Part shown: one piece after another, positions 1 through 64,000 of the stretch
How the letters are laid out: each line of letters starts with the position of its first letter
Numbering within the stretch: the first letter of the stretch is position 1
Origin: Diacronema lutheri
Taxonomy: Eukaryota; Haptophyta; Pavlovophyceae; Pavlovales; Pavlovaceae
Direction of reading: 5' to 3'
NCBI GenBank assembly: GCA_019448385.1
Contig: JAGTXO010000001.1
Location: forward strand, 1,302,001-1,366,000
Length of the DNA: 64,000 nucleotides
Program-made: the position numbers and the translations under genes
Notes under the pieces: generated by a model
Told to the model about the DNA's origin: nothing
What the model saw: only the letters and a program-made list of their open reading frames with translations
Database searches by the model: none

Positions 1-761
1 CCGAAGCCTGTATGCGCTTCGCCCTCCTCCTCGTGCCGGCGCGCGGCACGGGCGGCGAGCTTATCGGCCTTGTCGGCGCCTACTCGCTCATCACCGATGC
101 GGCGGCGAGCGAGGCGCAGAGCTTCTCCAACGACTGGCAGGCCGCGCAGATGATCGGGCTCGTGCGCGACGCGATCTGCACCGCGCTGTCGTGGCAGGGC
201 CGGCAAGAGCGCGTCGCGACGTCGATCCTCGACGGCGTCCGCCACCGCGCCGTCTACGATGAGGACGGCAACCCGCTCGAGCAGCCCGTTGACATCCGCG
301 TCTCGCGGCCGGTCGCATCAGAGCTCGCGGAGCTCGACGCCAAGCTCAGCGCGCGCAACGACCTCTCCGTCCGTTTTGGCAACCTGGGCGAGGCGCACGG
401 CGACTCGGAAGACGACGCGCGCCTCCCGCCCGGCGCCGGCGTCATGTTCCAGTGCTGGCAGCCGTGCATCGAGGCGTTCGTCACCGAGGCTGGCGCCGTG
501 CGGCTGCGGTTCCCCGAGTGCACGCCCGAGGACTGCATGATGCGCGAGCTCTCCGTCGGCGCGACAGGCGCGTCATGTGCGCTCGACCTCGTCCGGCTTG
601 AGACGTCGCAGGAGCTGCACGCCGTCCTGCGCATGCTCTCCAACAACCTCGCGGCCGGCGGCACCGCCGACGCCGTGTCGGAGAAGTGCTTGCCCGCGCT
701 CTACGCGCTCTTCCGCCTCGCGCTCGGCGACGAGCAGCCGTCGCTGATGACGCACGAATGA
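1..761 (+). CDS. unknown protein, left-truncated
   Basis: The reading frame is open from the left edge and stops at 761, so the ATG at 12 need not be the real start. About 250 residues are visible. I do not recognise the family. The visible part is a balanced globular sequence with several Cys residues (for example around 447-470 and 520-540) and no clear membrane segment or low-complexity tract, which argues for a real protein rather than a chance GC-rich frame. It is convergent with the next gene, whose stop is at 907, leaving about 145 bp between the two stops. Confidence 0.55.
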   Translation, partial: EACMRFALLLVPARGTGGELIGLVGAYSLITDAAASEAQSFSNDWQAAQMIGLVRDAICTALSWQGRQERVATSILDGVRHRAVYDEDGNPLEQPVDIRVSRPVASELAELDAKLSARNDLSVRFGNLGEAHGDSEDDARLPPGAGVMFQCWQPCIEAFVTEAGAVRLRFPECTPEDCMMRELSVGATGASCALDLVRLETSQELHAVLRMLSNNLAAGGTADAVSEKCLPALYALFRLALGDEQPSLMTHE

Positions 762-906
762 CACGCGCCAATGCCGTTGCCCGCGCGGCGTCGAGGCCGA
801 GCGCGCCGCGCCATGCACGAGCCCCGCTCATTTTTTTCGGCGCCTCGCGGGCAATGACCGCTGCCGCTTTTCTTTGGCCGTGTGCTCAGCGTAGTCTCGC
901 GCCATG

Positions 907-3208
907 TCAGACCATCGGGCTAGTCGCGCCGTTGCCGTGGCCCCTGCTCGAGCTCTTGGCGAGTGTGACGCTGACGGCGACGTGCTCATCGGTCGGCAGG
1001 CCACCGCTCTGCCTCCGCCCCTCCCTCCCTCCGGACGGCTGGTCTGCACAGCCGAGCGCGAGCTGCGCGATGGCAAACTCGACGCTCGAAGGCGCGCGCC
1101 CATTCGCGCCGAGCCTCGCGCCTTCTGCGCCGAGGCTGTGCGCGCCGCCCTGGTCAATCACCTCGGCGACGAGGTCGCTCCCCGCATCGTCCAACCGCCA
1201 GGCGAGGACGGCGCCGCTCGTGGGCGAGGACGTGAGGAGTAGCACGTCGCCCTGCACGGGCGGCATCGTCTCGCCCGCGTCGAGGTAGGGTTGCTGGCGC
1301 GCGCGTCGGGGGCGCCGGGCAGCGTGCGCGTGAGCGCGCGCGCGTGGCATGGCGCGCAGCGCGCGCGCGTGGCATGGCGCGCCTGCGCAGGCGGCGCACC
1401 GGATCGCCGAAGCGGCAGCCGACGGAGCGGAACACCTCGCACCCGCGCTGGAACGCGCGGCGCACGTCGGGCTGCGTGCGGCTGTCCTTGAGGTCGTCGC
1501 CGATCGCGTCCGCAAATCCGGACGAAAAGTAGCGCGCCGCCGAGTCCTCGGTGATCGACGCCCAGCAGATCAGCTGCAGCTGCGGCAGCTGGCGGACCGC
1601 CACGAGCGCGAGCGGCAGCGTCAGGCACGCGTTGAGGAAGACGCACTCGAGCCGGCAGCCGGGCATGTCGTGCGCCTCGGCGAGCATCGCGACGAATTGC
1701 TCAGGGCTCGACTGCAGATCGACGCGCGAGTTGTCCTGCTCGAAGGCGAGCGCGCTGACGCCAAGCGGCTGCGCGAACGTGTGCCCGGAGAACATGACGA
1801 TGCGCGGCGCATATCGGAGCACTGACGCGCGCGCGTCGTCAAACGTTGCGGCGGGCACGAGCTCGAGGTGGACGCGCGGGATCGCGCGCACGAGGAATTT
1901 GAGCTCCTGGCCGAGGCGCAGCGGCTGCAGCCCGAGCTCGCGCTGCTGGCGCTTGGTGAGCGTCGGATTGGCGAAAATGCCGAGCAACTCGATCCGCTCG
2001 CCCGCGATCAGCCCCGCGCGCTCGTCGAGGGTGCGCTGCTGGAAGACGGAGCGAACAAAGCTGAGCCGTTCGAAACGATTAATGCGCCGTGCGCCGAAGA
2101 GGAGCAGCACGCCGCCCACGCTTGCAAGCCCGAGCACCTTGGTCGTCGGCTCGCGTGCGCAGCGCATTTCCGTGCCGCCCGCGATCCACGCACCCGCCTC
2201 GCCGAGCGCGCCGCACTGCGCCGCGAGCAGCAGCCAGAAGCAGCCGTGCAGCGCGGCGCACGTGAGCGCGATGAGCAAAAAGTCGAGGGCCGAGTTGAGC
2301 GCCAGCGCGGTTTGGTAAATGAGCAGCCACGCGAGCTGGTAGAGCGCGACCTCCTCTGCGTCCGCGATGCCGTCCGCGCTCGCGTCTGCCGCGATCGGCA
2401 GCATGGTGAACGTGACGAGGTTGAAGCTGCCCACGGCCGCGCACATGACGATCGGCCGCCAAAACCGCCGCAGCCGCGCCGACGAGAGCAACGCGGCGGC
2501 GCACAGTACGAGCGCGCACGGTATGAGCCCGTGTGTCGCCTTGAGCAGCAGCGGCGAGCGCGCATGCTCGGGCGCGCACAGCACGAAGAGCGCCTCGTAC
2601 GAGAGGACCGCACCGCACAGGAAAAGCCTCCGCTGCACCTTGCGCAGCTGCAGCTCCGTCGTGAACTGCTGGTACGCGCTCTCGAGCCGCGCGCTGCCCT
2701 TGAAGCGATTGCTGTACATCGACTGGCGTAGCGCGCGGCGCTGCTCGCGCTCGCCGTGCTCGATGAGCGCGCTCACGGCCGCGTCGAGCTGCGGCGGGTC
2801 GACCAGGTGGATGCGCCGTAGGTACGCGCACGCTCCGCTTGACCCGCGACCGTCGAGCGCGGCTTGCGAGCGTGAGCGCGAGAGCACGTCGAGTGGTGGG
2901 GCGCGCTGCGAACGCGCCGCGCTCAGCTCCGTCGCGCACGTGCCGAAGGTGGTTGAGCGCCGGCCGGGCGGCTCAGGCCGCGAGCGGCAGCCGCCGAGCT
3001 CGGGTGCGCGCGCGCCCGGCGACGGACCAGAAGCCGAGGGAAGATCGACGCGCAGCTGAACGCCATCGAGCGCCGCTTGGGACGTGCGCTGGCTAAGCTC
3101 GAGCTGTGTCGTCGCACAATCGGCCTCGCGCTCCGCCTGTGCTATGCTCGAATCGAGCCGGTCCATGAAAGCGAGCCGCCGTCTTGTTTTTAAAACCAAA
3201 AAGTCCAT
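907..3208 (-). CDS. multi-pass membrane protein with C-terminal CHAT-like (caspase-fold) domain
   Basis: Two exons are proposed: 3208-1400 and 1293-907, with a 106-bp intron (donor gtgcgccg, acceptor gcgccag) that keeps frame and gives about 731 residues. ATGs at 3208 and about 3166 are both possible starts. The N-terminal half is Ser/Arg-rich, followed by several hydrophobic segments (roughly 2640-2060). The second half carries an FSGH motif followed about 60 residues later by FLNAC, the His and Cys blocks of CHAT/caspase-like peptidases, and then a short RFGDP element characteristic of CHAT proteins, after which the intron falls. In the family these residues form the catalytic dyad; protease activity here is inferred. 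A membrane-anchored CHAT protein is unusual. Confidence 0.72.
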
Positions 3209-3248
3209 TTCATTTTCATGGACCGGCCCGCGAGCTTTGTGAGTGCCA

Positions 3249-5248
3249 TTAGAAGGAGGCGCCGAGCTGCGCGTTCCAGGCCTCGTACTGCGCGAGTGTC
3301 TCCGGACGCACCGAAGGCCTGATCACGCGCAGCCCGGACTGGAAGTCGGCCAGGCCGATCTCGCGGATCTGCTCGACCGTGGCGTCGTAGATGCGCGCGC
3401 CAAGCTCGCGTACCGGCCCCATCGCCGCCTCCTTGCACAGGTTGGCCAGGTCGCTGCCGCTGTACCCGTCCGTCATCTGCGCCACCGCGCGCAGCTCGGC
3501 GGCTGGCAGCTCCTTGCCCTGCTTGCACATCAGGTTGGCGACAAGTGCGGCGCGCGCGCCATTGGACGGGAGCGGGATGTAAATGCGCTTCGTCAGCCGG
3601 CGGATCGCCGCGTCGTCGAGCTCCTGCGGCCGATTGGTCGCGCCCATCACGAGCACGCGCTGCTGGCTGCTCGCCGAGAGGACGCCGTCAAATTGCACGA
3701 GAAACTCCGTCTTGAGGCGCCGACTCGCCTCGTGCTCGGACGACGAGCGCGCCGTCAGGATCGAGTCAATCTCGTCGATGAAGACGACGGAGGGCTGGCG
3801 TTGCGCCGCGACACCGAAGAGCGCGCGCACGAGCTTCTCGCCGTCGCCGAACATCTTGGACGTGAGTGTGGACGCCGACACCGAGAAGAAGGTCGCGTTC
3901 GCCTCGGCGGCGACCGCTCGCGCGAGGAGTGTCTTGCCCGTGCCGGGCGGGCCGAAGAGGAGGAGGCCGCGTGGCGGCGCGCGCAGACCGGTGAAGATCT
4001 CGGGGCGCAGGCTGGGCAAAATCACGATCTCGCGCAGCGTGGCCTTGGCCTCTTCCAGCCCGGCTGCGCGCGCAGGTCAGGAAGGGGGAAGGGGAAGGAG
4101 GATGGGGCGGGGCGGGCGTGCGACACCACGCGCGGCGCAGCGCGTGCACGCACACAAGCCCCCTGGCGAGGTGCTCGCGCCACCACACGCTCGCGCGCAG
4201 AGCGCTCGCGCGTGCGCCCGTGCCGCGCACCAATGTCATCCCACGAAACGCCTTCGCGCGGCAGCACGATCTCCTGCAAGATGTTCTTTGCGAGTGCGGG
4301 GTCGACGCCGGCCGGCTGCGGTTGCTCGTTCTCCTTGCTGCCCGCGCGCTCCCTCTCGTCGGGCTCGGCGTGCGCACGGCCGGGCGTGCGCAGCACGCCC
4401 GTCGAGTGCCGCTTGAGCACGCCGCTCTCCATGCTGCTGTGCCTCCGGAGCGGCGCCATGAATCCGGGCGACTTGCGCTTGGCGAGCGAGCTGAGGGCAG
4501 CGGCTGCACCGGACGGGGTGCCGGTCGGATGCGCGCTGAGCGCGTCTGCGGCGCCACCGCTGCGCTTGCGTGCGAAAGGAAAAGGAGATGCGCTTGCTCG
4601 GCGCGCGATCGTGCCCACGCCTGCCGGCGAAGCGGCATCGGCGCGCGTGTCGGGCGGTAAGCTGCGCTCGGGTGTGCGACAGACGCCGTCGAGACGTGCC
4701 TGTGGCTGCGGCTGCACGGGATCGGCGTCCAGCAAAAGATGAGGCACGGACGACGCGCCCGCCACGACATGCACGTCGCACGCGCGGACCGCGTCGACAC
4801 GTCGCGGTGCTTGCGCCGCGGCCGGTGACCGCGGCGGTCCGGCGTGCGCGCCCTGCGTTCCGCCCGCCGGCCGCGAGGCGCTTGAAATGACGCTCGTCTC
4901 GGCGGGCCCAGTTGTGCGCGAGTCCACTGCCACAACAGCGCCGCCCACCGCGCCTGCCAACGCGACGCCCGGCTGCAGCTCGCGCTCTGGTGCCGCGCAA
5001 CCGGTCTCGTCCGGCGCGCCGGGCGAGGGAGCGCCGTGGCGCATGGCTTGGGCGCGAAGGGCAAGCAGCTGGTCGACAATCGCGTCGGACGAAAGGTTCG
5101 CCTTGACACCATGCTTCTTGGCCAGCCGTTGCAGCTCCCTCCGCCCGAGCATCAACACGCCCGAGCCCGAGGTCGGCAGCGCTCGCAGCTCCTCGCCCTC
5201 GACCATAGGCCGTGTTTGAATTAGGCGATTCGCCGCAAATATGCGCAA
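3249..5248 (-). CDS. FIGNL1: FIGNL1-like AAA ATPase with N-terminal SAP-like motif
   Basis: Two exons, 5248-4231 and 4063-3249, join across a 167-bp GT-AG intron to about 610 residues. The splice rebuilds the family hallmark in which the WDDIAG motif runs straight into GLEEAK. Walker A GPPGTGKT lies near residue 377 and Walker B FIDEID near 432, with the substrate-loop and sensor regions of fidgetin-like-1/katanin/spastin ATPases. FIGNL1 proteins act as hexameric ATPases in recombination (RAD51 turnover) and microtubule severing. Residues about 25-70 resemble a SAP helix-extension-helix DNA-binding motif; the linker is low-complexity. A second ATG at 5206 is an equally good start and would leave 78 bp to the divergent gene. 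Confidence 0.85.
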
Positions 5249-5284
5249 ACCGAGCGCGGAACGGTACTAGTATCCGCATCGTCC
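5207..5284. promoter_or_regulatory. short divergent promoter between FIGNL1-like and SERGT1-like genes
   Basis: The two genes start back to back here. If FIGNL1 uses the 5206 ATG the shared promoter is 78 bp; if it uses 5248 it is 36 bp. It contains an AATTAGGCG element near 5220 that resembles the AATTAGGCGGTTGGCGCAA element in the duplicated block at 25431-25544. Confidence 0.45.
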
Positions 5285-7051
5285 ATGGTGGTCATCGCTT
5301 TGTGCGCGCTTGGCTCGGTCCACACGGTCTTCTCCACGGAGTGCTCGCCCTATTTTGACTGGCAGTCGATTGGCGTCGCGCACACCCACAAGCTCGTCGG
5401 GCAGCCCGGCCCGATCACGCGGCTCTCCGCTTGCCCCGAGGAGAAGCGCAATGCCGAGCGCGACGCGCAGATCATCGCGACGCACTACCATCCGACGTGG
5501 GAGGTCCACCCGACGAACAACGACACGTACTCGGCGTATAACATGCCCGCGTCCGTGATCCATTGGATGGAGCACACCACCGTCCGCGAGGAGTACGTGC
5601 TCTACATGGACGGCGATATGACGTTCAGGCGGCCGGTCGATCCGGCGGCGCTCGGCGTGCGCAAGGGCGTCGCGGTGGGCGCGCGATACGAGTACCTGTA
5701 CGGCCTGACGAATGGCATAATCCAAAACTTTGGCGTCCCAAACGCCGAGCTCGCGCCCCACGTCGGCGGCATCTACATTTTGCACGCGGACGACTTCCGC
5801 GCGCTCGCGCCGAGGTGGCTGCACTGGACGGAGCGGTTCCGCAAAGAGCCTTTTCGGTACTGGGCGGATGCGAGCAACCCGGAGGCGTCAGCCGAGGACC
5901 TGGCCACCGGCGACTTGTACGTTGCGCGCGGGCGAGCGCCCTGGATCTCCGCCATGTACGGTTATGCATTCGCCGCCGCCGAGCTCGGGATCGTGCACGT
6001 GCTGCCCGACGATCTGATGTTCTATGCGGGCGGGCACTGGCTGCCCGTCGGCGCGCCCACCCTGCCGATGCCGATGATCGTTCACTACGGCCTGCCTCTC
6101 GTCGAGTCGGGCCACGCCTTCGACAAGCAGTGGTACCGCGAGCTCGACGTGCTTGATCAGCCATGCCCGCCACGATATCTGCTCGTCGGTCGGCTCTCCG
6201 TCCTCGCCGTGCTCGCCAACGGCTCGCTGCCGCTCGTCGATAAGGCGGGCGCGCTCATCACGATCGAGACGCTGTGCACGCTCAACGAGGCCCTCGGTGC
6301 CTTCTACGCGCAGCAGTGCGCGCCGCGCGCAGCAGCCGACCAGGATGCGCTCGCACGGCTCCTCCCGCCCGACTGCCCGCTGCGCGAAGCGACGGCGGCG
6401 CTCTCCAGCCTCGAAGTCTGCCGGGACAGCGCGCGCGATTGCGCGCGGCACGACGCGACGAGCTGCGCCGCCGAGCCGGAGCACGCGCGCGCGCTCTGCC
6501 GCCGCTCGTGCCGCGCGTGCAGCACGCACGACCGGGGCGACGCCCGTACGCGCCAGGCGGTGCTCGATCAGCTCGCGCGGTGGGACGCGCTCCCGCGCGC
6601 GCGCATCGGGCCTGCCGCCGCAGACCTGGCGGGCGCGGCGGAATGCGAGCTCGTCGCGGCGCGCGGCCAGTGCGCATCGCACGACAGCGCCACGCGCTGC
6701 GCGCGGAGCTGCAACAGCGCGCTCGGGAAGAGCGGACGGCGGCACAACGATTCACCGCACTGCGCGACATGGGCCAAGACGGGCCAGTGCTGGCACAACC
6801 GGCCGCAGATGGAGCGGCATTGCCCAGAGTCGTGCACCTTCAACGCTGACCCACTCCCGACGGCAGAGGGCACCAGCACGTGCGAGGCGGGCGCGGCCGG
6901 CTGCGGCGAGCGCGCGACGTGCGCCGACGAGACGACGTCGTGCCGCTCGTGGGCGCTGCGCGGGGAGTGCGATGCGAACGAGGCGTTCATGGCCGTCGGC
7001 TGCTGCAAGGCGTGCGCCGAGTGGCGCGCGCACCAGGGGCAGGCCGCGTGA
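5285..7051 (+). CDS. SERGT1: peptidyl-serine alpha-galactosyltransferase (SERGT1-like) with ShKT domains
   Basis: Single exon, 588 residues. Residues 12-45 match the start of the peptidyl-serine galactosyltransferase family (HTVFSTEC, YFDWQS, SGQPGPITRL-like blocks). A DGDM sequence near residue 108 is the DxD-type metal/nucleotide-sugar site, and the DDLMFY and HYGLP blocks follow. In green algae and plants this enzyme adds galactose to Ser of extensin-type hydroxyproline-rich proteins in the secretory pathway. The C-terminal 200 residues are Cys-rich and read as three to four ShKT-like six-Cys modules, common in secreted algal proteins. There is no convincing signal peptide at this ATG, so a short upstream exon may be missing. 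Confidence 0.85.
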   Translation: MVVIALCALGSVHTVFSTECSPYFDWQSIGVAHTHKLVGQPGPITRLSACPEEKRNAERDAQIIATHYHPTWEVHPTNNDTYSAYNMPASVIHWMEHTTVREEYVLYMDGDMTFRRPVDPAALGVRKGVAVGARYEYLYGLTNGIIQNFGVPNAELAPHVGGIYILHADDFRALAPRWLHWTERFRKEPFRYWADASNPEASAEDLATGDLYVARGRAPWISAMYGYAFAAAELGIVHVLPDDLMFYAGGHWLPVGAPTLPMPMIVHYGLPLVESGHAFDKQWYRELDVLDQPCPPRYLLVGRLSVLAVLANGSLPLVDKAGALITIETLCTLNEALGAFYAQQCAPRAAADQDALARLLPPDCPLREATAALSSLEVCRDSARDCARHDATSCAAEPEHARALCRRSCRACSTHDRGDARTRQAVLDQLARWDALPRARIGPAAADLAGAAECELVAARGQCASHDSATRCARSCNSALGKSGRRHNDSPHCATWAKTGQCWHNRPQMERHCPESCTFNADPLPTAEGTSTCEAGAAGCGERATCADETTSCRSWALRGECDANEAFMAVGCCKACAEWRAHQGQAA

Positions 7052-7161
7052 GTGACAGCACTCCTGCTTCATCTGCGTTGGTCCCGGACAGCCGCACGCT
7101 CGCGTCTCCCCATCCGGTGTCTTCCCTCAAGCCCCGCGACGTCCAGCCGGACTGGACCGCA

Positions 7162-7578
7162 TCATCGGCTTCTGCGGCCGATGAAGAATGCGGCGGCCAG
7201 CGCAACGGCGGCGCCCATGGCGATCGCAGCGTAGCGGCCCTGCCCCTCAGCCATGCGCTGCCGGTTGATCTCCATCGAATTGACGTGCTTGAACGCGGGC
7301 TCAGCCTGCACCTTGGACTTGAGCGGCAGACGCTCCTGGTTGATCGCGAACGAGTCGTTGTGTCGCATCGGCTCGGGCTCCGCCTCGGCCTTTGCACCCT
7401 GCTTCGCCTGCAGGACCCGTTGCGCGACCTGCAGCTGCCGCGTGAGCGTGCCGATGACCTGCTCAAGCGCATCCGCGTCGAGCCCTGTGAAGTCGTCAGG
7501 GATTGCGCTCGCGGCGAGGCACGCCGCGGCTACCTTCTCGCAGTTGACGACTTCGCCGCTCGCCGACGATGCAAACAT
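7162..7578 (-). CDS. small C-terminally tail-anchored protein
   Basis: 138 residues from the ATG at 7578. The N-terminal two thirds are hydrophilic, with a helical stretch (about 30-55) that could be a coiled coil. The last 25 residues are a hydrophobic segment ending in a basic GRRSR tail, the layout of a tail-anchored membrane protein (ER, mitochondria or peroxisome). A repeated pattern of Asn/Ser-Phe/Met-Asn/Glu-Arg around residues 75-115 (NDSFAINQER, NSMEINRQR) suggests a small duplicated motif. The family is not recognised. The frame stays open upstream, but that part overlaps the divergent gene and is rejected. Confidence 0.68.
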   Translation of the reverse strand: MFASSASGEVVNCEKVAAACLAASAIPDDFTGLDADALEQVIGTLTRQLQVAQRVLQAKQGAKAEAEPEPMRHNDSFAINQERLPLKSKVQAEPAFKHVNSMEINRQRMAEGQGRYAAIAMGAAVALAAAFFIGRRSR

Positions 7579-7626
7579 GTTCGCACGTCTTGATGCAGCG
7601 CGACGTGCACCCCGGAACAGCAAACG
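7579..7626. promoter_or_regulatory. 48-bp divergent promoter, tail-anchored protein / kaptin
   Basis: Start codons of the two divergent genes are 48 bp apart, so both core promoters must lie here or inside the 5' ends of the genes. No TATA-like element is visible. Confidence 0.4.
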
Positions 7627-9015
7627 ATGGGGGAAATCCTCGCCGATGCGCACCGCCGTCCATTCAAGGAGCTCGCCTACCTGCCAGTCCCGACGACGAT
7701 GCTCGCGCGTGGCACAGCGCTCATGCGCACGTCGGAAGGGAGCACGCTCTTGCTTTGCTCGCAGACGCAGGTCCACGTCCTCATGCTCGACCGAGCCGTG
7801 CCACACCGCTCGCGCGTGCAGCCGCTCGGGATCGCGGGCGCGTCGGGCGCGCCTGGCATCGTCGGGGTTGATGCCGCGCGGATGGCGCACACGACGTTGC
7901 TCGCCCTCGCACTGTCTTTGCACCTGGACGCTGAGCAGCCGCCGCCGTCTCACGGGCAGGACGGCCACGCGATCGTCATCGCGACCGTCCCGCCGGACGC
8001 GGCGGGCTCCGACGCATCCGCATGGGTTGACGCGGAGACGAAGCCGCTCGGCTTCGCGCCGCTGCTCGTGCGCTGGCTGCGCTTCGCGGAGAGCCCCACG
8101 CTCGCCGTCTCTGACGCCAACAGCGGCCGGCTGCACGTCTACTCGGTGCATGCGTTCACGCTCGCCACGACCAAGCTTGACGACGCGGAGAGCTCTTCTG
8201 CGCTCGGTGGCCTCTCCGTCTCGCTGCCCAGCCCCGTCCTCAGTCTCGCGGAGTGGACGTGCACGCGGACGGGCTGGAGCGCGCACGCGCTCGGCTGCGA
8301 GGATGGCACCCTCGAATTCGTCGCGACCGCCGCGCCGCCGGCGAGCGCCGCCGGCGACGCGCCGGCCGAGCCGCCGCGCGTGACGCGGCAGCGCATCCGC
8401 GTTGAGCGCGCGCTCAACGTGACCGCGTTCTTTGCGGGCGGCGAGCACGCTGCCGAGTCGGTGACGCGCGCACCCGTGCTCCATCTCCTCGTCGGCAGCG
8501 TGCTGTGCGGCGCGTGCGTATACGCCGACGTGCTCTCGCGCGGCCTGCATGCGCCCGTGCGCGCGCTGCACGATGAGGAGTCCGTCCTCTGCGGCGCGGC
8601 GTGGCGCTCACAGCCGGGCGCCTTTTTTGTAGGCACATGGGGCCGCGTGCTGCATTGCATCCGTGTTGAGTGCGGCTCAGCGGACAGCTGGCGGTGCGCG
8701 ACCGTCTGGCGCACGGAGCTGCCGCACGCCGTCTTCTCGGTCGACCAGCTCGACGTGACGAACGACGGCCTCGACGAGCTGCTCGTGCGCACGCTTGAGG
8801 GGCTGCACGTGCTGCAGGAGGACCTGCCTGGTGTGTGCGCCGAGCTCGAGGTTGGCCTGGCGCGGCTCCTCGTGGAGGCGGAGGAAGAACAGCGCACGTG
8901 CGCGCCGAACGCGCAGCCGCCCGCGCTCGCGCGGCGTGTAGACGCGATGATGGAAATGCTCGCCAGCCTCAAGGCAGCGCGCAGCCAGGTGGCCACGTTG
9001 AACGATTGCGATTGA
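7627..9015 (+). CDS. KPTN: kaptin homologue (KICSTOR subunit)
   Basis: Single exon, 462 residues. The C-terminal half aligns by eye with kaptin: an ALGCEDG block, a VYADVLSRGL block matching the family VYRDLLNRGL, a CxxxTWGxxxxC blade, and LDVTNDGLDELLV...LHVLQ matching the kaptin FG-GAP-like blade. In animals kaptin is a beta-propeller subunit of KICSTOR, which tethers GATOR1 to lysosomes for amino-acid control of TORC1; it also has an actin-binding role. The end has a helical Glu/Arg-rich tail, as in animal kaptin. Other KICSTOR subunits are not visible in this window. Confidence 0.82.
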   Translation: MGEILADAHRRPFKELAYLPVPTTMLARGTALMRTSEGSTLLLCSQTQVHVLMLDRAVPHRSRVQPLGIAGASGAPGIVGVDAARMAHTTLLALALSLHLDAEQPPPSHGQDGHAIVIATVPPDAAGSDASAWVDAETKPLGFAPLLVRWLRFAESPTLAVSDANSGRLHVYSVHAFTLATTKLDDAESSSALGGLSVSLPSPVLSLAEWTCTRTGWSAHALGCEDGTLEFVATAAPPASAAGDAPAEPPRVTRQRIRVERALNVTAFFAGGEHAAESVTRAPVLHLLVGSVLCGACVYADVLSRGLHAPVRALHDEESVLCGAAWRSQPGAFFVGTWGRVLHCIRVECGSADSWRCATVWRTELPHAVFSVDQLDVTNDGLDELLVRTLEGLHVLQEDLPGVCAELEVGLARLLVEAEEEQRTCAPNAQPPALARRVDAMMEMLASLKAARSQVATLNDCD

Positions 9016-9126
9016 CAGAGAAGACAAGGCGCGCGCCGTCTCACAGTCAGTCACAAATCACAATGCGACTCAAAGCGGTGTACCGCCACCGCCTCACAGC
9101 CAACTTGGAGGGAGGCAGCAGCGGGG

Positions 9127-9875
9127 ATGGTGGTCGTCGACCTCACCGCGCTGCCGCGCGCCGCCGCGGTCGCTGTCATCGACCTCGACGCGGAGGACGT
9201 CGCCTCCCGCGTGGCGGTTGAGGACGATGCCATCGAGGTGGTCAACGTCAGGCGCGCGCCTCGAAGGGCCGCCGTGCCCATCGACCGCGCGCCCGACGTG
9301 CAGCTGCTCTCCGCCGTCGATCGCGCGCCCGACGTGCAGCTGCTCTCCGCCGTCGATCGCGCGCCCGACGTGCAGCTGCTCTCCGCCGTCGATCGCGCGC
9401 CCGACGTGCAGCTGCTCTCCGCCGCCGAGGCGTCGAAGATCACGCCGTCGATGCGCGCGCAGAATCGGGAGCTCAAGCGCCGGCTCGAGGAGATGTCGCG
9501 GCTGCAGGCGCACGTGCCTGTGGTGCCGGCGTACTGGCGCGTGCGCGACATTTCGGAAGTGCACGTGTCGCGATTCGACGTGCCATTCGATTCGGCCGAG
9601 GGGCTCGCATTGCTCGAGCAGTTCGAGAGCGGCGGCATGTCGCCGAGCAAAGTGCACCGGATCGAGCGGATCGAAAACATGAACCTGTGGATCAAGTTCT
9701 GCCAGCGCAAGCGGGAGATGGAGCGCGAGCTCAACGGCGGCCTCGCGCTCAACGGCGACGTGCAGCCCACGTCCGACGTTTGCAATGAAGCTTACTGGTG
9801 AGCCGCGCCGCGCTCTCGGCACCGCGCACGCCGCGCGCCGCGCCGTGTGGTTACGCTCAAGAGCATGCTGTGCTC

Positions 9876-9907
<32 letters not shown>

Positions 9908-10395
9908 TTTCCGCACGCAGGTTCCACGGCGCCGCCCCGTGCGCGATCCAGGAGATCATCCAGCATGGCTTTGACACGCGCGTGTCCAACCTGAACGGCC
10001 TGCTCGGCGCGGGCGCCTACTTTGCGTCGCGCGCGTCGTACAGCCATGAGTACGCTTCGCGACCAGCGCACTCGGCGGAGGACGTTCAGGCTCCACGCGC
10101 CGCCTTTGTGCCGCACCAACGCGGCAAGCGCCGGAAGGGCCGATCGGCAGCGATGGCCGTCGCCGCAGTGCCGCCGCGATGCGCGCCGCTGCCCGGCTCG
10201 GAGCGGCAGATGCTGCGCGTACGCGTGCTCCAGGGCAAGGTGGGCACCGGTGCGCCGGGCCAGCGCAGGCCCACGGCTGGCACCCACTCGGCATGGACGC
10301 CGGACACGACGATGTGCGGCGTGCCGCAGCGTTTGCTGTGCATCTACGACCATCATCAGGCGTACCCCGAGTACTGCATCTCTTATTCGCCCTGA
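9127..10395 (+). CDS. poly(ADP-ribose) polymerase catalytic-domain protein with four-copy N-terminal repeat
   Basis: Exons 9127-9797 and 9921-10395 give 381 residues; the intron splits a Trp codon and restores the NEAYWFHG signature. The ADP-ribosyltransferase H-Y-E triad is present: His226 (FHG), Tyr257 (GAYFA) and Glu374 (PEYCISY), so catalytic competence is plausible. The catalytic domain resembles the PARP10-15/tankyrase group. The N-terminus carries four exact 12-residue repeats (DRAPDVQLLSAV). A basic linker splits the catalytic domain between about residues 262 and 320. The intron contains a pure C tract just before the acceptor. Confidence 0.88.
9283..9426 (+). repeat. four tandem 36-bp units in PARP coding sequence
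   Basis: Units start at 9283, 9319, 9355 and 9391 and are nearly identical (single-base differences at the first unit and at the end of the last), encoding four 12-residue repeats. Being in-frame and near-perfect, they suggest recent expansion. Confidence 0.95.
9877..9907 (+). repeat. poly-C tract (31 bp) inside the PARP intron
   Basis: An uninterrupted run of about 31 C on the sense strand, followed by ttt and the cgcacgcag acceptor at 9920. It sits where a polypyrimidine tract is expected. Confidence 0.9.
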
Positions 10396-10409
10396 GTGAC
10401 CAGGGTTCG

Positions 10410-10575
10410 AGATTTTCAGTGAAAATGTTTTTTGACGTTTTCACCTGAAAATTTTCACCAGAAATTTTCACTGAAAATGGTGAAAATGGTGAAAATTTTC
10501 ACTTCTCCTATGTGGGTACGCACGTAGATAGGGAAAAACACCGGACCCACATAGGAGAAGTGAAAATTTTCTCCT
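10410..10575. repeat. AT-rich palindrome cluster with 27-bp inverted repeat
   Basis: Several copies of a TGAAAATTTTCA-type palindrome are packed together. Within the cluster, 10491-10517 and 10545-10571 are perfect 27-bp inverted repeats separated by a 27-bp loop, giving a strong hairpin in RNA or cruciform DNA. The AT-rich composition contrasts sharply with the surroundings. A second cluster of the same motif lies at 11339-11470. Confidence 0.9.
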
Positions 10576-11309
10576 ATGCGGGCAGCCATGCCGCGCACCG
10601 GGTCGCCCGTCTGGTCGGCGTGCCTGCGCGCCGTGGTCGACAAGCACAAGACGTCCCTCATCAGTATGGATGACTCTGGTCTTGAGGCGATCTTCTTGGA
10701 TCTCGGTTGCATGGCCTGCCTCAAGGCGGGCAAGACAGCTACGCGTGCGCGCGCACGCGCGACGCTCGCAAGCGCCCTCGACCGGAAAGGTATCAAGCGC
10801 GTGCCGACTGCGCAAGACAAGGCAGCGGTGTGCATGATGTGCGGCTTCGTCGTCGAACACTGCAACTCCACACGGTGGAAACAGCGCAATTGCTTGGTTT
10901 GCGCCGACGACCGCCCGCACCGCGACGAGTTTATCGCAACGATGCCGCTGCGGAGGAGGCCGCGCAGGAGGGGCCAGAGGGTGCGCTCCGCATGGTGCCG
11001 CTCTCGCGGCCCTCCTTCTTTGCTTGCACACCCCTGCCGCGACAGCCAGCTTAAAGTCGCTCGCGCCCTCGCAGTCCGTGCACCTGCTGCGGCCGCCGCC
11101 GCCGCCGCGCAAGGGGGGCATAGAACACGCCAACGGAGGTGGCGCAAGTCGCCGCGCAGATGCAGCTCTACGGCACCACCGGCGGCAAAGAATGGGCCCT
11201 GCTCTCCTCACTGCCGCCAGGCATGGAGCTGGAGGGCTTCGCTCGTCAGGCGGCTGACGCGTACGCTGGCTCCGGCCAAGGCGGCCGCTTGGTCGTCGCC
11301 GGCATTTAG
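10576..11309 (+). CDS. Cys-rich hypothetical protein, probably intron-containing or broken
   Basis: From the ATG at 10576 about 120 residues look genuinely coding, with three CxxC pairs (CMAC, CMMC, CLVC) suggesting a zinc-binding fold. The frame then degenerates into Arg/Pro-rich sequence. A separate frame from about 11124 to the TAG at 11309 (ending GGRLVVAGI) also looks coding and follows a good gccgcgcag acceptor, while a third frame around 10925-11050 looks plausible between them. Either a short intron is missed or the gene is frameshifted. The family is not recognised. It lies between two clusters of the same palindromic repeat, so it may be cargo of a small mobile or foldback element. 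Confidence 0.4.
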
Positions 11310-11338
11310 TGACAAACTGGGCCTGCCACTCCCGGACT

Positions 11339-11470
11339 GCCACTCCCGGACTGAAAATTTTCACGTGAAATTTTCTGCTTTTCTGGAGACATTTTCACTT
11401 TCACTGAAATTTTCATGTGAAAATTTTCACTAGTGAAATTTTCACTCGTACTAGTGAAATTTTCACTTCG
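11339..11470. repeat. second cluster of GTGAAAATTTTCAC-type palindromes
   Basis: At least five overlapping copies of the palindromic motif (variants with three or four A/T) are arranged head to tail with ACTAGT spacers, ending next to a poly-G tract. The same motif occurs at 10410-10575, 0.9 kb upstream. Confidence 0.9.
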
Positions 11471-11472
11471 GA

Positions 11473-11474
<2 letters not shown>

Positions 11475-11509
<35 letters not shown>
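11475..11509 (+). repeat. poly-G tract (about 35 bp)
   Basis: An uninterrupted G run immediately right of the palindrome cluster. On the minus strand it is poly-C downstream of the roadblock gene. Its length is likely variable and prone to sequencing error. Confidence 0.9.
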
Positions 11510-11510
<1 letters not shown>

Positions 11511-11694
11511 TCGCGCGTGCCATGGCGCGAGACCCAGGACCTCGCGAACGCAAAGCGCGTGAACGCAAAGCTCGTGAACGCTCTGCGTGCGTACCCTTGT
11601 GAACGCGAACCTCGAACCTGCTCTGCGCGCGACTGCTGCATCGCCTCCGCTCGTGCGATTCACGGCCACCCCTGAGAGGCCCGGAGAGCCCGTG

Positions 11695-11997
11695 TCAGGC
11701 GTCCATCTGCGTCTGCGCGGATTGTACGCAGATGAGCAAGTACTCCTTGTCGGGCGCCACGAGAATCTCGTGCTTGTTTGATCGTATCCGTAGGAAGGTC
11801 AGCTCATCGTCCTTGTCGAGGTCGACAACCATGCGGCGCGCCTTAGCGACCAGCTGTGTGATCAGCGCCGCGTGCGCAAATGTGTCCTCGTCCGACAGCG
11901 TGGAGCGGATGGGAATGCCCTGCGCGTTCACGATCAGCGCGCCGATCACCCCCTTGTGCGAGCTGATGCGCTTCAACGTCTCCTCGACGTCCGCCAT
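11695..11997 (-). CDS. DYNLRB: dynein light chain roadblock/LC7
   Basis: Single exon, 100 residues, the normal length of the family. The sequence starts [10 protein letters not shown], contains the [18 protein letters not shown] block and ends with the [10 protein letters not shown]...[14 protein letters not shown] strand order typical of roadblock/LC7 proteins. It is a homodimeric light chain on the dynein intermediate chains, in cytoplasmic dynein and in axonemal/IFT dynein where present. It is divergent from the lamin-tail-domain gene, 67 bp between ATGs. Confidence 0.96.
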
Positions 11998-12064
11998 CGA
12001 CCACCGCGCGTCGGCACGAACGGCTGCTCGCGCTCAACGAAGAAAACGGTGAAGGGCCCGGAGC
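11998..12064. promoter_or_regulatory. 67-bp divergent promoter, roadblock / lamin-tail-domain gene
   Basis: The two ATGs are divergent and 67 bp apart, so the promoter must be shared. No recognised element is seen. Confidence 0.4.
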
Positions 12065-13858
12065 ATGGCGGCCGTGCTTCTTCTCCAGGCGATCCGGGGC
12101 TCGACGCCCCCCGTGTCGGCCGCGGAGGGGTGCGGCTGCCTGCTCATCTCCGGTGCGTACGCTGGCGCCGGCAGGGACAGCTATGTCGAGCTGTACAACG
12201 CGTGCGACGTCGTGTTGGACCTCTCGCGCTACGCGCTGCAGATCTGCTCGGCGGGCTGCCCGTCGCACAACCCGCTTGTCGACCTGCGGAGCTTCCCGTT
12301 TGGCGCGTCGGCGCGGCTAGCACCAGGCCAGGTCTTTACCCTCGTCGACCCGCACGTCGACCCGCAGATTGCCAGCCGCTTGTCGTCGGCACGGTCCTCG
12401 CGCTTCCCGGCTAACGCGTCGGAGCCGCCGCTCCTCGGAGGCCGCGGCGATGCTTACGCGATCCGTATATCGACGGGGGAGCTGATGGACAGCCTGGGCG
12501 ATATCGCGCCCGCCCCGTCTTTGGACGTGACCTCAACGGGCGTCGCCATCGCGGGCGTCATGGACGCGCTGAACGGCACCGTCGTCACGCGCAAGGCGAC
12601 CGTCCGCGCTGGAAACTGCGGCAAGTGGGAGGCGTCCGCCGGCAGTGGGCCGTCGGACTCGGAGTGGCTCGTGCATCCAGCGAGCGTAGAGCTCGCGGCC
12701 AGCCTCGTCGGCGCGCATCCGAGCGGTGCGCCCTCGCCGCCTCCGTACCCGCCGTTCCCGCCGCTCGGTGGGACGTGCGCGCTCGGCTGCCTCTTCTTCT
12801 CCGAGTACGCGCACGCCGCACCGACCTCGAGCGAGCGGTACGTCGAGATTTTCAACGGCTGCGCTCGCGCGGTGCGGACGAGCGACCTGCAGCTGCGCGT
12901 GCGCCGCGACGGCTCGAGCGAGTGGGACGTGCGGCGCCCGCTGCTCGCCGCCTCCCTGCTGCCTGGCGAAGTGTATCTGGTCGCGGACTTTCGCGGCCCG
13001 CACGAGGTTGTCGCGCTCGCCGACATGCTGTCCGTCGACTTTGGGCAAGGCAGCGACGCGATTGCACTCTGGTCGAGGCTGAGCGGCACCGTGCTCGATA
13101 CCATCGGCGCGCTCGGCGAAGCGACGCCCGCGGATGGCTCCGGCTGGGCGGTGGCTGGCATCGCCAACGCGACGCTTGGCCATCGGCTCGTGCGCAGGCC
13201 AACGGTCAGGCGGGGCAACTGCGGCAACTGGTCGGCCTCTGCAGGCAATAGCGCGGCGAGCTCCGAGTGGCTCGTTACCACACTCGATGCGACGCTGCAT
13301 GCGGTGTACGACCACGCGCATCTCGCGTATTCCTTGCCCCCTCCCCCCTCGCTGGCGGCGCGTGCGCCGCCGGCCGAGTCGAGCCCGCCGTCACCCGCCG
13401 TGATCGCCACGGACCGACCGCGGCCAAGAGCAGAGGGCGACGCGCAGTACGTGCTAGCGCTCAGCCTGACCATCGCGACCGCGCTGCTCGTCCTGCTCGC
13501 GCTCGCGTGTTTCCTTGTGCCCAGCTGCCCGTGGCGCGAGCGGCGGAAGCGCAGGCTGCAAGCGGCGGCGACGGCGCCCGATGCAGTTTGCAGAGCAGCA
13601 CGCGGGGGCGCACCATCCATCCAGGTTTGCTCGCGCCCGCGCCCGCGAGTCGCGCGTGCATCCGTCTCACACGCACGCATCGCTCCATCGTGCGCCCTGC
13701 CCCTGGCCGCGCAGCTTGGCGCCGTGCACCCTGGCCGCCAGCCAGCCGTTGCCCAACCGGCTTTCGGCCCTGCCTGGCGATCAGCAAAGCTGGTTGGCGC
13801 AGACGAGATCTTGCAGGGGAATGATGTCGTCGAAGCCGTGCTCGCAGCGCCTGCGTGA
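12065..13858 (+). CDS. membrane protein with two lamin-tail-domain-like modules
   Basis: 597 residues if read without splicing. After a short hydrophobic N-terminus come two related modules (about residues 22-220 and 238-415), each starting with a Cys-x-CL(L/F)xSxY block and a YVE(L/I)(Y/F)N block, the pattern of secreted lamin-tail (LTD-like) domains, and each ending with an RxGNCGxWxASAG motif just before SEWLV. A single transmembrane helix lies near 460-482, followed by a basic tail, giving a type I surface protein. In the tail, 13625-13714 looks like a 90-bp GT-AG intron that leaves the frame unchanged, so the final 80 residues are uncertain. Confidence 0.75.
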   Translation: MAAVLLLQAIRGSTPPVSAAEGCGCLLISGAYAGAGRDSYVELYNACDVVLDLSRYALQICSAGCPSHNPLVDLRSFPFGASARLAPGQVFTLVDPHVDPQIASRLSSARSSRFPANASEPPLLGGRGDAYAIRISTGELMDSLGDIAPAPSLDVTSTGVAIAGVMDALNGTVVTRKATVRAGNCGKWEASAGSGPSDSEWLVHPASVELAASLVGAHPSGAPSPPPYPPFPPLGGTCALGCLFFSEYAHAAPTSSERYVEIFNGCARAVRTSDLQLRVRRDGSSEWDVRRPLLAASLLPGEVYLVADFRGPHEVVALADMLSVDFGQGSDAIALWSRLSGTVLDTIGALGEATPADGSGWAVAGIANATLGHRLVRRPTVRRGNCGNWSASAGNSAASSEWLVTTLDATLHAVYDHAHLAYSLPPPPSLAARAPPAESSPPSPAVIATDRPRPRAEGDAQYVLALSLTIATALLVLLALACFLVPSCPWRERRKRRLQAAATAPDAVCRAARGGAPSIQVCSRPRPRVARASVSHARIAPSCALPLAAQLGAVHPGRQPAVAQPAFGPAWRSAKLVGADEILQGNDVVEAVLAAPA

Positions 13859-13986
13859 CTCCGCCTGCAGCCCTGGCAACGTCCCGCTGCGCAGCTCAGC
13901 CCTGGCAACGTCCCACCACCTGCGCAGCTCCTGGCCGACCGGGCGTCAATTCTCTCCGCCTCAGCCGCTCCGCTGAAGTGTGTCAA

Positions 13987-15206
13987 ATGTGTGGTATGGA
14001 GCGCTTGCCCGCTGCGCCCGGTCGACCGCGGGAGGTGGAGACGTCGCTGCGCGAACTATGCATCCGCGCGCTCCTCCGCGCCAGGGAGGGACTCGGCCAC
14101 GTGGGCAGCGTGCCCGCTCATATGCTTGCGCCCGTGCTCGAGAGGTTCGACGCGGTGCGCCTCGCCGAGTTCGAGGTGCGCCACGCGCTCGCACGCGCGC
14201 GCATCCGCGCCCAGGTCTCCCAGGTTCACGCCCGCTCGGGCGCGGCTGCGGCAGCATTTGTGCGCGGTCGGTTGCCGCAGCTGCTCACCAGCGACCATCG
14301 GCGCGCTCACCTCGCGCTCCCCCCGCGCTGCGCGCACAGGCGTGCAACCCCGAGCTGAAAGCTTCGACCCGTGAGCTCTGGCGCGCCTTCTGCCGCACGA
14401 CGCCGCCTCCGCGCGACGGGCCGATCGACTGGCGTGCGGTCTACAACGTTGAGAAGGGAGTGCACAAGACGCTCCTCAAGCAGGCCGCGAGGCGGCTTAC
14501 CGCGCGCGCAGCGGACGCCGACGACACACGCACCCGCCTCGTCGTCCTCGCACCCGGCGCGGATGCGAGCGGCTCAGGTGGCGCCCGAGCCAGCGGCGGT
14601 GCGCGTGGCATCAAGGCGCAGCCTAGCAAGCCACTGAGCGCTCTGCAGCGGCTGCATCGACAGGTCTTTCCGGCCGCGCACGTCGCTCCGCGCCCAGCGC
14701 GCGCCGCGTCTACTGCCCGCGCTCGGCCAACTCCGCCGAGGCCGCCCTCTAGCACGCCGCTCCGCACCCAGCCAGCGGCGCCGGGCGTCGGTGGAAAGCG
14801 GCCACTGGTCCTGCCCCGTGCAGCCGCCAGCTCGCCCACCGCTGCCGTCGCCCAGCCCGCGCGCTCCAAGCCGCTGTGCATCGAGGCGTGTCTGGGCGCA
14901 CAGCCGCAGGTCCTCGCCGGACACAAGCGCCGGCCGGCGAACGCGCCGCCGCCGACCAAGCGGCCGCGGCTTGACCGCAATGGCAAGCTCATTCTCGAGG
15001 GATGCGGGCCCACGATGCGGTCGGCGAAGCTGCTGGCGCCATTGGCCAAGCTGCACCAAAAGCCGCCAGCGGCCGCTGCGCCTGAGGCACGTCGTGCCCC
15101 GGCGGCCGCTGCGTTGAATGTGCGTGCGGCGGCGGCGCAGGCGCCCATCCCGGGTCGGCTCTCCAGCGCGCCGGCGCCTGGTGTACAGGCACCCCGCCGG
15201 CCGTGA
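13987..15206 (+). CDS. ELOA: Elongin A-like transcription elongation/ubiquitin-ligase subunit
   Basis: Exons 13987-14175 and 14340-15206 join in phase 0 to 351 residues. Exon 1 encodes the Elongin A start (SLRELCIRALL, then VPAHMLAPVLER, the BC-box-like region) and exon 2 continues with NPELKASTRELWRAFC, matching the family sequence after the conserved Glu. The rest is a basic, Pro/Ala-rich tail with a KRPRLDRNGK patch that may be nuclear. Elongin A pairs with Elongins B/C to stimulate RNA polymerase II and in a Cullin-based ligase. The protein is shorter than the animal homologue and has no TFIIS N-terminal domain, as in fungal and algal forms. Confidence 0.82.
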
Positions 15207-15243
15207 AGCTGTCTTCCCCCTCTCGCGCAATTATGGGTTAAAT

Positions 15244-17545
15244 TCAGAAGAGGCCCGCAAAGAGGCCGCTCGCCCTCTTCTCGTTGGCCTCGCGCAGCTT
15301 GCGCGCGGCCGCGTAAAAATCCTCAGACTCCGAGTTGAGCCGCTCGACCCGCTCTGCCAGGTTGGACAGCTTCTCACCGCGCTGGTGCAGCGCCTGCACG
15401 TTGTCATGCATCGAGGAGCGCGAGGCGGACGCCTGGCCAATGACGGATTGCTGCTCGCTGCCCGAGCCCCTGTCCGCTGCGCCACCATTCCTCCTGCCCA
15501 ACGCGTCGGCGGCGGCGCTGTCAAAGAGTTTGGAGCGCGCTGCCGCATCGGCGTCCTCGGCACGGCCGCGCGGCGCCGGTTGCCGAGCGCTCGCGCGCAC
15601 GTCGGCCATCGCACCCGGCATCGGCGGCTTGGCAGCGCGTCCTGGGCGAAAGAGCGCGGTGAGGCTGGCGGGACCAGCCGGCTCGCGCGAGTACGTGTGC
15701 GCCGCCGTGGCGGCGGCCGGGCCCAACGTCGCCGCGGTGCTCAGCCACCCGAGCAGCCCCTTGACCTGCTGCACGCCCGGCAAGCTGCGTCCTGCCCTAG
15801 GCGCGGGCGGCTTGAGCGGCATGGGCACGTCACGCATGCTCAGGCAGATGTCGGTGCCGGCGACCAGCGCGTCCGCAAAGGTGGGCGGGTGCTCGCCGTT
15901 TCCGGCCGCCTCCGCCGCGAGCGTGAGCACGACGACCTCGCGCGAGCCAAGCGCCGCAGTGAGCGCACCACCGCCAACCGACCAGAAGAGAGCCATCGGT
16001 TGAGCCATCGGCTGAGCCATCGGCTGCGCTCCACTGTCGTCGCCGCACCATTGCCGAGCAGCGCCCGCACGCCCACCGTGCGTGAGGCTGGGCGCGAGCG
16101 CGAGCGGCACATGCAGCAGCGGCCGCAGGTCTGGCAATCCGAGCGCGAGCAGCTCGTGCGTGCCCGCCGCCGTCTGCGCGAGCGTGAGCAACGCATGCGC
16201 GCCGCGCAGCTCCGCGACGCACGCCGACACGACGGGCGTGGGCAGCATGGCGTCGGCCAGCTTTGCGTGAGAGACCGGGTGCACAAGTCGCACGTGCTGA
16301 GCGCCCACATGCACGAGCGCGATGAGGTGCGCGCCGCCGGCGAAGCTGGGCGAGCCCGCCGCATCCGACCCCTCCGCGCCGTCCGGCCGTGCCGCCGCGC
16401 CGGGGTGGTCGCTGCTGCGGCGCGGCTCCGCGGCGAGTGGCAGCTCGTGCGCTCCGCGCGCGGCCTCTGCGTCCGCGCCCGCCTGCGCACCTGCCCCGTC
16501 GCCATCATCGGCTCCATCCGATGTGATGTGCAGCAGCGCGAGGTGCACGAGGGGCGTCGGCTGGCGCGGCGTGTACACGGCGAGCAGCGAGAGCGTCTCG
16601 AGCGAGAGCGAAACGACGCGTCCGTCCGCTACACCCGCGTAGAGCACGCCGCACGTGCGCGGCTCGGCAGGGGGCGCGCCCGCGGCGGCAGCGGCGGGCC
16701 CGTGCCGGCCGAGCTGCGGCGACGTGGGCGAGACGAGCTCGCGCGCGCTGTGCGCGTCGATGGCGGCGAGCGACACGATGGCGCCCGCGCCACACAGCTG
16801 CGCGAGATGCGCGACACGATGGCTGACCAGCTTGGGTACCTCCGCCGTCAGCTTTGCGAGCAGAGTGAGGGAGATCGTGCCGCACGCATCGCCCACCGCC
16901 ACGTATAGGAGCTCGGGCGCGCACGCGCCGTCGACGGCCGCGGCGCACGCCTCCGCCGCGTCCGGCGGCGCGGGCAGAATAAGCGCGGCGCTGATGCGCC
17001 CCGGGTGGCAGCGCGCGAGCTCAGCGGGCGTCGCCGAGACGAACACTCGTGCGTCGTCTGGGCGAGGCGTGGGGTCTGCGCCTGGCGGCGTGTTCGCTGG
17101 CGGCGTCGAGCCGCTCGTGCTCGGCTGCGCGCTGCTCTCGGGCGGTGGCGCGGCGTGCGGCGCGCTCTCCGCTCCGCCGCTCGTCGTGCACTCGGCGAGC
17201 GCGGTGCAAGGCGCGGGCGCGGGCGGCCCGAGCGGATCGTCCGGCCGCGCGCCGGCGTCCGCGCGCCGCTCGCCCCGCGCCGATGCCGCCGCGTGCATCG
17301 CGACCTTGTCGAGCAGAGCGGACAGCACCTCGGCAATGGCGAGAGCAACCTGTGTATCCCGTGCGCGCTCCGCGTCTGACAAGGTCAAGCCGGGCGGTGG
17401 CCCTGCCGGCGGCGCCGCGCTCGCTCCGTCGCTCGCCTCGCCGCGCGCGTGCGCAGACATGCGCGCGGCGATGCCTTGCGGGGCGTGTGCGGGCGCATTC
17501 GCGCCACTCGGACTGCCGCCGTGCTCGGCGTCTTGGGCGCCCAGA

Positions 17546-17578
<33 letters not shown>

Positions 17579-19218
17579 AGCGGCGGTGGCAGCGGCAGCG
17601 TGCTCGCCGCCGGCGTGTCGGCGGCGTGCTGCGCGCCGTGCGCAGCGGCGCAAAGCGCGCGCGGCTCGAGCCAGAGCAGCTCGACGCTGCCGTCCGCACC
17701 GCCGGCGAGCACGAGGTGTCCGCCGTACGGCTGCAGCAATGGCACGGCGCGCCCGGTCGGCTCGCGCGGGCGCAGCGCGCCGCCATCGCCGCCATCGCCG
17801 CGCGTCTCGCACGCGCGCAGGGGCAGCACGCCGCGCGTCGCCGCGTCGCGCGCCTCAATCTCGCCGCCCTCGTGCGCGGTGATGAGGATCTGCTCGGCGT
17901 GCACGCCACGCAGCTCACCGCCGCGCATCGGCCACGGCCCGAACGGGTTTGCGCCCGCGCGCAGCAACTTGCGCAGCTGTGCGTCGCGGCCGCTCAGCCG
18001 GCAGACGGCGGTGAGCGGCGACGCGGCGGGGAAGGCGCTCGGCCAGGCGAGCGGCGCGACGCCGGTCTGCGTGAGCGAGTAGAGCAACAGCTCGCCGTCG
18101 TGCGAGAGCGCGATCAGATTGGATGGGCGGTGCACGCCGCCGTTGAGGAGCAGGCCGCCGCCGGCCAGCACGAACGACCGGACCGCACACGCATGACCGC
18201 CATGCCGAGAGACGCCGCCCGAGAAGATGAGCCGCTCGGACCACGAGTGCCCGCGCAGCACGACGACTGCATCCGGCTCAGCCTCGAGCAGCGTGCCGCC
18301 GAGCAGGAAGAGCGCGGGCGCAAATGCGTCAGCGCCGTCGGACGAGGCGGTGTCCGGCGCATTACCCCAATGCACCGATCGGATTGGGCGGCGCAGCCCG
18401 CCGGTCTCGGGCGCGGCACTCAGCCTGAGCTGCGCGCGGCCGGGCGCGTCGACGCTCCACACGGCCAACCCGCCGTCCGCGTATCCGATGACGAGCTGCT
18501 TGCCGCCGCTGTGCCAGCTCGCGCACGTCGGCGTTGGCGCCGAATCTGCCACGATGGCGCCGCCGCCCAACGCAAAGGTGCAAAGCGGCGCGCGCTTGTA
18601 GAGGTCGACGAGCGCGACGGTCCCGTCCGCCCACACCGCGAGCAACACCTCGTCCTGCAGCGGCGATGCCTCGACCGCGACGACCGCGCACGAGCGCTCG
18701 GCGGTCGGCGCGACATGCTCGTGCCCGAGCGTGTACGAGCTGAAGCGCGCGGGCTGGCCGTCGGCGGGGAAGAGGTCAAGGACGAGGATGAGGCCGACGG
18801 CCGTGCCCACGTACGCAAACGAGCTGCCGATCGGCGCGTGGATCGCCGTGACGACGTCGCCCGCGCTCAGCCGCGCCGACGCGCGCCGCGCGTGCACGTC
18901 CCACACGACGATCACGCCCCCGTCGTGCACCGAAAGGAGCGTATGCGCGTTGGGCGCGAACTGGAGGAGGTTGACCGGGCCCGGCTGCGGCTCGTCGAGC
19001 GCGTACACCAGCAGCTGCTCGACACCCGCGCGGCCGAGCAGCTTGACGCCGCCGCGCAGCGAGCCGACGGCGAGAAGCTTTTGGATCGGGTCGTACGCGA
19101 GTACGCACGCGCCCGCGGGCAGGCCAAAGTGGACCGCGCGGTCGAGCACGAGCTCGTCGAGCGAGCACGGCGGCAGCTTGGGCGCGCCCGCAACGAGCTT
19201 GCGCAGGCCGCGGAGCAT
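15244..19218 (-). CDS. tomosyn/Lgl/Sro7-type WD-repeat protein with C-terminal R-SNARE motif
   Basis: 1,324 residues from the ATG at 19218. The N-terminal 450 residues are WD40-like blades (VHDGGVIVVWDV, GTVALVDLYKR, YADGGLAVWSV). A second, insertion-rich propeller follows, with Pro/Ala-rich loops including a Pro run near 17570. The last 65 residues form an amphipathic R-SNARE helix with heptads around GEKLSNLAERVERLN, the Arg being the probable zero-layer residue, and no membrane anchor, as in tomosyn. Such proteins regulate exocytosis by occupying Q-SNAREs. A 12-bp unit is repeated three times near 15994-16030. The stop is 37 bp from the convergent Elongin A stop. Confidence 0.86.
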
Positions 19219-19399
19219 GCTCGCGCTCGCGGCGACTGTGCCTCGAGGGGCGGCGGCCCGCGGGTCGGCGCAACCAACCACCTGCCGGGAGGGACGCGCT
19301 GTCGGACTTCATAGTAAGTAAAGTATCTATCGGGACACGATCTCGGCTTGAGGAACTTTCCAAGAGCTCGCAGCAAGGTGGGCGGCACACCCATCTGCG

Positions 19400-20824
19400 A
19401 TGGACCTGAACGATATGAACGACTCGGCTCGGGGGCCGCGGCAGCAGCGCGAGCCTGACATGTGGGAGATCAACCAGTCTGCGCGTGGGCCGAGCAGGGA
19501 CCTGCCACGCCTACCCGCCACCGCGTTGGGCGCCAACGCCGCACGCGGCGGCGCCGTGCCGATCGTGCGCGCGCCGCCACTGCCGCCGCCTCCGCCGCCG
19601 CCGCCGCCACCTCTGGCCGCGCTGTTCGCAACGGCGCTGTACGACTACGCGTCTAACGACCCGTCGCACCTACCGTTCAAGGCAGGCGTGACGCTCGAGG
19701 TGCTTGACGATCAGGAGCCGTGGGCGCTCGGCCTGCTTGACGGCAGGACGGGCTGGTACCCCGCGGGCTATGTGACAAAGCGCCTCTCGCCGTCGTCTAA
19801 TTCGGAGTCATCCTCCTACCTGGCTGACGCCGCGCCGCCACGCCTGGCGCGCGAGGCTGCGGCCGCGCTGCAGCGGCCGGCGCAGCAGGAGCACGCGGAC
19901 GCGCTTACGCCACGCGCGGGCAGCGACGAGGATGCGGGCGGCGGCGCGAGGAAGGGCCGCGCGCAGCGCCACGACCGCTCGCCGCCGCGCTCGCCGTCGC
20001 GCGACGGCGCGTCGCCACGCGCATCAAACCGCATTCGCGCCTCTGGCTCGCGCGCATCAATCGCGCGGCAACAAGCTGTGCCGGCTGAGGAGCTCAGCCA
20101 ACCGCCGACGCGCGCGTCCACGCGTCCGCCGTCGCCGCGCCGCGGCGGCGGCTCGCGACCCGAGTCGCCCAAGGGCATCTTCGGCCGTCGCGCGTCGACG
20201 CCCGTCCACCGCCGCGTGCTGCCCGCCAACTACGTGTGCCCGTATGCGCTCAAGCACGGCGAAGCCAACGTGGGTGCACAGGTGGTCAACTGGGCGAGCG
20301 ACGCGACAGGCACTGAGCTGCCAATGGCGAGCGCGACGGACGCGGGCATGCACGAGGCGCTCAAGAGCGGCGTGGTCTTGTGCGAGCTGGCAAACGCGCT
20401 CCGGCCGGGCATCATCCGCCGCATCGAGCGCAAGGACGCGCCCTTCCAGATGCGTGAGAACATCTCACGCTTCCTCGCGGCTGCCAAGGAGCTCGGCGTG
20501 CCCAACAACGAGCTCTTCGACGTGCCCGACCTCTTCGAAGCAAAGCAGATGCGGCAGGTACGGATCTGCCTGTATGCGCTCGGCCGCGCCGCGCACGACC
20601 TCGCCGAGTACAAGGGTCCGTGCCTCGGCAAGCCAATCAGCCACGTCGCCGGCGCGCACAAGCACTCGAGCTTCAAGGTGGACGCGAACAATGGGCTCTG
20701 GGGCAAGTCGGGCGGCGCCTACCGGCCAGACGCGGGCAACGACGCGCGCATGCGCTCGGCCACGACGACAGGCCGGCCAGACGCGCCCACCGCCGAAACT
20801 CTCGGCCTCAAGCCGCGGGTCTGA
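19400..20824 (+). CDS. SH3 domain plus calponin-homology protein
   Basis: Single exon, 474 residues. After a short N-terminus and a Pro run comes an SH3 domain at about residues 74-130 (ALYDYASNDPSHLPF, then GWYPAGYV). A long Ser/Arg/Pro-rich disordered linker follows, and then a single type-3 calponin-homology domain at about 300-415 (HEALKSGVVLCELANAL, FQMRENISRFL, FEAKQMRQVRICLYALGR), like calponin/transgelin. It is likely an actin-associated adaptor. An SH3 domain with one calponin-type CH domain in this order is uncommon. It is divergent from tomosyn, with 181 bp between start codons. Confidence 0.88.
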   Translation: MDLNDMNDSARGPRQQREPDMWEINQSARGPSRDLPRLPATALGANAARGGAVPIVRAPPLPPPPPPPPPPLAALFATALYDYASNDPSHLPFKAGVTLEVLDDQEPWALGLLDGRTGWYPAGYVTKRLSPSSNSESSSYLADAAPPRLAREAAAALQRPAQQEHADALTPRAGSDEDAGGGARKGRAQRHDRSPPRSPSRDGASPRASNRIRASGSRASIARQQAVPAEELSQPPTRASTRPPSPRRGGGSRPESPKGIFGRRASTPVHRRVLPANYVCPYALKHGEANVGAQVVNWASDATGTELPMASATDAGMHEALKSGVVLCELANALRPGIIRRIERKDAPFQMRENISRFLAAAKELGVPNNELFDVPDLFEAKQMRQVRICLYALGRAAHDLAEYKGPCLGKPISHVAGAHKHSSFKVDANNGLWGKSGGAYRPDAGNDARMRSATTTGRPDAPTAETLGLKPRV

Positions 20825-20839
20825 ACCCCCGGAGCACTT

Positions 20840-20880
20840 TCACCTTTTTTTTTCCCCTTTTTTATTATTTTTTAAGGCCC
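20840..20880 (+). terminator. T-rich 3' flank of the SH3-CH gene, candidate polyadenylation region
   Basis: A strongly T-rich stretch (runs of T with a TATTATT core near 20862) begins about 20 bp after the stop at 20824, in a region otherwise above 70% GC. It lies between two convergent genes. Confidence 0.35.
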
Positions 20881-20948
20881 TCCCTCGTTCACGAACTGTT
20901 CAAGGCCCGTGGCTTGCCAAGAACCAGCCGTGCCGCGCGCGCGCAGAC

Positions 20949-22632
20949 CTATCCCTCTTGCCCAAACTCGGCTGTAAATTGTGTGTAGCGCTCGAGATCG
21001 TTTTTGCTCACGGTCGGCCGGGCGTTACGCAGCACTTTGAGGAAGTCGTTCTGCGCAGCGACGCGCACGGATGGCGCGCGCGCGGACGGCGCGGCGCGCC
21101 AAGCAGAACACCGTGGGCCCGTAAGCCCGTGAACGTGCGGAGGCCGCACGCACGCACGCATCGCATCGCCTCGCGCGATTGCTCGTCGCGTCTGCGCGCG
21201 CACGAAGGAGACCTCAGGTGCGAGCAGCTCGTCGGGCTTCACGTCCATCAAGCTCATCTCGCGCCCGCGCGCGTCGCCCGGCGAGCACGGCGTCCACTTG
21301 CCCGCGTCCGGCCCATCGGTCTGCTGCCGAAAGTGCGTCGCGGCCTGCAGCGCCCTGACGGGCTCCATGAGCGCGTCGCGCACGCACACGGCTACGTCCG
21401 ACCCGGAGAAGCCGTCGGTCATCTGGCCGAGGCGCATAAAGTCCGCCGGCCCGAGCAGGTGCGGCGTGCCGCCGACATGAATCTCAAACATGCGCGCTCG
21501 CGCGTGCGCCTCGGGCAGCGGGATGTAGATTCGCTTCTCGAAGCGGCGGCGGATGCCTGGGTCGAGCGCCCACGGGATGTTGGTCGCGCCGAGCACGAGC
21601 ACGCCCTCGTCGGCGCTCGTGCCCGCGCCCTGCATGCGCACGAGAAATTCGTTCTTCATCCGCCTGCTCGCGTCCGACTCGCCGTCCGATCGCGAGCCGG
21701 CGAGGGCATCAATCTCGTCAATGAAGATGATGGACGGCTTGCTCTCCTGCGCCATCTCGAAGAGGTTGCGCACGAGGCGCTCGGACTCACCCAGCCACTT
21801 GGAGACGAGGTCGGAGGAGGAGATCGAGTAGAAAGTCGAGTCGACCTCGGTCGCTGTCGCGCGCGCGAGGTGGCTCTTGCCCGTGCCGGGCGGTCCGTAC
21901 AGAAGGATGCCCTTCCACGGCTTGCGGTTGCCCGTGAAGAGCGAGGGGAAGCGGATGGGGAGCACTACCGCCTCCTTCAGCGCCTCCTTGGCGCCCTCGA
22001 GCCCGGCCACGTCGTCCCATTTGACGTTTGGCTTCTCCGAGAGGATCGACGCGTCAAGGCCCGCACGTAACTTGGTCTTGTCCGCGTCGCCATCGTCCTT
22101 CCCCGCGCCTCGCCGGTTTGTGCCCACCGCGCCCCCAGCGGCGGTGGCGGCGCCGCCCGCGTCCTCCGGACCGGTCGAGCCGCCCGACTTTTGCCGGCGC
22201 ACAGCGTCCTTGAGCTGCTCGGCACGGTCCATGTACTCGGCAATCTTCTTGCGCAGCGTCTCCTTTGTGCGCTCGTTCTTCTCGTCTGCTCGTGCGCGCG
22301 CGCGCGCCGCGGTGAGGCGGCGGACGAGCGAGCGGGCGTGGCGTGCGTGGCCGCGCGGGCTGCGCACGCGAACGCCCGCGTGCGTACACTTCAAGCCCGT
22401 GACGAAGTATTCGAGCGCGCGCTCGTAGAGCTGGAAGGCCGGCTCGTAGTGCTTCGCCTGGTCCTCCGCGATCGCCTGCGTGACGAGCTCGATCGCCTTT
22501 GGTATAAAGTTGTTGTCCTGCGCACACGCACGCGGCACGCGATGGCACGCGAGCCGGCCGTAGCGGTGGCGAGCCCGCCACACGTCAACCGCCGGCGAGT
22601 CGCGGCCGGGCGTCACCCCGCCTGCTCACCAT
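20949..22632 (-). CDS. VPS4: VPS4 AAA ATPase of the ESCRT pathway
   Basis: Four exons: 22632-22630 (the ATG only), 22517-22388, 22285-21204 and 21050-20949, giving 438 residues, the standard VPS4 length. Introns are 112, 102 and 153 bp with GT-AG ends. Splicing restores the MIT-domain start (DNNFIPKAIELV), the LKYEK junction and the SFNDFLKVLRNARPTV C-terminal helix. Walker A is near residue 175 and Walker B (IIFIDEID) near 234; the protein ends in the family's FGQEG. VPS4 disassembles ESCRT-III in endosomal sorting, abscission and membrane repair. Confidence 0.95.
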
Positions 22633-22699
22633 ATGCGCGCCACGGAGGGACGAGAATGGGCGCCACCGCCCTTTTCTCGCTTGGGCCGATCCGACCGGC
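22633..22699. promoter_or_regulatory. 67-bp divergent promoter, VPS4 / glycosyltransferase
   Basis: The VPS4 ATG at 22632 and the glycosyltransferase ATG at 22700 are divergent and 67 bp apart. The sequence is GC-rich and without a clear motif. Confidence 0.4.
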
Positions 22700-25393
22700 A
22701 TGCTGCCCGGGCCGAAGGCGCGGGGGCGGGCGGCATGGTGCTCGGGCCGCCGCGCGTGCTGCGCGGCGGCGGCGCTGTGCGCGGTGCTGCTCGTCGAGCT
22801 GCTTGCACACCTCCTCCGCGAAACCGACGGCGAGGCGTGCGCGCGCGCGGTCGTGTCGGACAGCCAGCTGAGCGACGCCGACATGAAGCCGGCGCAACTG
22901 CGCGCGCACCGGCTCGCCGAGTTCGAGACGTGGGCGCGACCGGAGCAGCCGACGCTGCGCGAGCTCATGCAGCTGCCTTCGTCCTTTGCGCTTCCGCACG
23001 ACGGCGCCAACGTCTCCGTGACGGTGGTGCTGAATCACTTCAAGCGCAAGACGCTGTGCGCGCAGATCGAGGCGCTTCTCGCGCAGACGGCGGTGCCGTC
23101 GCACATCTGGCTCGTGCTGTTCGGCTCGCCGATCGCTCGCACGCTCGAGCGCGTCGCGCGCTCGTACAATGACTCGCGAACTTCCATATCCGTCGTCGAG
23201 TCCGCGCTCAACCTCAAGTACTACGGGCGGATGCAGGTCGCGCTGCGAGCGCCGACTGAGTTCGTGCTCATCATCGACGACGACATGATCCCTGGAAAAA
23301 AATTCATCGAGCAGATGATGCGCACCGCGCACACGCGCGAGTACGAGCGCGCGCTCCTCGGTTCGATCGGTTGGATCCTCCCGCGGCCGGGCGCCGACGG
23401 CCGCTTTGCGTCATACCGCGAGCTGAACGGATCGGGCGGCGTCTATTTTCCGGACGAGGCGTACGGGCTGCTCGTCGAGACGGCGAGCGAGACGGACTAC
23501 CTGTGCTCGCTCTGGTTTGCGCGCACGCGCTGGCTCGCAATGATCTTCCGCGAGGCGCCGCCCACCTTTGAGACATCGGAGGACCTGCAACTGTCGCTGC
23601 TGCTGCGCAAGTATGCGCATGTGCGCTCCGTTGTGATGCCCGTGCAGCCGGACGATAAGGAGACGTGGGCGGACACGGCGCACCGGCTCGCGTGGGTGGA
23701 GGCGAGCACGACCGGGCCGGGCGCCAAGGCCAAGTCGGGCTCGAACACGCCCGCGCGCGACCGCGCGTGGTGGCTCGGGCTCGGCGGAGGCGGCTCGACG
23801 CGCGGGTTGCGCGAGGGGCCGCCGCTGCACACGCCACTGCTCCTCGTCACGAGCGAGGCGGATGCGCTGGCGCTCCGCCCGCTGTATGAGCAGCTGCTTC
23901 GCCGCGCCGACGGCCGCCTCACGCGCCGGCCGCTCGTCGCGCTCGCCGCGCCCGCGCACGCGTGCGAGGGGCTCGTCCGCGCGATCGGCGCGCCCGTGCG
24001 CGCGTGCGCCGACGACGAGCGCGCGCTCTTCGTGCTCAACCTGCGGCTGGGAGAGGCGGCGCTCGGCGGCGCGCGGCGGCCGTCCGAGGTGCTCGACGAG
24101 GTGATGGGCGACCTCGCCGGCGTGCTCGGCGCCTTCCAACCGAGCGTTCTCCTGCATGCGCTCGCGCCGCCTGCCGCGGGCGTGGCCACCGGAGCGCGCG
24201 CCTTCGAGGTTGCGCCCGACGGCGACGGCGGCAGCGCGCGCGCGCAGCTGCTGCTCGACGGGTCGAGGCGCGCGGCGGTCGTTGCGCGCGGCGCGGCCGC
24301 CGCGTGCGCGATGGCCGGTGTGCCGCTCATCCCGCTGCCGCTCGGCGAGGCGGCGGACGTCGCGTGGCTGGCGCAGCTGCCGGCCGAAGCGCTCAGCCGT
24401 TGGTCGCTGCCACGCATCTCGCTCATCGTGCGCGGCGGCGACGCGGCGCTGCTCGAGCGGACACTGGGCAGCCTGCTCACCCTCCGCCTGCTCGGCGACC
24501 GCGTGCCGCTCTGCATTCAGCTCACGCCGGACGCGCAACCAGCGGCGATCGCGTTCGCGCAGCGCGAGTTCGTGTGGGCGCACGGCCCGCGCTCCGTCAC
24601 ACGGCCAATGCGCGGCTCGGAGCTCGAGGCGATGCGCGTCGGCGAGGCGTGGTACCCTTCGGACGAGCACGCCGTCGCGCTCGTCCTCAGCGAGGGCGAC
24701 CGCCTCTCGCCGCACGCCTACGCGTGGGTCAAGTACGCTCTCCTCCGATACCGTTACGCGGACGCACCCTCCCTCGCGGCTGCGACGCGAGGCCTGCTCG
24801 GTATCGGCTTGCAGCCGGCGCCGCCACGGGCGCTCGCGCACGGCGCGCCGCCGCGCGCGCGCGCGAACGCGAGCGGTGCGCGCGAGGAGCGGCCGGAGGA
24901 GTTGGCAGCCATGGCGTCGGTTTCGCCGCCGGAGCGGTGCGCGGCCGTCCTCGATGCGCGCATACGCGAGGACGCGCTGTGCCTCATGCCGGAGAGCTGG
25001 ATCGAGTTCCACGAGGCGGTGTACACCGCGCTCAAGAGCTCTGCAGAGGCCGCCGAGGCGCAGGCGGCGAACAGTGGCACCGCGTGGCAGAGCGTGCTCG
25101 CAGCGATGACGGGCCAGAGCGCCGCGGCGGAGCATGACTCTGTTCGCTGGCAGACGCTCCTCGACAGGCTTGCGCTCGGCTCGCGCTGGACGCCGCCCTC
25201 GGCGCTGCTGCGGCCGCACCTTGTCGACACAGATGGCGTGCCCATCGCCTTCATTGAGACCGCACGGCCCGCCGGCTACGCGATGCGGCTCGCGACGGGC
25301 GCCGTCCCGTTTGGGCACGACGATCGCGCGCTGCCTTCGATCGCTGAGCTCACGCACGCGCTCGCGGGCAAGTTGAGGCCTCAAAGGTCATGA
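22700..25393 (+). CDS. plant-type family 2 glycosyltransferase, type II membrane protein
   Basis: Single exon, 897 residues. A hydrophobic signal-anchor at about 20-40 suggests a Golgi type II protein. The catalytic region (about 105-330) follows a plant glycosyltransferase family closely: VTVVLNHFKRKTLCAQ, NLKYYGRMQ, the IIDDDMIPGKKF DxD block, LGSIGWILPRP, TSEDLQLSLLLRKY and DDKETWAD. The remaining 550 residues are less conserved and may hold a second glycosyltransferase-like fold. Donor and acceptor are unknown. It is convergent with the formin gene. Confidence 0.85.
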   Translation: MLPGPKARGRAAWCSGRRACCAAAALCAVLLVELLAHLLRETDGEACARAVVSDSQLSDADMKPAQLRAHRLAEFETWARPEQPTLRELMQLPSSFALPHDGANVSVTVVLNHFKRKTLCAQIEALLAQTAVPSHIWLVLFGSPIARTLERVARSYNDSRTSISVVESALNLKYYGRMQVALRAPTEFVLIIDDDMIPGKKFIEQMMRTAHTREYERALLGSIGWILPRPGADGRFASYRELNGSGGVYFPDEAYGLLVETASETDYLCSLWFARTRWLAMIFREAPPTFETSEDLQLSLLLRKYAHVRSVVMPVQPDDKETWADTAHRLAWVEASTTGPGAKAKSGSNTPARDRAWWLGLGGGGSTRGLREGPPLHTPLLLVTSEADALALRPLYEQLLRRADGRLTRRPLVALAAPAHACEGLVRAIGAPVRACADDERALFVLNLRLGEAALGGARRPSEVLDEVMGDLAGVLGAFQPSVLLHALAPPAAGVATGARAFEVAPDGDGGSARAQLLLDGSRRAAVVARGAAAACAMAGVPLIPLPLGEAADVAWLAQLPAEALSRWSLPRISLIVRGGDAALLERTLGSLLTLRLLGDRVPLCIQLTPDAQPAAIAFAQREFVWAHGPRSVTRPMRGSELEAMRVGEAWYPSDEHAVALVLSEGDRLSPHAYAWVKYALLRYRYADAPSLAAATRGLLGIGLQPAPPRALAHGAPPRARANASGAREERPEELAAMASVSPPERCAAVLDARIREDALCLMPESWIEFHEAVYTALKSSAEAAEAQAANSGTAWQSVLAAMTGQSAAAEHDSVRWQTLLDRLALGSRWTPPSALLRPHLVDTDGVPIAFIETARPAGYAMRLATGAVPFGHDDRALPSIAELTHALAGKLRPQRS

Positions 25394-25430
25394 AACGTGG
25401 CTCGCCACCGTCGTCGGTCGTCCGTGGCTT

Positions 25431-25544
25431 TCAATTAGGCGGTTGGCGCAAGCTCGCGGGTGCGCTGCCGTGTGCGGGCTTTGCCGTTCAATTAGGCGGT
25501 TGGCGCAAACTACGCGCGTGCACTGCCGTGTGCGGGCTTTGCCG
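25431..25544. repeat. tandem duplication, two 57-bp units, at the formin stop codon
   Basis: Units 25431-25487 and 25488-25544 share a TCAATTAGGCGGTTGGCGCA start and a GTGTGCGGGCTTTGCCG end. The formin stop codon (minus strand, 25512-25510) lies in the second unit, at one of the few differing positions; the first unit lacks that stop. Confidence 0.92.
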
Positions 25545-28360
25545 TCGTGAGCGCCGGCTGCGCGCCGCGCGGGGAGCGTCGAAGGTCCGCGTTGCTCTGT
25601 GCGAACGGAATGCGCTCGAGCGCGTGCTCCACAGTCGCAATTTTGTCCACGAGTCCCGGAAGGAAGAGCCGCGCGACCGGCGCGCTCACGCGACGAGGCC
25701 CCTCATGCTCGGCGGTGCGCTCATTGAGCGCCGCATCGGGCGGCGTGGGCGAGAGGAGTGCCATCGCAAACACGTCGGGCGACTCCGCCCGCGGCATGCG
25801 CGGCGACGCGGGCATGCGCGCGAGCAGCGTGGCGGCGGCACCGATCGGCAGCGCCGCCTCAGCCGCCGCGCGAGAGCGCGCCTCGAGCGATGGCTGCACC
25901 GCCGCGCCGCTCGGCGCAGCGTTTGTCGCAGTGGGCTGCTGCGCCACGTCGGCCGCGCTCGGTCGCGCCGGCAGCTGCGCGCCGAGCGGCGCGCGATCGG
26001 GCGCCGTACCCGTGGGCGCTGCGCCCAAGGTGCTGCGCCGGCGCCAGCTCGTGGTCAGCGCTGGGCGCGCCAGCGCAGCTTCTTTCGCCTCCGCACGCGC
26101 GCGGCACTTGTCCACCGCGCGCGCGAGCGCACCGACCGTGGCGAGAAGCTGCAGCGCCTCGAGCACGTCGCGCGGCACGCCACTAGACGCGGCGTCGGTC
26201 GCGATCGGCGGCGGCGTCGCGTCGGCTGAGCCAAAGTAGGCGTCGGCTGAGCCAAAGTAGGCGGTGGTGGAGCGCAGCAGCGCGAAGAGCGAGCGCTTCT
26301 GCACCTCAAGGCGCGCGAGCCCGGCGGCAGCGCGTCGCTCGAGCGTGAGCGCGCGCACCGCGCTGCGCGCGGCATCCGACGTTGGCCGTGGCCTGCGCGG
26401 GCACGGCGCGCCCGCTCTGCTCACGGCGGCCGCGTCGACTCGAGCTCGTGCGTGCGCGACGGCCGGCGAGCCCGCGCCCTCCTGCGCGCCGTCGGCCTCG
26501 CCGATCGACGCGCGCACGAGCTCCATCTTACGCGCCTCCTCCTCGCATGGCGTGGTGGTCCACGCGAGCGCGAGCGCGCGCCGCGCCCATACCGCGACGC
26601 CGCCGTCGGCGCCGGCTCGCTCCGCCGCGCTCGACGCGGCGCCCGGTGCGCCAGCGTGCACGTCGCGCTCGAGCTCGTCCTCGTCGTCGCTCGCGTCGGT
26701 TGGCCCGTCTCGCTCGAAGGGCAGGCAGTCGAGCGCCCAACACCACACGATCGGTGCACGGACACTGTGTTTGGCCGTTCCGCCAGCCTCGCGCGCCGCG
26801 CCAACAGCCTCGGCACGTGGCGCGCCCTCGTGCTGGGTGGACGGCGGGGACGTCGGCAGCAAGCACTCAATCTCGACGTCCGCGCGTGGCGCAAATGCGA
26901 CGCCGCCGCTTGGGCCGACAAGCCCGCCACCGTTGCCTCGATTATCGAACAGCTCAGCAGCCGCGGCGAGGACGGCGGCGCGAGCGCCGCGTGCCGCTGC
27001 GCAGCCGAGCTCGCCTCCAGCATCGTTCGTTTCGTCAGCGAGCAGAACAAAGCAGACGGCGCACGCTGCGCTCACGCGAAAGCGCAGCCGCCAGCCACCT
27101 TCCCGCGCGGCCGTGGCGTGATGGATCGTCGGAGGCGCGAGCAGCCGGGCCGGCGGCGGCCTTGCGTGCGCACACAGCGCCAGCTCGGCGCGCGTGCCGC
27201 TCAGGTCGGAGCGCAGCTGCTCGAGCTGCACGATGACGGACGCGAGCGCGTCCGCGCCCTCGTCGCCGACGGGCAGCCCTCCCAGCTCGAGCGGCAGCGC
27301 ACGCAGCGCGGCCGCTCCATCTTCACTCTGCCGAATCAGGTTGACCACGTGCTCCATGAGTGATACCGAACGGTCCGTCACGGTCTTGATCGCGTCCGTG
27401 CTGCCGAGCACGCGCACGTCGAAGGCGCGCGCGCCGCCGCGCACTGTCCCGCCGTTGAGCTCGTTGCCCACGCGCAGGTAGGCGGCGAGCAGCAGCCGCA
27501 AGCCGCGGCTGCGCAGCGCGTCGCGCGCCGCGTCGGCGAGCGCGCCCAGCGTCGCGGCGGTCGCGCTGAGCACCTGCGGCAGTGAGCGGCGGAGCGCGAT
27601 GAGCGCGAGCTTGCGCGCGGCACTCGGCACGTGCACGAGCTCGCACGCGAACCGCTCGGCGTCGCGCATCCGCGCGCGCGCCGCCGCAAGCTCATCCGTG
27701 GTCGGCGGGCGATCAGCGGTAGGCGCGCCATTTGCCCCGCCGGGCGGTGCGGCGGCGGGCGGTGCGGCGGCGGGCGTGCTCGCGGCGGCAGCCGCGCTGG
27801 CGCGCGCGACTGCCACCGCCTCCGCCTCGAGCGCGAGGAGAGCGGACGCCTCATCGGGCGTGGGAAGGACGGCGAGGAGCTGCAGCGCCTGGTCGGATGT
27901 GAGGTTCTCGTCAACGTCGAGAAGCTGCACTGCGCGCGCGACCTCGGCTGTGCGCAGGTGTCGCAGCTGCGCGCGCACAATGTTGAGATTGTTGGCGCGC
28001 CGGAGGTCGAGCAGCTGCAGCGGACGTGGCGGCGAGCTGGGCACCGCGGCCTCGGCGAGAGCCGCGGCGTTGAGCGCGCCAACGTCTCCGCGGCCGGCGC
28101 CGCGCGGGATTGCAGCCGGTGGCGCGTCGGCCGCGCGGTTGGCGAATGCGCGGCGCAAAGCGACGAGGTCGTCCGCGCCAAGCGAGAAATCGGGCAGCTG
28201 CGTCCATACCGACGAATCGTGCGACGGCGCCAGCTTGCGCCAGTGCAGCGGCTTGAGCAGCGGAGGCGCCGCGCGCGCCTTGAGACTGAAGCCGACACCA
28301 ACGGCGACGGCGGCTGCGCCCATGCCGAGCTGCTTGCCCTTGCCCGGCGACAGCGGTGGC

Positions 28361-28410
<50 letters not shown>

Positions 28411-29013
28411 GCCGCCGGTTCGCGCCGTCGAGGGCGGAGGCGCCGGTGCGGCGTCGCGTGCGCCCGGCTCGGGCGCGGCGCCGGCGTGCGACGCGCTCGC
28501 GCTTGCGGGCGCTGGTGTCGGGCATAGCGCGGAGGTGGCGGCCGCATGCCCGGCAGATGGGGTCGCACGCAGGTGACTCGTGCCGCTGGCGATCGTGCTC
28601 GGCGAGAGCACGCCGTTCTGCTCCGATCGCCTGTGCTTAAGCTCCTCGAGGATGCGGATGCGCTCATCGATCGACTCGAGCGACACCGTCTCGAGCTCGT
28701 CGATGCCGGCGCGCGCGTCCACGGGCTTGTACAGGTGCTGCTGCATCGAGAGCAGGTTGATGTGCGCCGCGTGCAGCTTGCCCGTGAGCATGCTCATTAG
28801 CCGCCAGTCGTCCGCGCCCGGCTCGGAAATAATCGGCGAGACGGACGAGCCGCCAAACGCGCGCGGCGGTGTCGGGAGCCCGCGCGAAGCGAGGCCTTGC
28901 GGGAGGAGCAGGTGCTCGCGCTGCACCGCAGCATCGAGCGCGGCGTCGCGCGCGCGCGCAGCCGCCATCATCGCCTGCGCGTGCAACGCCGTGCGCTCCC
29001 GCGCGGACGACAT
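25510..29013 (-). CDS. formin (FH1-FH2) with long C-terminal extension
   Basis: Single exon, 1,167 residues. A Pro run at about 28410-28350 is the FH1 profilin-binding segment. It is followed by FH2 landmarks: PLLKPLHWRKL, the lasso/knob WTQLPDF region, LLDLRRANNLNI and a long helical body ending in the GGTVRGGARAFDVRVLGSTDAIK...SLMEHVVNLI block. Formins nucleate and processively elongate actin filaments. The C-terminal 500 residues are alanine/arginine-rich and family-specific, including a 21-bp tandem repeat. No PTEN or GBD domain is seen at the N-terminus. Confidence 0.9.
26221..26262. repeat. two 21-bp tandem units in the formin gene
   Basis: The unit beginning gtcggctgagccaaagtagg is repeated exactly once, adding a seven-residue duplication (AYFGSAD) to the protein. 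Confidence 0.9.
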
Positions 29014-29157
29014 GGATGGCCCACGGAGGGAGGTTCAAATCGCGCCTCTCAAAGGTGCCACCACGATGTGAAGAGCTTTCTACACATTACTATAGTAGTA
29101 TAGTTTGTGCCCTGTACAAAGAGCTTTCTACTCCGTACACTGTACCCAGCGCGCGCC
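29014..29157. promoter_or_regulatory. divergent promoter with repeated AAGAGCTTTCTAC element
   Basis: The 144-bp spacer between the formin and Tim10 start codons is AT-richer than its surroundings. It contains a 13-bp direct repeat AAGAGCTTTCTAC at 29071-29083 and 29119-29131, with ACTATAGTAGTATAG between them. It is a candidate shared control region. Confidence 0.45.
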
Positions 29158-29638
29158 ATGTCGGGCCAGCAAATGGAGGTGCGCTGGTCGCCGCGAGCGG
29201 CGACGAGCGCACGTGCGCGCCGTGCGAGCGCCTCGCGTGCATCCAGTGGAACCTGACAGCCACGCGCCCCATGTGTGCGTTGCACCCGTGATGCTTGCGC
29301 TCCGCCCGCGTGCCGTGCGCTCACGCGAGCACAGCTCGAGGCGATGGCGGATATGTTCAACAAGTGCGCGCCTCGCCGCGCGTGCGCTTGCTGCTGCCCG
29401 CCGCGCGGCGCTCATCTCAGCAACCTGGTATTGCACGTGCGCGTGGCGCGCCGTACGCAGGATGGTCGACCAATGTTTCAAGAAATGCGTGGCCGAGTAC
29501 CGGGAGTCGGATCTCTCCGTCGGCGAGTCCACGTGTGTCGACCGTTGCGTGCACAAGTACTGGGGCGCGCACCAAAAGGTACAGGACATCCTGCAGAAGC
29601 AGATGCAGGCGGGAGGCCCCAGCGCACGGCCAATGTGA
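29158..29638 (+). CDS. TIM10: mitochondrial small Tim chaperone, Tim10-like
   Basis: Three exons (29158-29178, 29335-29363, 29461-29638) give a 75-residue protein. Splicing yields LEAMADMFNK followed by MVDQCFKKC...GESTCVDRCVHKY, the twin CX3C motif and MADM/YN signature of Tim10. Small Tims form Tim9-Tim10 hexamers that escort hydrophobic precursors across the intermembrane space; the four Cys form two disulfides. The two intron donors (gtgcgc) and acceptors (cacag, cgcag) match the local style. Exon 1 is only 21 nt. Confidence 0.88.
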
Positions 29639-29848
29639 GCGGCTCACGGTGCGTCCACAGGCACAGGCTGGAGTTGACGGAACGTGGAGCGCGCGTGGAA
29701 GGAAGCGCGCGCCGGTCCGCGTCGCCTCAGCGCCACCCTCAGCCGCACGTAAGCGAATTAGTTCACAGCCGGGGGTCTCGCGCCTCCGGTGGCTCGTCCT
29801 GCGGGCCGGCCGCCTGCGCCCCTGCCACAGAGAGCACAGGAATCACAA

Positions 29849-30508
29849 TCACAACGCCGGCACTCCAAAGCCTGGACGAGGGGCGCCCTTCTTGGACTCA
29901 CGGTACCAGCGCATCAGCTCGATCTCGCCTTGGCTCAGCTCGTGCCCATCCCTCGCGATGAGCGTGCACTTCGCGTCGTCGACGCCCGCAAACGAACGGT
30001 ACTCCCCGAGGCACGCCCACGCGTGGTAGCGCTCCTGCGGGCGCTGGTCGTCAAGGATCCAGATGACGACATCTGGGCAGACGAGGAGACGGTGAGCCGC
30101 GGCGAGAGTCATGTACCCCTCCATGTCGCCCGAGTAGCCCTCGCGCCAGTCGGGCGCAAGGTTCTCGTCGAGAAAGGCGTGTGCCTTCGCGTAGTCCTCG
30201 GGCGAGATTGGCACGGCATGCGGCACGACGCCGTGCGCGAGCTCGCCGCCCTGTGTGGATCGCCCGTCCAAGCCGGGCATGCAGCGAGGTAGCACCGTCG
30301 TGTCCACCGTGCCCTCGTGGTGCCGCTGCTCTATGAACGGCATGAGGGCCTCCGTGAAGCAGCCCTTCCTGACCATGTCGCCGTCCCAACTGATGCTCGC
30401 AAAACGTTGGAGCAGCAGCGCGGAAACGACCGCAGCCTGCTCGGGCGTGATCCCCGCGTGCATCCCGATCACGCGCGCGTGCGGCCGCGGCACTGCGGCC
30501 GCGCGCAT
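29849..30508 (-). CDS. unknown protein, about 200-219 residues
   Basis: Starts at 30508 or, more likely, at the ATG at 30463 (MHAGITPEQ). The composition is balanced with conserved-looking aromatic blocks (a DWREGY...GYM region, PDVVIWILDD, YHAWACLGEYRSFAG), so it is probably a folded soluble protein. No family is recognised. It is convergent with Tim10 and divergent from the mosaic surface-protein gene at 30550. Confidence 0.6.
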   Translation of the reverse strand: MRAAAVPRPHARVIGMHAGITPEQAAVVSALLLQRFASISWDGDMVRKGCFTEALMPFIEQRHHEGTVDTTVLPRCMPGLDGRSTQGGELAHGVVPHAVPISPEDYAKAHAFLDENLAPDWREGYSGDMEGYMTLAAAHRLLVCPDVVIWILDDQRPQERYHAWACLGEYRSFAGVDDAKCTLIARDGHELSQGEIELMRWYRESKKGAPRPGFGVPAL

Positions 30509-30549
30509 CGAGCCGGAGCCTTTTCAAAAAAAGCGCAGGGCGCCCCAAA

Positions 30550-33500
30550 ATGGCGCGCTTCACAAAAGCGCTCCAGCTCGCTCTCTTGCTGCTCGCGCGC
30601 GAGACGCGGACGCGCACGGTGCCAGGTGCTGCGCGAGCGCGGCGCGGCACGCAGAGCCACGCATATCATGCGCGCCTCCTCTCACCGTGCTCACCATCGA
30701 CGCGCGCCCCACGCTCGCGCGCACGCGCGCGCGTGGTGCAGATGGGCTCATCGTGCTCGACCCAAACCGCGGCGACACGTGGACAAAGGGCGGAAGCTAT
30801 TCGGTGCTCTGGACGAGTATGCGCGACGACATTGCGCTCTGCTTGTCCGTCGAGATCTCGCTGTTGCGCGGCACGCAGCCGGTCGACTCGATGACGACCG
30901 AGAACGACGGCGCGGCGCTCTTTTACGTGTCGAGCACCGTGTCCGACGGGAGCAACTATCGGCTGTCGCTGCGCTGCGTGCAGCCCGCGACGCTGCGCAC
31001 CGCGCTTGTCGGCCATAGCGACATCTTCTCCGTGGAATCGGCTGCCGAGGCGTTCAGCGTGACCGCGCCCGAGGCGGGCGCCGCGTGGCCGGTTGGCACC
31101 GAGCGGCTCGTCCGCTGGGCGCTCGCGCGACCCGTGATGGGGAGCGAGGCGTGCGAGGAGGTGAACGTGCTGCTGATCGGCCGCGGGCTGGGCAGTGGCA
31201 CCGAGGAGCGCCTCGTCCGCTCCGTCACCGTTCCGGCCGCGGCGGGCGCGGAGCACGCGCTCTACGCGAGCGGCGACCTGCAGCCCGGCAGCTACGGCGT
31301 GCGCGTGCAGTGCGCGGGCGACACCGCGCTCGGGGGCGAGTCGGGCAGATTTCAAATCGTGCCGAACCCCAGCGCGCTCGTTCTCATTGCGCCCGGTCCA
31401 AGCACCGCCTGCCTGATCGGCCACGCGTGCGAGGTCGCGTGGACGAGCTCGGTGCGCGGCGCGGCCTCGCCCGAGTGCGCCCAGCTGAGCGGCGCGCTCG
31501 TCGACGGCGCGCGCGCGCTGCTCGCCTTCCGCGTGCCCAACGAGCCGGCGCGCGCGGGCAAAGACGTAGGGCGCCACGCGCTCTACCTGCCAGGTTCGCT
31601 CGCGCCCACTTTGCGCGCCCACCTCGAGCTGCGCTGCGCGCGCGACAGCAGCGTACGCGCGTCGTCACGCCCGTTCCGCGTCGTGCGAGACGTTGGCGCG
31701 CTCGAGCTCGTCGAGCCGCACGCAGGCTCGGTGTGGGGCTCGGGCCAGACGCACACGGCGCGCTGGCTTACCTCGCTCGCTGGCTCGGCCAACTGCTCCG
31801 CCGTCGACGTTGACTTGCTCCACGGCGGCACGGTGCGCGCATCATGGCCCGCCGCGGCCAACAGCGGCTCGCTCCAAATCTACATACCGGGCGACAGCGC
31901 GCCGGCGGCAGACTACGCCGTGCGTATCGGCTGCGCGGGCGACGCGTCGCTACGCGCAACATCCGCGCCGTTCGAGGTCGCGCCCGACCCGACGGCGCTC
32001 ACCCTCACCTCGCCCGCGCCGCGCGCGCGCTGGACGGCGGGCTCCGTCGAGCTCGTCGCGTGGCGTGCGTCGGATGCGCTGCGCGAGAGCGCGAGCTGCG
32101 CGCACGTCGACGTGGCGGTGCGGCGCGACACGGTGCGCGTGCACGCGGCGCGCGTGCCGAACAACGGGCGTTACGCGTTCTACGTGAACGCGTCGCTCGC
32201 GCCGGGCGACGACTATTCGATCGCCCTCGCGTGCGCGGCCGACCCGGCGGTGCGCGCCGAGTCGGTCGCGTTCGCCGTCGTGCCGCTCGACGCGCCGTTC
32301 CGCTTCGAGACGCCGACGGCGCGCAGCGAGTGGATGCGCGGGCAGTCGTATGCCGTGCGCTGGGCCAGCCCGCTCCAGCTTTCCGACGCCTGCGCCACCG
32401 TCCGCCTCGAGCTCGTCGCCGAGCTGCCCGAGCCGATCGACTTTGAACATGCGGCGGACGGCCGACAGGCGCCGCCGCCCGCCGCCGCGCTCGAGGCGCC
32501 AAACTCGGGGCGCGCGTGGCTGACGGTGGGGCGCACGGCGGCGCTGCCCGCCGGCGGACTGGGGACGGCGCGCGTTGAGATCAGCTGCACGCGCGACCGC
32601 GCGCTGCGCGGGCGCACGGAGGCGTTCACAGTACGCGAGGCGTGCAGCGGGGTTGGGTGCGCACGGCCGGCGGACGGCAGCGGCGACGACGTGGCGGAGA
32701 CGGCCGAGTGGGCGGCCGCGCTCGCGCGCGGTGGGTCGTCGGCTGCAGCGGGCTCGTTCGCGATGCCCACCGGCGTCGCGGCCGGTGCGGATGTGTCGCC
32801 CGCGCGTGGCGGGGACGACGGTGTGGGCGCGCGGGCGCGCGAACGCGACGCCGGCGCACCGAGCGCGATGCCGCTCGTTGGGATTGACGAGGAGGGCGGT
32901 GGCGCCTTCGATGGCGGCGGCGGCGGCGGCGGCGGCGGTGGGCTCGGCGCGGCGATGCTCGGCGCGCGCGACGTGGCGGCCGTGCGCAGGCCGTGCGACG
33001 AGGGCGGGCACGTGACTTGCGGCCTCGCACACTCGTGCGCACTCACATCGAGTGGCGGGCTGCTGTGCTGGGGTCAGAACAGCGAGGGGCAGACGGACGT
33101 GCCACCCGGGCACACGTGGCTGCAGGTGAGCGCGGGCGTAACGCACACGTGCGGTGTCACGACCGATCGCACGCTCGAGTGCTGGGGGGGCAAGCACCGA
33201 TGGACACCAATCGACCACCACGAGGCCGCGCTGCCCGGCGGCGAGCTCTGGGGTGCGGTCGCGGCGGGGCACGCGTTCAGCTGCGCACTCACTATGTCGC
33301 ATCGGCTCTACTGCTGGGGGTATGGCACCGAGCTCGGTGGCGACCGGCCTCCGCGCGGCCTCCTCTGGCGCAGCGTCACGGTCGGTGAGTCGCACGCGTG
33401 CGGCGTCACCTCGGACGGCGCGCTCGCGTGCTGGGGCAACAACGCCGAGTCACAGGCGGCGCCTCCCGAGCGCTCCGGCGAGTGGCGGATGGTAGCGACG

Positions 33501-34950
33501 CATCACCGGCACACGTGCGGCGTGACGGCGGACGCGCAGTTGGTCTGCTGGGGCGCCAACGATGCCGGCCAGTGCGACGTGCCGCGCGGCTTCCGCTGGG
33601 CTGCCGCGTCGACAGGCCACTCGCACTCGTGCGGCCTCACGACGCAGGGGCTGATGCGCTGCTGGGGTCACCTCACGTTCGGCCTGGGCAACGCGCCACC
33701 CGGCTACCGCTGGGCGGAGCTTGCGCTCGGCATGTACCACGCGTGCGGGCTCGTGGAAGGTGCGGGCGACGTGCTGTGCTGGGGCATGGATTATCACGGC
33801 GAGACGGACGTGCCCGACGGCTTCCGCTTCTGGGACGGGTGCGACAACCTGGGCAGCGCCGCAGCGCGCGCGGTCGAGAGCGAGCACAAGCCGGGCAAGC
33901 TCGCGTGCCCGCAGCACGAGCTGCTCGACACGGCCGACGGCTTCGCCACCCGGTGCGCGCGCGCCACCACGCCGCGCGCCGCGCTTCGCCGACGCTCACG
34001 CCCTGCCCCGCTCACGCGTGGCGATGCGCGCGCCGCGCAGCGACGCGGTCGAGCTCCGCTGCGGCGAACTCGACTGCGCTTCGTACACGTGGTCGCGCGA
34101 GAGCGACGGCGCCGATGGCGGGCGTGCGTGGTTCTGCAAGCACGATTACTTCGAGCAGACGAACAACGCGCTGCAGTTTGCGCGATGGGAGGTGTGCGCG
34201 CGCGCGCGCGCCGGCCGCGCCAACCGACGTTGACGGGCGCGCGTTGCGCGACGCGCGGCGCAGGTCGGTCGGCCGGTGACGGGCTGCTCGCCCGTGGAAG
34301 GTGACATCAAGTTGAGTAGTTACCCCGCGGGCGAGCTGCTCAGCTTTGCCGGCGGTGCGTGGGGCACGGTCTGCCGCCTCGGCTTTGGCGAGGGCAGCGC
34401 GCTCGCCGCTGCGACGGTGGCGTGCCGCCAGCTCGGCTACGTGCGCGCAGTCCGGACGTACGAGTACGTTGGAGCCCCGCACATGGCGCAGAGCGTCCAA
34501 GGCGTGCGCTGCGCGGGCGACGAGTCGAGGCTCGCGGGCTGCGCGCGGCCGACCGACGAGCGGCTCTGCTCGCACGAGTATGGTGACGTTGGCATTCACT
34601 GCGTCGGCGAGCCGGGCATGGCCACGCCGTCGCCGTGCGGCTCGGGTCACGCGTCGTCCATCCGAATCGGCGCGGAGGACGCGCGCGCGCTGCTGCTGCA
34701 CGGCTCGGTCGCCGTCGGCAGCGAGGCGCCGCACTCGTTTGACGGCCGGCTGAGGTACACGTCCGGCGGGCTCGCGAGCCACGGCCGCGCGCGCGCCGAA
34801 GCACGTGCGCGCGCGCACTCCGCGCCCGCGCGCGCCGGCGCAGCGCGGGCGTGGGGCGCAGCCGTGTGCGCGTGTGCGCTGGTAGCGGTCGCCCTTGGCG
34901 CCGCTGTGCGCAACGCGCGCGCGCACGCGGTGGAATGCCGTGCGGCCTAG
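30550..34950 (+). CDS. mosaic surface protein: Kre9-like repeats, RCC1-like repeats, SRCR domain, membrane anchor
   Basis: Proposed exons 30550-30625, 30742-33952, 34041-34191 and 34264-34950 give about 1,374 residues; every junction keeps frame with local-style GT-AG ends. Exon 1 encodes a signal peptide (ALQLALLLLA). Six modules of about 95-105 residues follow, each with a P-x-W...G...V-x-W start and a C-A-x-D block, like Kre9/Knh1-type Ser-Thr-rich wall-protein domains. A Gly-rich linker leads to seven RCC1/BLIP-like repeats (CGxxHSCAL...LxCWG) at 33010-33810. A Cys-rich exon, an SRCR domain (GTVCRLGFGEGS...VACRQLGY) at 34350-34610 and a C-terminal hydrophobic anchor follow. It is probably a cell-surface adhesion or recognition protein. 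Confidence 0.78.
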
Positions 34951-34959
34951 CTCCGGCCG

Positions 34960-35595
34960 TCATGCTTCTCGACCGCACGTACACGGCTGCGGCCGCGGCG
35001 GCGCAAGAGGCAGTGACGGGGGTGCGGCGCGGGCGCCCGCTGCCGCGGCCGCGGGCAATGATGGTGGCCGACCGAGCGACGGCGCAGGTGCGATGCCAGG
35101 CGGAAAGGATGATGCGTCGTCGTGATGCACGCGGAGCGGTCCGGCGCGCACGTCGTGTCTAGCCAAGCCCAAGGGCGTAGCGGGCGCCGGGGCCGCGAGC
35201 TGAGTGCTCGCCGCGGCGGCCGGCCAGTGCGCGGCGTGCGATGTGGGAGGCTCGCACGACGGCGCGTGCGCGTGCGCGCGCGGTGCAGCTGGCACTGCTG
35301 TGCGTGCGGTGCGTGAAACCGGCTGTGCCATCCGAAGCCGGCGCACGGCGGCGTCGCGCTCCTCCACAAGCGCCTTCGCCTCGTCGTACAGCCGCGTCGT
35401 GTTCGTGACGAGAACGCATTTGCGCGCCTCGAGCTTTGACTCGAGCGCCGCCGCGCGATGGAGCTGTGCGCGCAGCGCGGTCGTCTCACTGGTGAGCTGT
35501 GCGACGTGCGCCTGCAGCGCGCGCGCCTCATCCTCCTCGACCACGTCCGCAAGAGCGTCGATGCTCGCGTACTCGGCATCGAGGCCAGCCGCCAT
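34960..35595 (-). CDS. small coiled-coil protein with Pro/Ala-rich tail
   Basis: 211 residues from the ATG at 35595. The first 95 residues form a strong heptad coiled coil (ALQAHVAQLTSETTALRAQL and onward to VEERDAAVRRLRM). The remainder is disordered, rich in Ala, Pro and His. The family is not recognised; the layout fits a small cytoskeletal or complex-assembly subunit. Its stop is 10 bp from that of the surface-protein gene. An upstream ATG at 35715 is possible but would place most of the 5' region in coding sequence. Confidence 0.6.
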   Translation of the reverse strand: MAAGLDAEYASIDALADVVEEDEARALQAHVAQLTSETTALRAQLHRAAALESKLEARKCVLVTNTTRLYDEAKALVEERDAAVRRLRMAQPVSRTARTAVPAAPRAHAHAPSCEPPTSHAAHWPAAAASTQLAAPAPATPLGLARHDVRAGPLRVHHDDASSFPPGIAPAPSLGRPPSLPAAAAAGARAAPPSLPLAPPRPQPCTCGREA

Positions 35596-35727
35596 CGTTA
35601 AGTGTGAACGCCGACAGACCCCGCAACGACCGCGAAGAGTACGTAGATCTTTGATCTTTCCGCTTTCTTCTTTCCTAGTTTCCTTTGCAGCGCCCGTATG
35701 ATAATACTGTTGCACTGTTGCAAGTAA
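35596..35727. promoter_or_regulatory. 132-bp divergent promoter, coiled-coil protein / gamma-glutamyltransferase
   Basis: A relatively AT-rich spacer (TTTGATCTTTCCGC, TATGATAATACTG) between two divergent ATGs, the lowest-GC stretch for several kilobases. Confidence 0.4.
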
Positions 35728-37623
35728 ATGCGACGGTCTCTGATCACCATGTCAATCGGCGTCGGGTTGCCAATCGCGCTCTGCTCGGCGAGCGCGTTCG
35801 TTGCGGTGGTCGCCACGCTGCGGCGGCGCGCGCGGAGGCGGGCGACACGCGCGCGTGTGCGATGGGTGTCCGCCTCGCCCACCTCCGGCGCGCGGCGCGC
35901 CGAGCCCGGCGCCTGGTCGCCGGCGACGCCGCGCGAGGCGCCATTCGCGCGCTCGCCGTCGCTCGCGTCCGGCTGTATGGTCGCGTGCTCGCAGCCGCTG
36001 GCGGCGCAGGCGGGGCTTGAGATCCTGCAGATGGGCGGCAACGCTGTCGATGCGGCTATCGCCGTCGCCGCCGCGCTCGCCGTCCTCGAGCCTGGCTCGA
36101 ACGGGATCGGCGGCGACTTCTTCATGCTCGTCTACTGCCGCAAGAGCGGTTCGGTTGCCGCGCTCAACGGCAGCGGGCGCTCGCCTGCTGCGCTCACGCT
36201 CGCGCGCGCGCGGGAGGACTGCCACCTCTCACCCAAAGCGCCCTGCTTGCCGCCGCTGCACGCGCACACAGTCACCGTGCCTGGCGCGGTCGCGGCGTGG
36301 TGCGACGCGGTCGAGGCGCTTGGTTCGGGCGTCGTCTCGCTGCGCGAGCTGCTCGCGCGTGCGACGACGCTGGCGGCGCGCGGGTTCCCCGTCGCACCGG
36401 TGGCGGCCTACTATTGGCGCGCGGCCGAGCAGCTGCTGCGCAACGCCTCGCCCCACGGCCGCACGCTCCTGCGCGCGGACGGTCGCGCGCCCGCCGAGGG
36501 CGAAGTGTTTGTTCGCAAGGAGCTCGCGCTCGTGCTGCTTGCGATCGCGCGGCGCGGTCGCGCGGCGTTCTACGAGGGGCGCATCGCGCGCGCCATCGTC
36601 AGCGCCGTCCGCGACGCCGGCGGCTGCATGTCGCTCGCCGACCTCGCCGCGCACGAGGGCACATTCACGGAGCCTGTATGCGCCGACTACTACGGCGCGC
36701 GCGTGTGGGAGCACCCGCCAAATGGCGGTGGCGTGACGGTGCTGCTCGCGCTCAACATTTTGCGTGTGCTCGAGGAGGACGGCACCATCCCCGCCTGGCC
36801 CGCCGCCGATGACGAGCTGCCCGCGCCGCTCGAGGCCGCGCTCGTGCACGCACAGATCGAGGCGCTCCGGCTCGCCTTCGCCGACACCGCGCATTACCTC
36901 GGCGACCCGGAGGCCGAGCACGTGCCCACGGCGACGCTGCTCTCGGAGCAGTACGCGCGCCAACGCGCCGCGCTCTTCCAGCCGGGCCGCGCTTCGCCCG
37001 ACCTGCCGCGGGGAGCTCCTCGCGAAGACTCGTGCACCGTCTCGTGGCAGGTCGTCGACCACGAGGGGAATGCCGTCTCGGCGGTCCAGTCAAATTATCA
37101 GGGCTTCGGCACGGGCATCGTGCCGGAAAGCTGCGGCTTCACGCTGCAGAACCGCGGGCTCAACTTCTCGACACTCGACGGCGTGCCGAACGGCCTGGCG
37201 CCCGCCAAGAGGCCGTACCACACGATCCTGCCCTGCGTGCTCACGGACGCGGCGTCGGGCGAGCTCGTCGCGTCGCTCAGCAACATGGGCGGCTTCATGC
37301 AGCCGCAGGGGCACGTGCAGCTCATCTGCCGGCTCGTCCGCCGCGGGCTGTGCCCGCAGCATGCCGTCGACATGCCGCGTTTCTGCATTCTGCCCGTGCA
37401 CGCCGGAACCTCGCCGTGCTCGCCCGTCGTTGCGGTCGAGGCTGGCTTCCGGCCGGCTGTGGTTGCGAGGCTGCGTGCGCTCGGCCACGCGGTCAACGTG
37501 GTCGACGGTTACGAGCGCACCGTCGTCGGGCGCGCGCAGGTGATCGTGCGCGCGAGCAACGGAGTGCTGTGGGGGGGATCGGACGGGCGCGCGGACGGGC
37601 TCGCGGCCGGGCTCAACTCGTGA
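35728..37623 (+). CDS. GGT: gamma-glutamyltransferase family, membrane-anchored
   Basis: Single exon, 631 residues. A hydrophobic N-terminal segment (about 8-30) followed by Arg fits a signal anchor. Family blocks are the GGNAVDAAIAVAAALAVLEPGSNGIGGDFF substrate/oxyanion region, VPGAVAAW, the PPNGGG motif and SNMGGFMQPQGHVQ near the C-terminus. The position of the autoprocessing nucleophile is occupied by Thr437 (SCTVSWQVVDHEGNAVS), so self-cleavage into two subunits is plausible. These enzymes cleave gamma-glutamyl bonds of glutathione and related peptides. Cys precedes the Thr. Confidence 0.92.
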   Translation: MRRSLITMSIGVGLPIALCSASAFVAVVATLRRRARRRATRARVRWVSASPTSGARRAEPGAWSPATPREAPFARSPSLASGCMVACSQPLAAQAGLEILQMGGNAVDAAIAVAAALAVLEPGSNGIGGDFFMLVYCRKSGSVAALNGSGRSPAALTLARAREDCHLSPKAPCLPPLHAHTVTVPGAVAAWCDAVEALGSGVVSLRELLARATTLAARGFPVAPVAAYYWRAAEQLLRNASPHGRTLLRADGRAPAEGEVFVRKELALVLLAIARRGRAAFYEGRIARAIVSAVRDAGGCMSLADLAAHEGTFTEPVCADYYGARVWEHPPNGGGVTVLLALNILRVLEEDGTIPAWPAADDELPAPLEAALVHAQIEALRLAFADTAHYLGDPEAEHVPTATLLSEQYARQRAALFQPGRASPDLPRGAPREDSCTVSWQVVDHEGNAVSAVQSNYQGFGTGIVPESCGFTLQNRGLNFSTLDGVPNGLAPAKRPYHTILPCVLTDAASGELVASLSNMGGFMQPQGHVQLICRLVRRGLCPQHAVDMPRFCILPVHAGTSPCSPVVAVEAGFRPAVVARLRALGHAVNVVDGYERTVVGRAQVIVRASNGVLWGGSDGRADGLAAGLNS

Positions 37624-38403
37624 GAGCTGACAGCTGCAGGCTGCCGCCGTGCACGCCTTTGCCTCGTTTCCAATCTGGTCTTGCTCGATTGTCCGAGGGC
37701 GCGCCGTGTTCTACGCCGGATGCTGTACAGAGCCGCTCGACAAGTGCCCGACGCCGCTCTAGCGTAAACGGCATGGGGGGAGGGGTTTGCGTTCTCCCGT
37801 CCGCAGCTGCAAACGCACGCATTGACATCGATTGCTACGACTTCGCCTCGGCGCGCAGCGCCGCTCGAGCGGGCGGGCAGAGGATTCTGCCTGCAAACGG
37901 GACGAACCGGCCCAGGATGCGCGAGCACATGTTCGCAAAAAAGCGATGCCGTCCTGCGAGCGTCCCCATGGTGACGAGCGTGCAAGCGTAGCACGGGCTG
38001 ACGATGAGCACGCTTGCTGCGCGATAGCTGTTGGGCCCCTGCGCGCGGGGGGGGGGGGGGGGTGGGGCGTTGGGAATGAAGGACAGCTGCTCAGCGCGGG
38101 GCGGCCGGGACACACCGCGCATTGCGCGGTGCCCTGCGCCGCACAAGCGCACGCGCGGTGCCTCGGGCCGTACGGCGCACACGCGCTGTGCGCGTGCGCG
38201 CGTGCCTCCCACAACGAGCCCTCAAATCCTGCCGCTTTGAGCGCGGGTCGGACGACGGCGAGCGATGTTGAGCCTGTCGCGCCAAATACAGCGAACGCAA
38301 CAGCCGCCTCGGTGCGGCTCTCCCTCCACGTCGGCCGTCGCTTCGTCGTCCACAGCCAGAAGCTGCGCATCGCCATACTTTTTATTCGGGCGCGAAGATC
38401 GCT
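37624..38403. other. 780-bp spacer with poly-G run, no convincing gene
   Basis: Between the gamma-glutamyltransferase stop and the dihydrouridine synthase start. It has a 16-bp G run at 38047-38062 and a GTAAACGGCATGGGGGGAGG segment near 37762. Open frames exist on both strands but are Arg/Ala/Cys-biased with no recognisable block. It may hold the 3' UTR, the next promoter or a small RNA; nothing specific can be assigned. Confidence 0.5.
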
Positions 38404-39729
38404 ATGGTGGCGAACATCATCGTCGCGCTCCTGATCTCGAGAGTCGGGCGGCCGCTCCTCTTCCACGTGGCGCCGATGCAGTGCTTCACCAACGTGCATC
38501 TGCGCGTGCTTCTCCGCAGCCTGACAACGAAGGCCGTGCTGTGGACCGAGATGGAGAAGGTGCAGGACCTGCTCCGCTCGCGCGCGGCCTGCCGCGCGCG
38601 CCTCGAGCACACGGCGGCTGAGCATCCGCTCGTGCTGCAGCTCGGTGGGAGCGACGCGGACAGTATGGCGCAGGCTGCTCGCGACGCGCGCGCGTTTGGC
38701 TTTGACGAACTCAACATCAACTGCGGCTGCCCATCCGTGCAGGCTGGCGGCGCAGACTTTGGCGCCGCCCTGATGCAGCGACCCGCGCTCACGCGACAGC
38801 TCGCCGAGCGGGTCGCGCAGGCGTGCCCAGGCGTGCCCGTGAGCGTCAAATGCCGGCTGGGCGTATGCGATAGGCTAGGCGGCTTGGCTGAGCCCGCGTA
38901 CGAGGAGCTGCACAGCTTTGTGCGCGCCATTTCGAGCTCGGGTGCCGTGTCGCACGTTGCGGTGCACGCGCGCGCGGCGGTGCTCTCCGGGCTCTCGCCG
39001 GCGCAGAACCGGGTCGTGCCGCCCCTCAGGCCCGAGTGGGTGCACAGGCTCGCGCGCGACTTTCCCAACCTGCGCGTCACGCTCAACGGCGGCATCGGCA
39101 GCCTCGAGGGGCTTGGTGAGGGGCTTGGTGCTGCTCACGATGACGGCATCGACGGCGTGATGGCGGGTCGCTGGCCCCTGCGCAGGCCCCTCGACCTGTG
39201 GGCCGTGGACGACGAGCCCATGCTACGGCACGGCCGAGCGCTCGCGGATGAGCCGCGCGCAGCGCGCAGGGCGCGCTCGCGTGCGGATGCGATCGGCCTG
39301 TACACGACACATGTGGACGAATGTCTCTCCACCGGACGCGCGAGCGCGGCGCAGCTCGCACCGCCGCTGCTGCTCGTCGTCGAGCAGCTGCGCGACGATG
39401 TGCGAGCGACGGTGGCCGCGACGGGCGACCACGCCGGCGGCGGCGCGCGCGCGCGCGAGGCAGATGCGCTCTCGGCAGAGATGCCGCAGCTCGTCGCCGC
39501 GCTGCGGGACGCCGTCGCCATCCTCGCGCCCGAACCTGCGCGCCGCGCTCGCGCGCACGCGCCCTGGGGAGGATTTGAGCTGGATGCACATGATGACGTC
39601 GTCGACGCAGCGCCGTCAATCCAAGAGCTGGGGCGGGCATTGTCAAAGGTGATTGGCACCAAAGTGGCCAACAAGCTGACGCGCAACCGCAGAGAGCTGA
39701 GTGCACAGGAGAGCAAGGCAGGAGCGTGA
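38404..39729 (+). CDS. dusA: tRNA-dihydrouridine synthase, DusA type
   Basis: Single exon, 441 residues. It shows VAPMQCFTN near residue 22, NINCGCPS with the catalytic Cys109, VKCRLG, the DusA signature HARAAVLSGLSPAQNR...PPL and the LNGGI flavin-phosphate block. DusA reduces uridine in the tRNA D-loop (positions 20/20a in bacteria) using FMN and NADPH. The type is bacterial/plastid in origin and kept in plants and algae. The 100-residue C-terminal extension is Arg/Ala-rich. No clear transit peptide is seen; a short upstream exon cannot be excluded. Confidence 0.9.
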   Translation: MVANIIVALLISRVGRPLLFHVAPMQCFTNVHLRVLLRSLTTKAVLWTEMEKVQDLLRSRAACRARLEHTAAEHPLVLQLGGSDADSMAQAARDARAFGFDELNINCGCPSVQAGGADFGAALMQRPALTRQLAERVAQACPGVPVSVKCRLGVCDRLGGLAEPAYEELHSFVRAISSSGAVSHVAVHARAAVLSGLSPAQNRVVPPLRPEWVHRLARDFPNLRVTLNGGIGSLEGLGEGLGAAHDDGIDGVMAGRWPLRRPLDLWAVDDEPMLRHGRALADEPRAARRARSRADAIGLYTTHVDECLSTGRASAAQLAPPLLLVVEQLRDDVRATVAATGDHAGGGARAREADALSAEMPQLVAALRDAVAILAPEPARRARAHAPWGGFELDAHDDVVDAAPSIQELGRALSKVIGTKVANKLTRNRRELSAQESKAGA

Positions 39730-39760
39730 GGACCACTGGCCGGCGACAGTCTCTCTAGGT

Positions 39761-40393
39761 TCACCCTTCAGCAGACTGAGACTCCGATCCGCCGCCTGAG
39801 ACGCACGCGCGAACATCACTCGCCTCGACCTCGGCGTCCACGCTTTCGCTCCCGGCTGCCGCGGGCGCATTGCGCTGCCGTTTGCGCGCTTGCGGCGCGT
39901 TCACGTTCTCGTTGGCGTAGAATCTCCGCAGCAGGGCAATGGCTTCCTCCGCGAAGACCCCCTCTTCGACCTGAAAGCTCGTACCACCCGTCGGCGCTTG
40001 GTGCACGGAGAGCGCGGAGCCGCAGCCGCCAAATTTGTCGTTCCGGCAGCCAAAGCACACGTGCCTGAAGCCCGCGTACCTCAGCGCAGCAGCGCACATC
40101 ACACAGGGCTCGCACGTCACGTAGAGCGTGCAGGCATCGAAAAGGTCGGAGGCGATCGCCCCTGTGTCGGCGTGCGCAAGGGCCGCGTCGATCGCCTCAA
40201 ACTCGGCGTGCCTCGTCGCGTCGCCAGTCGCGACCGTGTTGTTCCGCCCCCGCGCGACCACATGCCCGTCGCAATTGCGCACAATCACGCAGCCGATGGG
40301 CACCTCCTGCACGGCCAGCGCCTTCTCCGCCTCCGCGAGGGCCAGGCGCATGTTGCCCTCGCGCGATTCCACACCAAAACGCGCCGCCGCCAT
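39761..40393 (-). CDS. ADAT2: tRNA adenosine deaminase ADAT2/Tad2-like
   Basis: 210 residues from the ATG at 40393. The zinc-dependent deaminase motifs are intact: H62-A-E64 with the proton-shuttling Glu, and P96-C97-x-x-C100. The VPIGCVIV, RHAEFEAID and CEPCVMCAAAL blocks match Tad2/ADAT2, the catalytic subunit that makes inosine at tRNA position 34 together with ADAT3. The C-terminal 40 residues are basic then acidic and divergent. The start is 31 bp from that of the divergent RRP7 gene. Confidence 0.93.
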   Translation of the reverse strand: MAAARFGVESREGNMRLALAEAEKALAVQEVPIGCVIVRNCDGHVVARGRNNTVATGDATRHAEFEAIDAALAHADTGAIASDLFDACTLYVTCEPCVMCAAALRYAGFRHVCFGCRNDKFGGCGSALSVHQAPTGGTSFQVEEGVFAEEAIALLRRFYANENVNAPQARKRQRNAPAAAGSESVDAEVEASDVRACVSGGGSESQSAEG

Positions 40394-40424
40394 CGCGTGG
40401 ACCCGTGGACGTCGCCAGGAAACG
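40394..40424. promoter_or_regulatory. 31-bp divergent spacer between ADAT2 and RRP7 starts
   Basis: The start codons of two divergent RNA-processing genes are only 31 bp apart, so transcription signals must overlap their 5' ends or coding sequence. Co-expression is plausible, since both act in tRNA/rRNA maturation. Confidence 0.45.
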
Positions 40425-41168
40425 ATGGCACAGACCGACGTGCCCGCCCGAAGTGCGATGCCGGGAGGGTACACGCGGATTCCCGTCGCGACGGGCGGGG
40501 GCGTCGCTTTGCGCTTCGTGTACGTGCGCCCGCATAAGAGCAAAGATCAGAGCACGCCACGCGATCGCACGCTTTTCGTGAGCAACGTGCCCGACGGCGT
40601 CGAGCAATCGTCGATCCGCGACGCGTGGCAGCGCGCGTACGGCCGCGTGGTGTCCGTGACCAGGGTGGACGCGGCGGCGGGTATGCCGAGTAGCGTGCTC
40701 ATTACCTTTGCGGATGCCTCTGCGATCGCCCGCGCCCTCGCGCCCGCGGAGCAGCTGCTCGCCCTTCCGGCAACGGTGCAGCCGCCGCTGCTGCGGCCGA
40801 CGCGCGCAGCGGCGTTCGCCGAGCTGCGCGACAGGGCGCTCAAAGCGGAGGTGAACGAGTACATGCTCAAGTTTGATGCGGCACAGGCGGAGATGCGAGA
40901 AGCCGCGGCCGACGCGGAGGGCGTTCCAGATGACGATGGATTTGTGACCGTCACGCGCGCCCACAATCGGCTGAAGCGCTCCGAGGCCGACGGCGCGGCT
41001 GCAAAGCCGCCCCAAAAGAAGAACAAGGCAACCGAGCTGCAAGACTTTTACCACTTCCAGCGGCACGAACGCAAGCGTGAGCATCTGCACAAGCTGCGGC
41101 AACGGTTCGAGGACGATAAGCAACGGATTGCCGCCATGAAGGCACAACGCAAGTTCCGGCCAGAGTAG
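40425..41168 (+). CDS. RRP7: ribosomal RNA-processing protein 7
   Basis: 247 residues from the ATG at 40425. An N-terminal RRM-like region contains RTLFVSNVPDGV, and the C-terminal hallmark is ELQDFYHFQRHERKREHLHKL followed by FEDDKQRIAAMKAQRKFRP, the RRP7A/Rrp7 tail. RRP7 is a UTP-C subunit needed for 18S rRNA maturation. The length is close to the family norm, and no introns are apparent. Confidence 0.95.
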   Translation: MAQTDVPARSAMPGGYTRIPVATGGGVALRFVYVRPHKSKDQSTPRDRTLFVSNVPDGVEQSSIRDAWQRAYGRVVSVTRVDAAAGMPSSVLITFADASAIARALAPAEQLLALPATVQPPLLRPTRAAAFAELRDRALKAEVNEYMLKFDAAQAEMREAAADAEGVPDDDGFVTVTRAHNRLKRSEADGAAAKPPQKKNKATELQDFYHFQRHERKREHLHKLRQRFEDDKQRIAAMKAQRKFRPE

Positions 41169-41236
41169 TGCGGCCCACGCCCTGACAAGATGCATGTCAT
41201 CGTGTGAACACTACGATCACCCGCGTGGACGTGCGG

Positions 41237-41812
41237 TCACCCACCACGCGGCGCACCCGACAAGGCGTCCAGGTTCGGTGCGAAGCGCGCGCTGACGTCG
41301 GCCCGGTACCACACATGGCCGGGGCGAAGCTCATAAAGCGCTGCCGACCAGGCCGTGGACGTGCACTGCACGTTTGCTCCGATCCGTTCGTGCGCGCTGT
41401 TCCCAGACGCCCCCTGCGCGGCGCGCGCCTCGAGCCTGCGCAGAAGGACGTCGGCAGGGTTGGTCTGCGGCTGCTTGCCGATGCTGAGCGTCTGACGGCC
41501 GTGCATGTCGGCGCCTCGAGGCGCAGGCGCGTAATGCGCCGAATGCAACGCGCGCGCCCGCTCGCGCATCGCCGCGACGGAGTGCACGTCCGACGGCCCG
41601 CCACCCGTGCGGGCACCGCCGCTCGCGCTCGCCGCACTCGAGACGAGCCGCAGGAGAAGCAGCTCTCGCTCGAGCTCCCACGTGAGCTGGCGCTCACGAG
41701 CTCGAGAGACGCGCGCGCCAGCCTCGACAAGGCCCTTGACGAGGCGCTCCGCCGGGTCAGCCACGGCCAGGTCCAGGTCCAGGACGTCAGCAGGCGCTAG
41801 CCTTCTCACCAT
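41237..41812 (-). CDS. unknown protein, 191 residues
   Basis: Starts at the ATG at 41812, 61 bp from the divergent ABC-transporter ATG. An acidic, helical N-terminal half (DVLDLDLAVADPAERLVKGL, then WELERELLLLRLV) leads into a Ser/Ala/Gly linker and a C-terminal segment with LYELRPGHVWYRADV. The family is not recognised. Convergent with RRP7, 68 bp between stops. Confidence 0.5.
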   Translation of the reverse strand: MVRRLAPADVLDLDLAVADPAERLVKGLVEAGARVSRARERQLTWELERELLLLRLVSSAASASGGARTGGGPSDVHSVAAMRERARALHSAHYAPAPRGADMHGRQTLSIGKQPQTNPADVLLRRLEARAAQGASGNSAHERIGANVQCTSTAWSAALYELRPGHVWYRADVSARFAPNLDALSGAPRGG

Positions 41813-41873
41813 TGAAATCAACGGAAACCCCTTTCAAGTTTCAAATACCAAGAATAATAGGTCGGCCGTGACG

Positions 41874-44162
41874 ATGGCGGTCGTCGCCTTGACGATGGCG
41901 GCGCTTTTGGTCAAGGCGACGGCCGGGTTTGCCACCGTGGCAAGCAGCGCACAGCGCGTCACTTTGGTTCAAGTGCGCCCGCGCTTTGGCGTGGTTTGCG
42001 CGGACGCGCAGGTGCGCTCCGTAGCCGCTCGGATTCGCGGCGGCGGCGACGCGCCGCTCGACGCGATGCGCTCACGCGCGCGAGAGCTCGGCGGCGTGCT
42101 CGCCACGCACGCGTGGTGCGCCCAGCCCTGGTCGCGCCGTCTCGCGTTCCTTCTCGCATTTGCGTGCATGGCCGTCGCAAAGGTCGTGGGGATGCGCGCG
42201 AGCTTTGCGCTCGCGCGCGCGATCGACTGCGCCGCAACGCTTGCGAAGGGCGCGCCCGGCCCGCTCCTGCTTACGCCCGCGGCACGCGCGCTCGGTGCGC
42301 ACATCGGCCTGCGCGTGGGCGCGGTGCTCTGCGAGGAGCTCCGGCGCTGCCTCTTCGCGCCCGTCGCGCAGCACGCCGTGCGCTCGCTTTCGGAAGCTGT
42401 CTTCCGCGAGGCCCACGAGAAGGAGAGCGCGTGGCACGACGCGCAGCCGGCGGGCGGGCTTGACCGCGTCTTCCACCGTGGCGCGCGCGCGCTGCAAACG
42501 CTGCTCGCCGCCGTGTGCTTCAACGTCGCACCGACCATCTTTGAGGCGTGCGCGGTCTTGGTGGTGCTGTGGCGGCAGTGCGGCGCGACTGTGTGCGGAT
42601 GCGCCGCGATCACGTTCGGCGCGACGGTGGCGATTGGCGTCGTCGCCAACGAACAGCGGCGCGCGGTCTACGCGGAGGCGAACCGGTGCGACAACGCGCT
42701 CTCCTCCTTCTTTGTGCACTCGCTTCGCACGCACGAGCTCGTCAAGCTCGCATCGGCCGAGTCGGCCGAGTGCGCCGGGTACGCCGAGCGCGTGCGCCGG
42801 CTGCTGCGGCTGCGCGTCGCGCTCGGTCGCTCGCTCGCCCTTCTCAACGCGGCGCAGCGCGGCGCGTTCGGCGGCGGCACGCTCGCCATCCTCCTTCTCG
42901 CGCTGCGCGACGTGCGATCGGGCCGCCTCGCCGCGTCCAAGCTGGTCGTGCTGAACGGCCTGTTGCGCCAACTCTCCTCGCCGCTGCAGCAGCTTGGCTC
43001 GTCGTACACCGCCGCGCGGCAGGCGTGCGTCGACCTCGGCGCGATCATCGAGCTCGCGCGGCCGGAGGTGGGTACGGAGGGCAAGCCCCGGCCGCGCCTC
43101 CCGCAGCTTCCGGCCGACCTTGGCGATGGCGCTCTCTCGCTCGAGCGCGTGACAGTCGACGTGCACGTCGCGCCGCGCGGGCGCACTGACGCGATCGCAC
43201 GCGTGGCGGGTGACGGCGCGGTGGAGAGTGAGGCCGACATGGAGGCGTGCGCACGGGCTGCCGCGGAGGAGGAGGAGGAGGAGGAGGAGGAGGAGGGCAA
43301 GGGCGAGGGCGACTGCGCCGACGGCGGGCTGCGGGCTCGCCGCGCCGAGCGGCGAGGCGATGGGAGCGTGAGGCTGCTCAGTGAGGTCAGCTTGACGGTG
43401 CGCCGCGGAGAGCGCGTCGCCATCATTGGGCCGTCGGGCGCGGGCAAATCGACGTTGCTACGCATCCTCGCACAGCTGCAGCCGCCGTCGGCGGGGCGCG
43501 TGCTGCTGGGCGGGCATGACCTCGCGCGCTTTGATGCGCGATCTGTGCGCCGGCGGCTCGCGATGGTGCCGCATGAGGGCGGGCTTGGCGCGCTGCTCGA
43601 GCGCGACGCCGACGAGCATACGGCCGACGAGCCCGGCGCGAGCATCACGCTTCGCGAGTGGTTGCGGGCTGCGGTGAGGTACGCGGCACCCGACGCGAGT
43701 ACCACCGAAGTCGACGGCGCGCTCGCCGCAGTCGGGCTTGGCACGCACGCGCCGGAGGGCGACGAGGGCGCGGCACGTGACGCACGGGCGGGCGGCGCGA
43801 GCCAGCGAGCGGCCGAGCGTGAGCGGCGTCCAGCGGGCGCGCGCAAGCTCTCGGCGGGCGAGCTCCTGCGCCTCTCGCTCGCGCGCGCGCTCGCGCGCCG
43901 CGCGGCCGTGCTCGCGTGCGACGAGCCCACGGCCAACCTCGACGCGCTGTCAGCTGCGCGCGCGGGCGAGGCGCTCCGCCGCGCCGCGGCGGAGAGCGCC
44001 GTCCTTGTCGTCACGCACGACCTGCGGACGGTCGTCGACTTTGACCGAATCGTCGTGCTCGACCGCGGCAAGTGCGTCGCGGCGGGCACGCACGCTGAGC
44101 TGCTCGGGCGATGTGCGCTTTACCGCGAGCTGTGGGCGACGCAGTCCAAACGCGGCGACTGA
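41874..44162 (+). CDS. ATM1/ABCB7-like ABC half-transporter, possibly organelle-targeted
   Basis: 762 residues from the ATG at 41874. The membrane domain (about 90-380) carries ATM1/ABCB7-type blocks around LDRVFHRGARALQ and VAPTIFEACAVLVVL. Walker A GPSGAGKST is at residue 519, a degenerate signature LSAGELLRLS near 660, Walker B ACDEP near 683 and the switch His (VVTHD) near 713. The Q-loop Gln position appears to be His (MVPHEGG), and an acidic Glu run (43267-43293) splits the linker. ATM1 exports a glutathione-linked Fe-S-assembly substrate from mitochondria. The N-terminus is a hydrophobic signal followed by an AGFATVASS stretch, more like a complex-plastid presequence, so plastid targeting is possible. 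Confidence 0.78.
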   Translation: MAVVALTMAALLVKATAGFATVASSAQRVTLVQVRPRFGVVCADAQVRSVAARIRGGGDAPLDAMRSRARELGGVLATHAWCAQPWSRRLAFLLAFACMAVAKVVGMRASFALARAIDCAATLAKGAPGPLLLTPAARALGAHIGLRVGAVLCEELRRCLFAPVAQHAVRSLSEAVFREAHEKESAWHDAQPAGGLDRVFHRGARALQTLLAAVCFNVAPTIFEACAVLVVLWRQCGATVCGCAAITFGATVAIGVVANEQRRAVYAEANRCDNALSSFFVHSLRTHELVKLASAESAECAGYAERVRRLLRLRVALGRSLALLNAAQRGAFGGGTLAILLLALRDVRSGRLAASKLVVLNGLLRQLSSPLQQLGSSYTAARQACVDLGAIIELARPEVGTEGKPRPRLPQLPADLGDGALSLERVTVDVHVAPRGRTDAIARVAGDGAVESEADMEACARAAAEEEEEEEEEEGKGEGDCADGGLRARRAERRGDGSVRLLSEVSLTVRRGERVAIIGPSGAGKSTLLRILAQLQPPSAGRVLLGGHDLARFDARSVRRRLAMVPHEGGLGALLERDADEHTADEPGASITLREWLRAAVRYAAPDASTTEVDGALAAVGLGTHAPEGDEGAARDARAGGASQRAAERERRPAGARKLSAGELLRLSLARALARRAAVLACDEPTANLDALSAARAGEALRRAAAESAVLVVTHDLRTVVDFDRIVVLDRGKCVAAGTHAELLGRCALYRELWATQSKRGD

Positions 44163-44289
44163 TGACATCCCCCACAAGAATTGAAGCTTCGTAATATTCT
44201 CACCATAATAACAGACTCACGTCGGATTTTGAATGGCGACGGCCTCCCTGCACGCCCGGCCCGCGCGATCGTAGCGCGGCCCCGCGGGC

Positions 44290-45435
44290 ATGGCGGGGAG
44301 GCCGCTGGCCCTGATGCCTCCCGACGGCGCGTCGCCGCCACTCGACCCTCCACCGCGCGGCTTCTTCTTCCTCACCGGCCTCACGGCATCCTATCACCAG
44401 CTCTACGCGTTCTTCTCGACGCGTGGGCCGGGGCCTCATCCTCTCGCGGGCGACGCGTCGGCTGCGCTCTTCGTCCTCGAGAGCCTCCCGGTCTCATCGA
44501 ACCCAGGGCCCGACGCTTCTGAGGCACGCCGCTTGCAAGCGGGCAGGCGGGCCTGGCTTGCCTCCCTGGCTCGCGGCATGCACCCCGACAAGCTCTGGGA
44601 TCACCCTGGTGCGACCCTCGTGCACGAGTACATGGCCATGCGGATCCGCGAACTGGCGGAGCGTGCGCTTGACGTCCTTTGCGGCCGGCCCCTGTCGTCC
44701 GGCGCCGCTCTCGACCTCCCGCGTCCGGTCGCGACAGGCTGGGGCGATTTTGGGCCGTCACCTGGCCACGCGACACCCGCGGTGGCGCCCTCCGTTATCG
44801 AGCACCTCGCCTGCCGCTACGGCTCCGAGGCGTGCGCTCGGCTGCGCGCGGCGGGCCGCGGGCAGCCGCTGATTCCGCGCGGCACGCGGGATCGCGCGCT
44901 CCTTGAGGCGGAGCGCCTCCTGCCGGAGGCCGACAGCTTGTCCTCGCCGACGCCCGTCCATCCGCCGGCCACGCCGAGCGCTCGCCGCGCGGCACGGGCG
45001 GGGGGTCCGTCCAGCCCCCCCTCGCAGCGGACGCGCTCGGCCGCCGGTGCGGGGACCCGGCCCGCGCCTCCACCGCCGCCGGGCCGCCCGCCTTCGTCGG
45101 GACGCCCCGGTCCGCGCTCCGCGCGCTGCCCGCCCCAGCAGCAAGCGCCGCCGCCGGGCCCCCCGCCGCCGCCGCACCCGCCGCCGCCGCCGCCGCCACC
45201 GCAGCCCGAGCGGCCGCAGCCGCTGCGCCGGCCCTTCCCTGGCGACGATGACGACGACGCGCCCGACGGCTCCGACGAGCATGGCCGCTGCCAGCGCGCG
45301 CGCGCAGGAGCGCGCCCGGCCGCTCCCTCGGCCGACCCGCCCATGCCGGTGCCCAGTTCGGCCCGGGCACCGGCTGACGGGAGCTACGCGGCGATCGACC
45401 ATCTCACCGTCATGCAGGTCGCTGGCCTCCACTAG
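44290..45435 (+). CDS. element ORF1, gag-like Pro-rich protein
   Basis: 381 residues from the ATG at 44290, 127 bp after the ABC-transporter stop. The N-terminal 200 residues look folded and helical (SEARRLQAGRRAWLASLARG, HEYMAMRIRELAERALDVL). The C-terminal half is Pro-rich with long Pro runs and an acidic DDDDD patch. It ends at a TAG (45433-45435) directly followed, in the same frame, by ORF2. No CCHC zinc knuckle is seen. By position and composition it may play a nucleic-acid-binding ORF1/gag role, but the family is not recognised. Confidence 0.6.
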   Translation: MAGRPLALMPPDGASPPLDPPPRGFFFLTGLTASYHQLYAFFSTRGPGPHPLAGDASAALFVLESLPVSSNPGPDASEARRLQAGRRAWLASLARGMHPDKLWDHPGATLVHEYMAMRIRELAERALDVLCGRPLSSGAALDLPRPVATGWGDFGPSPGHATPAVAPSVIEHLACRYGSEACARLRAAGRGQPLIPRGTRDRALLEAERLLPEADSLSSPTPVHPPATPSARRAARAGGPSSPPSQRTRSAAGAGTRPAPPPPPGRPPSSGRPGPRSARCPPQQQAPPPGPPPPPHPPPPPPPPQPERPQPLRRPFPGDDDDDAPDGSDEHGRCQRARAGARPAAPSADPPMPVPSSARAPADGSYAAIDHLTVMQVAGLH

Positions 45436-45447
45436 TCGGCGGTGCCC

Positions 45448-48400
45448 ATGCTCGCCGCCTTGCCGCCCGGCTTTGCGGAGCGCTTCGCGACGGCCTTCGT
45501 TGAGGTGCTCCACGCCCTCCGTGACGCTGAGGCACTCGAGGGCGTCGGCGCGGTGGGGGTGCGTCAGCCGGAGACGGAACGCGCGCTGAAGATGCTGCTC
45601 GTCCTCCCGGCGCTGCTCCTGCGCCGCACCCCCCGCTCTGACCCACGCCGCATGGGCGCCGCGCTCGCGCAGCGTTTTACACTGTGGGAGACGCGCGCCT
45701 ACGCCGAGCTGGTCGCGGGCTGGGAGCGTGATTGCGCGGTGCACGCCACGCGGCGCTGGCCCGCGCGTGAGGATGCCGCGGACCGCGCTCTCCGCAGGGC
45801 GCTCGCTCTCATTGCCAAGGGCAAGATCTCTGATGCGTCTCGCCTGCTTGACAGCCACGGCATCGCTGACATCGCGCGCCCGGAGGTGCTCGCGCAGATG
45901 GTGGCCAAGCACCCGGTGCGTGTTGAGAGCGTCGACGCTGTCCTCGACGGTGTGGATGACGCTCCGCACCTTCGGGTCCTGCCCGCCGACATCGAGACTG
46001 CTTTTCGCCACCTCGACACCGACAAGGCTGCTGGCGCGTCGGCTTGGCGCTACGAGTACCTCACGGCGCTGGTGCCGACCGTGCCCTTCCCCTCTCTCGT
46101 CGCGGCCGATGCGGCGGCCGCCGGTGCGTACTTCGCGACGCGCTTTGCGAACGGCGCGCTGCCAGCTTGGTTCAACTTTGTCTTCTCGTCCGTGCGGCTG
46201 CTCGCCCTGCGCAAGCGCGCCCCGTCTGCTGACGAGGCGGAGGATGCCAGGCCGGTGGGCATTTCCTGCGCGCTCCGCCGGGCGGTGACGAAGGCGATCT
46301 TCGCGAACGCGTCTTTGAAGGAGACCTTCGCGGGCCACCTCGCGCCGCAGCAGCTTGGGGTGGCGGTCGCGGCGGGCGCCACCAAACTCATCATCGGCCT
46401 GCGCGAGCTGCTGGACGCTGAGCTGAGCTTTGGCATCTTCACCCTCGACATCTCCAACGCCTTCAACTCCGTCTCTCGCGCAGCCGTCCTCCGCCAGCTG
46501 TCCGACGGCAGCGTCCCCGGCGAGATCCGCGCGCTCGCTCGCCTTGCGCACGCGACTCTCGGCCCGCAGGCGCCCGTCTTTGCCGGCGGCGGTAGCGGCG
46601 GCGCGCCCCTCACGCAGCTTCCCTTCCGAAGCTCGGAAGGCGTGCAGCAGGGCTCGGTGGAGGGCAGCTACTTCTTCGCGGTCGCCATCCAGCCCGCGCT
46701 CGTGGCCCTCGACGCCGAGCTCGCCGCGGTCGGTGGGGCCGCGCGCGCAGGTCATGACGACGTCTACGCCGTCGGCCCGCCCGCTCTCGTCGCCGCTGCG
46801 CTCTCGCGCTTCGAGGCTGCGCTCGCCGGCCTCGGCCTTCACGCCAATCTGGCCAAGTCGGCGTGCTGGATCGATCCGCGCAGCGCTGATGCGCTCGAGG
46901 GCTGCCGGGGGGCCGTTCCCCTCGGCTCGGTGGCGGACCCGGCCACTGGCGCTCTCCACTACGGCCTCAACATCTACGGCGTGCCGGTGGGCTCACCTGG
47001 CTACGTGGGCAGGACACTCGCGACCAAGACCGACGAGATCGCTGGCATCTCGAACAAGCTGATCACAACGCTCGGCTCGTCGGCCAAACAGTCGCTGTGG
47101 GTCCTCACCCGCCGCTCCACCATCTTCCGCTTCTCCTACTTGATCTCCCACTCGTACCTGTCAGACTCCCTGCAGGCCGCGGCTGCCTTCGACGACATCC
47201 TCGCCCGGCAGGCTACCGTCGCTCTCGGCGTCTCCGTCTCGACGGATGCCATCGCGAGCCGCCGGCTGCCGCTCCCGATTGCGATGCATGGCACCGGCCT
47301 GCGCAAGCAGGTCGACCTCGCTCCCGCCCTGATCTGGAGCGCCGCCAGCCTCGCCCTGCCGCACCTGCTCGACACGCGCGCCGCGGACGGCTCGGTCCTG
47401 GAGGCGGGCGTCCTCGACCGGCCTGCCATCGCGGCGCGCGTCGGGCACGACGCCTTCGCCGACACGGACGCGCACGGGTGGCGCTCGTTCCTCGCCTCGG
47501 GCTCGCGCCTGGGGCGCGATCTCGCCTCCGCCTGGCACGCCATGCAGGCCGAGCTCGGCGGCGGCCAGGGCGACACGGAAGTGCGCGTCCTCCGCCTGCC
47601 GCCCGGCTACGTCGCGCCCGCCGCTCCCGCCGCCGGACGCCGGCCTAGCCTCTTGGCCGACATCACTGGCGACCGCGAGCGCTGCCGCTTCGACATGCTC
47701 AACGCTGAGCACGCCGCCATGCCGCCGGGCTCGCGCCCACGCGGCCTCTGGTTTGGCCTCGGCAAAGAGAGCGGCCTCTTCCTCGAGGCCCTGCCGCGAG
47801 CCTATGCCGCTTTCTCTCCGGCGGAGTGGGCCGAGGCGGTTGCGCGCTACTTGGGTCTGCCGAGCCCCGTGTGCGCGCAGCTCGCGGCGGCGGGCGCGCG
47901 CCTCGCGCGCAGCGGCAGCCAGCGCCCGATCCCGGTCGATGCGTTCGGCGACGCGCTCGCGGCGGCACCGGGCGTCGCCCACGACCACGTCGCGAAGCTT
48001 CGCCACGACCCCGCTCTCAACCTGCTCGCCTCGCTGGCTCGCGGATACGCCGGGACCTACGCGCGGCGCGAGGACGCGGACATCTTTGGCTCCGTGCTCG
48101 CCGGCGTGCCGCCGGCCGGGCGCGCGGCCCTGCGTCGTCGGCGCGTGCCCACCGTCGATCTCGTCGTAGTGCTCAACGGTGCGGGCTCGGCCCCTCAGCT
48201 CGTGCAGACACTGTGCGAGCTCAAGTCGATCTCGTACTGCCCCACGCGCTACGGCCAGTCGGACACGCGCCGCTGCCAGGCCGCTGAGCGGCGGGCGGCG
48301 GCCGTCGGCGGCGAGCGGCGGCGTGCGTGCGCTCAACTCGACGAGGAGCTCTTCGGCATGCAGCCGGGCCAGGTGGGCCCGATGCAGGCGCGCCTCAACT

Positions 48401-48771
48401 CGTTCCCGCCGATCCGCGCGCTGGTCATCGGCTCGTTCGGCGAGTGGTCGGCCGGCCTCGCCGACCTGCTCGTCACCTTCTCGCACATGGGCGCGGACGC
48501 GTGGATGGCGCGCATGGGCGCGCCCTCGCGCGACGTCGCCCGCGCGGCCCTCGAGCGCCACATGCGCCTCCAGCTCGCCGCGTGCGTCGTGCGTGGGCAC
48601 GCGCAGCTCCTGCTCGCGCGCGCGCAGATGGCGCGCGGACAGGCGCCGCCGCACCGCCACGCGGCTCACGGCGTCCAGGCGGATGTGGACGCCTGCGGCG
48701 GTGTGGACGGCCTCTGCTTCCGGCGCGGCGACGGCGGCGGCGGCCGGCGGGGGCCGGCGAGGGGTGGCTAG
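45448..48771 (+). CDS. element ORF2: reverse transcriptase with C-terminal restriction-like endonuclease
   Basis: The frame continues ORF1 after one TAG; the first ATG is 45448. RT blocks in order: a thumb/linker region with DTDKAAGASAWRYEYL, RPVGISCALRRAV, a LAPQQLGVAV block, the catalytic-Asp strand FTLDISNAFNSV (Asp at 46447), EGVQQGS, and GHDDVYAV with the Asp pair at 46756 and 46759. The C-terminal 250 residues show D-LVVVLNG (Asp near 48157), ELK (Glu 48217, Lys 48223) and a GxxGEWSAGLADLL block, the PD-(D/E)XK layout of restriction-like endonucleases in R2/NeSL-type non-LTR retrotransposons. The residue before HDD is Gly, not the usual Tyr/Phe/Ala, so activity needs checking. Confidence 0.8.
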   Translation: MLAALPPGFAERFATAFVEVLHALRDAEALEGVGAVGVRQPETERALKMLLVLPALLLRRTPRSDPRRMGAALAQRFTLWETRAYAELVAGWERDCAVHATRRWPAREDAADRALRRALALIAKGKISDASRLLDSHGIADIARPEVLAQMVAKHPVRVESVDAVLDGVDDAPHLRVLPADIETAFRHLDTDKAAGASAWRYEYLTALVPTVPFPSLVAADAAAAGAYFATRFANGALPAWFNFVFSSVRLLALRKRAPSADEAEDARPVGISCALRRAVTKAIFANASLKETFAGHLAPQQLGVAVAAGATKLIIGLRELLDAELSFGIFTLDISNAFNSVSRAAVLRQLSDGSVPGEIRALARLAHATLGPQAPVFAGGGSGGAPLTQLPFRSSEGVQQGSVEGSYFFAVAIQPALVALDAELAAVGGAARAGHDDVYAVGPPALVAAALSRFEAALAGLGLHANLAKSACWIDPRSADALEGCRGAVPLGSVADPATGALHYGLNIYGVPVGSPGYVGRTLATKTDEIAGISNKLITTLGSSAKQSLWVLTRRSTIFRFSYLISHSYLSDSLQAAAAFDDILARQATVALGVSVSTDAIASRRLPLPIAMHGTGLRKQVDLAPALIWSAASLALPHLLDTRAADGSVLEAGVLDRPAIAARVGHDAFADTDAHGWRSFLASGSRLGRDLASAWHAMQAELGGGQGDTEVRVLRLPPGYVAPAAPAAGRRPSLLADITGDRERCRFDMLNAEHAAMPPGSRPRGLWFGLGKESGLFLEALPRAYAAFSPAEWAEAVARYLGLPSPVCAQLAAAGARLARSGSQRPIPVDAFGDALAAAPGVAHDHVAKLRHDPALNLLASLARGYAGTYARREDADIFGSVLAGVPPAGRAALRRRRVPTVDLVVVLNGAGSAPQLVQTLCELKSISYCPTRYGQSDTRRCQAAERRAAAVGGERRRACAQLDEELFGMQPGQVGPMQARLNSFPPIRALVIGSFGEWSAGLADLLVTFSHMGADAWMARMGAPSRDVARAALERHMRLQLAACVVRGHAQLLLARAQMARGQAPPHRHAAHGVQADVDACGGVDGLCFRRGDGGGGRRGPARGG

Positions 48772-50220
48772 GCGTGTGTGGGTGTCCGCCCATGACGCGT
48801 GCGTCGCTCGCGCGCGGCTTGGGCTTGCACGGCTGGCGCGCGCGTGGCCCTGCGCCTCCGCTCCACTGGCCGCTGCTGCTGTCGCCTTCGCGCCTGCCGC
48901 CGACGGTGTTTTCTGCGCCCCGCTGGGCGCTCCTGCATCCGCCTTCGCGCCTGCCGCCGACGGTGTTTTCCCCGCCGCACTAGCCGCTGCTGCATCCGCC
49001 TTCGCGCCTGCCGCCGATTTTCCCGCCCCACTAGTTGCTCCTGCATTCGCCTCCGCGCCTGCCACCGACGGCGTTTTCCCCGCCCCACTAGCCGCTGCCG
49101 CTGCCGCGTCCGCGCCCGCCGCCGCGGGCGCGTCTTCCGCCCCACCAGCCATCGCCGCCGCGCCCGCCGCCAACGCGCGCACCGCCAACGTGCCCGTTGC
49201 CAACGAGGCTACCGCCACCGAACCAGCCGCCCTTGAGCTTCCCCTCCAACCCGCCAACTCGGCGCTGCTTGCGTGGGCGGGCGACGCGGCTGCGCGCCGG
49301 CTGGCCGCCGCCGCCGCGAGCGCCGGCCTCCCGCAGGCAGAGGTGGAGCGCATCGCCAGCGGCGACATGCTCGCCTCAACCGTCGACGCGTGCTGCGAGG
49401 TCGTGCTGCGCGTGCACGGGCAGGCCGGCGGCGGGCATGTCTGCCACGTGCCGCTCGCCGCGCAACCCGCGGTGTTTCAGGACGACGCCGAGCGCGCCGC
49501 GCTGCTGCACCGCCTGCGCAGCGAGGCGACAACGCAGGCTGTCATCGGCGTGTGGAGCCCGTCGGACGAGCGCGGCGGCGCGGGCGGTGACGACGGCGCG
49601 CAGCTCGCCTCCGGCCATTTCACCGCGTTGCGCCTTGTGCGCGTCGCGCGCGCGGGCGAGCATCGCTACGACGCGGTGCTCGTCGACACGCTCGCGTCGC
49701 CCTGCAGGCAGGCGCTCATGCTCGCCAAGGCGATAACTGCCACGCTGCACGCGGCGGGTCTCGACATTTCGCGCGTGCGCCGCGCGCTGCTGCTCAACGA
49801 GGCGGCGCAGCGTGGCGCGACGTGCGGCCTCGCGATAGTGGGCGCGCTCAACGACGCGCTCGCCGCGGCGGGCTGCTCGTCCGCGCCGCGCACGTTCAGC
49901 GTGGCGGACATGTACGCTGTCGGCGAGCGCCTCCGCGTCGCGCTGACCGGCGCGGCCGGCGATCGTGCGCCGGGCGGCGTCTGCGCGGTCACGAGCGCGG
50001 TGCGCGGCGGGGGCAGCCCCGATGGCGCCGAAACGCCGCCGCAGACGCGCGGCGCCAAGGCCGCCGCTGGCGTCACCGCCGCCGCCACCGCCGCCGCCAC
50101 GCCGCCGCCGCCCGCGCTGGGCGCCGCCGCCGCCGCCACCGCCGCCGCCGCCGCTGCTGCCGCCGCCGTGGCCGCGCCGCCACCGCCGCCACCGCCGCCG
50201 CCGGCCGGCGACGCGGGCGA

Positions 50221-50293
<73 letters not shown>

Positions 50294-53200
50294 GCCGCGC
50301 GCACGTTCTTGAAGCTCGCGCCCAGGGCGCGCGCGGCCGCCTCGGCGCGTGAGGCGTTGCGCGCCGCGTGTGCGCGCGCGGACGCGGCGGCGTCGTCACA
50401 CGCGTCGGCGCCGCACGCGCCCGCCGGTGCGCGCCGCCGGCGGCGCGCGGGCGCAGGCGAGCTGGCGCTCGCGGCTGCGCGCGCGCTCGCCTCGACGGAG
50501 CACGGCGATTTGACGGACGACGCGCTCGAGGCCGCCGTCGAGCAGGAGCTGGGCGACGAGCGCGGCCAACTGCTGCTGTGCACGCGGGGCGCAGCGGCGC
50601 AAAGGCCCGCGCTTTGCCGGCTCCTGAAGCACGCGTGCGCGTCGGCGCGCGCGGCGAAGCGCGCGCAATTCACGGTGTTCGTCGTGCGCGCGGCCACGCG
50701 CGGCGAGCGGGGGGGCGCCGCCGCGAGGCGCGTGGACTCGGTGGTCGAGCTGTCGTGCGCGCTGCACGAAAAGGCGGGCGCGCTCGGCGGCCTCCAGAGC
50801 GTCTGTGTGCGTGGCTTTGCCCTCGAGCGCCGCCGGACACTCGACGGTGGCGCCGAGGCCGGCGCGTCCGCCATCGGCCAGGACGAGCAGGTCGAGGCAG
50901 AGGCGGGCGAGGCGTCCGTCGCCGGCGTGACGATGGCCAAGCAGCTGCGTCAGTTTGCCGAGCAAGCTGCCCGCGACGACGTGCTCTTCCGCGTCGCCGT
51001 GTCCGAGGCCGACGCCCACGCCCGGCTGGCGCGCGTTGCGGGTGACGATGTCGGCGCGTACAGCGTCGTGCTCGCAGTCGCCGGGCTCGTCTGGCTGGCC
51101 AAGGCCGACGAGGTTGCGCCGGCGGCCGCCCGGTCCGCCGCCGCGCCGCCCGCCGCCCCGCCTGCTGCCGCCACGTCCGCCGACGCCGAGCGCGACGCCT
51201 CGCCTTCCGACCGCCTGCGCGCGCTGACGCTCGCCGTGCGAGTCGCGCTCGCGCGCGGCGTGCTGCGCCACCTCCTCGCCGACGCGTCGCCGGGCGCGTC
51301 CGCGACCGCTGGCGGTAGTTGCGCGACGCCCGTCGAGGCGGCCACGTCCGCCGCCGCGCCGCCCGCCACGGGCGTCGTGACGAGTGGCGTCGCGGCGGGC
51401 GCTGTGGCGGCCGCACCGGCTGCTGCGGGCGGTGCGACGGCGGGTGCATCGCCCATCACGCGGCCGGCGAAGCGCGCGCGGCGCACGCTCACCGCCGCTC
51501 CAGCCGCCTCGGCCGTTGCGGCCGCTGGAGGCGCACGCGCGGGCGCACGCGGCGCGGCCGGCGCGCCTCGCGCGCGCGCCGCGCGCGCGCCGGCCGAGTA
51601 CGTCTGGCTTGCCATCGCGCGCCGGATGCTGGCGGCGCGACACGCGGCGGCCGCGGGCGGCGACTTTGTCGCGTCGTGCGTCGCCGCGATGCAGGCCGAG
51701 TACGGCGACGGCTGTGCCGTCGTCGTCGGCGACGCGCCTGATGACGCCTTGGTCGAGGCTGCGGCGGCGGCGCTGCTCGAGGGCAAGCACGCGGCGGTGA
51801 GCCTCGGCTGCGTCGACCGGCCGGCGGTGCTCGTCGTGCAGCGCGCCGTGGACGCGCCCACGTCGCGCGTGCACGGGTGGTGCGCGCACGCGGCGGGCGC
51901 CGCCGAGTTTGACGAGGGCGCCGCGCACGGCGTGTTCAACGCGATCGTCGAGCGCGCGTGGGCGCTGCGTCCGGACCCGGCTGACGGCAGCCCGCCGCCC
52001 ACGCGCACGTGGGAGGTCGAGCAAATCGCTGGCGACGCGCCCGACCAGGCGGGCGTGGCCGCGCTGCGCGTGCTCTACGCGCTCGTCGCGGCGCACGGCC
52101 GCTACCGCTCGGCCGCCGCGCTCTTTGGCGCGCTCGCGCAGCTGCACGCGCCCGACGCCGCCGGCGCGCGCGCGGAGGTCGTCGCGGCGGCGTGCGCGGT
52201 GCCGCACGGCGCGCGGCCGGGCGCCGCGCCGGCGGCCGCGCGGGACGACGCGAGGGAGCGCGCATGGGAGGGCGCTCAGATCGCCGCGCTCGCCGTCGGC
52301 GCGGACGCTGCGCGCAGGCGTGTCGCGCCCGTGCGCGCGCTCGTCGACGCGCTCGGCACGCCACCGACCTCGGCGATCACGGGCGGGCCGGCGGTCCGGC
52401 TCGCGGGCGCGGGCGACGGCGGCCACGGTGCACGGTGGGTGGGCGGGCAGGCGGCGACGCCCGCCGAGCAGCTGCCGAGGGAGCTGCTGCGCGCCTACCA
52501 CGAGGCGGTGCTGTGCATCACGCCCGGCAGCCTCCAGCTCGGCCCGGCGGCGCTCGACGCGGTCACGCGGCCGCGCGAAAACGACACGCTGGAAGGCCTC
52601 CTCGCGCGCGTCAGCTGGCAGTGCGGCGCGAGGGCGAGCACGTGCGCCATGCTCGCCACGTTTTCCGAGCAGGCGGGCACCGGCTCGCGCGTCGCGCTCA
52701 AGGCCCTCCGCACGAGCTCCGACCTGGCCGGGCTGACGGCGGCTGCGGTCGGGCAGCAGGCGCCGCAGACGCCGCCGCCGCCGCTGCTCGTGATGCTCGG
52801 CCGCTGCCCCAGCCCGCTCGTCGGCGGCGGCCTCTTCCCGCCCGACCGCGCGACGGGCGAGCCGGCGGTGCACGCGGCGACGTCCGAGCTCGCCGTCGAG
52901 CTGCTGCGCGACGCGCGCGCGCTGGCCGGCACGGACGGGCGGCTCGTCGTGCTGTGCCTCGAGGCGTCCAACCCGCTCTGGTTCTGCCCCAAGGTGCGCG
53001 AGCTCGAGCTGCCGCGGACGCGGTCGGACGGCGTGCGCGCGTCCGGCTGCACCTGCCCTGCGACGTGCAGCGATGCGCGCGGCGCGGCGGGTGGCGCTGC
53101 CCGCGGCGCATCGACGCGGCCGGCGGCGCGCGCGATCAACAAGGCGGTGCTCGACCACTTCGTCGCGCTTTTCGGCCGCGAGGGCTTCGCGACCTTTGAG

Positions 53201-56200
53201 TTTGCGGGCGGCGGCGAGGCGAGCTGGCTGTGCGACAGCGCGGCCGGCACGACGACCGTCGCGGCGTGCGCGTCGCTGCCGCCGCGCATGGGCGATGGGC
53301 AGCTGGCCATCCGGCGGCACACGCTCGGCACGGGCGCCGACGCGCCGGCGCACGCCGTCGTCTCGCTCCGCGTCGCGCACGTGAGCCACGCCATCCGCCG
53401 CGCGGCGGACGACGGCGGCGCGCGCGCCGAGCGGATGGCGCGCGCCGCGCGCGCGTTTTGCGATGTGGCGGCCGCGCTGCGCGTCGACGCGATCCTGGCG
53501 GAGGTGCCCGAGGACCGCCCGACGGGCACGCCCTTCCTTGGCGGGCTGCTCGAGTTTTGGAACAAACGCCACGGGAGCTCGACGGCGCCAGCCACGCTCG
53601 CGCTCGGAGACGTGCGCGAGGTGGCCAAGCGGACGGCCGACGCAGCGGCCGGCCGAGCGGACGAGGTCCCTGCGGCTGGCCGTCCGCAGGTCGCGGCGCG
53701 CGCGTGCGCTGGCGCGATTGGCGGCGGCGCGGGCGCGGCGGGCGCCTCGGACGCTGCGCCCCGTGCACTGGCGGGCGCGTCGGGTGCGCGCACGGACGGC
53801 GGCCCTGCCGACGCACCGCGCCAGCTGGAGAGCCGCTACGGCGAGGCGAGCAAGCTCGACCTACCCCAAGATTCCACTACGGGCTGCGTCCTCGACGCTC
53901 GCGAGGCCCAGGACCGCGCGCGCGTGCCTGCTGCGCCCGACGGCACAGCGCTGCGCCGCGTGCTCGACGCCGTCGGCGCGGGCGCGCCCGCGCAGCGCAG
54001 CCCGCGCTGGCACGACGAGCGATGGGAGGAGGTCACGGGCAGCAAGGTTGGCGACGTCGTGAACGACAACGCCGGCGTCGCGCACGAGACGCTCACCGAC
54101 GAGTACGTGCACCGGCGGCGGCGCGAGGTGCGGACCAAGGCGACGACCGCGGGCATCCTCGGCGAGGCCGTCGCGCTGCGCAAGCTGGCGGCCGCGTACG
54201 GCATCACCGTCGTGTGCAACCTGCCGATGGTGCGTGCGGACCCGCACGACAAGAGCGCGCCGTTCGCCTTCTCGCCGGACGGGCTCGCCATCCTCCCCGA
54301 AGACAACGAGCAGGTCCTCGTCGAGGTGAAGACGCTCACCAAGGCGGACGCCAAGGCGCACGAGGACGGGCCGCCGCAGCCGCACCGCGATCAGCTGCAG
54401 CTCGGCATGCACGTCCTCGGCGTGCGCAAAGCGCTCTACGTGCAGTACCTCAGGCACGAGGACCGGATCGTCGTGCACGTCGTGACGCGCGGCGTCGGCT
54501 GGCTTGCATTCGCGCAGCCGAGGGTGCAGGCCTTCTGGGCGCGCGTCGTCGAGCGGCGCGCGCGGCTCGAGCGCGCGCGCGCCGACCACCCGGCTGCGAG
54601 CCGGCGGCACCGGCGGCAGCAGACGCCGGCCGGGCCGCCGCTCGTGCTCGCGCTGGACGGGCGCATCCCCGCCGCGCGCGCCGCCGCGCTGCACGCCGTC
54701 GCGCACGGCACCGCGAGCGCGGCGGCGGTGGCGGCGACGGCGGCGACGGGCGACGCGACGGCGTTGCAAGACGCGATCGCGGCGCTGCGCGCGCCCGTCG
54801 GCAATGCGGCGATCGACAGCGCAGCGCGTGCGGAGCGCGCGGCCGTCGAGCGGGCGATCGCGTACCTCGGGCAGCCGGCAGGCGACGCCGCCGCCCGCGG
54901 CACGGCCGAGGCGGCCGAGGAGGAGAGGACGGTCGACGCCGACATCTGCGCGTTGCTGCACCAGCTCGGCGCGAGCGTGGCGCACGTGCACGTCGAGGAC
55001 GCGGATTGCGTCACGCGTGAGCACTGGGGCGGGGCGGTGCTCGCTGCAGCGGGCGACCCGTCGAGCGCCCCCGCCATTTCGAGCGTCATCGTCGCGCACA
55101 TCGTGCGGCTCGCCGGCTTTGGCGTCGAGCTCCCGCAGTCGATTCGCGTCGCCCCCAGCACGGCCGACTGGCACGAGGGCTGGCTCGACGTGCAGTGCGT
55201 GCTGCTGCGCACGCGCCGGCGCGGGCGGCGCGACGACGACTTTGTGGCCGTCGTCAGGCGCGGTGGGCGCTGGTTTGCGTGCGAGCCCGGCCGCGCGCGG
55301 CGGCTGCAGTGGCGGTCGGTCCTGCGCCGCGCGCGCGGCGGCGTCGACGGGACCGGCGAGGAGGCGTTCGCGGTCGTCTACGTGCGGCGCGGCGACGCGG
55401 CCGGCGACGCGGCTGGCGACGCGCAGGCCGAACGGGCGCGCGGCGGGCGCGCGCGCAGGCGCACGCGCGGCGCCTCCGCCGGGCTCGAGGCGGCCGCGCC
55501 CGCCGGCGCGCCGGCGGGCGCTGCTCACCGCCCGCCCGCCAGGCGTGCCACGGTCGCCGCGCGCACCACGCGCTCTGTGACCGACGCGCGGCACTCGGCG
55601 CCTGCCGCCACGGTTGCACCTGTCTTCGACTGGCGCGCCGGCCGCCCGCCCCCTGCCGCCGCCGCCGCCGCCAAGCGCGGCCAGGCGCTCGAGCCGGGGC
55701 AGTTCGCGCGGCCGCGTGGGCGCGCGCCATGGGGCAAGGTCTGGGACAGAGTCTCGGGTGCGTGGGCGGACAAGCCGACTGGTGCTGCCGTCGCCGCCGC
55801 GCCGCCGCCGCTGCCGCCCGCCGCCGCGCCGCCGCCCGCCGCCGCGCCGCCGCCCACCGCCGCGCCGCCGCCCGCCGCCGCGCCGCCGCCCGCCGTCGCG
55901 CCGCCGCCCGCCGCCGCGCCGCCGCCGCCGCCGCCACCGGCGGCGCTCGGCCGCCGGCAGCACGTCGGCGCGGGCGGCAGCGCGGCGGGCCGGCGGCTCG
56001 CGGCCATCGCACGGCGGCAGCGCGGCGTGCGCGCGCCGCCGCCCGCCGCGCGCTTCCTCGCCACGCTGCCGCCACCGCCACGCGACGGCCTCGCGCGCAC
56101 GAGCAAGCAGGCGCGCGCGAGGCGCAACGCGGACGGACGGCCGGCGCACGCGCGCGCGGCCAACGCGCGCGCCTTCTACCGCGGCGTGGAGCTCGGCGTG

Positions 56201-59200
56201 CACGCGACGCGCGCCATCGTCGACGCGCGCCACGCCGACCTGCCGCAGGCCGTCTTCGTGGCGGAGGCGCGGGCGATCGTCGCGCGCTCCGCCGGCGGCG
56301 GCGCGCTGCTCGCGCCGGACGACGTGCGCGACCTGTGCGACGCGCAGACGGACGCCGATCGCGCTGCGATCTGGGCGTCGGTGGGCGCGCACGAGGCGAC
56401 GCGCATCTTCGCGCTCGTCACGCGCAACGCGAGCTTGGCGGGCGCGGCGCTGCTCGTGCTGCACACGCCGGCGGGCGCGCCGGCGCGCGCGCTCGGGCTC
56501 GTGGCGACGCGCTCGCGCGCGCCGTCGACGGGCGCGCCGCGCGACGCGCACAGGGCGCTGGTGCAGCGGTTGGACGTGCTGATGGACGCGATCGCCGCGG
56601 CGCGAGGCGCGTCGCCGCTCGAGCTCGAGCTCGCGCTCGCGCCCGAGCCGCAGAGCGCGTGCAACGCGCGTGCGGCCGCGCTGCTCTGCCTGCAGGCCGT
56701 CGCGGACGCGAGCGGCCGTCCCGCCGCTGAGGACGCGCTGGCCGCGCTCGACGACGCGCGCGGCATCGACCGGCACTGCCACGCCGTCCGGCAGCAGATC
56801 GAGGCGAAGCTCGCGTGGCGGCGCGCCGACGGCGCCGTCGGCGTTGACGGCGCCGACGGCGCGCCCGCGCTCGCGCCTGCCGCCGCACCGCCGGCGTGCG
56901 CGCCGGCGCACGCTGCCGGCGAGGCGGCGGTCGACCAGGCGATCGTCACGCGGGTGCGCGACGCGCTGCGCGCGTGGGCGACGACTGGCACCGCGCCCAG
57001 CGCGGCGGTGCTCGACGACGCCTGCGCCGCGTACACGGCCCGCGCACGCGCGCGCAAGGACGCGCGCACGGCGCTGGGCCCGACGCGCGCGGCCGAGCTG
57101 CTCGCCGCGGCCGCGCGCGGCGGAGCCGACGGGGCGGATGCCGCGCGCGCGCTGCTCGGCGGCACGCCGCGCCTGCTCGTCGTGCTCCTCTGCGTGCCCG
57201 TCGCCGCGCCGTCCGGCGAGCCGCCGCGCCCGGTCGGGCTGCTCGTCGCCGACCGGCCGACGGACGACTCGCGCCCGGCCGCGCTCGTGCGCTACGACTT
57301 TGCGCCGCTCGACGCGGACGTGGCCGTCGCGGTCGGCGCGCATGCCGTCGCGCTGGCCAGTGCGATCTGGCCGCTGCTCGCGGCCGAGGGGGAGCCGCGG
57401 CCATCGCCCGTCGTGCGCTCGCAGCCGCGCGGCGGCGACGATGGCGCGCGTGCGCTCGCAACGTTCGCGTGCCTCGACGCGCTGATGACCGCCAGCGTCG
57501 GCGCGCACGGCCTCGCGGGCGGCGCGGGCATGCTGCCCGCGCTGGTCGCGCGAGGCGCCGCGGCCGCCCAGCGCGAGCGGCAGCTGCGCGCGGCCGCCGA
57601 GAGGCTGGGCGGCACGGTCGCTGGGTGGCCGGACACGGGCGCGAGCGCGGCGGGCGCGAGCGTCGACGAGGAGGCGCGCACGTACGAGGTCGAGGCGGTC
57701 GTCGACGAGCGCCGCAAGGCGGGCAAGAAGGTGACGTTCCAGTTCCGGATCAGGTGGCGGGGCTACGACGAGAGCGCCGACACGTGGGAGCCTGAGGCCA
57801 ACGTGAGCAGCGACCTCGTCGCCCAGTTCCGCAAGACGCGCGACGAGCAGAAGCGGCGCGCGGGCGTATCGGGCAGCGGCAGCGGCGGCGCGGGCGCGGC
57901 GTCGGCATTGGCGTCGGCGCCGCTTCGCGCGCACGGCGAGTCGGGCGCCGCGGGCAAGCGCGCCGCGGCGGGTGCCGCCGCGAGCGCGCGCGACGCCGCG
58001 GGCGCGCGCGCGCCGAGCGTTCCCCGCGCGCGCGGCGTCGAGCGCGCGCGCGTGGACGAGCCCGCTGCGCCGAGCGCGCGCGCCGCCGGCGGCGCGACGG
58101 CGCGCACGCGCGGCAGCGTGCTCCCGGGCTTCGTGGTCAAGCGCTCGACGCTCAACGCGGGGCCGCAGGCGGTGACGGCGCAGCCCGGTGCGCGGAAGGA
58201 GCTGCGGCGCATCGCGGCGGCCGTGCACAGGCTCACGACACAGGCGTACCGCGTCATCAACAAGGTGGTGCGCGACGAGGCTGCGGTGGCGAGCGCGCAG
58301 GCCGTCGGCGCGGCGTCGGGCGGCCCGTCGACCAGCGTGCACACGTCGACCACGATGGACAAGGGAACCGTCCGTGCGATCTTCTCGGCCATCGGCTGGC
58401 ACAAGGACGAGAGCACGTACGGTGCAGCGCCCCGAGGCAAGCCCGCCGAGCAAGCCGCCGCGCAGACCAAGGCGGCGACGGCGCGCGCCGTCGGCGAGAT
58501 GGCCGAGGGCGTCCAGCCCGTCTGCGCGGTGGGCCTCACGGAGATCCTCGAGGCGGAGGCGACGCAGGTGTCCACCGCGTGCCTGATGCATCCATCGCGC
58601 GTCGTGAACGGGCTGCTCCGCGACGTCGTCCGCGCGGCAGTCGAGCGCGACGAGGCGCTCGTCGCGCTGCCCGAGATGCAGCGAAACGCGCGCGTGCGCG
58701 AGCTGTGCGAGCGGCTGCTGCGCGGCGACGTGGAGGGCGCGCGCGTCGGCTGCCCCGCCGCGCTCGACCGCCACCTGCCCGACATGGTCCTCCACAAGAT
58801 CGACTACAAGTGCACGCCCACGAAAAGGTGGAACTACGACCGGCACACGACGCGCTACTTCCTCGTGCAGATCCGCACCCTGCAGCACGTGGCCGAGGGG
58901 CAGGCGCTGCTCTGCCGGCTCGCGCACATCCACACGCAGCTGACCGGACGGCCGCCGCGGTACAATGTGGCGCCGCTGCGCACGCACAATGTGCGCGCGA
59001 GGCGTGGCTGCCGCTGCCGCCGCCGAGGGCCCAAGCGCGCGCGCGCCGCCGCCGTGCGCGCCGCCCCGCGGCCAGGTTGGTCACGCGCCCGCGCGCTCGC
59101 GCGCCGCGCGCTGCGCGCAGGTGCCGCGCAACGTGCGCTTCGCCGCGAGCGCCATCTGGGTGACGCTTTCGGATGACGAGCGCAAGGAGCTGCGCGCGCG

Positions 59201-60845
59201 GCTCAAGGCGCTGGACCTGCGCGACCACGATGGCGAGCCGATCAAGTGGACAGGCACAAACGGCAACACCCCGCCGATGTCGGACGTGCGCGTCAGGTAC
59301 GCGGTCTTTGCGACGCGCTTCGACATCTCCAACCGCGTCTTCGACTACGCCGGGCGCGAGCGGCCGCCGGCCGATCTGCCGTGGCACGCGCGGCGCTCGT
59401 GGGTTGGCCTCGCGCCGCTGCCGCGCGTGCCGCTCCCGGGCCGGCAGCCCGTCAAGTCGGTGGTGACAGATGGCGTCGCCGTGCACGCCGTCGGGACCGT
59501 CCTCGTGCCGAAGGCGCAGGCGCCGGCCGGCGGCTCGGGCGTCCTGCACCGCTGGCGCCGGCCGGACGGGCGCATCGCCGTCGCGCTCGGCTCCGAGCTG
59601 CGGCGGGCGATCGACGTCGAGGCGGCGGTCGTCGTCGCGGCCGACCCGAACATGGGCAACATCACCACCTACTCTGCGCACGTCGGGCGGGCGGCCGTCT
59701 GGCGGCAGTTCACGCAGCGCGCGCGCGCGCGCGCCGCGGGCTTTGCGCGCGAGACGGCCAAGACCAACGCGGCGCGGCGGCGCGTGCGCAAGGACGGGCG
59801 CGGCGAGGAGTTCAGCGTGGAGGCGGACGAGGCGCGGCTTGGCGAGGCGCACAGCGCCAAGGTGCTCGGCGAGGGCGAGTTCCACGCCTTCCACCGCGAG
59901 AGCGCGCGGGTGCGCGAGCGCGCCGCCGAGCACGTGTACGACGCGCCGGCGCGCCGGAAGGAGCGCTGGCGGCGCGACAGCGGCGGGCGGTCCAACGCGG
60001 CGCGCGTCGCCGAGGCGCTCATCGCGGCGCACTGTGTCGACGGCGTGACGCGCGACCGGCTGCTCGTGTGCGTGGGCAAGTGGCTGCGCGACCACAAGGG
60101 CGCGCAGCCCAAGGGCGCGCCGCCCGCCTTCCAGGTGGGGCTGCTGCGCGAGCTGCGGCGGCGCGGCGTCGCGGCCGTCTTCGTGCCCGAGCCGTACACG
60201 TCGATGCACTGCTCGATGCCGCGGCTCGCCAAGGGCGGCAGGCTGCAGCGCTGCGGCGCGGAGCTCGCGCAGAACCCGCGCCTGCCCGTGGCAAAGGGCG
60301 GCACGCGCACGGTGCACGCGCTCGTCATCTGCCCGGCGTGCAACGGCGGCAAGAAGCCCGTGCACCGCGACTACAACGCCGCGCGCAACATCTTCTACGA
60401 CGTGCACGACATGGCGGCGCACGCGGCCGGGCGCGACACCACGTCGACGCCTGAGCGCTTTGCCCTCGTGCTCGCCTGGTGGGCGCGCGGCGAGGTGTGG
60501 GAGCGTGAGGAGCGCATGGTGCACGGCGAGGGCGACGACTGCGACGACGAGTGCGACGGCGACGACGAGGGCGACGACGAGGGCGACGACGACGACGACG
60601 ACGATGGCAGCGGCGACGGCGGCGGCGGCGAGGGCGACGGCGACGGCGACGGCGACGGAGGCGGCGGCGGCGACGACGACGATGACGGCGGGGGAGGCGG
60701 CGGCGGCGACGGCGGTGGCGACGACGGCGGCGGGCGCGGCGGCGGTGGCGGCGGCGGCTCTCGCGCCCGCACCCCCGCCCGCGGAGCTGCCAGCGCCAGT
60801 GCCGGCGGCGGCAGCGCGCGCGGGCCGAAGCGCGGCCGGCGTTGA
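48683..60845 (+). CDS. element ORF3: Ulp1-like protease, YqaJ nuclease, chromodomain and Fanzor polyprotein
   Basis: The frame is open for over 3,400 codons and joins a 575-codon exon across one intron (58991-59120; donor gtgcgc, acceptor cgcgcag, phase 0), ending at the TGA at 60845. It overlaps ORF2 in the +1 frame; the first in-frame ATGs are 48683 and 49369, so expression by frameshift, splicing or internal start is open. Domain order: Ala/Pro repeats (48884-49110), Ulp1/C48-like protease (49270-49950), long Ala- and Pro-rich linkers with possible degenerate Ulp1-like copies, YqaJ nuclease (53990-54560), poly-Pro/Ala linkers, chromodomain (57680-57840), Fanzor (58120-60560) and an acidic Gly/Asp tail with a basic end. 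Domains are separated by low-complexity stretches, as in a polyprotein. Frame continuity and domain matches are observed; joint translation is inferred. Confidence 0.75.
48884..49110 (+). repeat. four tandem 48-57-bp units at the start of ORF3
   Basis: Units beginning gccttcgcgcctgccgcc start at 48884, 48941 and 48998, with a diverged fourth from about 49046. They encode repeats of the type FAPAADGVF(C/P)APL. They lie just after the ORF2 stop. Confidence 0.85.
49270..49950 (+). other. Ulp1/C48-like cysteine-protease domain in ORF3
   Basis: Catalytic-order residues are His (codon 49616, SGHFTAL), Asp (49685, VLVDTL), Gln (49808) and Cys (49823, in AAQRGATCGLA), the H-D-Q-C order and QxxxxCG block of Ulp1/SENP proteases. 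In mobile elements such domains can process polyproteins or remove SUMO. Assignment is by motif only. Confidence 0.6.
50221..50300 (+). repeat. GCC microsatellite encoding poly-Ala
   Basis: An almost pure (GCC)n run of about 80 bp encodes a poly-Ala tract after a Pro run. It is expected to vary in length and prone to assembly error. Confidence 0.9.
53990..54560 (+). other. YqaJ / lambda-exonuclease-like nuclease domain in ORF3
   Basis: Sequence order fits the YqaJ viral-recombinase family of PD-(D/E)XK nucleases: SPRWHDERWEEVTGSKVGDVV, a GILGEAVALRKLA helix with its conserved Glu, FSPDGLAI with Asp at 54278, VLVEVKT with Glu at 54323 and Lys at 54329, and DQLQLGMHVLGV. In phages and viruses these digest one DNA strand to start annealing recombination with a partner protein. 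Activity is plausible because every motif residue looks present. Confidence 0.72.
55800..55950 (+). repeat. GCCGCGCCGCCGCCC minisatellite encoding PPPAAA repeats
   Basis: Six to seven consecutive copies of an 18-bp unit encode PPPAAA, preceding a run of Pro. It is probably a flexible linker between ORF3 domains. Confidence 0.9.
57680..57840 (+). other. chromodomain upstream of Fanzor
   Basis: The sequence reads YEVEAVVDERRKAGKK, then FRIRWRGYDESADTWEPEANV, then LVAQF, matching the chromodomain consensus including the aromatic-cage residues (Tyr at the start, Trp of RWRGY, Trp of TWEP). Chromodomains bind methylated histone tails and direct several retrotransposon integrases to heterochromatin. 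Its frame runs uninterrupted into the Fanzor domain. Confidence 0.9.
58120..60845 (+). other. Fanzor (eukaryotic TnpB-like) RNA-guided nuclease domain
   Basis: The N-terminal helical region (RRIAAAVHRLTTQAYRVINKV) and central blocks fit the Fanzor family. The RuvC-like catalytic residues are intact: Asp in AADPNMGNITTYS (codon 59643), Glu in FVPEPYTSMHC (60189) and Asp in HRDYNAARNI (60369). The zinc ribbon keeps CPAC (Cys at 60330 and 60339) but the first pair is altered: Cys at 60210 without the normal partner at 60219, with another Cys at 60252. Fanzor proteins use a guide RNA from their own locus to cut DNA. The intron falls between the REC-like part and the wedge/RuvC part. The C-terminus has a Gly/Asp tail of about 100 residues ending KRGRR. 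Confidence 0.87.
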
Positions 60846-61346
60846 CGCACGGCCGAGCCGCGCAGCGGTCGACGCTTTGCGGGCTCTGCCCAGGTCGCGC
60901 GCGGCTGGCGACGCGTGCCGCGCGCGGCACGACCGTGCACGCCGCCACCCGTGGCCGAGCGCGCCGCACCAGCCGGCCCGCTCCAACCGCCGTGCGGATC
61001 ACGGACGCTCGCTACGGCTCGTCGGCGCGCGTCACCTGCGCCGGCGGCCACGGCGCCGTCTGCTCCGGCCTCGTCGCGAGCAGCCCGACCGCTGCTCGCC
61101 GCCCGCACGCCGCCGCAGCAACGCTGCGCGTCGTGCTCCCCCGCTCGCCAAACGCGAAGAGCTCCCTCACAAGGACGTCCTTCCGAACGGCCCGCGCTGC
61201 ACTCGGGGCGCGATCGTGCCCCTGATCGGATTTGGCTTGACCATCTATACAGCTTCCGTCAAAGCAACTGCTTCGGACGCGTCCGCCATCGTTCGTTGCA
61301 GGCGCTCAGCGCGGGTAATCAAGCCCGGGGCGGGGCGGCGGGCGTC
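60846..61346. other. 500-bp non-coding stretch: candidate Fanzor guide-RNA region plus kinase promoter
   Basis: In TnpB/Fanzor loci the guide RNA is often encoded at or just downstream of the nuclease's 3' end. This spacer starts at the Fanzor stop, contains a perfect 18-bp palindrome at 60914-60931 (CGTGCCGCGCGCGGCACG) and other GC-rich stems, and has no convincing ORF. The right part (61200-61346) is less GC-rich and probably holds the promoter of the kinase gene. The element's 3' boundary must lie somewhere here; no poly-A or terminal repeat was recognised. Confidence 0.4.
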
Positions 61347-63217
<1,871 letters not shown>

Positions 63218-63266
63218 GAGCGCGTTGGACAGACTGTCGGCTCGGAGGGCGTGTAATCACGTGTAC

Positions 63267-63268
<2 letters not shown>

Positions 63269-63299
<31 letters not shown>
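63269..63299 (+). repeat. poly-G tract (31 bp) between convergent genes
   Basis: Lies 51 bp after the kinase stop and 28 bp past the jacalin-gene stop, so it is poly-G downstream of one gene and poly-C downstream of the other. It is a possible G-quadruplex or termination aid. Confidence 0.9.
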
Positions 63300-63300
<1 letters not shown>

Positions 63301-63326
63301 AGGGGGCCGTGTGGAACCCCGCCCCC

Positions 63327-64000
63327 TTAACTCCCCTGCCTGGGGGGGCGGGTGATGAAGCTCTGCTGCACTGCAAAGCCGTGCAGCCGCAGCCGCTCGA
63401 TGTGCTCGCTCCACGCAGCGCGCGGCGCGGAGCGCACAAACGGCGCGAGTCGGCAGAGCCACCCCCTCGCCAGCCGCGCGTTGATCGCAAAAATCTCGGA
63501 CCCACTGGGTGCCGCAAACTCGAACGCATCGCCGCCCGGTCCGCCGCACATTGGCGACACACGGCCATGCGACGTCTCAAACTGAATCGCATCGACATAG
63601 GCGCCCATGCGGCCACGTATCCTCGTGATGTACTCGCCCGGCGTGAGCCTGAAGAGCGGGCGCTCGATGCCTCCATGGCCCCCGCACACAGAGCTCCCTC
63701 CGTGCGAGAAATGGAACGCGATGCTGTCGACGAGCAGCCCGGTTCGCACTGTGATGGCGACCACGTGGCGCGTGGCCTGCAGGCGGTCGAAGAGCGCGAT
63801 GCGAGCGATAAGCTCAGGCATGAGCAGCCGCAGGTGACTCGCGGCACCGAGACGCCGGTGGAGCGCCATCGCCATCGCGAGCGCGCGCCTCCGAGCTGCA
63901 TCGCTTTGGGCCAGATCATCGATGACGGCGGCGGGCGTCAGCACACTCGATTGCACAACGTGGACCTGCGACGCATCGACCACGCTCGGCTGGCCAGCCA
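63327..64000 (-). CDS. jacalin-like lectin-domain protein, 5' end off the window
   Basis: The frame is open to the right edge, so the start is not in the window. About 220 residues are visible. Residues after an F-box-like helical segment (LLMPELIARIALFDRL) contain a jacalin-type beta-prism: VDSIAFHFSHG, CGGHGG, GEYITRIRGRMGAYVDAIQFETSHG and GGPGGDAFEF, two Greek-key-like repeats with the GG-loop pattern. Jacalin domains bind mannose or galactose. A helical N-terminus before a lectin fold suggests an F-box-lectin or cytosolic recognition protein. Confidence 0.8.
   Translation of the reverse strand, partial: AGQPSVVDASQVHVVQSSVLTPAAVIDDLAQSDAARRRALAMAMALHRRLGAASHLRLLMPELIARIALFDRLQATRHVVAITVRTGLLVDSIAFHFSHGGSSVCGGHGGIERPLFRLTPGEYITRIRGRMGAYVDAIQFETSHGRVSPMCGGPGGDAFEFAAPSGSEIFAINARLARGWLCRLAPFVRSAPRAAWSEHIERLRLHGFAVQQSFITRPPRQGS

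Follow-up and report, generated by a model that had tools for sequence, protein, structure and literature searches.

The TnpB/Fanzor superfamily is recognised by the motif D-X(125,275)-[TS]-[TS]-X-X-[C4 zinc finger]-X(5,50)-RD, as given in the available part of PMC3627910 (section 6), and the available text of PMC10711439 attributes to Fanzors a RuvC2 glutamate placed six residues ahead of the zinc finger and a DPG triplet at RuvC1 that is near exclusive to them. The Fanzors CRe-1 to CRe-3 of Chlamydomonas are borne by Helitrons and, in the accessible portion of their description, share with the locus studied here a C-terminal motif, an intron-containing gene, elements whose 3' ends are fixed and of which one copy or more is 5'-truncated; the only 'chromo' word in that portion is 'chromosomal', no chromodomain is mentioned there, and unlike CRe-1 to CRe-3 the Fanzor described below forms the end of a giant frame that also holds a chromodomain and a second nuclease. 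For the integrases of chromoviruses, the chromodomain has been proposed to bias insertion to methylated-histone chromatin. These Ty3/gypsy integrases carry a mobile-element enzyme and a C-terminal chromodomain in one protein (available text of PMC3605345) and resemble our locus in this union, but theirs is the enzyme of an LTR retrotransposon whereas ours is a TnpB/Fanzor-type RuvC nuclease. A fusion of a Fanzor to a histone-mark reader is, according to the first-pass annotation, not known to have been described, and our search of open-access text likewise found no chromodomain-Fanzor fusion described; one may be listed elsewhere, e.g. in subscription papers or supplements. 'Fanzor' and 'chromodomain' concern different proteins in the available text of PMC6338049, no word starting with 'chromo' occurs in that of PMC10711439 and PMC11423790, and in that of PMC10432273 it occurs twice, as 'chromosome', with no such fusion in the section on Fanzor diversity.

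The window analysed here is a stretch of 64,000 nucleotides of the haptophyte Diacronema lutheri, a unicellular marine alga (C9:1302001-1366000), and the genome searched comprises 43.49 Mb in 103 contigs. Element features are given in window positions on the forward strand. We think it moderately probable that the last gene of a multi-copy element encodes a giant protein that combines a YqaJ-type nuclease, a chromodomain and a divergent Fanzor1-like nuclease and that acts by the mechanism set out below. For this D. lutheri element the sequence itself establishes in which order the domains stand, that they share one spliced frame, where the 3' border lies, how many copies there are and that the D-E-D and zinc-finger residues are retained.

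The chromodomain lies at 57683-57835 (PF00385, E 4.2e-12, 46.2 bits against a cut-off of 25.1), upstream of the Fanzor domain as the first-pass annotation had described. A search of the PDB placed CDYL (E 9.7e-11), CDY1 and HP1 at the top and MPP8 lower. In the alignment with CDYL the aromatic residues are the Y of TYEVE and the W and Y of RWRGY, which we take to be the positions of the methyl-lysine aromatic cage of HP1. The domain is classed as HP1/CDYL type, with cage aromatics at the aligned places, and is a predicted methyl-lysine reader. Elsewhere in the genome, two chromodomains occur in one frame of 1421 codons at C69:981566-982417, with no TNB domain nearby among the matches listed.

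The nuclease half is encoded by exon 2 (59121-60845), which ends in an acidic and glycine-rich tail. Its frame matched PF07282, the TnpB/Cas12f-type zinc-finger/RuvC profile, with E 2e-6 and 28.3 bits (cut-off 26.3), so that both halves of the pair exceed their Pfam cut-offs; the TNB zinc-finger/RuvC-III domain spans 60153-60392. The RuvC D, E and D named in the first-pass annotation are all present, at 59643-59645, 60189-60191 and 60369-60371. Exon 2 reads D-X184-TS-MH-C4 zinc finger (C...C...CPAC)-X8-RD, in agreement with the superfamily motif, and a related pattern with stricter spacing was found in 2 of 20,000 shuffled exon-2 sequences. The RuvC2 glutamate sits six residues N-terminal of the first zinc cysteine (PE-PYTSMH-C), as in Fanzors. 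The RuvC1 triplet reads DPN in the window, DTG in the relative P0002 and DPG in P0003, P0004 and P0005; because it is DPN and not DPG, we call the window protein divergent Fanzor1-like, a name based on motifs, and do not file it as a proven Fanzor.

A second Fanzor family of the same genome is represented by L036 (C9:378300-382100; 338-3799 of that piece, minus strand), which has DPG, DESYTSQDCSKC and a long repetitive N-terminal part; among the listed PF07282 matches, 14 loci of this type score 43.9-44.5 bits. L036, itself classed as a Fanzor from its motifs, matched the profile of exon 2 over 114 columns (E 1.7e-8), and over 175 columns (E 1.1e-10) when the target was trimmed. It shares with the window the shifted glutamate, TS, the zinc finger and the RD motif, and differs in its DPG, its stronger Pfam score and the lack of a Pfam chromodomain in its frame of 1154 codons, which is open upstream in the fetched piece. 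The N-terminal half of the Fanzor1-like part (58121-58990), the end of the giant first exon, was delimited by coding phase; it aligns weakly with L036 and had no match in a Pfam scan. The AlphaFold model of exon 2 was poor (pLDDT 49), with weak structure matches. Several further candidates for the Fanzor part were set aside: Cas12f1 in the PDB (E 0.35 and 0.058, together with an unrelated earthworm protease) was too weak, the NCBIfam TnpB model (E 0.02-0.03) stayed far under its cut-off, the Csx1 and Cas12f models of PADLOC (E 0.004-0.09) were hit by the window sequence only, one of five members, and PHROGs gave one transposase family at E 0.1-0.15.

Protein searches with the whole Fanzor part returned only P0001, 99% identical. 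Those with exon 2 returned P0001-P0005, of which P0002-P0005 show 43-50% identity in the alignment. The first-pass annotation had suggested other algal genomes as a place to look for the same pair; the protein searches gave four exon-2 relatives, which start at exon 2 and come from contigs of 1.5-2.8 kb, and among the proteins returned no chromodomain-Fanzor relative outside D. lutheri. The exon-1 Fanzor half matched only P0006, again from D. lutheri and with no match outside the species, and scans of viral contigs, queried with P0001 or alignment A1, revealed no relatives. P0006 is KFE25_006464 on C69, a gene model that fuses a SAM-domain protein to about 70 N-terminal Fanzor residues; its Fanzor stretch is likely an element fragment inside a host gene model. 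Alignment A1 has the RuvC1 aspartate in each of its five proteins, and the glutamate, the zinc-region cysteines and RD in all three that reach this region (window, P0002 and P0003), with CxC in P0003 at the place of the window's CxxC. Retention of these residues at 43-50% identity argues against an improbable alternative, namely that the Fanzor part is decaying or has lost its activity, and is a passenger that is retained to bind DNA or RNA or is simply carried along. This alternative draws on the DPN of the window and the DTG of P0002, where DPG would be expected, and on the absence of codon-position bias among the copies: the 42 variable sites in 59121-60480 divide into 12, 16 and 14 by codon phase, and since third positions show neither deficit nor excess there is no sign of post-insertion selection.

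The first-pass annotation had assigned chromodomain and Fanzor to one gene frame, with an exon join from 58990 to 59121. Both assignments hold, in that the two halves form a single spliced frame in which the RuvC half occupies the other reading frame and the join fits a switch of coding phase and a GT-AG intron. From 48800 to 58990 the G+C content at third positions is 0.80-0.97 in one coding phase (0.94-0.97 from 57600); in the intron of 130 nt (58991-59120, GT...AG) G+C is flat by codon position at 0.86-0.88, and in the second frame after it third positions reach 0.92-0.98 up to 60500. A length difference of 2 bp between element copies falls within the intron, at 59035. All four relatives P0002-P0005 start, with MPR or VPR, at the residue inferred to open exon 2, and this common start is read as the exon-2 border since gene callers are expected to start at an exon border. 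Between chromodomain and Fanzor half, a low-complexity linker (57836-58120) continues in the chromodomain frame with neither stop nor methionine. Its coding phase is weak at 57880-58120 (G+C 0.85, 0.84 and 0.94 by codon position) because it is rich in Ala, Gly and Arg, and it may contain an in-frame intron.

Genome-wide, 150 of 306 candidates for PF07282 were scored, with 148 over the cut-off, and the 150 scored TNB loci were split by hand on score into 112 of the window family and 38 others. Among the matches listed, a chromodomain lies 2447-2476 bp upstream on the same strand in at least 90 of the 112 family loci and is missing from 22, and none of the 38 others has one within 10 kb. Chromodomains nearly identical to that of the element number at least 146 (150 scored of 260 candidates); 145 of the 150 score 53.7-53.8 bits, one at C46 scores 55.2, and the remaining four have higher scores or other locations. 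At least 90 of these 150 have a TNB domain downstream among the matches listed. Chance juxtaposition, misassembly or in-frame read-through of unrelated genes would be encouraged by the high G+C content, which makes this genome rich in long frames that arise by chance, but we consider it extremely improbable given the same spacing in at least 90 of 112 loci, the recurrence of the 12-kb module of the window in six other copies and the continuous coding phase. The joint occurrence of chromodomain and Fanzor is confirmed, and chance is not a reasonable explanation for it.

What did not stand is the picture of a free-standing gene with two domains: the pair is real and forms the end of a giant mobile-element frame. 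This frame spans 48170-59176 in the window, and its element part (48787-58990) keeps a continuous phase, with no stop in 3400 codons from 48790 to 58990, as compared with 15 and 29 stops in the other forward frames and 6, 18 and 37 in the reverse frames. In six full copies its length is about 4,100-4,500 codons (4513 in C9a, 4190 in C14). A YqaJ/lambda-exonuclease-type nuclease domain at 54008-54415 matched PF09588 as a fragment with E 1.8e-4 and 22.2 bits (cut-off 22), and with E 0.013, under the cut-off, within the whole frame; TIGR03033 matched the copy L011 with E 1.2e-5, far under its cut-off. Along the giant frame the order is YqaJ-type nuclease, chromodomain and Fanzor half. The other genes of the full element, taken from copy C9a, include one for a PIF1 helicase (E 1.8e-24) with its 2B domain, and no transposase or Rep (HUH) domain was recognised in those frames that were scanned with Pfam.

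Such a frame raises a rather unlikely alternative, in which the gene is fused and the mature proteins are separate, either by protease cleavage of a polyprotein or by an internal start, so that the chromodomain would serve integration and the Fanzor would act alone. The great length (4513 codons in C9a) fits this alternative, as do a UCH-type protease domain (E 4.3e-8) that C9a encodes outside the giant frame and the methionine at 58355, the first after the chromodomain, which lies within the Fanzor half and could be an internal start without the chromodomain. That start would lose 78 codons of the Fanzor half that share the coding phase, and a polyprotein finds no protease domain within the giant frame in the Pfam scans, a candidate Ulp1-like protease at 49610-49840, spotted by eye, having received no Pfam support.

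Under the preferred reading, of one joined protein, the Fanzor part would pair with a guide RNA derived from the 3' end of the element, with the guide running into flanking DNA, and would cut the matching empty site, whose repair would copy the element back; both steps are extrapolated from what is known of TnpB and Fanzors. The candidate source of the guide is the 3' untranslated terminus of 405 nt (60846-61250), singled out by its position; the fold of the last 171 nt at the 3' end had a z-score of -1.26 against shuffles, not significant, and an Rfam search of the terminus gave no match. The chromodomain would, as expected from chromodomain biology, tether the protein to chromatin with methylated histones, and by analogy with chromovirus integrases this tethering could bias cutting, repair or insertion to such chromatin. 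Two of these steps are the most uncertain, namely that the protein remains joined once mature and that it has cutting activity. More tentatively, the sequence would allow a chromatin-addressed RNA-guided nuclease, in which histone-mark reading confines guided cutting to a chosen chromatin state and a YqaJ-type nuclease stands alongside for end processing. If so, the natural fusion would let one ask directly whether a eukaryotic guide-RNA nuclease is steered by the state of chromatin, and the chromodomain-Fanzor protein could serve as a model for chromatin-aware editors. The family is recent, has many copies and is present in a culturable alga for which three RNA-seq libraries are published (PMC8379373), which brings the key tests within reach.

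The copy in the window measures 12.46 kb (48787-61250) and was delimited against six other copies and a seventh, partial one; since it starts at 48787, it is 5'-truncated and without the 5' part of the element. Its 3' border, compared with six further copies, is sharp and fixed at 61250, ending in ...TTGACCATCTATAC, and 40 of 40 scored matches to a 331-base probe of the 3' end were 100% identical (40 scored of 279 candidates). Full copies measure 31.0 kb (C9a, C9b and C4) or about 21.6 kb (C14, C17 and C29), and the two forms share the first 2.4 kb and the last 12.0 kb. Among copies the 12-kb module has 270 variable sites. The three 31-kb copies are 99.2-99.7% identical to each other with shared ends, which points to recent movement. 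About 2.0-2.9 kb from its 5' end, C9a contains a near-perfect inverted repeat (C9:1129564-1130431, 93.6% over 876 columns in a self-comparison); it belongs to the 31-kb form, and in the form of 21.6 kb apparently only one of its arms finds a match.

The left ends are TATATA[G/C]GGCG and the right ends CCATCTATAC, but CCATCTAACG in C9a. No target duplication of at least 7 bp adjoins the ends of the six full copies; CAG flanks C14 on either side. Long terminal repeats, direct or inverted, were considered and rejected, none being present in the terminal sequences or in self-comparisons of three full copies. Helitron2 elements are defined by asymmetric terminal inverted repeats of 8-15 bp, and here the longest match between the first 25 and the last 83 bases is 6 bp. 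The element resembles Helitrons in its PIF1-type helicase, in a 3' subterminal hairpin (GGGGCGCGATCGTGCCCC, 61205-61222, 28 nt from the 3' end, seen in sequence and folds) and in the absence of target duplication in the six copies, and differs from them in lacking 5'-TC/CTRR-3' ends; a Rep (HUH) domain, as in the RepHel protein of Helitrons, was not found in the frames scanned. Because the terminal signature of Helitrons is missing, we leave the element unclassified, with Helitron-like traits.

Contigs C1, C5, C6, C10, C12, C26, C29, C80 and C83 begin within about 20 bases of the 3' border, as judged from where the chromodomain or the probe of the 3' end matches. We considered a telomere-targeted element, several contigs ending at this border, and set it aside, reading the shared ends as assembly breaks; TTAGGG arrays occur at contig ends (C15, C29 and C30) and within contigs as well. 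These contig starts are probably assembly breaks at the repeat. Downstream of the window copy, a gene for an AMPK/SNF1 alpha-type kinase occupies 61347-62560 (Pkinase, E 1.8e-73; AMPK_alpha_AID, E 2.3e-6), and since its apparent ATG is 97 bp past the 3' end of the element, the insertion probably lies in the kinase promoter or 5' leader.
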